From assembly GCA_014383445.1 (NCBI GenBank), contig JACNHV010000190.1, forward strand, positions 1 through 36,526: a stretch of 36,526 nucleotides of DNA, in the 5' to 3' direction. Source of the DNA: Candidatus Desulfobacula maris. Lineage in GTDB: Bacteria; Desulfobacterota; Desulfobacteria; Desulfobacterales; Desulfobacteraceae. Positions 1 to 36,526 of this stretch are shown piece by piece (positions within the stretch are counted from its first letter, which is position 1; each line of letters begins with the position of its first letter). A program made the translations under genes and the position numbers. Under the pieces are notes generated by a model. It saw nothing but the letters and a program-made list of their open reading frames with translations. It was not told the origin of the DNA and ran no database searches.

Positions 1-54
1 ACCTGAAGGTCACACGTAACCTGAAGGTCACACGTAACCTGAAGGTCACACGTA
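1..54 (+). repeat. Tandem 18-bp repeat, three copies
   Basis: Three identical 18-bp units (acctgaaggtcacacgta) run head to tail from the first base of the window, so the array may extend further left. The stop codon (TGA on the minus strand, 46-48) of the moeA-PBP gene lies inside the last unit. Near-identical units recur at 3235-3270 and 6005-6022. Each unit carries a small imperfect palindrome, ACCT-GA-AGGT. There are no spacers, so this is not a CRISPR array. Confidence 0.9.
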
Positions 55-1974
55 AATAATCTTGCCCGTATTCTGGGTGCCGTATCCCCCAAGGGACTGG
101 ATCCTGTCCTGAAATTTTTTTGTCTGAATAATATCAAGCAGGGCCTGAATTTTTCGGGTGTTATAGAATCTATCCGGGATAATAAGATCATACTCTTCCG
201 TCACAATGGGGATGAAATCAAGATCAAGAGCCCGGGCAGCCGCCTGTATGCCAAGCCCTGCATCCGCTCTGCCTGACAGAACTGCAACTGCCACGGACAT
301 ATGGGTATATTCATCATTTTCATATCCTTGAATATCATGAATTGATATCCCAAGGGTCTTGAGCTTATAATCAAATAAAATACGAGTGCCTGAACCGGGC
401 TGCCGGTTGATAAACTGAAGATTCTTGTTTTTTAAATCCTCAATGGATTGAATATTTTCAGGATTTCCCTTTTGAACAATCAGCCCCTGGTCTCTCATGA
501 CAAGATTGATTACCCAGACCTTCTGGTCAGGCAGATATTTTTTAATATATGAAATATTATAGCTGCCGTCCTCTGGGTCCAGAAGATGGGCCCCGGCCAT
601 ATGACAGGCGCCTTTTTTTATGGCCATAAGACCGCCCATGCTGCCAACATGGCTTGATGAAACACTGATATCGCCTTTCACCCCTTTTATCTGATCCGCC
701 AGAATATCCAGGGTATTGTCATGGGAACCCGTTATCACGATGGTATTTTCAATGGAAGATAACGGCCTTAACAATTGGGCCATGATCTTCTGATTCTCTG
801 ATATACCCTCAATATTTGTGGGTATTCTGATAATGCCGTCAGCCTCGGTCAGGGTGGTGATACTTCCTGATCCCCGGGGCAGTTGGGAAGCCATCAGTTT
901 GCCATCCACGGAACCTATTTTTACCCTTAAAAATTCTTCCATGCCAAGTTTTGAAGCAATTTTTCTTGCCGGGAAAACGGGAACGGATATTATTTCTTTT
1001 TTGGGAAGCTTTTGCATGTTTAACAATAAGGGGCCGGCAAATAGTTCAAAGGCAACAATAGCGGAAACTGGGTATCCTGGGATGCCAAATATGGGAATGT
1101 CAAAAACTTTGCCAAACATCATGGGTTTGCCCGGCATCATTGTAACCCCATGGACATAAATTTCACCCAGAGATGAAATCACGGGTTTTGCAAAATCTTC
1201 AGACCCGGCTGAAGACCCGCCAATGATACAAATCATGTCATAATCTTGTTTTGCCGCTTTTTCCACAGCTTTTTTTATTTTTTCTATGTTGTCCTTGAGC
1301 ATGGGGTGTCGGTCAAACAGGGCCCCATGATCTTCACACAGTCCTCCCAGTACACAAGAGTTGGATTCCACCACATCCCCTGGTTTGAGCTGGTCTATTT
1401 TAATTTCATGCCATTGCTTGAGTTCCGATCCCGTTGGGATAATCAAAACTTTTGGCTGTTTATAAACGGCCACCTTAAATATGCCACCGGAAAGAAGTGC
1501 ACCAAGGGAATGGGCATTGATCCTGTGGCCTTGGGGGAACAGCAATTGGGTGGCCACAATATCTTCCCCCATTTTCCTGACATGCTGCCAGGGAAATACA
1601 GGGGCCTCAATTTCAACATTTTTTTCGTCAATTATGTTGATGTGTTCTATCATGATGACGGCATTGGTGCCTTTTGGCATGGCGTGTCCCGTATTGACCC
1701 AGAAGGCATTTTTATCTGGACAAATGGTGATGGGAGCATCTTGCCTTGCACCAAATGTAATCTTTGCATCTACAGCAATACCATCCATGGCAGCTGCATG
1801 GAAATTGGGTGAAGAGATAGCTGCCATGGCAGGTGCAGCCAGGACCCTGCCTTTTGCATCCACCACATCAAGGATTTCAATTTTTGTTACAAGATGTTTA
1901 AAATGATCAAAGAGGATTTTTGTTGTCTCTTCAATACTTTTCATATCAAGGTATACGTTTCTTTTGGAATTCAT
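46..1974 (-). CDS. MoeA-like molybdopterin protein fused to a PBP-like domain
   Basis: A 642-residue fusion. The first ~405 residues are a full MoeA: MDGIAV near residue 63, the MoCF-fold loop GGSSAGSEDF near 252, then MPGKP and GIPGYP, followed by the small C-terminal MoeA domain. From ~410 to the end comes a periplasmic-binding-like domain of the type often found on MoeA proteins of anaerobes and archaea, with the typical NRQPGSGTR stretch and no signal peptide. MoeA inserts molybdate or tungstate into adenylylated molybdopterin; the added domain plausibly senses or hands over the oxyanion, which is inference. It is the last gene of the minus-strand run rsmA-dapL-moeA, 30 bp after a second moeA. 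The Shine-Dalgarno at the chosen ATG is weak; an in-frame ATG ten codons later is an alternative start. Confidence 0.9.
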   Translation of the reverse strand: MNSKRNVYLDMKSIEETTKILFDHFKHLVTKIEILDVVDAKGRVLAAPAMAAISSPNFHAAAMDGIAVDAKITFGARQDAPITICPDKNAFWVNTGHAMPKGTNAVIMIEHINIIDEKNVEIEAPVFPWQHVRKMGEDIVATQLLFPQGHRINAHSLGALLSGGIFKVAVYKQPKVLIIPTGSELKQWHEIKIDQLKPGDVVESNSCVLGGLCEDHGALFDRHPMLKDNIEKIKKAVEKAAKQDYDMICIIGGSSAGSEDFAKPVISSLGEIYVHGVTMMPGKPMMFGKVFDIPIFGIPGYPVSAIVAFELFAGPLLLNMQKLPKKEIISVPVFPARKIASKLGMEEFLRVKIGSVDGKLMASQLPRGSGSITTLTEADGIIRIPTNIEGISENQKIMAQLLRPLSSIENTIVITGSHDNTLDILADQIKGVKGDISVSSSHVGSMGGLMAIKKGACHMAGAHLLDPEDGSYNISYIKKYLPDQKVWVINLVMRDQGLIVQKGNPENIQSIEDLKNKNLQFINRQPGSGTRILFDYKLKTLGISIHDIQGYENDEYTHMSVAVAVLSGRADAGLGIQAAARALDLDFIPIVTEEYDLIIPDRFYNTRKIQALLDIIQTKKFQDRIQSLGGYGTQNTGKIIYV

Positions 1975-2004
1975 TGAAATGATCTCTTTTGTTTTAGGAT
2001 TTTT

Positions 2005-3231
2005 TTATAAAAGAATGATATTAACCATGGTGTCTTTTTCCAGGCCTTCAACATGCTCCCCGATTTCAAGGAGTCCATCAGCATGAATCATGGTTCTGAT
2101 CAGCCCTGATTTCCCAAGAACGGGTTTTGCCATCAACAGGTTTTCTTTTTTTGTAAGTTCAACCCTGACAAAATCCTGCCTGCCCTGGGCAGATGCTACA
2201 TTTCGTGTCAGCTTTGCCGGAACCCGGATGGTTCTGTCCAGATGTTCAAGTCCTTTAAGCCGGTTTAAAAAAGGGATGACCACAATTTTTAGTACCACCA
2301 TGGCAGAGACCACCTGGCCGGGAAGACCCCACACGGGTTTTTTTCCAACTTTAGCAAGAATGGTTGGTTTGCCTGGACTTATGGACATGCCATGGACCAA
2401 TATTTGTGTATCTGGTAACGAGGATAATACCTCAATGGTAAAATCCCTTGTTCCAACAGAACTTCCACCCGAAATAAGGACCATGTCCGTTTCTTCAAGG
2501 GCTTTTTCAACTGCTTTTTTAATGGCATTGAGATCATCTTTGATAATTCCATAGCTAATGGGTATGGCATGGGCTTCATTGATAAATCCTGACAGGGCAT
2601 AAGAGTTGATATCACGGATTTTACCGGGAACAGGCTCTTCTTCAATCGGAATAATTTCATCTCCAGTTGAAATGATACCGACTTTTGGTGTTTTAAAGGT
2701 TTCAATATGGGTAAATCCAAGGCCTGCGGCAAGGCCTTGTTCCTGGGGGCGAATAAAGGTTCCTCTGAATAAAACAATGTCTTTTTCTGAAAAATCCTCG
2801 GATTTATCAATCACATGCTGTAAAGGGGCCACACTTTTATAAATTTCAACGGAAAGTTCATCAATGAGTTCTGCATGTTCCACCATGACCACACTGTCAG
2901 CTCCTTTGGGGAGCATTCCTCCTGTTGAAATTTTTGCAGCCTGGCCTTGAGCAATACTGAATTTCGGGATATCGCCCATTAAAATGGTTCCTGCAATATC
3001 AAGCCAGGCAGGGCTGGATTCAGATGCTCCGAATGTGGAACTTGCCGAAACAGCGTACCCGTCCATGGTGGCCCGCATAAATCCCGGCATATCTTTTTTT
3101 GCAACCAGATCCTGGGCAAGAACCCTTGAAAAAGCATTGGAAACAGGTGTTTTTTCAGTTCCGACAGGAAAAAATTTTCCTGTCAGAGCCATTACCTCCT
3201 CAAGGCTTTTTACTTTGAAAAAATGGTTCAT
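2005..3231 (-). CDS. moeA: Molybdopterin molybdenumtransferase MoeA
   Basis: A 408-residue MoeA of normal length, acting in the cytoplasm to insert molybdenum (or tungsten) into MPT-AMP in the last step of cofactor synthesis. Visible motifs are MDGYAV near residue 56, GGSSVGTRDF near 255, SISPGKP and GLPGQVVSA, in the order N-terminal domain, MoCF domain, C-terminal beta barrel. The start ATG is supported by a perfect AGGAGGT eleven bases upstream, which lies inside a copy of the 18-bp repeat. It is followed after 30 bp by the MoeA-PBP fusion. Two MoeA proteins side by side suggest division of labour, perhaps Mo versus W, but the sequence alone does not show which does what. Confidence 0.95.
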   Translation of the reverse strand: MNHFFKVKSLEEVMALTGKFFPVGTEKTPVSNAFSRVLAQDLVAKKDMPGFMRATMDGYAVSASSTFGASESSPAWLDIAGTILMGDIPKFSIAQGQAAKISTGGMLPKGADSVVMVEHAELIDELSVEIYKSVAPLQHVIDKSEDFSEKDIVLFRGTFIRPQEQGLAAGLGFTHIETFKTPKVGIISTGDEIIPIEEEPVPGKIRDINSYALSGFINEAHAIPISYGIIKDDLNAIKKAVEKALEETDMVLISGGSSVGTRDFTIEVLSSLPDTQILVHGMSISPGKPTILAKVGKKPVWGLPGQVVSAMVVLKIVVIPFLNRLKGLEHLDRTIRVPAKLTRNVASAQGRQDFVRVELTKKENLLMAKPVLGKSGLIRTMIHADGLLEIGEHVEGLEKDTMVNIILL

Positions 3232-3234
3232 TTT

Positions 3235-3270
3235 ACTTGTGACCTCCTGGTTACTTGTGACCTTCAGGTT
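3235..3270 (-). repeat. Two tandem copies of the 18-bp repeat in the dapL-moeA gap
   Basis: Read on the minus strand, one unit aacctgaaggtcacaagt (3270-3253) is followed directly by aaccaggaggtcacaagt (3252-3235). The first contains the TGA stop of dapL. The second differs at two positions, and the changes create AGGAGGT, the Shine-Dalgarno of moeA. Orientation is opposite to the copies at 1-54 and 6005-6022. Confidence 0.9.
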
Positions 3271-4490
3271 AATGCCTTTTTCAATCGTTCCATGGCCAAT
3301 GTCACGTTTTCAAGACTGTTAAATGCGCTGATTCTGATATAGTCTTTGCCGCACCTGCCAAAACCGGCTCCAGGTGTACACACGACGGAGGCTTTGGTCA
3401 AGAGCAGGTCAAAAAATTCCCAGGAATCACGGCCTGAGGAATCTATCCAGATATAAGGGGAGTTTTTTCCGCCAACATAATCAAGTCCAATGGATGCAAT
3501 CGTTTTGCTGATGATATCGGCATTATTAAGGTAATAGTCAATCTGTTGCCTGACCTGGACTTTACCCTCTTTTGAATAAACAGCTTCCGCAGCTTTTTGA
3601 ACAGGATAGGATACCCCATTGAATTTAGTACTTTGTCTCCTGCTCCAGAGGGCATGGAGGGATATTTTTTCTCCCTTTGAATTAAAAATCATGCACTCTT
3701 TTGGTACCACAGTAAACCCGCAACGTGTCCCTGTAAACCCAGCCGTTTTTGAAAAACTCCTGAATTCAACGGCCACTTCTTTTGCCCCTCCAATTTCATA
3801 GATGGTTTTAGGAAGGGCTTCATCCCGGATAAAGGATTCATAGGCAGCATCAAATAAAATCAATGAGCCGTTTTCCTTTGCATAGCCCACCCATTCGGCA
3901 AGCTGATTTTTTGTAATAGTTGAACCTGTCGGGTTGTTGGGAAAACAAAGATAGATCAAATCCACTCGCTCATCCGGAAGTTTGGGAAGGAATTGGTTTT
4001 CCTTTAAACATTCCATATAAAAAATTCCATTATATCTGCCGGCCTCATACTCACCTGTTCGGCCGGCCATGACATTGGTATCCAGATATGCCGGGTATAC
4101 TGGGTCAGGAATAGCTACTTTGATATCTTTTGCAAATAATTCCTGGAAATTTCCCGTATCACATTTTGCACCATCACTGACAAATATTTCATCGGCTGAA
4201 ATATCCGCACCCCTGTCCTGGAAATCATTTTTTGCAATCTTTTCTCTTAAAAAAGCATATCCCTGTTCCGGGCCATAACCTCTGAAGGTGGCATCATTAG
4301 CCATTTCATCCACCCCATCATGGAATCCTTTAATCACTGCAGGAGCAAGAGCCTTTGTGACGTCACCAATCCCCAGTCTGATGATGTGTGCTTCTGGGTT
4401 TTTCAGTTGATAATCATTTACTCGTTTTGCAATATCTGAAAACAGATAAGATGCTTTTAATTTACTATAATTGTTATTTGCTCTGATCAT
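3264..4490 (-). CDS. dapL: LL-diaminopimelate aminotransferase
   Basis: A 408-residue PLP enzyme that makes LL-diaminopimelate from tetrahydrodipicolinate and glutamate in one step, for lysine and peptidoglycan synthesis. The family-typical start (IRANNNYSKLKASYLFSDI), the stretch FVSDGAKCDTGNF, the substrate loop DPVYPAYLDTNVMAGR, FPNNPTG and the PLP-lysine region SFSKTAGFTGTRCG are all present, and length fits DapL. An in-frame TTG lies five codons upstream, but the ATG used here follows AAAGGA by six bases and gives the usual N-terminus. It sits 27 bp after rsmA in the same orientation. Its TGA stop lies within an 18-bp repeat unit. DapL is known from plants, chlamydiae, many anaerobes and methanogens. 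Confidence 0.95.
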   Translation of the reverse strand: MIRANNNYSKLKASYLFSDIAKRVNDYQLKNPEAHIIRLGIGDVTKALAPAVIKGFHDGVDEMANDATFRGYGPEQGYAFLREKIAKNDFQDRGADISADEIFVSDGAKCDTGNFQELFAKDIKVAIPDPVYPAYLDTNVMAGRTGEYEAGRYNGIFYMECLKENQFLPKLPDERVDLIYLCFPNNPTGSTITKNQLAEWVGYAKENGSLILFDAAYESFIRDEALPKTIYEIGGAKEVAVEFRSFSKTAGFTGTRCGFTVVPKECMIFNSKGEKISLHALWSRRQSTKFNGVSYPVQKAAEAVYSKEGKVQVRQQIDYYLNNADIISKTIASIGLDYVGGKNSPYIWIDSSGRDSWEFFDLLLTKASVVCTPGAGFGRCGKDYIRISAFNSLENVTLAMERLKKALT

Positions 4491-4517
4491 AACTTGTCCT
4501 TTCAATCTATATAATAT

Positions 4518-5357
4518 TCAACTTGTTTCCCATACAGCCATGCCAAGAGATTTAAATTCCTCCACAGTCAGTGTTTCCGCCCTTCTTTTGGCATCTATTC
4601 CAGCCAGTTCCAGGGCCTGAATAATAAAATCTTTTTCAAATTCAAATTCTCCCCCTGCCATGGCATTTTTTAAGGATTTCCTTCGTTTTGAAAAAGCCGC
4701 CTTAATAACATTAAACAACACCTTTTCCTGTTCAAGAGTCACGTTCCCGGGCTCAAAAAAATTAAATTTTAAAATAGTTGAATCAACATCAGGTTTTGGG
4801 AAAAAAGAAGATGGCCCGATTTGAGTAACATGGCTCACCTCTGCAGCATATTGAACCACGGCAGACAGTCTTGAATAATCTCTTCCTCCAGGCTTTGCAA
4901 TTATCCTTTTTGCCAGTTCTTTTTGAAACATTAAAAATGCTGTTTTAATGCAGCGTCTTTCTTCAACCAGTTTAAACAGGATTTGTGATGAAATATTATA
5001 TGGAAGATTTCCAATTACTACAATTTTTTTGTCTCCTGCCAGCTCACTCATATTAAATTTTAAAATATTTTTATGGATAATGGTAACATTTTTTAAATTT
5101 TCATTATCCAGTTCCTGCTGTAAAATGGGTATCAGGCGGGCATCCGTTTCAACAGCTGTTACATGTAGTGCTGCCCGTGCTATGGGGATGGTAAGGGCAC
5201 CCAGGCCTGGACCGATTTCCAGTACCCGGGAGTCATTTGACAGCCCGATTTTTTCAACAATCATTTTTGCTATACCCGGATTAGCAAGAAAATTTTGTCC
5301 TTTTTCTTTGCCGGCATACAGGTTTTTTTCTTTTAACAATAGCCCGGGATGCGTCAT
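4518..5357 (-). CDS. rsmA: 16S rRNA dimethyladenosine transferase RsmA (KsgA)
   Basis: A 279-residue SAM-dependent methyltransferase that dimethylates two adjacent adenines near the 3' end of 16S rRNA during small-subunit assembly. The N-terminal QNFLANP motif (residues 21-27), SAM motif I EIGPGLGAL (47-55) and the catalytic NLPYNISS (117-124) are intact, and the C-terminal KRRKSL helix is present. Length is normal. The ATG is preceded by AAGG at suitable distance. It is the first gene of the minus-strand run with dapL and the two moeA genes; no functional link among them is evident beyond shared transcription. Confidence 0.96.
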   Translation of the reverse strand: MTHPGLLLKEKNLYAGKEKGQNFLANPGIAKMIVEKIGLSNDSRVLEIGPGLGALTIPIARAALHVTAVETDARLIPILQQELDNENLKNVTIIHKNILKFNMSELAGDKKIVVIGNLPYNISSQILFKLVEERRCIKTAFLMFQKELAKRIIAKPGGRDYSRLSAVVQYAAEVSHVTQIGPSSFFPKPDVDSTILKFNFFEPGNVTLEQEKVLFNVIKAAFSKRRKSLKNAMAGGEFEFEKDFIIQALELAGIDAKRRAETLTVEEFKSLGMAVWETS

Positions 5358-5450
5358 TTAATCGCCTTTTTGGGGGTTTGATTGTTCCTGTGTAATCCAG
5401 CCATAAATTTTTTTGTAAACATTTTTTTTATGCAAATCTTACAAAAAATG

Positions 5451-5484
5451 ACTACTTGACTTTTTTACTGCATGCAAGTAGTTA
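5451..5484. promoter_or_regulatory. Inverted repeat overlapping a candidate promoter
   Basis: A perfect 8-bp inverted repeat, ACTACTTG (5451-5458) and CAAGTAGT (5475-5482), spans a possible sigma-70 promoter on the plus strand: TTGACT (5456-5461), 17 bp, TAGTTA (5479-5484). The -35 match is good, the -10 weak. The site lies about 160 bp before the small wHTH gene at 5644, in the divergent region with rsmA. An operator for a dimeric regulator is a reasonable reading. The remainder of 5358-5643 is A/T-rich with no other feature seen. Confidence 0.45.
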
Positions 5485-5643
5485 TTATGTATACTTCAAC
5501 CAGAAAATAGATTCAACCTTCAATACAAATTTGACCTGGTTTTTTGGATTTTTCAACTTTTAATTTTTTCTGTTTTAATATCAATCATTTTAACGTTGAT
5601 ATTTTTTATATATCAACAACAACCTTTTTTTGAGAGGCTTATT

Positions 5644-6006
5644 ATGGTAGAAAAATCGGAATTTGGAACCAATTGGGAAAGTTTTATAAAAATGCTGTTG
5701 AAAAGGCTTGATATTCCATTAAAAGAAGATATTGCTTTTTTAAATGGCAGGCTTGACAAGCTTGAACAATTACTTTATCAGAAACAGCCGGGAACCAGAA
5801 CACTGGTAAAAAAACCGGCTGTAAAACAAAAAAGTGCATCTGCTATAGTTCTTGATGTGTTTATTGAACATCCAAAGGGCACAAATTTTAAAACGGTTAA
5901 GGCGGCCACGGGATTTGATGATAAAAAATTGAGAAATATCATATTCAGGCTGGACAAGATAAAGAGAATTAAACGGGTAAGACGCGGCATCTACAAAAAA
6001 GTTTAA
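5644..6006 (+). CDS. Small coiled-coil plus winged-helix protein, function unknown
   Basis: A 120-residue basic protein. Residues ~1-46 look like an amphipathic helix/coiled coil (IPLKEDIAFLNGRLDKLEQLL) that recalls the N-terminal part of phasin-like proteins. A Lys/Pro/Ala linker (~50-66) follows, and residues ~67-119 look like a winged helix: a helix starting SASAIVLDVF, an HTH-like GTNFKTVKAATGFDDKKLRN and a basic wing KRIKRVRRGIYKK. The architecture suggests a DNA-binding or nucleoid-associated protein, which is inference. I chose the ATG at 5644 because GAGAGG lies just upstream; an in-frame ATG at 5596 would add a hydrophobic N-terminal extension of 16 residues with no supporting site. 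The TAA stop leads straight into an 18-bp repeat unit. Confidence 0.75.
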   Translation: MVEKSEFGTNWESFIKMLLKRLDIPLKEDIAFLNGRLDKLEQLLYQKQPGTRTLVKKPAVKQKSASAIVLDVFIEHPKGTNFKTVKAATGFDDKKLRNIIFRLDKIKRIKRVRRGIYKKV

Positions 6007-6022
6007 CCTAAAGGTCACAAGT
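6005..6022 (+). repeat. Single copy of the 18-bp junction repeat
   Basis: The unit aacctaaaggtcacaagt starts at the second base of the TAA stop of the preceding gene. It differs from the dapL-moeA unit at one position. It fills half of the 34-bp gap before the M16C peptidase gene. Confidence 0.85.
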
Positions 6023-6040
6023 GAGAGGACATAATTATTA

Positions 6041-9022
6041 ATGGAAAGTAGCACATTTGAAAAGGGACAAAAACTTTATGGGTATCTTATTAAAGAGGTA
6101 ACCCAGATTGAAACCATAGATTCAGTGATGATTCAGCTAACGCACCTGAAAACAAAAGCCAGTCATATCCATATTTATAATAAGGATAAGGAAAATACTT
6201 TTGGTGTGTTTTTCAGGACTGTTCCCAAAGACTCCACTGGCGTGGCCCATATTCTTGAGCATACAGTGCTGTGCGGGTCAAAAAAATTCAATGTCCGGGA
6301 TCCTTTTTTCTCCATGATCAAAAGAAGTCTGGCTACTTTTATGAATGCCTTTACCGCATCTGACTGGACCATGTATCCTTTTTCCACCCAGAATTCAAAA
6401 GATTATTACAATTTGATGAATGTCTACCTTGATGCAGCCTTTTTCCCAAGGATTGACGAATTAAGCTTTAAGCAGGAGGGTCATCGCCTGGAAATTATTG
6501 AAAAAAAAGATAAGGGTATTGAACTCGAATATAAAGGTGTTGTCTACAACGAGATGAAAGGTGCCATGTCTTCACCTGGTCAGGTTCTGGGAAGATCTCT
6601 GCTTTCCGCACTTTACCCGGATACGACCTATAGGAATAATTCCGGTGGTGAACCATCCCAGATTCCCTCCCTTACCTGGAAAGATCTAAAAGATTTTCAT
6701 GGCATGTATTATCATCCGTCTAATTCATATTTTTATACCTATGGTAATTTACCGTTGGAAAAAACCCTTTCATTTATTTGTGAAAAAGCTTTGGATCAAT
6801 TTGAATTGTTAGAAATGGATTCAAAAGTACCGGCTCAACCCCGATGGGACTCACCCCGGAAAATAAAAAAAACTTATGCATATTCAGATCCAGATGACAT
6901 ATCAAAAAAATACCAGGCTTGTGTGGCATGGCTGACTTGTGATGTCAAAGATTCTTTTGAAATTCTTGTGCTGAGTATTTTGGAACAGATTCTTTTAGGG
7001 AACTCGGCTTCACCTTTAAGGAAAGCCCTTATCGATTCATCCTTAGGATCTGCCTTGTCTGATTCAACAGGGTTTGACCCGGACAACCGGGACACAATGT
7101 TTAGTTGTGGGTTAAAAGATATCTCCAAAGATTCTGTTGAAACGGTGAAGAAAATCATATTTTCAACCATTAAAGAGATTGCAGATAAAGGGATTGAAAA
7201 GACCCTTATTGAGTCTGCCATCCATCAGATAGAATTTTACAGAAAAGAGATTACCAATACCCCTTACCCTTTTGGTATTAAATTATTGCTTTCTTTTGCC
7301 GGTACTCTTATCCATGATGGTGATCCCGTCTCCTGCATTAATATTGATGAAGATTTGAACACCTTGAAAGAAAAGATAAAGAATGGCCCATTTCTTGAAA
7401 ACAAGCTAAGACAATATTTTCTTGAAAATCCCCATTGGGTACTGTTTACCCTTGAGCCGGATACAGGTCTTGAGCAAAAAAGTCTTGAAGAGACCCAAAA
7501 AGAACTTAAAAATCTTTTAAAGCAAATGAGCAAAAAAGATCTTGAAAAGATCCAAAAGGATACCAAACTCCTTGAAGAGCTCCAGGAAAAAGAAGAAGAT
7601 GTTTCAGTCCTGCCAACACTTGAGCTTGTTGATGTGCCGCCACAAATAGAAATTATAAAACCTGATAAGATCACGGGGGTTAAGCTTTCCACCTGCTATG
7701 ATAAGGCGACTTCGGGTATTCTTTATTTTACTTGTCCTGTAGGGGCCGGAAATATCCCGACGGATCTGTTTGCCCTGGTACCATTTTTCTGCCAATCATT
7801 TACAAACAGTGGAACAAAGAAAAATTCCTATGACAAAATGGCTGAACTCATGGATCTTTATACTGGAGGGATATCTGTTACTCCGTTTTCAGGATCTTAT
7901 TTTTCAAAAGAAGCCGAATCCCATTCGTTTCTTGCCATCCAGGGGAAAGCTTTGGACCGGAATGTTGAAAAGCTGTTTGATTTAATAAAAGAATTTATTG
8001 AAGGATACAATTTTCAGGATTTTGACAGGTTGAAAAGCCTTTTACTGCAATACCAGGCTGGAATGGAAGCATCCATCGTTTCAACGGGGCACAGGTATGC
8101 CATCTCCCTTTCCTGCCGGCATCTTTCAAAAGCATCTTACATTAACGAGCTCTGGCATGGCATTGCCCAATATCAATTCATTAAACAGATTACCGAACAA
8201 TTCAACACAAAAGATAATAAGAATAAAATTCTTGAAGTTCTTTCGGAAAAAATGATCAGGATGGCCCAGTCTGTTTTAAAAAATGGAAATCTTAAACCTG
8301 CTGTGATTGGTAAGAAAAGCGCCATTGTGGTTGCTGAAAAAAGGATTAAAGCTATTCATGAGCATCTTTCAAATGATTCTGACAAATTCTTTTTTACGCC
8401 GGACATATCCTTTAAAGAAGATGTGCCCTTTGACGGCTGGTATACTAATACATCCGTTTCTTTTGTGGGTCAGTCCTTTAAAACCGTTAGCATGACCCAT
8501 GAGGATTCTCCTGGACTTGCTGTGATCAGTAAGATAATCAGATCCATGTATCTTCATCGGGAAATAAGAGAAAAGGGTGGGGCATATGGGGGATTTGCCA
8601 TTTATAACTCTGAAGAGGGTCTTTTTTCATTTGGCTCATACAGAGATCCCCATATTAAACGAACCCTGGATGTATATAAAAATGCCTGTGATTTTATTGT
8701 CAGTGGTGACTATTCCCAGACAGATGTCAAAGAAGCCATTTTGCAGATCTGCTCAGAAATAGACAAACCTGAAACCCCAGGCCCTTCTGCAATGAAAGCA
8801 TTTTACAGGGATATCACAAAATTGGATGATACCATTCGCCAGCAGTTCAAGGATTCTTTGTTACAACTGGATAAAAAAAGAATCCGGATTATTGCTGAAA
8901 AATATTTTATCATTGATGAATCCCTTAAAGGGACAGCAGTTATTTCAAGCAAAAAAATCCTTGAACAAGCAAATCTTCAACTTGGGGCAGAAGAAAAACA
9001 ATTCAATTTGTTTAAAATTTAA
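6041..9022 (+). CDS. M16C zinc metallopeptidase (PreP/falcilysin-like)
   Basis: A 993-residue pitrilysin-type peptidase, the full length expected for the single-chain M16C subfamily. The inverted zinc motif is HILEH (residues 70-74), followed by TVLCGS and RDPFFSM as in presequence protease PreP; the second half carries the M16C-associated domain and a degenerate non-catalytic repeat (ending REKGGAYGGFA near residue 850). Family members form a closed chamber and degrade peptides such as cleaved targeting sequences. There is no signal peptide, so a cytoplasmic peptide-clearing role is likely. The ATG lies 34 bp after the small wHTH gene; GAGAGGA upstream is at the long end of usable spacing. 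Confidence 0.93.
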   Translation: MESSTFEKGQKLYGYLIKEVTQIETIDSVMIQLTHLKTKASHIHIYNKDKENTFGVFFRTVPKDSTGVAHILEHTVLCGSKKFNVRDPFFSMIKRSLATFMNAFTASDWTMYPFSTQNSKDYYNLMNVYLDAAFFPRIDELSFKQEGHRLEIIEKKDKGIELEYKGVVYNEMKGAMSSPGQVLGRSLLSALYPDTTYRNNSGGEPSQIPSLTWKDLKDFHGMYYHPSNSYFYTYGNLPLEKTLSFICEKALDQFELLEMDSKVPAQPRWDSPRKIKKTYAYSDPDDISKKYQACVAWLTCDVKDSFEILVLSILEQILLGNSASPLRKALIDSSLGSALSDSTGFDPDNRDTMFSCGLKDISKDSVETVKKIIFSTIKEIADKGIEKTLIESAIHQIEFYRKEITNTPYPFGIKLLLSFAGTLIHDGDPVSCINIDEDLNTLKEKIKNGPFLENKLRQYFLENPHWVLFTLEPDTGLEQKSLEETQKELKNLLKQMSKKDLEKIQKDTKLLEELQEKEEDVSVLPTLELVDVPPQIEIIKPDKITGVKLSTCYDKATSGILYFTCPVGAGNIPTDLFALVPFFCQSFTNSGTKKNSYDKMAELMDLYTGGISVTPFSGSYFSKEAESHSFLAIQGKALDRNVEKLFDLIKEFIEGYNFQDFDRLKSLLLQYQAGMEASIVSTGHRYAISLSCRHLSKASYINELWHGIAQYQFIKQITEQFNTKDNKNKILEVLSEKMIRMAQSVLKNGNLKPAVIGKKSAIVVAEKRIKAIHEHLSNDSDKFFFTPDISFKEDVPFDGWYTNTSVSFVGQSFKTVSMTHEDSPGLAVISKIIRSMYLHREIREKGGAYGGFAIYNSEEGLFSFGSYRDPHIKRTLDVYKNACDFIVSGDYSQTDVKEAILQICSEIDKPETPGPSAMKAFYRDITKLDDTIRQQFKDSLLQLDKKRIRIIAEKYFIIDESLKGTAVISSKKILEQANLQLGAEEKQFNLFKI

Positions 9023-9090
9023 ATAATTGCCATTTTTTGTTATTTGTATTCATAATACTAACCCCCATGCCCTGACGGGCACAACAAAGG

Positions 9091-9171
9091 ATGAAAGAGA
9101 TATGAGATATGAGGGAAGCAAAACAGCTGGTTTTTTCTCACTACTCAAAACTCATATCTCACTACTTTCAT
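9091..9171. repeat. Imperfect inverted repeat between convergent genes
   Basis: ATGAAAG (9091-9097) and AGATATGAG (9098-9106) pair with CTTTCAT (9165-9171) and CTCATATCT (9151-9159); the right arm has a 5-nt bulge (cacta). The loop includes a second, partly matching gatatgag/ctactc arm and an A/T tract. It lies in the 182-bp gap between the convergent M16C and acyl-CoA synthetase genes. It could be a dispersed element or act as a two-way terminator; no U-tract hairpin of the classic kind is seen. Confidence 0.55.
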
Positions 9172-9204
9172 ATAAAAATAAAACCAATCAAGCTGCAAGA
9201 CCCA

Positions 9205-11403
9205 TTAGGAATGACTTTTACGCCAGTCATTATACTGGCACATTCCCCAGAGTGCCTTGACCGCTCTTTCAGGGGAAGGGAAGAACACACTTTTATATTC
9301 ATATCCATCCAACCTGTAAAGGGTTCTGCTGATTTCATCCGTCAAAAGGCTTACCCCCAGAACTGGTTTTTCATATTTTTGAGTTAATTTGACCACGTAT
9401 TGGGTATAGTCTTCTTCAAATTGCAGGATTGCATCCTTGAAAGATTGTGCCTGTGCCTTATCTATTGAAGGATCTGTTTTGAGTACGGATTCAATCATCT
9501 TGTTGACCAGCACCCTTTTCCCATGAATCCCCAGATGGATTACAGCATCGCATCCATCCCATTTGAGCAGTTCTTCCATACAGGTTTTGGGAATGCTTGG
9601 ATCATTTTCTCCTACTATATCAACAGGGTTCCCATGACTCCAGAATGGCGGCAGAATTTTGTTGAGCCGTTCAATGATACCTTTAGAAAGCTTTGGTACC
9701 TCAAGTCCATGTTCTGCACAAAGATCTGTTGTGATCACGCCCCAACCGCCCCCAAGGGTCATGATGGCCACTCTTTTCCCCTTTGGCAGGGGCAAAGATG
9801 AAAATACAGCAGACAGGTCTAAAAGTTCCATGGGCTGATTTACCTGGATAATACCTGATTGTCTGCAGGCGGCATTAAATACTCGTGTGTCCGATGCCAT
9901 GGCCCCGGTATGGCTTGCCGCAGCTTTTTCACCCATACTGGTTCTGCCTCCCTTTAAGACAACCACAGGTTTTTGCCGGGATACCCTTGCCGCACTTTTA
10001 AAAAATCTTGAACCATTCTTTACGCTCTCAATATAAAGAACCACCGTTCTTGTCAGGTCATCAATCTCAAATAATTCCATATAATCTTCAATGGTGACCA
10101 TGGCTTCATTTCCAGACCCTGAAAAAGCCCGGATACCGATATCCTGCCGTTCGGCAAATGCCAGAAGCTGTGTCCCCATATTTCCTGACTGGCAGACTAG
10201 AGCGGTAGAACCCGGTATTGGATAGGCATGGGCAGCACTGCAGTAAAAATCAATATGGGGATTGCATATCCCCATGGTGTTGGGTCCAAGGATCAATATA
10301 CCTGCCTCATAGGCAGCTTTTACAAGTTTTTCCTCTAATTTTTCCCCTTTTTTCCCTACTTCTCTGAACCCGGAAGTGATCAACAATATTCCTTTGACAT
10401 GTTTCTTTTTTAAATCCCGTATCAGATCAATCACCTGGTTTGCCGGAATGGTCACAACTGCCAGTTCAATATCCTCTTCAATCTGGGTGACGGATGTATA
10501 CACTTGTCGGCCGGTTATTTTTCCGCCTCTGGGATTCACAAGGTAAACCTTTCCCTTATAATCCCGGGACAAGGTATTGGTTAAAAGCATATGTCCCCAT
10601 TTCCCCGGAGTTGCCGAGGCCCCGATAAAGGCCAGGGATTTTGGATAGTAACAGGAAGCAAGCTTTATTAAATCAATATCATAGCGTTTGTTTTTGATTT
10701 CCCTTGTCTCTTCCAGCACAATTAAACCGTCTACAGCAACAGGAGATCCATCTGGCTGTATAATCACAGGATTGATATCGATTTCTTTGATATTCGGAAA
10801 AGCATGTGCAATATCTGACAGTCCTTTGAGGATTTTTTTGAGCTCTTGTTTTTTGACTGCTTGTTCACCTCTGAAGGCATTTAAAAGTTTTTTTGAAGAT
10901 ATCTGTTCAAACATATCTTCCATATCAACATCATTTAAGGGAGCGATTTTAAAGACAATATCTTTTAGCGCCTCCGTATATATCCCGCCTAAGCCAAATA
11001 CGATGACCGGGCCAAACTGGGGATCTTTGAACATGCCGGCTACAAATTCCCTTTTGCCTGATACCACCGGCTGAATAAGAAAGGCATCGATATCATCTTT
11101 TGCAGATATTCTCATTTCTTTGACAGCATCAAGGACAGAAGTCTCATCGTGCAATCCGACTCGCACAAGGCCTTTTTCTGTTTTGTGTAGAATGGTCGCA
11201 CTGATACCTTTTAACACCACTGGAAATCCTGTTTCTCGACAGGCCGCAAGGATCTGGTTTGTATCAGTTTCTCGCTTTTCTTTCACCACTGGGATATTAA
11301 ATAATGCAAATATTTTTTTTGCCTCGTCTTCAGGAATGGATTTTGTTTTTGAACAAGCGTTTAATCGTGCATCGATTATTTTTTGAACATCTTTAAGTTT
11401 CAT
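9205..11403 (-). CDS. ADP-forming acyl-CoA synthetase, fused beta-alpha
   Basis: A 732-residue protein of the NDP-forming acyl-CoA synthetase superfamily, which interconverts an acyl-CoA plus ADP and Pi with the acid plus CoA and ATP. Residues ~1-230 are the ATP-grasp (beta) part, with ILHKTEKGLV carrying the conserved His73 and FGLGGIYTE near 136. Residues ~245-345 are the CoA-binding Rossmann domain (SLAFIGASATPGKWG). Residues ~365-520 are the ligase domain with LGPNTMGICNP, SGNMG and AAASHTGAMA, whose His498 is the expected phosphohistidine. The beta-alpha order is the reverse of fused proteins such as E. coli YfiQ/PatZ. The gene begins directly at the end of the tetR gene (TAAATG), so the two are co-translated. 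The acyl substrate cannot be read from sequence. Confidence 0.92.
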   Translation of the reverse strand: MKLKDVQKIIDARLNACSKTKSIPEDEAKKIFALFNIPVVKEKRETDTNQILAACRETGFPVVLKGISATILHKTEKGLVRVGLHDETSVLDAVKEMRISAKDDIDAFLIQPVVSGKREFVAGMFKDPQFGPVIVFGLGGIYTEALKDIVFKIAPLNDVDMEDMFEQISSKKLLNAFRGEQAVKKQELKKILKGLSDIAHAFPNIKEIDINPVIIQPDGSPVAVDGLIVLEETREIKNKRYDIDLIKLASCYYPKSLAFIGASATPGKWGHMLLTNTLSRDYKGKVYLVNPRGGKITGRQVYTSVTQIEEDIELAVVTIPANQVIDLIRDLKKKHVKGILLITSGFREVGKKGEKLEEKLVKAAYEAGILILGPNTMGICNPHIDFYCSAAHAYPIPGSTALVCQSGNMGTQLLAFAERQDIGIRAFSGSGNEAMVTIEDYMELFEIDDLTRTVVLYIESVKNGSRFFKSAARVSRQKPVVVLKGGRTSMGEKAAASHTGAMASDTRVFNAACRQSGIIQVNQPMELLDLSAVFSSLPLPKGKRVAIMTLGGGWGVITTDLCAEHGLEVPKLSKGIIERLNKILPPFWSHGNPVDIVGENDPSIPKTCMEELLKWDGCDAVIHLGIHGKRVLVNKMIESVLKTDPSIDKAQAQSFKDAILQFEEDYTQYVVKLTQKYEKPVLGVSLLTDEISRTLYRLDGYEYKSVFFPSPERAVKALWGMCQYNDWRKSHS

Positions 11404-11997
11404 TTATGCTTTTGCTCCGTTAAATACAATGTTTGCAATACCAGTCGATACCTTGTCAATATCGAGTTTTCTGCCAAAAATAATTTCCCCGAGACAGGCA
11501 TGCTCAATGGCTCCTAATATAACTTTTCTTAATATTAAAGGGTCAATATCGGATTTAAGTTCTCCTTCTTTTAAGCCTTTTTTAATTATCTCAAGAATTG
11601 TGCGGGAATATTTACGAATCATCTCATAGGCACCGGAATCAAAGAAATCCAAAGAATTACGAACTTCAAGCAGGAGGATTTTTGAAAAAATTCTGTTATC
11701 TGCATAGCTTTCAAGGCTTGAGAAAATAATGATTTCAAGCTGTTTGATACAATTGTTTTCTTTTGCTATCCTGCTCTCAATTTTTGTCTGGAACTCTACA
11801 AAATGTTTGTTTAAAACCTGGTATAAAAGATCTTTTTTGTCTTTGAAATATTTATAAATCAATCCTTCTGTGACTTGGGCATTCTTTGCGATTTCTGCTG
11901 TGGTAATGGAATGAAAATCTTTTTGGGCCATGAGAAGAGAAAAAGATTTCATTATTTTTATTCTGCCGGGCGGATTGGTTTTTCCTTTGTGCTTCAT
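11404..11997 (-). CDS. TetR-family transcriptional regulator
   Basis: A 197-residue regulator with an N-terminal HTH (residues ~10-55: SITTAEIAKNAQVTEGLIYKYFKDKKDLLYQ) and a helical ligand-binding domain without obvious motif. I chose the ATG at 11997, seven bases after AAGG, over the TTG two codons upstream. Its stop codon is immediately followed by the start of the ADP-forming acyl-CoA synthetase gene. It is transcribed divergently from the cfa-type gene, and a 19-bp palindrome lies between them. Regulators in such settings usually repress themselves and their neighbours and respond to an acyl-CoA or fatty acid; that role is inference. Confidence 0.9.
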   Translation of the reverse strand: MKHKGKTNPPGRIKIMKSFSLLMAQKDFHSITTAEIAKNAQVTEGLIYKYFKDKKDLLYQVLNKHFVEFQTKIESRIAKENNCIKQLEIIIFSSLESYADNRIFSKILLLEVRNSLDFFDSGAYEMIRKYSRTILEIIKKGLKEGELKSDIDPLILRKVILGAIEHACLGEIIFGRKLDIDKVSTGIANIVFNGAKA

Positions 11998-12046
11998 AAA
12001 CAACCTTTTTAAAAATCTATTTTAGTCAAAATAGTTCACCCTATTG

Positions 12047-12065
12047 GTAAGTAACACTTACTTAC
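12047..12065. promoter_or_regulatory. Candidate TetR operator
   Basis: Perfect inverted repeat GTAAGTAA-CAC-TTACTTAC, 8-bp arms and 3-bp spacer, in the 245-bp divergent region between the tetR gene (start 11997) and the cfa-type gene (start 12243). Size and symmetry are what a TetR dimer binds. It lies 50 bp upstream of tetR. No convincing -35/-10 pair stood out beside it. Confidence 0.65.
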
Positions 12066-12242
12066 AAAAACAAAGAATGTCAACTCTACTGTTGAAAATA
12101 AAATTAATACTATTAAAAAAATACTTGAATTATACTTTAGTTATTCATATAGTTTACAAAGCATAGCTAAATGTAAAAGAAAAAGGCTTATAATAAACCA
12201 ATATTTTTTTTGAAATCCATATTCTTAACAGAGGTGGACGAC

Positions 12243-13364
12243 ATGAATAATAAAGAGGTAAAAAAAGCATTCTCTTCTTTAATGCAGTTTGCAGGAATCA
12301 CTGTTAACGGCAAAAAATCCTATGATATTCAAGTTTATAATGATCAATTCTATTCCCGGGTTCTGGAACAAACCACATTAGGACTTGGCGAATCCTACAT
12401 GGACAAGTGGTGGGATTGCAGGGCCCTTGATCAGTTCATAGAAAAAGTGACACGTGCCAATCTTTTATCCAGACTGAAAACAGACTGGGCAACCGCATGG
12501 AATATCATTAAATCAAGAATTCTCAATCTGCAGACAACGGGGCGTGCTTTTATTGTAGGTAAAAAACATTATGACATAGGGAATGATCTTTACCAAAGGA
12601 TGCTGGACAGGCGCATGCAGTATACTTGCGGCTACTGGGATAATGCGGACAGTCTGGATACGGCCCAGGAGGCAAAGCTCCAGATGATCTGCCGGAAAAT
12701 GGACTTAAAACCCGGGATGACAATTGCCGAACTCGGATGCGGGTTTGGCGGGTTTGCCCAATATGCCGCAAAAAAACATGGGGTCCGTGTGGTGGGTTAT
12801 ACAGTATCAAGAGAACAGGCCCTTTTTGCAAAACAATGGTGCAGGGGATTGCCCGTTGACATCAGGCTTGAAGATTATAGAAAAGCAGTTGGACAATATG
12901 ACCGGGTAGTCTCCATCGGGCTGATGGAGCATGTGGGGTATAAAAATTATCGGACCTATATGAAAATGACTTCCCGCCTGTTAAAAGAGGATGGTATTGC
13001 GTTTATTCATACGATTGGAAGCAATATCAGCCGCAGCATATGTAATCCATGGACATCCAAATATATATTCCCGAATTCAATGCTGCCATCAATTGCCCAA
13101 TTAGGGAAATCCATGGAAGGATATTTTGTTGTGGAGGACTGGCACAATTTTGGTGAAGACTATGATAAAACCCTGATGGCCTGGTGGAAGAATTTTGAGA
13201 ATGCCTGGCCGGAACTGGAAAGCAAATATGGGGACAGGTTTTACAGGATGTGGAAATACTATCTTTTAAGTTGTGCCGGCGGCTTTCGTTCAAGGCTCAT
13301 GCAGCTCTGGCAGGTTGTCATGACCAAACCCGGCAGAACCCGGCCGGATTGCCGAATTCGTTGA
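12243..13364 (+). CDS. cfa: Cyclopropane-fatty-acid synthase family methyltransferase
   Basis: A 373-residue SAM-dependent enzyme that methylates the double bond of unsaturated acyl chains in membrane phospholipids. It aligns along its whole length with E. coli Cfa at a constant offset of ten residues: C129, E229, H256, I258 and Y307 match the bicarbonate-site residues C139, E239, H266, I268 and Y317. SAM motif I is ELGCGFGG (163-170), followed by GLMEHVGYKNY and the C-terminal ED-WHNFG-DYD-TLMAW region. The chosen ATG follows GAGGTGG at good spacing; an upstream in-frame start at 12210 has no such site. A flavoprotein gene of the geranylgeranyl-reductase family begins 10 bp downstream, so the pair is probably one transcript. 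The product may be a cyclopropane or a methyl-branched chain. Confidence 0.93.
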   Translation: MNNKEVKKAFSSLMQFAGITVNGKKSYDIQVYNDQFYSRVLEQTTLGLGESYMDKWWDCRALDQFIEKVTRANLLSRLKTDWATAWNIIKSRILNLQTTGRAFIVGKKHYDIGNDLYQRMLDRRMQYTCGYWDNADSLDTAQEAKLQMICRKMDLKPGMTIAELGCGFGGFAQYAAKKHGVRVVGYTVSREQALFAKQWCRGLPVDIRLEDYRKAVGQYDRVVSIGLMEHVGYKNYRTYMKMTSRLLKEDGIAFIHTIGSNISRSICNPWTSKYIFPNSMLPSIAQLGKSMEGYFVVEDWHNFGEDYDKTLMAWWKNFENAWPELESKYGDRFYRMWKYYLLSCAGGFRSRLMQLWQVVMTKPGRTRPDCRIR

Positions 13365-13374
13365 TCTGTTTAAA

Positions 13375-14346
13375 ATGATAAGATCAGACATCATTATAGT
13401 GGGTGGTGGTCCGTCAGGATCAGCCTGTGCCTGGCAACTCAGGAAATCAGGCCTGGACGTTGTGATCCTTGAAAAAAAAACATTTCCAAGGGCAAAGGTC
13501 TGTGCCGGTTGGATAACCCCGAAAGTACTGGATCTTCTCGGCATCACTCCGGAAGAATATCCCTATCTGCTTATGCAGTTTAACCGGATTCATTTTTATC
13601 TGTTCGGAATCCATGTTCCAATCAGAACACGCCAATATGCCGTCCGAAGATATGAATTTGATGAATGGATGGTTTCGCGTTCCCAAGTCCCGGTTTTTAC
13701 CCACACCGTGAAAAATATTGTCAAAGCCAATGGGGGCTATGTCATTGATAATAAATACAGGTGCAAATACCTGGTTGGCGCAGGAGGAACGCACTGCCCT
13801 GTTTTTAAAATTTTTTTTTCCACATCAAATCAAAGAACTGGCAAAGCATTGATTACAGCCATTGAAAAAGAGTATCGCTGCGACTATTTAGATAAAGAAT
13901 GTCATTTATGGTTTTTTGATAATGGTCTGCCCGGATATGCCTGGTACCTGCCAAAGGGAAACAACTGGCTGAATATCGGTATTGGCGGTAAGTTCATTAA
14001 ATTAAAATCCAGTGGAAAAACCATCCTGGACCACTGGCACAAATTCACAAAAAAACTTGAGCAGCGTTCCCTGATAAAGAATATCCCGGAAAATCCCAGG
14101 GGGCATCAATATTATCTTCACCAGAAAAAACAGACCACACGGCAGGATAACGCCTTTATCATCGGGGATGCCGTTGGAATGGCCACTATTGATATGGGAG
14201 AAGGTATCCATGCAGCCGTGGTCAGCGGATTGATGGCGGCCAAGGCTATTGCAGGAAAAAAGGGATACAACCCGGATTCTTTATCAAAATTCAGCCTGCC
14301 AGGCATTTTCAGGGCAGGCAAAAAAATAGAACCTCGCAACCCCTGA
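13375..14346 (+). CDS. Geranylgeranyl-reductase-family flavoprotein
   Basis: A 323-residue FAD-dependent oxidoreductase. Visible are the FAD-binding GGGPSG (residues 10-15) with the ribose-binding acid E33, the family KVCAGW motif (41-46), VGAGGTHCPV (134-143), the hallmark PGYAWYLPK then LNIGIGG (186-205), and the second FAD motif GDAVGMATIDMGEG (264-277). Members of this family reduce isolated C=C bonds in lipids, for example in archaeal isoprenoid ethers and the chlorophyll phytyl chain. It begins 10 bp after the cfa-type gene without a clear Shine-Dalgarno, suggesting translational coupling. The protein is somewhat short but all motifs are there and the end (SLSKFSLPGIF) resembles family C-termini. 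A role in reducing a methylated acyl chain made by its neighbour is my inference. Confidence 0.85.
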   Translation: MIRSDIIIVGGGPSGSACAWQLRKSGLDVVILEKKTFPRAKVCAGWITPKVLDLLGITPEEYPYLLMQFNRIHFYLFGIHVPIRTRQYAVRRYEFDEWMVSRSQVPVFTHTVKNIVKANGGYVIDNKYRCKYLVGAGGTHCPVFKIFFSTSNQRTGKALITAIEKEYRCDYLDKECHLWFFDNGLPGYAWYLPKGNNWLNIGIGGKFIKLKSSGKTILDHWHKFTKKLEQRSLIKNIPENPRGHQYYLHQKKQTTRQDNAFIIGDAVGMATIDMGEGIHAAVVSGLMAAKAIAGKKGYNPDSLSKFSLPGIFRAGKKIEPRNP

Positions 14347-14549
14347 ACTGTTCCCAGATTACAATAAACAAAAATAATTAAAGAAAACATGGAAATCAGC
14401 ATCTCCATAGTCAGGGCCATCTTTGAACAAACATTCAGATGGGGAAAGAGGTTTTTAAACGGATTGAAGCAGTCAAGTATTGATTAAACCCTGAAAAGCT
14501 GCCATTAATAGGGCAAATATAAATTTTTTTAAAGGGGCGGAGAAAAGAT

Positions 14550-15422
14550 ATGGAACCAGAAAAAACAATTGTCGGATTTATCGGTTTGGGTGTAATGGGT
14601 CAAAGCATGGCCACACATATTTTAAATGCAGGATACAAACTGCATGTCTATACCCGCACAAAGCAAAAAGCTGAAAATATCATTTCAAAAGGTGCTGTGT
14701 GGGAAGATACCGTATCTGAGTTGAGCGCAAAATGTAATGTCATTATTACCATTGTCGGATTCCCCGTTGATGTTGAAGAGGTGTATCTGGGAGATCATGG
14801 TGTTTTAAATCATGCCGGAAAAGGGTCAATTGTGATTGATATGACCACGTCCAGCCCTGACCTTGCAGTTAAAATTTATGAAAAGGCAAAGGGAAAAGGT
14901 ATTGAATCTCTTGATGCCCCCGTGTCAGGCGGGGATCTTGGCGCTAAAAACGCCACTCTTTCAATTATGGTCGGAGGGGATAAGGAAACCTTTGATAAAG
15001 TCTTCCCGCTTTTTGAAGTAATGGGTAAAAATATTGTGCTGCAGGGTAAAGCTGGTGCAGGGCAGCATACAAAAATGGCAAATCAGATTGCCATTGCATC
15101 AGGAATGGTAGCTGTCTGCGAGGCCCTGGCCTATGCCAAAAAGGCAGGCCTTGACCCGGAAGCTGTGCTGAAATGCATTGGGCCGGGTGCAGCAGGATCA
15201 TGGTCATTGAATAATCTTGGACCCAGGATGATTGTAGGAAATTTTGAGCCCGGGTTTTATATTCGGCATTTTATAAAGGATATGAACATTGCTGCTGCTT
15301 CATCAAGCCATTTAGGACTCAAAACCCCGGGGCTTGATCTTGCCCTGTCTTTATATAAAAAAATGGAAGAAAAAGGATTGGAAAGCGAGGGTACCCAGGC
15401 TTTGTTTAAATTGTATATGTAG
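14550..15422 (+). CDS. NAD(P)-dependent beta-hydroxyacid dehydrogenase
   Basis: A 290-residue member of the 3-hydroxyisobutyrate dehydrogenase / tartronate-semialdehyde reductase family. It has the Rossmann motif GFIGLGVMGQ (residues 9-18), the substrate motif DAPVSGG (122-128), and the catalytic lysine K175 in GQHTKMANQ. Such enzymes oxidise or reduce short beta-hydroxy acids or succinic/glyoxylic semialdehydes; the exact substrate is not evident. The ATG is supported by GGGGCGGAG upstream. The 203-bp gap before it (14347-14549) holds no recognisable gene. The yqaA-type gene follows after five bases. Confidence 0.9.
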   Translation: MEPEKTIVGFIGLGVMGQSMATHILNAGYKLHVYTRTKQKAENIISKGAVWEDTVSELSAKCNVIITIVGFPVDVEEVYLGDHGVLNHAGKGSIVIDMTTSSPDLAVKIYEKAKGKGIESLDAPVSGGDLGAKNATLSIMVGGDKETFDKVFPLFEVMGKNIVLQGKAGAGQHTKMANQIAIASGMVAVCEALAYAKKAGLDPEAVLKCIGPGAAGSWSLNNLGPRMIVGNFEPGFYIRHFIKDMNIAAASSSHLGLKTPGLDLALSLYKKMEEKGLESEGTQALFKLYM

Positions 15423-15427
15423 ACCAC

Positions 15428-15865
15428 GTGGAGATCCTTGCTGAATATGGTTATTTAGGACTGTTTCTGGCTTCATTTCTTGCCGCCACCATTTTGCCTT
15501 TCAGTTCCGAAGTGGTACTAGGGGTTCTGTTAAGCCATGACTTTAGTCCATATGTGACTGTTTTTGTAGCGACAACGGGTAATGTGCTTGGATCTGTTTT
15601 AAACTATGGTTTAGGGGTTTTGGGCAGTCAGATATTGCTTAATAAACTGCTTGGAATATCAAATCTGGAAATTGGGAAGGCTGAAAACCGGTTTAAAAAA
15701 TATGGGGTGTTCAGCCTTTTATTTGCATGGGTTCCTATTATTGGCGATCCATTGACCATTGTCGCAGGAATATTGAAAATTAATTTTGCTTTATTCCTTT
15801 TACTTGTGGCCGCTGGAAAATTTTTAAGATATGTTTTTGTCGCCTGGGCCGTCTTAACTATTTAG
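15428..15865 (+). CDS. YqaA/DedA-family inner membrane protein
   Basis: A 145-residue, very hydrophobic protein with about four membrane segments, beginning [28 protein letters not shown] in three blocks and ending in a conserved [16 protein letters not shown] segment, typical of the short YqaA branch of the DedA (VTT/SNARE-associated) family. DedA proteins are linked to lipid carrier or phospholipid flipping. The start is GTG, five bases after the preceding stop, with no clear Shine-Dalgarno, so coupling to the dehydrogenase gene is likely. Its last 8 bases overlap the 3' end of the convergent upp gene. Confidence 0.85.
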
Positions 15866-16484
15866 TGCCAAAAATCTTATCCCCTGCATCGCCTAGACCT
15901 GGCAATATATAGCCTATTTCATTGAGGCACTCATCAACGGCAGCCACATAAATATCCACATCAGGGTGCTTTTGTGTTACTTTTGCAAGTCCTTCGGGTG
16001 CTGCCACTAAAAATAATCCTTTTATGGTTTTGCATCCAGCTTTTTTTAACAGATCAATGGTGGCGATAAGGGTTCCCCCTGTTGCCAGCATGGGGTCAAG
16101 GATCAAGGCGATTCTTTCTTCCATGGCACTGGTCATTTTTACATAATACTGCACCGGCTTTAAGGTCTCTTCATTTCTGTAGAATCCTACCACGCTGACC
16201 CTGGCAGATGGTATAAGATCAAACACACCATCCATCATTCCAAGCCCGGCTCTTAAAATAGGAACAATGGTAATTTTTTTTCCTTTTATTTCTTCAATCT
16301 CAACTGTTCCGGCCCAGCCCTGTATTGTCTTTTTTTCCGTGACAAGGTTTTTTGTGGCTTCATAGGTCAAAAGTCTTGCAACTTCACCAGATAAATCTCT
16401 GAAGTCTTTTGTGCTGATGTCTTTTTCGCGCATTAATCCTAATTTATGTTTTATAAGAGGATGATCTGCTACAAATACGGCCAT
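15858..16484 (-). CDS. upp: Uracil phosphoribosyltransferase
   Basis: A 208-residue enzyme of the pyrimidine salvage pathway, converting uracil and PRPP to UMP. The PRPP-binding motif [11 protein letters not shown] spans residues 128-138; [10 protein letters not shown] (74-83) and the C-terminal uracil-binding [17 protein letters not shown] are intact. Length is that of the family. The ATG follows a strong AAAGGAGG at good spacing. The gene is convergent with the yqaA-type gene and overlaps it by 8 bp at the 3' ends. Confidence 0.97.
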
Positions 16485-16568
16485 ATTGCCTCCTTTGTTT
16501 TAGTAATTTTCCGGATAAAAATTATGCGAGTCTCTCTTTATTCTGTTAAGTTAATGACATTTATTAAG

Positions 16569-16597
16569 AAACTATTAAAATCATTATGGCTAGTCAA
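16569..16597 (-). promoter_or_regulatory. Candidate sigma-70 promoter of upp
   Basis: On the minus strand, TTGACT (16597-16592) and TAGTTT (16574-16569) are 17 bp apart, about 85 bp upstream of the upp start. The -35 match is good, the -10 only partial. The region 16485-16675 also faces priA. Confidence 0.4.
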
Positions 16598-16675
16598 GTA
16601 AATAAATTTTTCCGCAAATAAATTCTTGGGAAGTCTTATGTTGAAATATTTTTGTTTTTATGCACAATAGAGCAG

Positions 16676-19114
16676 ATGATTCAAACACCTTACATATCTA
16701 TTGCAGTATCACTTCCAGTGATGAAATCTTACACTTACCTGGTTCCGGATCATCTGCAGGAATTTTGTTCCCCGGGAATGAGGGTGCTGGTCCCGTTTGG
16801 AAACAGACGAGTGACAGGCTATATCCTGTCCGGGCAAAAAACCTGTGAAGGATTTACGGCAAAGAAGATTCTTGATGTATTGGATGACCATCCATTGTTT
16901 CCTGAATCTGAAATATTGTTTTTTAAGTGGATTTCAGATTATTATATTCATCCCCTGGGAGATGTGATTAAGGCAGCACTTCCTTCCGGCCTTGATCTCC
17001 ATGATGTCTCCTGTGTTTTTGCTACACAGCACGGACAGGATAGTTTGCATGCAGGTGCCCTTACACCAGGAGAGAACCAGGTGATTGAATTTATTTTGCA
17101 ACGTCAATCCTGCACCCTGAAACAAGTTTTGAAAAATAGTAAAAATAGTTTGATCAATGCCCTGGTCCGCAAAATGGAAAAAGAAGATTTGATAACTGTT
17201 TCAGCCGTATTAAAAAAGGATGGAGCAACGATTAAAAAAGAAAAATTTATCATCCCTGGTGAAGAACCGAAAACAGACATTTCCATGTCAAAAAAAAGAA
17301 AGAAACTTCTTTTACTGGTGAAAGAGGCAAAAGAGATTTCCCTGACAGGACTAAAGAAGCATATTCCCACGGCATCGGCATTGATAAAACTTTTGGAAAT
17401 TGCCGGATATATAAAAATCATTGAACGGCAGGTTTTCAGGGATCCTTTAGGTGATCCTGTAGAACCGGATACCCCGCCAAAACTGACATGGGAACAGGAA
17501 AAAGCCGTTAAAAAGGTACAGGAAAATATGAGCCAGGGGTTTAGCCCTTATCTTTTATCCGGTATAACCGGCTCAGGAAAAACGGAAGTCTATATGCGAC
17601 TGGTAAGGGATGTGGTTGGAAAAGGGAAGAGCGCCATCGTTCTTGTACCGGAAATATCTTTGATTTCCCAGACAGAAAGGCGTTTCAGGGCAAGGTTTGG
17701 CGAGAACATAGCTGTCATTCATTCTTCATTGACCAAAGGCGAACTTATAGATCAGTGGAGAAAAATTGCCTTAAAAAAAGTTAGCATTGTCATTGGGGCA
17801 AGATCAGCTGTTTTTGCTCCATTTGAAGATATCGGGCTCATTATTGTGGACGAAGAACATGACACCTCTTACAAGCAGGAGACAGGCTTAAGATATAATG
17901 CAAGGGACCTTGCCGTTGTCCGGGGAAAAATGAATGCCTGCCCTGTGATTCTGGGATCGGCAACCCCATCTGTACAATCCTATCAGAATGTTGTTATGAA
18001 AAGATTTGAAGAATTAAAACTTAAAACCCGTGTCAATCAACATCAATTGCCAAAGATAACCCTTGTGGATTTGAAAAAATATAAGGATGCAAGAGGAAAT
18101 GACAGGATCATTACCCCAGAGCTTTCAAAAGAGATTCGAAAATGTCTTGATAAGGGGAACCAGGCATTGATTTTTTTGAACAGGCGGGGGTTTGCCACAT
18201 TTCCCGTGTGCAGGGATTGTGGCAAATCTTTGTCCTGTAAATATTGTGATGTAACCATGACCCTCCATAAAGGGCAAAATGTTTATCAATGCCATTTTTG
18301 TGGATATAACAGGCCGGTTAACACCAAATGCCCTTCATGTAAATCTTCAAAAATAAAACCATTGGGATTTGGCACTGAACGAGTTGAATCCATGCTGAAA
18401 ACCATGTTCCCGGATGCAAGGCTTACCAGGATGGACCAGGACTCGACATCCCGGAAAGGGGCCACCATAAAAATATTAAAAAGTATCAGAAACAGGAATG
18501 TTGATATTATTGTGGGAACCCAGATGCTTGCAAAAGGCCATGACTTTCCTTCCATTACCCTGGTGGGTGTGATTTGCGCAGACCTTTCCTTAAGCCTTCC
18601 GGATTTCAGGGCAGGGGAGCGAACCTTTCAACTGCTTGCCCAGGTGGCCGGCCGGGCAGGAAGAGGTGAGACGGAAGGAAAAGTGATTATGCAGACCTAT
18701 AATCCTGAACATTTTATTATTGAAGCTGCTAAAAAACAGGATTTTATTGAATTTTTTCAAAACGAGGTGCCCTATAGAAAAGCATTGTTATACCCGCCTT
18801 TTTCCCGGATGATTCAATTAAAAATTTCAGGTAGTAACTTTGCAAAAGTAAAAGATTATGCAGCAGTGGTTGCACAGGTTCTTAAGGCATTGCTTGAAAA
18901 CCGGGAAAAACAAAAGACCATGGTTCAGATTCTGGGTCCCATTGAGGCATCCATCCAGAAAATATCTTCGCAGTTCAGGTGGCAGATCCTAGTGAAAAGT
19001 CCTTCTTCAGTCCTGGTTAACGGCCTGGTAAAATCCATGATGGACCATCCGAAAATAACGCCTAAGTCGGGTATCAGGCTGGTTGTGGATGTTGACCCGT
19101 ATTCTTTAATGTAG
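16676..19114 (+). CDS. priA: Primosomal replication helicase PriA
   Basis: An 812-residue 3'-5' DNA helicase that reloads the replisome at stalled forks. The N-terminal fork-binding domain is followed by the Walker A motif GITGSGKTEVYM near residue 300, the DEEH box in IIVDEEHDTSYKQ, and a zinc-binding insertion (about 505-550) with paired cysteines CRDCGKSLSCKYC, CHFCGY and CPSC. Helicase motifs V and VI appear as GTQMLAKGHDFP and QVAGRAGRG. An in-frame TTG at 16652 adds eight residues, but the protein family starts near the ATG used here; neither start has a strong Shine-Dalgarno. The stop lies 8 bp from the convergent lipoprotein gene. Confidence 0.96.
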   Translation: MIQTPYISIAVSLPVMKSYTYLVPDHLQEFCSPGMRVLVPFGNRRVTGYILSGQKTCEGFTAKKILDVLDDHPLFPESEILFFKWISDYYIHPLGDVIKAALPSGLDLHDVSCVFATQHGQDSLHAGALTPGENQVIEFILQRQSCTLKQVLKNSKNSLINALVRKMEKEDLITVSAVLKKDGATIKKEKFIIPGEEPKTDISMSKKRKKLLLLVKEAKEISLTGLKKHIPTASALIKLLEIAGYIKIIERQVFRDPLGDPVEPDTPPKLTWEQEKAVKKVQENMSQGFSPYLLSGITGSGKTEVYMRLVRDVVGKGKSAIVLVPEISLISQTERRFRARFGENIAVIHSSLTKGELIDQWRKIALKKVSIVIGARSAVFAPFEDIGLIIVDEEHDTSYKQETGLRYNARDLAVVRGKMNACPVILGSATPSVQSYQNVVMKRFEELKLKTRVNQHQLPKITLVDLKKYKDARGNDRIITPELSKEIRKCLDKGNQALIFLNRRGFATFPVCRDCGKSLSCKYCDVTMTLHKGQNVYQCHFCGYNRPVNTKCPSCKSSKIKPLGFGTERVESMLKTMFPDARLTRMDQDSTSRKGATIKILKSIRNRNVDIIVGTQMLAKGHDFPSITLVGVICADLSLSLPDFRAGERTFQLLAQVAGRAGRGETEGKVIMQTYNPEHFIIEAAKKQDFIEFFQNEVPYRKALLYPPFSRMIQLKISGSNFAKVKDYAAVVAQVLKALLENREKQKTMVQILGPIEASIQKISSQFRWQILVKSPSSVLVNGLVKSMMDHPKITPKSGIRLVVDVDPYSLM

Positions 19115-19122
19115 ATTCGATT

Positions 19123-19743
19123 TTAAAGGGGGAGTGTTTGAAAATCATTCATAAATTGTGTCACGATTTTCAAAAGCCCTGTGTTCCAGCCCGAAACAAG
19201 CTTAGAAGGATCATTGGATGAAATGTTTTCTTCGGCCAGATAGGTCTTGCTGGAAATTGTCTGGAAGGCAAGGTCATCCTTTTTTTCCAGAATCATACTG
19301 ATTTCAATGACTGCCCTGAGATTAGAAGGATCCTGGAAATCTCCGTAAAGCCGGGTGATTTTCCCGGATAACCGAAAGCTGATATTTTGTTTCATGTTTG
19401 TCTGTATAGAGGTGAAAAGATTTGAAGCACAAAGGCTTCCCTCTATTTTTTCAGTAATCAGTCTTGCAGGAGAACTGACAAATTCGTTGTAATAATCGAT
19501 TGCATATTTGTTTTTTTCCAGGCGGTAAACAAAAGAATGGGAATTAAAAACAGGATTTATATAAAATTCTTTGACCAAAAGAGTCTCGCTTTTACAGACC
19601 TTATTCTGGCTTGAAACCGGAAGCGAAATAGCCAGGTCAAAATAGCTTTTGTTGACAGGCTCTTTTTTTAAACCTGTGCATCCATAAAATGAGATAAGGA
19701 TAACCAGAAATCCCTTTAAAACAATAGAAATTTTTGGCTGCAT
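19123..19743 (-). CDS. ABC transport auxiliary lipoprotein (PqiC/YmbA-like)
   Basis: A 206-residue protein with an N-terminal hydrophobic segment ending in FYGC (Cys22), a rather atypical lipobox. The rest resembles the ABC-type transport auxiliary domain (an early YFDLAISLP strand, VYRLEKNKYAIDYYNEFVSSPA, then a repeat of short strands), which accompanies MCE systems such as PqiABC and Pseudomonas Mla-like operons as an outer-membrane lipoprotein. Its ATG overlaps the mlaD-type stop by one base (TGATG), so it is the last gene of the four-gene operon. The assignment rests mainly on context and overall pattern. Confidence 0.75.
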   Translation of the reverse strand: MQPKISIVLKGFLVILISFYGCTGLKKEPVNKSYFDLAISLPVSSQNKVCKSETLLVKEFYINPVFNSHSFVYRLEKNKYAIDYYNEFVSSPARLITEKIEGSLCASNLFTSIQTNMKQNISFRLSGKITRLYGDFQDPSNLRAVIEISMILEKKDDLAFQTISSKTYLAEENISSNDPSKLVSGWNTGLLKIVTQFMNDFQTLPL

Positions 19744-20831
19744 CAGTCTTTTTTCTCCATATTTATTTTTTCCGGGGGCTTTTCAAAGAGCAGCCTGCCA
19801 GGATATCTTCTTATGTCTTTGCTCATTTGTTTTAAATTTTCAGAAGTGGTTTCAATATTTTCAATGATCAGACCAATCTTGTCAGAATTCAGCCAGACCA
19901 TGTTCTCCAGAAGTCCTGACGTAGCAGCAAGGCTTTTCGTCAATCGGTCCAGGTTGGAAGACAGGCTGTCAATCCGGGGGGACAGCCGGGTTTCAAGTCC
20001 TGCAGCCATATTCTTTGTGCTGTCAGCCGCTTTTTGAAAATCATTGATCGCCTTGTTCAAAGGGGTTTTAGCTGTCTCAATAATAGTTCTCAGTTCAGCA
20101 AAAGAGGTTTGGGCATCATCCAGAAATCGTTTGACCTTGGTGGATCCGATTGCCGTGTTGATTTTCTGGTTGGTGTCTTTGAGTTCTTTTAACAATGATG
20201 CGGCCAAACTGGAGATATTATCAATATCAAAGTTATTGGCTTTTTGATCCAGGGTCTTTAAAAGGGTTTCGATATCCAGTGTAATCCCTTTCAGATTGAT
20301 GGATGCAAGATTGTCAAGAATTAGGTTAAGGGCATCTCCAAACTGTTTCATATTGCTTTTTTTTGACGGGATATAAATGTTTTTTGGTGTCCAGGAAATG
20401 TCAAGCTTGTCATTGGGATCTTTCACTGAATAATCTGTTTCAAGATAAGCTACTCCGGTCAGCCCTTTAAAGGAAAGCCGGATTGTCAGGCCATCATTAA
20501 TGGCGTTTTGGATTCTAATTTTGGCCGTGCCCCCTGTCTGGCCCAGGGAAATGCTGTCTTCGAGAGATATGATGACCAGTACATAATCTGACTTTGTCTG
20601 ATAGACCTGGGCAGCACTGGTCATGGATTTGACAGATCCGATTTTTATCCCTTTATATTTAACCTCAGATCCGATACTTAATCCTTGTACAGACTCATTA
20701 AAACATGTTTCAGCAAGCAGTTCCTTTTTGAAAAATTGTCCTGCCCCGAAAATGATTAAAAATGTCGCTCCAAGTCCAAATGCAATAATCACAAACAGGC
20801 CGAGCTTAAAGAAATTTGCTTTTTGGGTCAT
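19743..20831 (-). CDS. MlaD-type MCE-domain lipid transport protein
   Basis: A 362-residue protein with one N-terminal membrane helix (residues ~8-30) and a single MCE domain (~40-115, with VQGLSIGSEVKYKGIKIGSV). The long C-terminal part (~165-350) is helical and heptad-like, with many Ser/Asn/Leu residues, suggesting a periplasmic coiled bundle. MCE proteins form hexameric rings that carry phospholipids between inner and outer membranes. It overlaps the ATPase gene by 4 bp and the lipoprotein gene by 1 bp. It is longer than E. coli MlaD, closer to the single-MCE proteins of deltaproteobacterial operons. Confidence 0.9.
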   Translation of the reverse strand: MTQKANFFKLGLFVIIAFGLGATFLIIFGAGQFFKKELLAETCFNESVQGLSIGSEVKYKGIKIGSVKSMTSAAQVYQTKSDYVLVIISLEDSISLGQTGGTAKIRIQNAINDGLTIRLSFKGLTGVAYLETDYSVKDPNDKLDISWTPKNIYIPSKKSNMKQFGDALNLILDNLASINLKGITLDIETLLKTLDQKANNFDIDNISSLAASLLKELKDTNQKINTAIGSTKVKRFLDDAQTSFAELRTIIETAKTPLNKAINDFQKAADSTKNMAAGLETRLSPRIDSLSSNLDRLTKSLAATSGLLENMVWLNSDKIGLIIENIETTSENLKQMSKDIRRYPGRLLFEKPPEKINMEKKD

Positions 20832-21595
20832 TTTTCACCTTTATGGATTGTCCGGTTAAAAAAATTATAGACATAGGGATTGCTGTGGTCATTTTTCAGC
20901 TGTTCCGGTGTTCCTGTTGCAATGATTGTCTTTGCATCCTTTTCAAGCATGATGATCCTGTCGGATATAGCGTTAATACTTGCCAGTTCATGGGTGACAA
21001 TTACAAATGTGATGCCAAGTGAAGAAGCAAGCTCCATCACCAGATGATCAAGTCCTGCTGAAGTAGTGGGGTCAAGCCCTGCAGAGGGTTCATCCAGAAA
21101 AATAATGGATGGATCAAGGGCCATGGCACGGGCCAGGGCAGCCCTTTTTTTCATGCCGCCGGACAGTTCCCCGGGCATGAGAAAAACTGCTTTTTCAAGT
21201 CCTACCAGTTTGAGTTTCAACCATACAATGTCATCCATGACCGAGTCCGGAAGGCTTGTGAATTCTTTTAAGACAAGTTTAACATTCTCCATCACCGTCA
21301 TGGAACCGAATAATGCCCCGCTCTGGAAAGCAACTCCTATTTTTTGCAGGATACGATTTTTTTCTTTTCCAATGGCCTGGGACAGGTTTTCTCCCAGAAT
21401 CATCACATTGCCTGAAATAGGAGGTAAAAGCCCGATCATGTTTTTTAGCAGCGTGCTTTTCCCGCACCCGGACCCGCCGATAATTACAAAGACTTCGCCT
21501 TTAAATACCTTAAAATTAATATTTTCAATAATCGGGATGTTGTTATATCCAGCATAGAGGTTTTCTATTTTTATGATTGTTTCGATCTGTTTCAT
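20828..21595 (-). CDS. mlaF: Mla-type ABC transporter ATPase
   Basis: A 255-residue ATPase subunit of a phospholipid transporter. Walker A GGSGCGKST (residues 40-48), Q-loop VAFQSGALFGSMTV (88-101, including the SGALFGSMT pattern characteristic of MlaF), signature LSGGMKKR (144-151) and Walker B IIFLDEP (164-170) with SAGLDP are intact. Its start overlaps the permease stop by 4 bp and its stop overlaps the MCE gene start by 4 bp, so the four proteins are made together. Confidence 0.95.
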   Translation of the reverse strand: MKQIETIIKIENLYAGYNNIPIIENINFKVFKGEVFVIIGGSGCGKSTLLKNMIGLLPPISGNVMILGENLSQAIGKEKNRILQKIGVAFQSGALFGSMTVMENVKLVLKEFTSLPDSVMDDIVWLKLKLVGLEKAVFLMPGELSGGMKKRAALARAMALDPSIIFLDEPSAGLDPTTSAGLDHLVMELASSLGITFVIVTHELASINAISDRIIMLEKDAKTIIATGTPEQLKNDHSNPYVYNFFNRTIHKGEK

Positions 21596-22719
21596 ACGCC
21601 AAGATAATAATACATAATTGAAAAAATTCCATCAAACACGGCAATCAGGATAATGCCGGTAACAACGGCACGGGTGGTTGAGACCCCGACGGCAGAAGGT
21701 CCGCTTTGGGTTTGGTATCCCCTGATACAGCCGGATGTTGCAATCAGAATTCCGAAAACAAAGCATTTTGCAAGCCCGCCTACAAAATCATTCCATTCCA
21801 CAAAGGATGCAATCTGGTTGTAATAGGAGATAATGGGATATCCCAGGGATGTAATCACAAGGGCGCCTCCCAGTATTCCTACAAGGTTTGAAAATATTGT
21901 TAATAAAGGGGTAATAATCGTTAACGCAATGATTCTGGGGACAATCAGGAACCGAATCGGATCGAGTCCCATGACCGTTAATGCATCGATCTCTTCGTTG
22001 ATCCTCATGGTTCCGATTTCAGCGGCAAAGGCAGATGCAGATCTTCCGGCCAGGACAATGGCTGTCATCAGGGGCCCAAGTTCTCTTATCATGGCGATCC
22101 CGATGAGATTGGCCACATAGAGTTCCGCTCCGAACATGCGCATGGGTATGGCAGCCTGAAAGGCCATGACAAGACCGACAATAAAGCTGATCAAGGCAAC
22201 GATGGGAAGCGCATCTACTCCGGCACGTTCGGCAACCAGGAAGGTGTCTGCCCACCGGATTGTTTTTGGATGTTTAAGGCTTTGAATCAGGGCCCAGGTG
22301 ATCTCTCCTATGTAGGTTATAAATTCTTTTGTTTCCGAAAAAGTGTCTGAAAGGTTTTTCCCTTTATTATCAACAAAGGAAAGTTTTTTAGGTATCTGAT
22401 CTGAAAAGTCTTTTTGTTTTATACTCTTTGCAAGTTCAATAAGGGGTGAAAATTCCTGTTTAAGATTGACAATAAAAAGCTCTTTAACTCCCCGGGTTCT
22501 GACAAGTTTTTCTATATGGTAAATAAGGGTGGCTCCTGCCGTATCCAGATAATTCACTCGTTCAAGATCAAGGGTCAGGTTTGAGAGGTCACAACTAGAA
22601 ATTTTTTTGGTGATCGCCTGCCAAAGGTTTGATGTCCCTTTTGCATCAAGCCTGCCCGTGATGGAGATACGCGTACCATGACTGTCCTTTGAAACTATGA
22701 ATTCTGGTAGAAAGTTCAT
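21592..22719 (-). CDS. mlaE: MlaE-type permease with N-terminal STAS domain
   Basis: A 375-residue fusion. Residues ~1-105 form a STAS-like domain (strand/helix pattern with LTLDLERVNYLDTAGATLIYHIEK in two parts, typical of the anti-sigma-antagonist fold), and ~140-375 form the MlaE permease with AFQAAIPMRMFGAELYVANLIG, RELGPLMTAIVLAGRSASAFAAEIGTM in pieces and five or so membrane helices. In E. coli the STAS protein MlaB is separate and binds the ATPase to switch the transporter; here it is joined to the permease, as in many proteobacteria. It is the first gene of the operon; the Shine-Dalgarno is weak. Confidence 0.92.
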   Translation of the reverse strand: MNFLPEFIVSKDSHGTRISITGRLDAKGTSNLWQAITKKISSCDLSNLTLDLERVNYLDTAGATLIYHIEKLVRTRGVKELFIVNLKQEFSPLIELAKSIKQKDFSDQIPKKLSFVDNKGKNLSDTFSETKEFITYIGEITWALIQSLKHPKTIRWADTFLVAERAGVDALPIVALISFIVGLVMAFQAAIPMRMFGAELYVANLIGIAMIRELGPLMTAIVLAGRSASAFAAEIGTMRINEEIDALTVMGLDPIRFLIVPRIIALTIITPLLTIFSNLVGILGGALVITSLGYPIISYYNQIASFVEWNDFVGGLAKCFVFGILIATSGCIRGYQTQSGPSAVGVSTTRAVVTGIILIAVFDGIFSIMYYYLGV

Positions 22720-22872
22720 TAAGACCCGGCCTTACCTTATCTTCTCCTGGTTGTATCTTGCTTTGAAATTCCTGTACTGTTTTCAAGTGTTCAAGGCAAT
22801 TCTTTTAAAGCTGTATAACATGGTTAGCTTACCTTATTCAACTTATCACCCAATAAATACAAAGTTTTGGGC

Positions 22873-23793
22873 TTATGTTTTCTTTTTAACAGCAAGTGTG
22901 ACCCATTCATCTGTGTATTCTTCATGTATGACACAGAGATGATGGGCCTCAAGTGCTGTAAGCACATCGCTTTGCAGATCCTTGATAAGGCCTGATAGTA
23001 CTATTGTGGCATCCTGAGTCATTCTTATTGATATTTCCGGAAGAATGGCGACAATGACCTGGGCAATAATATTGGCAACAATAAAATGATAAGGCGCTGT
23101 GTCTGTTTTATCCAGACTTGTACAGGATAGATCATACAAGCCGGGATTGATTTTATTTTTTGCAATATTCTGCCGGGCCACTTCTATGGCCACCTCATCA
23201 GTATCAATACCCATCATACGTTCTGCACCGAGTTTGGCTGCTACAATCATCAGAATCCCGGAACCCGTTCCAATATCCAGAAATGTTGATCCCGGCACAA
23301 GATAGGTTTCAATCAATTTAATGCACATGGCAGTAGTCGGGTGTGTTCCTGTGCCAAAGGCCATGCCTGGATCAAGATGAATAACGATTTCATCCTTTCT
23401 TGCATCATGGTCTTTCCATGCAGGTTTTATGGTGATCCTGTCTGTAATCGGAGTTACTTCAAAATGTGCCTTCCAGGCTTCAGCCCAGTCTTTTTCATCA
23501 ACAATTTCAGTTTGGATATTAATATTAATATCCAAATCTGCCAGTTTTAAAGCTTTTTCTTTTAGTCGTTCATATTTAATGTCAGACGAATCAATCAAGG
23601 GCAAATAACCTGTAATTGAGCATATCTCAGGTTTTGGCAGTGTGTGGGTTCCAAAGCCTTCATCCGGTTCATCAAGGGGGACATCACACACCACCCCTGT
23701 AAGATTAAGGGAAAAGAAAATATCGCAGATCAGTTCTTCGGCAAGAATCATATTGTCTGCATAAAACTGGGCAATGACTTTTTTAAATTTCAT
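22873..23793 (-). CDS. prmA: Ribosomal protein L11 methyltransferase PrmA
   Basis: A 306-residue SAM-dependent enzyme that trimethylates ribosomal protein L11. The N-terminal substrate-recognition domain is followed by the family motif DPGMAFGTGTHPTT, SAM motif I FLDIGTGSGILMI and the NIIAQVI motif (VANIIAQVI). Length is typical. It is divergent from a second PrmA-like gene that begins 133 bp away. The 153-bp gap to the mlaE-type gene has no clear terminator. Confidence 0.93.
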   Translation of the reverse strand: MKFKKVIAQFYADNMILAEELICDIFFSLNLTGVVCDVPLDEPDEGFGTHTLPKPEICSITGYLPLIDSSDIKYERLKEKALKLADLDININIQTEIVDEKDWAEAWKAHFEVTPITDRITIKPAWKDHDARKDEIVIHLDPGMAFGTGTHPTTAMCIKLIETYLVPGSTFLDIGTGSGILMIVAAKLGAERMMGIDTDEVAIEVARQNIAKNKINPGLYDLSCTSLDKTDTAPYHFIVANIIAQVIVAILPEISIRMTQDATIVLSGLIKDLQSDVLTALEAHHLCVIHEEYTDEWVTLAVKKKT

Positions 23794-23925
23794 GGATATT
23801 GACTTTTTTTTATGGTTTAATTAAAAACGATTATTTTTCATTATGAAAAGATTGTCAAATTTAATTTGTCAGGTCGGTTCATTTTTCCGGCAATAAAAAA
23901 ATAAAGAATAGAAAAAGAATAGAAA

Positions 23926-24750
23926 ATGATCAAGCCCTATAATATGCTTTATATTTATTATTTTGATGGTGTTCCCTTTGTGGATGAAATGGTTCAAAAT
24001 AATGAAACCTTTCTTGGAACATGGGTGGAAGAAGAGATCTCCTTTCTTTTTTTTTCTTCTTGTGCAGATGATATGGTCAAAGAAATTCTTATAAAAAATA
24101 AAGGAATCGGCCTGGTTGAAAAATATGAAATGACAGGTGAACAATGGCATGGCGATAAGATCGAGCCCTATTATGTGAATGATCTTTGCATTTGTCCGCC
24201 ATGGAATAAACCTGCTGGAAATAATGGAACCATTAAAAAAATTGTACTGGATCCGGGTGTAGTGTTCGGGACGGGCAGGCACCAGACAACAGAAGACTGC
24301 CTTGATCTTATCCATCGATTGTGTACAGAAAACAGTATAGAATCTGTTCTGGATATTGGCACGGGTACAGGCCTGTTATCCCTTGGGGCTGCCGCTCTGG
24401 GCTGTAAACAGGTGATGGCCTGTGATTTCAATCTCCTGGCAGTTAAAACCACTCTGAACAATATCCGTCTCAACAGATTTGAAGACAGGATTCTGGCTTT
24501 CCAGGCAAGGGGTGAAGAGATAATGGGTATTGCCTGTGATCTTTTAGTTGCCAATATCCATTATGATGTCATGCGCCACATGATTGAAAGCCCCTTTCTC
24601 CTTGAGAAAAAATGGTTTATCCTATCCGGGCTTCTCAATTCCGAAGCAAAAAAAGTGCTGGCATCATTATCTTGCAAAAATGTTCATATCATTGAAAGAA
24701 GATGCCTTGATGGTATATGGAATACCATCCTTGGAAAAAGAGCATGCTAG
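23926..24750 (+). CDS. Second, divergent PrmA-like methyltransferase
   Basis: A 274-residue protein with the PrmA-type catalytic domain: DPGVVFGTGRHQTT, SAM motif I LDIGTGTGLLSLGAAALG and VANIHYDVM in place of the usual NI-A. The N-terminal ~100 residues differ from ordinary PrmA and include CICPPWNKP, so the substrate may not be L11. It lies head to head with the genuine prmA, suggesting an old duplication. The start lacks a good Shine-Dalgarno; an ATG at 23944, six codons in, is an alternative. A patatin-like gene follows 38 bp downstream in the same direction. Confidence 0.85.
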   Translation: MIKPYNMLYIYYFDGVPFVDEMVQNNETFLGTWVEEEISFLFFSSCADDMVKEILIKNKGIGLVEKYEMTGEQWHGDKIEPYYVNDLCICPPWNKPAGNNGTIKKIVLDPGVVFGTGRHQTTEDCLDLIHRLCTENSIESVLDIGTGTGLLSLGAAALGCKQVMACDFNLLAVKTTLNNIRLNRFEDRILAFQARGEEIMGIACDLLVANIHYDVMRHMIESPFLLEKKWFILSGLLNSEAKKVLASLSCKNVHIIERRCLDGIWNTILGKRAC

Positions 24751-24788
24751 TTTAATGCGTTGCATAAAATAAATTTTTAAAAGGTATC

Positions 24789-25850
24789 ATGTTGGATAAT
24801 ATATCCATACTTGCAGGGTCTAAAGCCATCAACATCATTCAAGATGAGGGCTTGGATATGTCCCGGGTAAAAGTTATTGCCGGTGCTTCCGGGTCTGCTA
24901 AATTTCTGGTTTTAACGGGAATTGACAGGGTGCTGATGTCTTTATTCAGGGAACGGACAGATCCTCTTTATCTTATTGGAACGTCAATAGGTGCATTTCG
25001 AATGGCGGCCTTTTGCCAGAAAGATCCGCTTCAAGCAATTGGGGCACTTGAAAGGGAATATATTGCCCAGCATTATGAGGTGAGACCTGCAAAGGAAGAT
25101 ATCGCCCGGGAAACACAAAGAATTCTGGATGCGTATATTGATGATAAAGAGATTGAAGCCATGCTTGATCATCCTTTCATGAGGATCAGTTTTTTAGCCA
25201 ACAAATGCAAAGGCCTTTTAAAAAGTGAGCGTTTTGTGTTACAGATGATAGGCTTGGGGCTTGCGGCAGGTGTAAATTTATTGAGTCGTAACAGGCTTGG
25301 GTTTTTTTTTGAAAGAGCACTTTTTTGTGGCCCGGGTAAAATACCGCCTTTTGCTTCCATGAATCAATTCCCCCTGAACATCTATGGTCTGACCCCATCT
25401 AATTTTAAATCTGCATTGATATCTTCGGGATCAATTCCAATAGTAATGGAGGGTATTGCATCTATTGAAGGCGCGCCAGGGTTGTTTCGGGATGGTGGAA
25501 TCCTTGATTATCACCTGGACATACCATTCTTACCCAAAGAAGACGGACTTGTTTTATTCCCCCATTTTTATGAAAAAATTACACCCGGGTGGTTTGATAA
25601 ACGGCTAAACCGCAAACCATGCAGCAAAAATATGGAAAATGTGGTGCTTGTTGCACCATCAAACAGGTTTGTGAAAAGCCTTCCCTTTGCAAAAATACCC
25701 GATAGAAAAGATTTTAATACCTTTAAGGGAAAAGATAATGAGCGCATGGCTTACTGGAAAATAGTTGTGGAAAAAAACAAGCAATTGGGGGATGAATTTT
25801 TTGAAGCCATACAATCCGGAAAAATAAGGCAGATCGTAAAGCCCCTGTAA
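24789..25850 (+). CDS. Patatin-like phospholipase
   Basis: A 353-residue patatin-family acyl hydrolase. The nucleophile elbow is GTSIG (residues 64-68, Ser66) and the second catalytic residue is Asp235 in FRDGG. The usual glycine-rich oxyanion-hole loop is replaced by AGASGSAKF (31-39), which is atypical. Patatins cleave acyl ester bonds in phospholipids or related lipids. No signal peptide is seen, so it probably acts on the inner face of the membrane. The ATG follows AAAAGG at good spacing. It may be co-transcribed with the PrmA-like gene upstream. Confidence 0.85.
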   Translation: MLDNISILAGSKAINIIQDEGLDMSRVKVIAGASGSAKFLVLTGIDRVLMSLFRERTDPLYLIGTSIGAFRMAAFCQKDPLQAIGALEREYIAQHYEVRPAKEDIARETQRILDAYIDDKEIEAMLDHPFMRISFLANKCKGLLKSERFVLQMIGLGLAAGVNLLSRNRLGFFFERALFCGPGKIPPFASMNQFPLNIYGLTPSNFKSALISSGSIPIVMEGIASIEGAPGLFRDGGILDYHLDIPFLPKEDGLVLFPHFYEKITPGWFDKRLNRKPCSKNMENVVLVAPSNRFVKSLPFAKIPDRKDFNTFKGKDNERMAYWKIVVEKNKQLGDEFFEAIQSGKIRQIVKPL

Positions 25851-25862
25851 AAAGCAGGCTTT
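25838..25862. terminator. Weak bidirectional hairpin between convergent genes
   Basis: AAAGCCCCTG (25838-25847) pairs with CAGGCTTT (25855-25862) with a two-base bulge, followed by a short T-rich stretch on the plus strand. It contains the patatin stop codon and reaches the CMD-family stop. Modest as a terminator. Confidence 0.35.
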
Positions 25863-26247
25863 ATTCTTCGCCGCGTTCTTCCAGGACTTTTTTAAGGACG
25901 GTCAGAGCAGTATTTGCAGCAGGTACTCCGCCGTATATACTGGTCTGGAAAATTACTTCTGCTATCTCTTCTTTTGTACATCCCACATTCAGGGCCGCAT
26001 GGGTATGGAGCTTGAGTTCGTCCGGTTTTGAAAGAACAGTTAATGCCGCAACAGTGACAAGTTGCCGGGTTTGATGGGGGATCTTTTCTCTTGAATACAT
26101 CTGGCCTGTGATATACAGAGACATATCTTTGGCAAGGTCCTTGTCAAAATGTTTCCACAGGTTGTATGGCTTTTCCTCTTCTTTAACAGTGGAAAAATAA
26201 AGTTTTGCAGTTTCACCTGTTTTTTTTGCGATATCTTTTGGGTCCAC
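25861..26247 (-). CDS. Carboxymuconolactone decarboxylase-family protein
   Basis: A 128-residue CMD/AhpD-fold protein (RQLVTVAALTVL, LKLHTHAALNVGCTKEEIAEVIFQ in two parts, GGVPAANTAL). It has no CXXC pair, so it is unlikely to be an AhpD-type peroxidase; many CMD proteins of this size have unknown roles near acyl-CoA genes. The start is GTG, preceded by AGGAG six bases upstream. It lies downstream of the glutaryl-CoA dehydrogenase gene in the same direction, separated by 163 bp that contain a hairpin repeat. Confidence 0.85.
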   Translation of the reverse strand: MDPKDIAKKTGETAKLYFSTVKEEEKPYNLWKHFDKDLAKDMSLYITGQMYSREKIPHQTRQLVTVAALTVLSKPDELKLHTHAALNVGCTKEEIAEVIFQTSIYGGVPAANTALTVLKKVLEERGEE

Positions 26248-26324
26248 CTTTTTCTCCTTTCAGGATCTGTGAGAGATCAATGTCATTAATTTAACAGAAT
26301 ATAGACAGATTCACAGAATTTTTT

Positions 26325-26385
26325 ACCATGAAGACCATGAAGGACACGAAGCAAACTTTATTATTATCTTCATGTCCTTCATGGT
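26325..26385. repeat. Hairpin-forming repeat (ACCATGAAGGAC type)
   Basis: ACCATGAAGGACACGAAG (26334-26351) and CTTCATGTCCTTCATGGT (26368-26385) are complementary at 17 of 18 positions, with a 16-nt A/T-rich loop. An extra partial copy, ACCATGAAG, precedes the left arm at 26325-26333. The stem sits 26 bp after the glutaryl-CoA dehydrogenase stop and could end or stabilise its transcript. The motif resembles dispersed repeats I associate with many bacterial genomes; I cannot count copies here. Confidence 0.75.
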
Positions 26386-26410
26386 GATTAATAATAATTT
26401 TTCTTTTTAA

Positions 26411-27574
26411 CTATCTGTTAGCTTTTCTAAACCCAAGCTGATCCAGTGCTATGATCCATTTGCAGATATTTGTGGAACCTTCAACCATGGAATAGGTGGG
26501 TGCATCCCTATAGTATCTGGCAACGGGATATTCTGTGGAGTATCCATAGGCACCCAGGATTTTCATGGCATAGTTGGCGCATTTTGTAGCGACTTCACCG
26601 GCAAGATATTTTGCAATGGCCACATCACGACCATTGTTTAATTTGCCCTGGTCTTTTTCCCAGGCTGCTTTGTAGACAACAAGACGGGCCGCTTCTATTT
26701 CAGCCGTCATCTGGGCTATCATATCCTGGTTCATCTGGAATTCACCGATTTTTTTGCCAAATTGTTTTCTTTCATTACAATATTTGGTGGACACATCCAG
26801 ACAGGCCTGGGCAAGCCCCACGCCACCGGCTGCAGCAGACAATCTTGTCTGATTCAGAGAGGAGAAGACAATTTTTGCACCATCTCCGGGTTTACCCAGA
26901 ATATTTTCCTTGGGTACTTTAACATTATCAAGGAAAAGCTCTCCTGTGGGTGAGGAATGGGAACCCAGTTTATCAAGACCTGAAGTCTTGATTCCTTCAA
27001 AGTTTTTAGGCTCGATAACAAAAGCGGAAAGCCCTTTTGATCCTGCAGCTTTATCCGTGTAAGCATAATAGATGAGAGCGTCTGCAAAATTGGCATTGGA
27101 AATCCAGGTTTTGGAACCGTTCAAGAGCCAGTGATCCCCTTTGTCTTCAGCTGTTGAGGCCATGGCCATAACATCTGAGCCGGCATCAGATTCTGTTATA
27201 CCAAACCCGCCGATATATTCAGCAGTGCACAGTTTTTCCACATATTTTTTTTTAACTTCTTCATTGCCATATTTGAAAATGGTATAGGCACATCCCAAAA
27301 CCTGCATGTTGACTTGGACTCTTAATGAAGAAGATACCTTGGCAAGTTCTTCTGTCACGATCATGGCCGCCATAAAACCCATGTCTTCCCCACCATATTC
27401 TTCAGGGATAATAGTTCCAAAAAACCCCAGTTTGCCAAGAGGTCTCATGACCTCTTCAATGGGAAAATAGTGTTTTTCATCCCATTCATCTACAAAGGGT
27501 TCGATCTGTTTTTTTGCAAAATTTCTGATTTCTTTCTGGAGCATTTGAAGCTCTTTTGATAATTGAAAATCCAT
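26411..27574 (-). CDS. Glutaryl-CoA dehydrogenase, probably non-decarboxylating
   Basis: A 387-residue acyl-CoA dehydrogenase with FAD motifs FGITESDAGSD (124-134) and KTWISN (155-160), Arg85 in the substrate-pocket region, and the catalytic base E365 in MVEGSTN. Decarboxylating glutaryl-CoA dehydrogenases have Tyr before this Glu (YEGT); here it is V364. As I recall the work on the Desulfococcus multivorans enzyme, a Val at this place is part of why it stops at glutaconyl-CoA. The neighbouring glutaconyl-CoA decarboxylase genes supply the next step. Electrons would go to an electron-transfer flavoprotein. The ATG follows a strong AGGAGG. A candidate promoter and a palindrome lie upstream. 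Confidence 0.88.
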   Translation of the reverse strand: MDFQLSKELQMLQKEIRNFAKKQIEPFVDEWDEKHYFPIEEVMRPLGKLGFFGTIIPEEYGGEDMGFMAAMIVTEELAKVSSSLRVQVNMQVLGCAYTIFKYGNEEVKKKYVEKLCTAEYIGGFGITESDAGSDVMAMASTAEDKGDHWLLNGSKTWISNANFADALIYYAYTDKAAGSKGLSAFVIEPKNFEGIKTSGLDKLGSHSSPTGELFLDNVKVPKENILGKPGDGAKIVFSSLNQTRLSAAAGGVGLAQACLDVSTKYCNERKQFGKKIGEFQMNQDMIAQMTAEIEAARLVVYKAAWEKDQGKLNNGRDVAIAKYLAGEVATKCANYAMKILGAYGYSTEYPVARYYRDAPTYSMVEGSTNICKWIIALDQLGFRKANR

Positions 27575-27615
27575 TGTTCCTCCTAAACGGTTGTACTAAA
27601 ATATTTTATATATCA

Positions 27616-27627
27616 AAACATATGTTT
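27616..27627. promoter_or_regulatory. Palindrome upstream of the glutaryl-CoA dehydrogenase gene
   Basis: AAACATATGTTT is a perfect 12-bp palindrome, with looser symmetry outwards (ATATCA on the left, CATAT on the right). It lies 42 bp upstream of the start codon and just downstream of a candidate -10, a usual operator position. The cognate regulator is not evident. Confidence 0.45.
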
Positions 27628-27649
27628 CATATCATAACATAAGTTGTCA

Positions 27650-27678
27650 AATAAACTAAAATTTGATAGGCTTGTCAA
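27650..27678 (-). promoter_or_regulatory. Candidate promoter of the glutaryl-CoA dehydrogenase gene
   Basis: On the minus strand, TTGACA (27678-27673) and TTTATT (27655-27650) are 17 bp apart, some 75 bp before the ATG. A second TTGACA (27650-27645) lies closer to the gene but lacks a good -10. These lie in the 377-bp gap 27575-27951. Confidence 0.4.
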
Positions 27679-27951
27679 GAAAAAAGTTAAAATATAGCTA
27701 AAAAATAGCTTGACAAAGAAGGGGATTTATTTCATCTTTAAGCAGTATTAACAAGGTATTTTTTTTAGGAAACAATAGGATGGAAAGGGCTATCCGGCAG
27801 CTGCCTGGTTTAATTTAAGGATAAGTCAAATAAATAAAGGGTTATACAAAGAAGAAAATGAACAAGTTCATATCATGCAGAGAGCACAAAGGATGAGGCC
27901 CTCTGCAGATACAAAATTTGGTATGCCCGTAATTTATCAAGGTATTGATGA
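27679..27951. other. Intergenic remainder between the dehydrogenase and biotin carrier genes
   Basis: No credible gene is seen here. It holds one hairpin, TGCAGAG (27876-27882) with CTCTGCA (27901-27907), downstream of the biotin carrier gene; there is no U-tract. The rest is A/T-rich without recognised signals. Confidence 0.5.
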
Positions 27952-28167
27952 TTATTCAATAACAAGAAGAAGCTGTTTGGTGGCGACTTTGTCTTCCACT
28001 TTTACATTGACTTGTTTTACCTTGCCTTCAATAGTTGAAACAATGGGGTTTTCCATTTTCATGGCTTCAAGGACCAAAAGCTCCTGTCCCTCAACAACAT
28101 CATCGCCTTCTTTCACATGGACCTGGAAGATTGTACCGGGCATGGGGGCTAAAATTTCTGTGCTCAT
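27952..28167 (-). CDS. Biotin carrier protein of glutaconyl-CoA decarboxylase
   Basis: A 71-residue biotinyl domain and nothing more: it starts at the first strand (EILAPMPGTI) and carries the biotinylation motif EAMKM, Lys37. Biotin on this lysine carries the carboxyl group from the alpha subunit to the membrane subunit. GcdC of Acidaminococcus has in addition an N-terminal part and a long Ala/Pro linker, absent here. I chose the ATG at 28167, six bases after AAGGAG; an ATG two codons upstream abuts that site and is unlikely. It is divergent from gcdA, 235 bp away. Confidence 0.88.
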   Translation of the reverse strand: MSTEILAPMPGTIFQVHVKEGDDVVEGQELLVLEAMKMENPIVSTIEGKVKQVNVKVEDKVATKQLLLVIE

Positions 28168-28402
28168 TTTCATCTCCTTTGTTCAAAACGTTCAAAACAT
28201 ATTTGATTTTTTCCTTGCCAGAAAAATATTTTTTCTTAGACAAGACAGTTGTGGTCTATACTTAAAGAAAAGTTTAAAGTCAAGTGGGGTGTTCCCTCTT
28301 GGCAGGATATCGGATTTACGATTTTATAATAAGAGTTTGGCTTTCCTTTAATGGGGGAGACTTATCTCAAATAAAAATTTATTATTGCACCGGGAGTAGA
28401 TA

Positions 28403-30136
28403 ATGAGACAATATTTTGAAAAAATGACAGAATTTGGTGTGGCACTTAATAAAGGTCAATTGTTAAGTTCAGAACAAAACGTAAAAAATATTCTGGAAGT
28501 GGAAGACGGGATTGATGTTGAAGTCGAAAAAGTAAAAAACGCTGGCATGCCCACTGAAAAAATCAATGCAAGGGGTGCAATGACCGTGTGGCAGCGGCTT
28601 GAATATCTGATTGATCCAGGTACCTGGAATCCTTTACATACCCTTTTCAATCCTGAAGATAATGAGGAAAACACCACAAATGTAATTGACGGCCTGGCAA
28701 AGATTTCCGGGAAATGGTGTGTTGTTGCAGGCTTTGATAATAAAGTCATGGCAGGCGCCTGGCTTCCGGGCCAGCCTGAAAATATTTTAAGGGTCACTGA
28801 CCTGTCAAAACGATTGAACATTCCTTTGGTCTGGCTGGTCAACTGCAGCGGTGTAAAATTAACTGAACAGGAAAAGTTTTATGCCAACAGAAGGGGAAGT
28901 GGCACAACTTTTTACCGCCATGCAGAACTTGAGCAAATGGGAATTCCAATACTGGCCGGCATCTATGGCACTAACCCTGCCGGAGGCGGATACCAGGGCA
29001 TAAGCCCTACCATTTTGTTCGCCCATAAAGATTGCAATATTGCCGTGGGCGGCGGTGGTATTTTAAGCGGCATGTCTCCCAAGGGCTATTTTGATCTGGA
29101 AGGTGCAGAACAATTGATTGCAGGTGCAAAGCAATTCAAGGCCAAACCCCCGGGATCAGTTGACATTCATTTTAATGAAACAGGTTTTTTCAGGTATGTC
29201 TATGAAGAAGAAAAAGGGGTTCTTGACGGGCTTAAAGATTATATGAAGGATATGCCGGCCTATAACCCGAAATTTTTCAGGGTTGCAGAACCAAAAACGC
29301 CGAGGTTTCCTGTAGAAGATCTCTATCGTCTCATACCCTATAACCAGAAACAGATTTATAATTTTAAAGAGATCATCGCCCGTCTTGTTGACGGCAGCGA
29401 ACACATGGAATTCAAACCAGATTACGGCCCGGAGATTTATACGGGTCTCGTGAAAATGGACGGATTCCTTGTGGGAATCATCGGTAACAACCAGGGCTGG
29501 CTGGGAGAAGATTATCCCGAGTATGCAGATTATGGCGGAATCGGTGGTAAACTTTATCGTCAAGGTCTGATCAAAATGAATGAATTTGTCACCTTTTGCG
29601 GACGGGATCGAATTCCCTTGATCTGGTTCCAGGATACCTCTGGCATTGATGTGGGTGATATTGCTGAAAAAGCTGAGCTTCTCGGTCTTGGGCAATCCTT
29701 GATTTACTCTATCCAGCAGACGGATGTGCCCATGACATTGGTTACCTTGAGAAAAGGAACGGCAGCAGCTCATTATGTCATGGGAGGTCCCACAGCCAAC
29801 CGTCACAATGCCTTTACCCTGGGAGTAGGGACAACTGAAATTTATGTCATGCATGGTGAAACAGCAGCTGCAGCAAGTTTTTCAAGAAGACTTGTCAAAG
29901 AAAAAGAAGCTGGACGTCCCCTTGAACCCATTATCGACAAAATGAATCAACAGGCCAAGGAATACTATGATAATTCAAGGCCGGCCTATTGTGCAAAATA
30001 TGGTATGGTGGATGAAGTGGTTAAGATGAGCGCTTTGCGCGATTATCTGAAAGCCTTTGCAGGAGCCTGCTACCAGAATCCAAAATCCATCTGCCCGCAA
30101 CATCATATGATTACACCCAGGGTTATCAGAGGATAG
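28403..30136 (+). CDS. gcdA: Glutaconyl-CoA decarboxylase alpha subunit
   Basis: A 577-residue carboxyltransferase that moves the carboxyl group of glutaconyl-CoA to biotin, giving crotonyl-CoA; the membrane beta subunit then releases CO2 and exports Na+. It matches the Acidaminococcus GcdA pattern throughout: RGAMTVWQRLEYL, TLFNP, VLNCSGVK-like VNCSGVKLTEQEK, GIYGTNPAGGGY, GGKLYRQGLIKMNEF, IQDTSGIDVG-like QDTSGIDVGD, AELLGLGQSLIYSIQ and the ending SICPQHHMITPR. The two crotonase-fold halves of the carboxyltransferase are both complete. The ATG follows GGGAG at good spacing. A hydratase gene follows 36 bp downstream. The beta and delta subunit genes are not in this window. Confidence 0.95.
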   Translation: MRQYFEKMTEFGVALNKGQLLSSEQNVKNILEVEDGIDVEVEKVKNAGMPTEKINARGAMTVWQRLEYLIDPGTWNPLHTLFNPEDNEENTTNVIDGLAKISGKWCVVAGFDNKVMAGAWLPGQPENILRVTDLSKRLNIPLVWLVNCSGVKLTEQEKFYANRRGSGTTFYRHAELEQMGIPILAGIYGTNPAGGGYQGISPTILFAHKDCNIAVGGGGILSGMSPKGYFDLEGAEQLIAGAKQFKAKPPGSVDIHFNETGFFRYVYEEEKGVLDGLKDYMKDMPAYNPKFFRVAEPKTPRFPVEDLYRLIPYNQKQIYNFKEIIARLVDGSEHMEFKPDYGPEIYTGLVKMDGFLVGIIGNNQGWLGEDYPEYADYGGIGGKLYRQGLIKMNEFVTFCGRDRIPLIWFQDTSGIDVGDIAEKAELLGLGQSLIYSIQQTDVPMTLVTLRKGTAAAHYVMGGPTANRHNAFTLGVGTTEIYVMHGETAAAASFSRRLVKEKEAGRPLEPIIDKMNQQAKEYYDNSRPAYCAKYGMVDEVVKMSALRDYLKAFAGACYQNPKSICPQHHMITPRVIRG

Positions 30137-30172
30137 GAAAATTAAACCAGATTATTTTATCAGGAGGCCAAC

Positions 30173-30943
30173 ATGGCAGAACCTAAATTTTTAAAAATTG
30201 AAAACAATGGTCAGGTTGCCAGGATCATTCTTGATCGACCCAAGCACAACGTCCTGGACATCCCCATGATGAATGAACTAAATGCCCAGCTTGAAAAAAT
30301 AGCTGCAGATGAAGAACTAAAATGCGTTGTGATTACAGGCGAAGGCAGAAGCTTTTGCGCGGGTGTGGAAGTGGCAGACCATAAGCCGGATAATGTGGAT
30401 GCAATGGTGGCAACATTTAACCGGATTTTTGAATTGATAAATATGATTGATATCCCCATTATTGCTGCCGTCAATGGCGCATGTTTAGGGGGAGGCATGG
30501 AAGTTGCCATTGCCTGTGATATTGTCATTGCCTCAGAAAAAGCCATATTAGGGCAGCCTGAAATCAAACTGGGTTTTTTCCCGCCCTATGCTGCGTTGAG
30601 GCTTCCCGAGCTTGTAGGCCCGGCTAAAGCCATTGAAATTGTTACCACTGGTCAGAATTATACTGCCCAGGAAGCCCATGACCTTGGATTTGTATCAAAG
30701 GTGGCATCTATTGATGATTTCCAGGCAACCATTGATGGCCAGGTAAAACAAATCTGCCATGCAAGCCCATTGATTATCCGTCTTAACAAACGGGCGGTAA
30801 AACGTCATATTGGAACCAATTTTTTCCAGGGTGTGGATCTTGTCAGCAATTATTTTCTTAACACCATGATGAAAACAGAAGATACCCTTGAAGGTATTGC
30901 CAGTTTTGAGGAGAAAAGAAGGCCTGTCTGGAAAAACAAGTAG
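30173..30943 (+). CDS. Enoyl/dienoyl-CoA hydratase (crotonase family)
   Basis: A 256-residue crotonase-fold enzyme. The oxyanion-hole region SFCAGVEVADH, the first catalytic Glu in GGGMEV and the second in GQPEIKLG are all present, so hydratase activity is expected. The NVLDIPMM start and the AGVEV-DH-PD-V pattern remind me of cyclohexa-1,5-diene-1-carboxyl-CoA hydratases (Dch/BamR) of anaerobic benzoyl-CoA degradation; ordinary crotonyl-CoA hydratase, acting right after the decarboxylase, is the alternative. A strong CAGGAGG precedes the ATG. Its stop overlaps the next start (TAGTG). Confidence 0.85.
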   Translation: MAEPKFLKIENNGQVARIILDRPKHNVLDIPMMNELNAQLEKIAADEELKCVVITGEGRSFCAGVEVADHKPDNVDAMVATFNRIFELINMIDIPIIAAVNGACLGGGMEVAIACDIVIASEKAILGQPEIKLGFFPPYAALRLPELVGPAKAIEIVTTGQNYTAQEAHDLGFVSKVASIDDFQATIDGQVKQICHASPLIIRLNKRAVKRHIGTNFFQGVDLVSNYFLNTMMKTEDTLEGIASFEEKRRPVWKNK

Positions 30944-31299
30944 TGCCGGAACCTGGCAAAGATAAATTGTTTGACCTCGAAAAGAGGATGAACGATTTGG
31001 GAATCAAAAAAGAAGATTTTGAAGAAAAATTTATCAAAGCATCGGGCAGAGGGGGACAAAAGGTCAATAAATCCTCTTCTACCGTGTTTCTCAAACATAA
31101 AAAAACCAATTTATCAGTGAAATGTGGCAAATCAAGATCTCAGCGATTAAACCGGTTTTTTGCCCTGCGCAAGCTTATTGAAAACATAGAAGAAGCCATG
31201 ACAGGCAAGGATGAGAAAGAATTAAAAAAGATAGAAAAGATAAAAAAGCAAAAACAAACTAGAAAGCGAAAAACGCAAAAAAAACTTAACAATGAATGA
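30943..31299 (+). CDS. Stand-alone GGQ release-factor-like protein
   Basis: A 118-residue protein containing only the peptidyl-hydrolase domain of class I release factors: GRGGQKVNKSSS puts the catalytic GGQ at residues 37-39, followed by a Lys/Arg-rich tail of about 35 residues that resembles the ribosome-anchoring tail of ArfB (YaeJ). No codon-recognition domain is present. This suggests rescue of stalled ribosomes. The start is GTG, sharing one base with the stop of the hydratase gene, so it is translationally coupled; an ATG at 30988 is an alternative but would still keep GGQ. Confidence 0.87.
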   Translation: MPEPGKDKLFDLEKRMNDLGIKKEDFEEKFIKASGRGGQKVNKSSSTVFLKHKKTNLSVKCGKSRSQRLNRFFALRKLIENIEEAMTGKDEKELKKIEKIKKQKQTRKRKTQKKLNNE

Positions 31300-31303
31300 T
31301 AGT

Positions 31304-31735
31304 TTAAAAAGCACCCAGTTGACAGGGTTTTATCCGGATGTCTTTTTGTTCACATGCTGATCCTATATCAAGTTTTTTGATTTGTAATTTTTTTGCAATA
31401 TCCCAGCATTCCAGACAGGATATCCTGCCGTCTTTGCTTGCCTTATCCAGGTGTTCATTTAAATCAGGCACAATTTCAATATCCGGATCAAATCTTTTCT
31501 GTCCATCGCTATAGCCGAATAATCCAAGCTGGCAGTCTGCGATTCGATATTCTAAAAGATCTATTTGTACGCCGATTTCAGATGGAGAAATGTTCACCTC
31601 TTTTCCAGCCCCATGGGCACTTGCACATTTAATACAATTGTCATCGGACAATGCCCTTATTTTTGTAGCAATGGTTTCATTGATCTGTCTGTCCTTATGT
31701 TTTGCTGCATAATGCCCTTTATCTTTGTGCGCCAT
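31304..31735 (-). CDS. Cysteine-rich protein with an exact two-module duplication
   Basis: A 143-residue protein I do not recognise by name. It consists of two modules with the pattern C-x16-IG-x8-RI-x2-CQLG-x-F: C37, I54-G55, R64-I65, CQLG 68-71, F73; and C107, I124-G125, R134-I135, CQLG 138-141, F143. Every landmark is displaced by exactly 70 residues. Each module looks like a small helix-turn-helix fold (ISPSEIGVQIDLL; LDIGSAC). Extra cysteines (C34, C110, C128) could bind metal or form a redox site. The ATG follows AGGAT at good spacing; an upstream GTG at 31762 lies within the MITE-like element and is unlikely. It is convergent with the GGQ protein gene. Confidence 0.75.
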   Translation of the reverse strand: MAHKDKGHYAAKHKDRQINETIATKIRALSDDNCIKCASAHGAGKEVNISPSEIGVQIDLLEYRIADCQLGLFGYSDGQKRFDPDIEIVPDLNEHLDKASKDGRISCLECWDIAKKLQIKKLDIGSACEQKDIRIKPCQLGAF

Positions 31736-31755
31736 AATATCATCCTGTAGTTTAT

Positions 31756-31829
31756 TATTCACTCAATTTTCGGCCTTAAGTCCTTGCAGACTTCACTCAA
31801 ATCTGGCAATGCCGAAAGTTGAGTTATTC
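31756..31829. mobile_element. 64-bp MITE-like element with target-site duplication
   Basis: Terminal inverted repeats ACTCAATTTTCGGC (31761-31774) and GCCGAAAGTTGAGT (31811-31824) match at 13 of 14 positions. The element is flanked directly on both sides by TATTC (31756-31760 and 31825-31829), as expected for a 5-bp target duplication. Inside is a second hairpin, AAGTC-CTTGCA-GACTT (31778-31793). It encodes nothing. It lies in the 5' leader of the cysteine-rich gene, so it may influence that gene's expression. Confidence 0.7.
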
Positions 31830-31932
31830 ATGTTTTCGGTCAAACGCTGTTTAAGTATAAAAAGTATAATGTATTAATGTGAAAAATGAAATATAAAAAT
31901 TTAGATTCTTTTTTTCCCAATATTAAAATAAA

Positions 31933-31959
31933 TTGACATAAATGATGTAAATCTATACA
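31933..31959 (+). promoter_or_regulatory. Candidate promoter of the pseudopilin genes
   Basis: TTGACA (31933-31938) and TATACA (31954-31959) with a 15-bp spacer, shorter than ideal. Transcription would start at or next to the ATG at 31968, which has no Shine-Dalgarno, so the first gene could be translated from a leaderless message. Confidence 0.4.
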
Positions 31960-31967
31960 GATATTGT

Positions 31968-32444
31968 ATGAAAGAGATTGGAAAATATCAAGTATCAAGT
32001 GCGCCAGTAAATTCAAATGGCTTTACAATGATTGAAATCATATGCGTGCTTGTTATTGTCGGTATCCTTACTGCTGTTGCAGTATCCAAAATGACTTCAA
32101 CCGATGTCTATGATGTGGTTATGGAAATAGAAACCTTGAAAACCCATCTAAGATACAGCCAGATCAGGGCCATGAGTCATAACCAATCCTGGGGTATTAG
32201 AATAAGCGGTGGTACCTCATACACCCTTCAAAAAAATGGTTCCACTGCGTCTGTGAATCTTCCCAATGAAAATTCTGCCACACATACATTTGCAAGTGGA
32301 GTCAGAGCAATCCCGGGTACTATAGTTATTACCTTTGATGATCTTGGAAGCCCTGGAAACTCTGATATTGTTATTACATTAAGAAAGCAGGGGAAAAATC
32401 CACGCACGCTGACTATAACACAAAAAACCGGTTTTATTCATTAG
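31968..32444 (+). CDS. GspH/FimT-type pseudopilin
   Basis: A 158-residue prepilin-like protein. The class III signal is G18-FTMIE with the fifth mature residue Glu, followed by a hydrophobic helix (ICVLVIVGILTAVAVS). The remainder (~50-158) is rich in beta strands, as in GspH/FimT minor pseudopilins. A prepilin peptidase would cut after Gly18. It is the first of four plus-strand genes with gaps of 7 to 18 bp, clearly one operon. No secretion ATPase, platform or secretin gene is in the window, so the assembly machinery must be elsewhere. Confidence 0.88.
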   Translation: MKEIGKYQVSSAPVNSNGFTMIEIICVLVIVGILTAVAVSKMTSTDVYDVVMEIETLKTHLRYSQIRAMSHNQSWGIRISGGTSYTLQKNGSTASVNLPNENSATHTFASGVRAIPGTIVITFDDLGSPGNSDIVITLRKQGKNPRTLTITQKTGFIH

Positions 32445-32451
32445 GGATGAC

Positions 32452-32883
32452 ATGAAGTTAAAAACAGATAATTATGGATTTACATTGATTGAATTAATTG
32501 TTGTGATTATTATTGCTTCAATTTTTGCAACCATGATGTACCAGTTTGTTTATACCTCCAGTGTAAGGAGCCCGTTACCGATATTTGATCTTGACAAGTC
32601 TTTAAAGCTCCATGAAATTATTGAAAATATTACATCAGATTATTCCCAAAATCATACTTTAGACCTGATTCCGCTGCAAACCAGCATCGGCGCAACGGAA
32701 GGAAGTAATCAGAATAATGGTTATGGCGCCTATAGGGTTATCCATAACCGGTTTATTAAATTTGTCGCCAATGCAGAACAAACAGCTCCCACAGGTGATC
32801 CAGAATATGGGAAATTGTTAAAAGTGACCATTGAATCAATAACTTCCAAAGAAAGGTTAACAGTACTATACCATAAACAATAG
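32452..32883 (+). CDS. Type II/IV prepilin-like protein
   Basis: A 143-residue protein with the prepilin motif G9-FTLIE and a hydrophobic helix (LIVVIIIASIFATMMYQFVY). The rest has no recognised family; by order and size it would be a GspI/PilV-like minor pseudopilin. It starts 7 bp after the previous gene, with AGGAT just upstream of the ATG. Confidence 0.85.
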   Translation: MKLKTDNYGFTLIELIVVIIIASIFATMMYQFVYTSSVRSPLPIFDLDKSLKLHEIIENITSDYSQNHTLDLIPLQTSIGATEGSNQNNGYGAYRVIHNRFIKFVANAEQTAPTGDPEYGKLLKVTIESITSKERLTVLYHKQ

Positions 32884-32891
32884 AATGGATT

Positions 32892-33419
32892 ATGATTAAA
32901 TTAATTTCCAATAAATCCGGTTTTTCATTAATTGAGTTAATCGTTGTCATGATTATTTCAGGACTTCTTGTCCTTTTTGGCAGTATGGGTATTATGAGTG
33001 CTGTTAACAATTATTTTTCCCAAAAAACAAATTCAGAAACTGCCTATAAAGGCCAGCTTGCAATTATAAGAATCTCAAAGGAGTTTAGAAACCTGACCAC
33101 AGTTACCTCTGGCCAGGGGACTTCAACTTCCATTGTTTATGATATCTATAGAAACGGAACGCTTGAAACCCACAAATTGTCATGGGGAGGGACCTCTGGT
33201 GATCCCCTTTTGTATGATGATTTTTCCAATAATGGAAATACCCTTGTTGACTCGGTGAAAGATTTTAAGCTTGAATACTATGATGCTTATAATGATACAA
33301 CTCCGGCTACGAGCTGGACTATCTCTACTATAATGATTGGAGTTACACTGGAACTTATCGGGGTGGATAATATATCCTCAGTATTTACAAGTAAAATAGC
33401 GCCAAGGAATCTACCTTGA
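32892..33419 (+). CDS. Type II/IV prepilin-like protein (GspJ/PilW position)
   Basis: A 175-residue protein with the prepilin motif G10-FSLIE and a hydrophobic helix (LIVVMIISGLLVLFGSMGIM). The soluble part has the pattern of GspJ/PilW-type minor pilins (NSETAYKGQLAIIRISKEFRNL early on, later strands). It starts 8 bp after the previous stop. Confidence 0.85.
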   Translation: MIKLISNKSGFSLIELIVVMIISGLLVLFGSMGIMSAVNNYFSQKTNSETAYKGQLAIIRISKEFRNLTTVTSGQGTSTSIVYDIYRNGTLETHKLSWGGTSGDPLLYDDFSNNGNTLVDSVKDFKLEYYDAYNDTTPATSWTISTIMIGVTLELIGVDNISSVFTSKIAPRNLP

Positions 33420-33437
33420 GCAAAAAAAGGTGAGGTA

Positions 33438-34784
33438 ATGAACCAATTAAAAGACAATGCCGGGCAATGTTATAATAACAATAAAGGGTCCATGCTTATC
33501 GGACTTATTGCCGCTATTACGATTATTGGAATTATGAGTGCCGGCACTATGTATTTTACCACTGGCTCCATACAGACCGGGCTTTTTTCCAGTGCTCATT
33601 CAAGGGCATATTATCTGGCAGAATCCGGTATCAATTATGCCAAATTAAATGTGGCCAACAATATAACCTACACTTCCAGCACCCAGTTTAATCTGGACAA
33701 TGGAGATGCTTTTATTATTAGAACCATGGTGGATCCAGCAGATGCTTCCCGGACAATTATTTATTCCACCGGCATTGTAAATCCAGGATCATGGTTTGAA
33801 TCAAAATATGACCTAACCTCAAATTTTTTAAAATCAGGCGGGAGTGACTTAACTGATATAGTAGGATTAACAATCCCAAACAATAAAGGCAAACCAGTTC
33901 TGAATCCCATCTGGACCGTTACAGGGGCGGGTATGGTAAAACTAGTATCAGGTACAACGGAAGGAGCTCTTGTGCTTAAAAGCAATAAGGGATTCAAGAT
34001 AGGCAAAGGGAAATACAGTATCCAGCAATACTATCCAATACTTTTAAGCCTTGGATGGTGGAAGACCAACCCTGACAACCCTGATCTTGCTCAAGCCTGG
34101 ACTGACAACAATGATTTGCTGAGCTATGAAGCACAGGTTAAGATAAAACTTGAAATAACAGGAAGTCAGGGAGATCATTTCATGCACGGTATTTCATTCC
34201 GCCTTTCTCCACAGGATCCAGACTGGGATGACAGCAGTTCGATCCGCTCTTATGGGATATCCTATTTCAAGTCAGAAGATTCCAACTGGCCGTTTTCTAA
34301 TGTGCTTCTTAACGGTTTTAATGGGATCATGAATAATTCTGTTTATATTGTATTATGGGAAAAAAGAGATTCATCAAAAAATTTGTTTTTGATAGATTAC
34401 AAAAAATTAACCACCTCCGACGGTGTCCTTGTTGGATCAGCCCTGAAAGACTGGTCAACAATTTTTTTAAAGATTGAAGAAAAACTTGATGGTCCGGGTG
34501 GAACAAAGCAAAATCATATTTCCGGATTTATTCAGGGAACTTCCACCATACCTCTGGGTACAATTGACTGGGTTTATGGCAATTATAATATTGTTCAATG
34601 GAACACCAATAATCCCCAGCCTGTTTTAGACAATTCTCTGACAACAACAAATTTTAATACCATAAAGCCCGATGAAATCGGACTTCATGCTTTTTATGAC
34701 GGCAATGCGAACATGAAACAATATTTTGCAGATTTCAGTTTAAGGCTTGCTGCCAGCGGTGCCAGCTCATCTTTTCAATGGTAA
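33438..34784 (+). CDS. Large PilX/GspK-like pilin with extended C-terminal domain
   Basis: A 448-residue protein whose N-terminus has a prepilin-like cut site G17-SMLIG, with Gly rather than Glu at mature position 5, as in GspK and some PilX proteins. The signature AHSRAYYLAESGINYA (residues ~53-68) is typical of PilX. From ~130 on comes a long beta-rich domain with many Asn, Gly and Trp residues that I do not recognise; it has a lectin- or adhesin-like look, which is inference. GGTGAGG-type Shine-Dalgarno (AAGGTGAGG) precedes the ATG. It closes the four-gene operon. The bulky tail suggests a filament-tip component. Confidence 0.8.
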   Translation: MNQLKDNAGQCYNNNKGSMLIGLIAAITIIGIMSAGTMYFTTGSIQTGLFSSAHSRAYYLAESGINYAKLNVANNITYTSSTQFNLDNGDAFIIRTMVDPADASRTIIYSTGIVNPGSWFESKYDLTSNFLKSGGSDLTDIVGLTIPNNKGKPVLNPIWTVTGAGMVKLVSGTTEGALVLKSNKGFKIGKGKYSIQQYYPILLSLGWWKTNPDNPDLAQAWTDNNDLLSYEAQVKIKLEITGSQGDHFMHGISFRLSPQDPDWDDSSSIRSYGISYFKSEDSNWPFSNVLLNGFNGIMNNSVYIVLWEKRDSSKNLFLIDYKKLTTSDGVLVGSALKDWSTIFLKIEEKLDGPGGTKQNHISGFIQGTSTIPLGTIDWVYGNYNIVQWNTNNPQPVLDNSLTTTNFNTIKPDEIGLHAFYDGNANMKQYFADFSLRLAASGASSSFQW

Positions 34785-34860
34785 GTTTAATCCGGGCAAA
34801 GACCCTGACCTGTCGCCTGGCAGTAGTGCAAATTATATTTCAGCGGTGATCCTCTGAAAA

Positions 34861-35274
34861 TTAATTGGGCATTGTCCAAGTGCCTGTTACACCACTTACT
34901 GACACGCCATCAACTATTGTTATAGTAATAAGCCCATCGCTAAGTGTTGCAGTGAAACCATTTCCCAGGGGAATATTCCCATTTGCATTTGCCGGTAAAA
35001 TCGAGGTGTCATTTACCAGGTTACAAATAGCAGCAATATTTGAAGGAGCAGTCCCTTGATTTGCAAGCAGATATTGACCATACGCATTTGAAAGTCTTGT
35101 CTTTATTTCTGAAATGGCACTCTGCCCGGATTTTATTCTGGCCTCATTCTGCAGATACATATACTTTGGTATTGCAAGGGCTGAAAGAATACCAAGAATT
35201 GTAAGAACTGCAATAATTTCAATGAGGGTGAATCCTTTCTGGCAGTTTGCTGTAAGGCCGTGTCTTTGTATCAA
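34861..35274 (-). CDS. Type IV pilin/GspG-like major pseudopilin
   Basis: A 137-residue protein with prepilin motif G14-FTLIE, helix IIAVLTILGILSALAIP and the KYMYLQNEARIKSGQSAISEI helix continuing as in major (pseudo)pilins; the C-terminus is a short beta domain (ATLSDGLITITIVDG). It is on the strand opposite to the four minor pilin genes and convergent with them. The start is TTG, with GGAGG seven bases upstream and no upstream ATG available. A TATAAT-like -10 lies at 35304-35309 on the same strand, but its -35 is poor. Confidence 0.88.
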   Translation of the reverse strand: MIQRHGLTANCQKGFTLIEIIAVLTILGILSALAIPKYMYLQNEARIKSGQSAISEIKTRLSNAYGQYLLANQGTAPSNIAAICNLVNDTSILPANANGNIPLGNGFTATLSDGLITITIVDGVSVSGVTGTWTMPN

Positions 35275-35501
35275 GGTATCGCCTCCGAAAATCGCATTGA
35301 AAAATTATATTTATATTCTATTCAGTTTTTTAATGGGGTATGTCTGTTTAGGTTGCCTCTTCTGTAAAGTCCAGTTTTCCTCCACACAATTTCCACAAAG
35401 GTACCAGATTTTTAATTAATTGCAACATCGTTTATATTCATGGGGGAAATTTTTTTCAGACAGATCTAAAACAGGAGGGGATTATTTTATCAGGTTTGGT
35501 A

Positions 35502-36526
35502 TCAATGCTTGGACGGTTTTTTTAAGGCGAAATAATAAATGGCCAGTAAAATTAGGAACCAGAAAATAAAGGTGATGGGGAACCCGGAAAAAGTATCCAT
35601 AAAAAGGGTGTTTTCATCAGGTTCTGCACAAAGGCCCTGTTTTTTGATTTTTAAAACAAGGGCATAGAGAACACCTAAAATACCATAGGAAATGTTATAA
35701 GCCAGCCCTTTAAAGCTTAAAACAGTTGCCCGCTGGTCAGATGATGCCACCTGGTTGATATAAAAGCTGACAAAAAAACCTGTAAAGTACATGGCGCTGA
35801 AAGTAATAAGGGCCGGGATTAATCCGGCATAGGGCCAGAAAAAACTCATTAAGGTAAGTCCGGTAAGGCTTAACCCTGTAGTGATCCAAAGAGCATATGA
35901 AGGGGAATGGTTTTCTGCAATTTTTTTGGCCATTTTGGGAATCACAAGCCCGAACATGGCAACAAGTGACCCAATGATACCAAAAGTTGATTCAGGCAGC
36001 TCGATCACTCTGTAATACTGGCTGGAAAGAGTGATAACAATTCTGATAATGCCGTCAAACAACATGCCGAAAAGTATTATGGAAAAGGCAAAAGGAGTTT
36101 TTACAATCCAGAGGCCGGCCTTGAGTGTCAAGCTGATAGCCTGTCGGATCTGTGGTTTTCCTGCATTTTGTGAACGTGGGTCTTTGACAGGATCTTCCAT
36201 TCTAAGGGTCGTAATAAATGCACAGATTGCCAGAATCAAGGTAAGGTATAATGGGAACCGCATGGTGGTTTCCTGGGAAAAAGTTATGGCAACACCGAAA
36301 AATCCACAAATCTTTTCAAGCAGGTCTGGATCATAAACGGCAGCTCCTACGCTCATGGCAATAATAAATCCAATGGATTGAAACCGTGCAAGGATTTCCA
36401 GCACACGGCCCCATTGGCGAACATCGCCTTCTGCTGCCAGGGAATCGTAGGCAATGGCCTCATCAGCACCACTGGCAGCAGCTTCTGCAAGCCCGCTTAA
36501 GACACGGTTGATCAGGAAAACAATAA
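35502..36526 (-). CDS. MFS transporter (5' end outside window)
   Basis: The gene is open to the right end of the window; about 341 residues of the C-terminal part are visible. The start of the visible part (VLSGLAEAAASGADEAIAYDS) is the transmembrane-4/5 region motif of a subfamily of major facilitator permeases, and at least eight hydrophobic segments follow, ending in a charged KKPSKH tail. Substrate unknown. The first possible start inside the window (GTG at 36404) is not the real one because the frame continues with good MFS sequence. The 227-bp gap to the pilin gene holds no gene. Confidence 0.85.
   Translation of the reverse strand, partial: IVFLINRVLSGLAEAAASGADEAIAYDSLAAEGDVRQWGRVLEILARFQSIGFIIAMSVGAAVYDPDLLEKICGFFGVAITFSQETTMRFPLYLTLILAICAFITTLRMEDPVKDPRSQNAGKPQIRQAISLTLKAGLWIVKTPFAFSIILFGMLFDGIIRIVITLSSQYYRVIELPESTFGIIGSLVAMFGLVIPKMAKKIAENHSPSYALWITTGLSLTGLTLMSFFWPYAGLIPALITFSAMYFTGFFVSFYINQVASSDQRATVLSFKGLAYNISYGILGVLYALVLKIKKQGLCAEPDENTLFMDTFSGFPITFIFWFLILLAIYYFALKKPSKH

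Follow-up and report, generated by a model that had tools for sequence, protein, structure and literature searches.

A two-gene locus of Candidatus Desulfobacula maris, very probably orthologous to the tmpBA operon, and the probable lineages of methyltransferase paired with its reductase

10-Methylpalmitate (10-methyl-16:0) is a marker lipid of Desulfobacter-type sulfate reducers and, in sediments, a standard marker for sulfate reducers that oxidise acetate. The window analysed here is a stretch of 36,526 nucleotides from Candidatus Desulfobacula maris (contig 17 of a 4.85-Mb genome that is 94% complete). It carries a gene for a Cfa-type methyltransferase with a flavoprotein gene close behind it, which raises the question of whether the two proteins together make this lipid or whether the methyltransferase is a plain cyclopropane fatty acid synthase with a neighbour that acts on something else.

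The earlier note had described a methyltransferase gene and, 10 bp downstream, a flavoprotein gene, and both open reading frames were confirmed as open, complete and on the same strand. The first, tmpB (12243..13364, + strand), encodes a 373-aa Cfa/CMAS-family S-adenosylmethionine (SAM) methyltransferase predicted to form 10-methylene acyl phospholipids. Its ATG lies 5 nt behind a Shine-Dalgarno-like AGAGGTGG (12230..12237, + strand), read from the sequence, and its TGA ends at 13364. After a gap of 10 nt (13365..13374, + strand), tmpA begins with an ATG at 13375 and runs to 14346 (+ strand); it encodes a 323-aa, FAD-dependent, geranylgeranyl-reductase (GGR)-like flavoprotein of type I, predicted to reduce the 10-methylene to the 10-methyl chain. 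One transcription unit is likely, and the adjacency is kept in all 21 neighbourhoods compared below. A search for RNA families at gathering score and for tRNAs gave no match in the window.

TmpB matched Pfam CMAS at 263 bits and the NCBIfam Cfa equivalog PRK11705 at 578 bits, above the cut-off of 400, and it belongs to the E. coli Cfa subfamily (type I). Its solved relative is E. coli Cfa (6bqc, 440 bits), with 53% identity over 352 aa. In the alignment, the E. coli columns C139, E239, H266, I268 and Y317, which we take to be the bicarbonate site, correspond to C129, E229, H256, I258 and Y307 in TmpB, so the claim that all bicarbonate-site residues are present held for these five columns. The active-site columns of PRK11705-type Cfas are thus kept, and membership by sequence leaves the product undecided. 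E. coli Cfa produces cyclopropane acids; it resembles TmpB in subfamily and in active-site columns, whereas its gene in MG1655 has no TmpA-like flavoprotein gene adjoining.

The best NCBIfam match of the flavoprotein was TIGR02032 (GG-red-SF; 142 bits, E 2.8e-41), which agrees with its earlier placement in a family that reduces lipid C=C bonds. As this score is just under the cut-off of 158.8, the protein is termed GGR-like and is not filed as a member. The score against Pfam GGR_cat was 28.8 (threshold 27). The family features named in the part of PMC10821996 drawn on here are GxGxxG, a conserved cysteine, YxW in the cavity motif and RxxFD, and the window's TmpA has GxGxxG, C43, YxW and RxxFD. 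C43, Y188, W190, R92 and D96 are present in 81 of 81 TmpA rows, and E94 and F95 in 79, in a count that left out beforehand seven rows taken as non-TmpA (L033-L036, L084, L087 and L155). L084 is one of nine type II-like genes from the phylum search described below. The residue after the cavity motif, P193, is proline in 44 of 44 type I sequences and mostly arginine in type II (33 of 37).

A PDB search with a profile built from 20 TmpA sequences returned the archaeal digeranylgeranylglycerophospholipid reductase 3oz2 first (E 6.9e-20, positions 1-308 of 320), followed by other geranylgeranyl reductase entries and flavin-dependent halogenases. The archaeal (digeranyl)geranylgeranyl reductases 3oz2 and 3atq share with TmpA the FAD-binding sequence, the conserved cysteine, YxW and RxxFD. 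They are 397 and 453 aa long, whereas type I TmpA has about 320 aa, ends earlier, carries its own KxCAGW signature and, unlike them, is encoded beside an acyl-chain methyltransferase gene. A structure model of TmpA built from three sequences had a mean pLDDT of 32.9 and was not used.

A pair of this kind is already in print. In the sections drawn on here, Blitzblau et al. (2021; PMC7791843), who cite Dowling et al. (1986) on the marker lipid, scanned Desulfobacteraceae for cfa homologues with a reductase next to them and gave the two-gene operon that emerged the name tmpBA, for 'ten methyl palmitate'. Four of their five operons gave 10-methylenepalmitate in E. coli: palmitoleate was converted to it at 31.5% with the Desulfobacter postgatei operon and 11.8% with that of Desulfobacula toluolica, and the figures for Marinobacter hydrocarbonoclasticus and Thiohalospira halophila were 45.3% and 70.4%. 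The 'Desulfobacter balticum' operon gave 0 product. None of the five yielded 10-methylpalmitate, TmpA being inactive in E. coli and yeast; the authors liken TmpA to anaerobic archaeal geranylgeranyl reductases and name oxygen sensitivity, or an electron carrier missing from the hosts, as possible causes. Later literature on tmpBA was not found in a search that had subscription journals mostly outside it.

In the window, a Cfa-family gene is followed directly by a GGR-like flavoprotein gene on the same strand. The likeness to tmpBA, as given in the portion of PMC7791843 used here, extends to gene order, both protein families and taxon (Desulfobacteraceae, including Desulfobacula toluolica), and would extend to the product. 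The window pair is very probably an orthologue of the published operon, and since tmpBA has been named already, the novelty of the pair is much lower.

That TmpB makes a 10-methylene chain and TmpA reduces it to 10-methylpalmitate is, as a whole explanation, very probable, and the window pair would be expected to act like the assayed operons. With SAM as methyl donor, TmpB would methylate membrane phospholipids at C10 of a cis-9 unsaturated acyl chain (mainly 16:1), and the resulting carbocation would lose a proton, leaving a 10-methylene chain rather than a cyclopropane ring. Such methyl transfer and carbocation chemistry is what the Cfa enzyme family does. TmpA, related to the geranylgeranyl reductases, would add two hydrogens via reduced FAD to give 10-methylpalmitate. 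The earlier note had likewise proposed a methylene intermediate and a reductase from a family other than the actinobacterial one, which is the reading published for tmpBA; in the available text of PMC7791843 the methylene step was demonstrated with operons including those of D. postgatei and D. toluolica, and no reduction was observed, every assayed tmpA being inactive in E. coli and yeast.

The bfaAB or tms genes of actinobacteria (10-methylstearate) resemble the window pair in combining a CMAS methyltransferase with a flavoprotein reductase and in their two-step logic. The window's flavoprotein gene is second, not first as in bfaAB, and its product has 12 Pfam matches, none of them to FAD_binding_4, which we take to be the Pfam family of BfaA. 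The sections of PMC7791843 used here also place BfaA and TmpA in different flavoprotein families and give the opposite gene order for bfaAB. At two actinobacterial plasmid loci with Cfa genes, the partners are of other kinds (an FAD-dependent oxidoreductase and DUF1365 at one, a desaturase and a nitroreductase family protein at the other), so no BfaB control sequence came from them. A search for TmpA on plasmids returned eight records, none TmpA-like: six were 23-26% identical over 87-93% of the query, another 28% over 62% and the last 50% over 17%.

Orthologues of the window's TmpA and TmpB were sought in 86 family genomes. Those of TmpA were found in 25 (48-100% identity, E at most 2.4e-88), and TmpB orthologues (58-100%) in the same 25, with only pieces at contig ends in G065. 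The two genes are adjacent, cfa first, in 25 of 25 (the adjacent TmpB of G072 being a contig-end piece), and chance adjacency is rejected on this count. Neither gene is intact in the remaining 61 genomes. Two of these retain part of TmpA, as a remnant of 98 residues in G023 and a piece of 70 residues in G070. Other GGR-like genes of the family, where most of the length matches, are 24-34% identical, a wide gap below the TmpA orthologues. The nearer of two relatives found in the contig scan was L006, from a Desulfobacula metagenome bin (flavoprotein 73%). One pair each was found in G055, which is of the window's genus (TmpB 72%, TmpA 61% identical to the window's), and in G014 (67% and 57%); the window pair is clearly orthologous to both.

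Two further classes of Cfa occur in the family, with 48-54% and 28-38% identity to TmpB. TmpA was near none of the 20 fetched loci of the 48-54% class (about 2.5 kb each side where the contig allowed). An unpaired Cfa (48-51%) is present in 12 of the 25 pair-bearing genomes and a piece of one in two more; a separate cyclopropane enzyme is therefore often at hand. In the window's own genome no unpaired Cfa of the 48-54% class was shown; it has one other clear Cfa-like gene (L002, 29% identity) and two weak methyltransferase matches. The 4 kb read around L002 contained no reductase of the TmpA kind, and there is no second TmpA-like gene in this genome at E 0.001.

Neighbourhoods from 20 genomes and from the window, 21 in all, were compared over 1.3 to 10.9 kb each side. 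Only TmpB and TmpA are common to all; the next ORF family, of at least 90 aa, occurs in five. As a threshold of 90 aa could miss a small ferredoxin, the comparison was repeated with small ORFs; within 3 kb of tmpA, none of their families was present in more than three of the 21. The CxxCxxCxxxC motif was seen in small ORFs of three neighbourhoods (L232, L239 and L243), and only in L239 does such an ORF adjoin tmpA, on the opposite strand. Thus, no conserved electron carrier gene was found near tmpA in the 21 neighbourhoods, which suggests that TmpA is probably reduced by a low-potential donor of general use, such as ferredoxin. No third gene being generally kept, the unit is one of two genes. 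In L006 and the 20 neighbourhoods there was no TetR match to the window's upstream TetR-type regulator, and its upstream ADP-forming acyl-CoA ligase had one marginal match.

Beyond the family, the search covered 395 genomes of the phylum and 369 of gammaproteobacteria, with counts that are lower bounds, no more than five candidates having been scored per genome. A TmpA-like gene (E 1e-30) is present in at least 20 genomes of the phylum, the window's own included. Ten further genes are of type I (46-53% identity), with a methyltransferase adjoining in all ten, and nine are of the longer type II (32-40%), with one adjoining in eight. In gammaproteobacteria a TmpA-like gene (E 1e-30) was found in at least 39 genomes, and a CMAS gene adjoins in 34 of the 39 loci, two of these being a piece or a divergent copy. 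The five without an adjoining methyltransferase are G719, G633, G618, G806 and G720: G719 has a type II TmpB elsewhere in the genome, G633 has two pieces on two contigs, G618 has a distant Cfa only and G806 has none at E 1e-15. Type II TmpB (at least 52% identity) was found in 15 of 114 gammaproteobacterial genomes, with TmpA adjoining in ten and no TmpA in the genome in five. Three of these five have no TmpA match at 1e-5; the other two match weakly and in the N-terminal part only. One genome among the five comprises 1.4 Mb only. In the window's family, then, tmpB and tmpA are strictly linked; in gammaproteobacteria the linkage is looser.

These five genomes, together with the lack of reduction by TmpA in E. 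coli or yeast (PMC7791843, in the sections used), favour a reading in which TmpB forms the 10-methylene chain and another enzyme reduces it, with TmpA as a helper part or an oxidiser of the chain. It is nevertheless very unlikely. The negative assays could be explained by the oxygen sensitivity or missing electron carrier that the same authors suggest, TmpA retains the motifs of GGR-type double-bond reductases, and no further reductase gene is generally conserved nearby.

The methyltransferase paired with TmpA is not one family; there are at least two, probably three, METHYLTRANSFERASE lineages. TmpB is handled as one kind in the available part of PMC7791843, in contrast with this result, and the several lineages are new as far as the literature searched goes. 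Three trees, a quick one of 99 rows, a careful one of 54 rows and one of 44 rows to which two solved cyclopropane synthases were added, agree on the lineages. Type I TmpB, to which the window's belongs, is a clade with 100/100 support in the 54-row and 44-row trees and is nested in the E. coli Cfa group (100/100), together with gammaproteobacterial Cfas and unpaired Desulfobacteraceae Cfas. Type II, which includes most gammaproteobacterial partners, forms a separate clade (100/99 with 54 rows and 100/100 with 44), with a support in the quick tree of 87-98, depending on where the clade edge is drawn. A type II TmpB (L007) has 35% identity to that of the window. Forcing types I and II into one clade cost 137 log-likelihood units in the first set (p-AU 3e-117) and 155 in the second (p-AU 1e-16), values that are nominal, as the groups were named after the first tree, with differences that are large nonetheless. 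A single clade of both types is rejected by the AU tests in both sets. The TmpB proteins of Marinobacter and Thiohalospira assayed in PMC7791843, as far as its available text describes them, are likely to be of type II.

The third lineage paired with TmpA comprises three loci (L114-L116). In the 44-row tree, L114 and L115 cluster with a different type of Cfa (100/99). The careful trees did not include L116, which in the quick tree falls with these two, on a long branch. At the gammaproteobacterial locus L117, a type I TmpA is found with an E. coli-type Cfa that lies apart from type I TmpB in the free tree, and joining the two is not rejected (p-AU 0.47).

On the reductase side, the TmpA rows group together, apart from five other GGR-like rows (100/98), in a tree with two long rows of unsure place (L155 and L084) and a bootstrap that had not settled. 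The type I TmpA clade (100/100) includes gammaproteobacterial members. Pairing was tallied over 84 distinct TmpA-like loci that scored above 100 bits, with each site counted once, and a CMAS gene lies directly upstream on the same strand in 77. Type I TmpA is found with type I TmpB (or the E. coli-type Cfa of L117) in 36 of the 77, counting as paired L019, whose ORFs run off the contig end. Type II TmpA is paired with type II TmpB in 32, type I TmpA with type II TmpB in six, all gammaproteobacterial (L126, L129, L149, L150, L152 and L154), and TmpA with the third methyltransferase lineage in three. The seven loci with no upstream CMAS gene are L032, a remnant, and L084, L103, L113, L151, L153 and L155.

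As one reductase is found with methyltransferases of different descent, TmpA most likely acts on what these share, the common product of its partners, which would be the methylated acyl chain; this pointer to the substrate is independent of the published assays. A wider reading is favoured, by a little: TmpA may be a portable reductase that acts on membrane acyl chains with a methylene branch and has been joined, each time independently, to at least three Cfa-type lineages. The switch from cyclopropane to 10-methylene may then have arisen two or more times, one of them within the E. coli Cfa subfamily, where a few substitutions would have sufficed and where the window's lineage lies.

Residues that might mark TmpB were compared in 33 type I and 37 type II sequences and in 9 + 12 unpaired Cfa rows. 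The position preceding the active-site cysteine (T128 in the window, S138 in E. coli) is threonine in 30 of 33 type I, 37 of 37 type II and 1 of 21 unpaired sequences; the column of window E163 is glutamate in 25 of 33, 37 of 37 and 0 of 21. The held-out set comprised 60 further Cfas (20 from Desulfobacteraceae and 40 from gammaproteobacteria), with no TmpA in the fetched stretches and one weak, 26-bit GGR-like match (L214). T128 was present in 0 of the 20 and 10 of the 40, and E163 in 0 of the 20 and 19 of the 40. Both occur together in 1 of 60 (L216), and the combination is missing from 11 of 33 type I TmpB. Neither residue being diagnostic on the held-out set, both were rejected as markers.

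That tmpB might encode an ordinary cyclopropane fatty acid synthase, and that the flavoprotein might act elsewhere, for example on menaquinone or polyprenyl side chains, is consistent with the score above the Cfa equivalog cut-off (578 against 400), with the five kept active-site columns and with the reduction of isoprenoids by the flavoprotein's family. The earlier note had kept a plain cyclopropane product as an alternative, and this is now most unlikely. Related operons gave 10-methylenepalmitate in E. coli, and the experiments with those of D. postgatei and D. toluolica disfavour a cyclopropane product for the TmpB clade (PMC7791843, in the part available). The flavoprotein gene is tied to several methyltransferase lineages and generally to nothing else in the 21 neighbourhoods, and its product matched the MenJ model at only 57 bits against a cut-off of 700. 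The unpaired Cfas in 12 of the 25 pair-bearing genomes, with a piece in two more, likewise count against this reading.

Against the preferred explanation, a 10-methylene chain made by TmpB and reduced by TmpA, stand the absence of activity from every assayed TmpA and of product from the 'Desulfobacter balticum' operon (PMC7791843, sections used here), the looser pairing in gammaproteobacteria, the Cfa active-site residues kept in TmpB with no marker residue, and the sub-cut-off family score of TmpA.

The window pair is ordinary in kind, a further member of a published operon in a genus where that operon was described. A modest addition is that one reductase is coupled with methyltransferases of several lineages, which makes the reduction step and the product switch easier to test. 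Strict linkage in the family, no third gene that is generally kept and several partner lineages give genomic support, independent of assays, for TmpA as the second enzyme, and the tmpB-tmpA pair is suggested as a gene marker for predicting 10-methyl lipids from genomes. As sulfate reducers have a methylene-forming enzyme from within the E. coli Cfa clade, the choice between ring and methylene should be accessible by mutagenesis between close relatives. If TmpA is indeed a portable reductase, the window's lineage would be a natural system in which to find the substitutions that switch the product.

On its 5' side, tmpB (12243-13364, +) is preceded by a gene for a TetR-family regulator (11404-12003, -), whose best NCBIfam match is the Bacillus-type FadR (96 bits, under the cut-off of 200 for that family). 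The regulator gene is adjoined by one encoding an ADP-forming acyl-CoA ligase (9205-11403, -), and an inverted repeat, GTAAGT-aac-ACTTAC (12047-12061), lies between the regulator and tmpB. This TetR-family regulator, which may control tmpBA, was absent beside the other tmpBA pairs compared, those of the named Desulfobacula relative (L006) and of 20 neighbourhoods from family genomes.

The gene 3' of tmpA (13375-14346, +) encodes a dehydrogenase of the 3-hydroxyisobutyrate/2-hydroxy-3-oxopropionate kind (14550-15422, +). Among the same loci, a relative was found in L237 only (56%), about 5 kb away from the tmpBA of that locus. Approximately 5 kb downstream of the window pair is a set of Mla-type phospholipid transport genes (19743-22719, -), encoding an MlaE permease with a STAS domain, an ABC ATPase and MlaD. 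In the L239 neighbourhood, and there only, tmpA is directly adjoined by a small ORF on the opposite strand (8475-8849 of that locus, +) that encodes the iron-sulfur motif CxxCxxCxxxC.

The G065 assembly carries tmpBA twice, on contigs 352 and 288 (TmpA 52% and 53%), with TmpB cut by a contig end in both copies. G023, a six-contig genome without a TmpB orthologue, retains a type I TmpA remnant of about 97 residues (L032, 1501-1791), which is a decayed operon. Five gammaproteobacterial genomes (L156-L160) have type II TmpB, of a lineage apart from the type I protein of the window, and TmpA is absent from each genome. The genes flanking type II TmpB in L156, compared by eye, are similar to those of the intact type II locus L007, as if TmpA had been lost.
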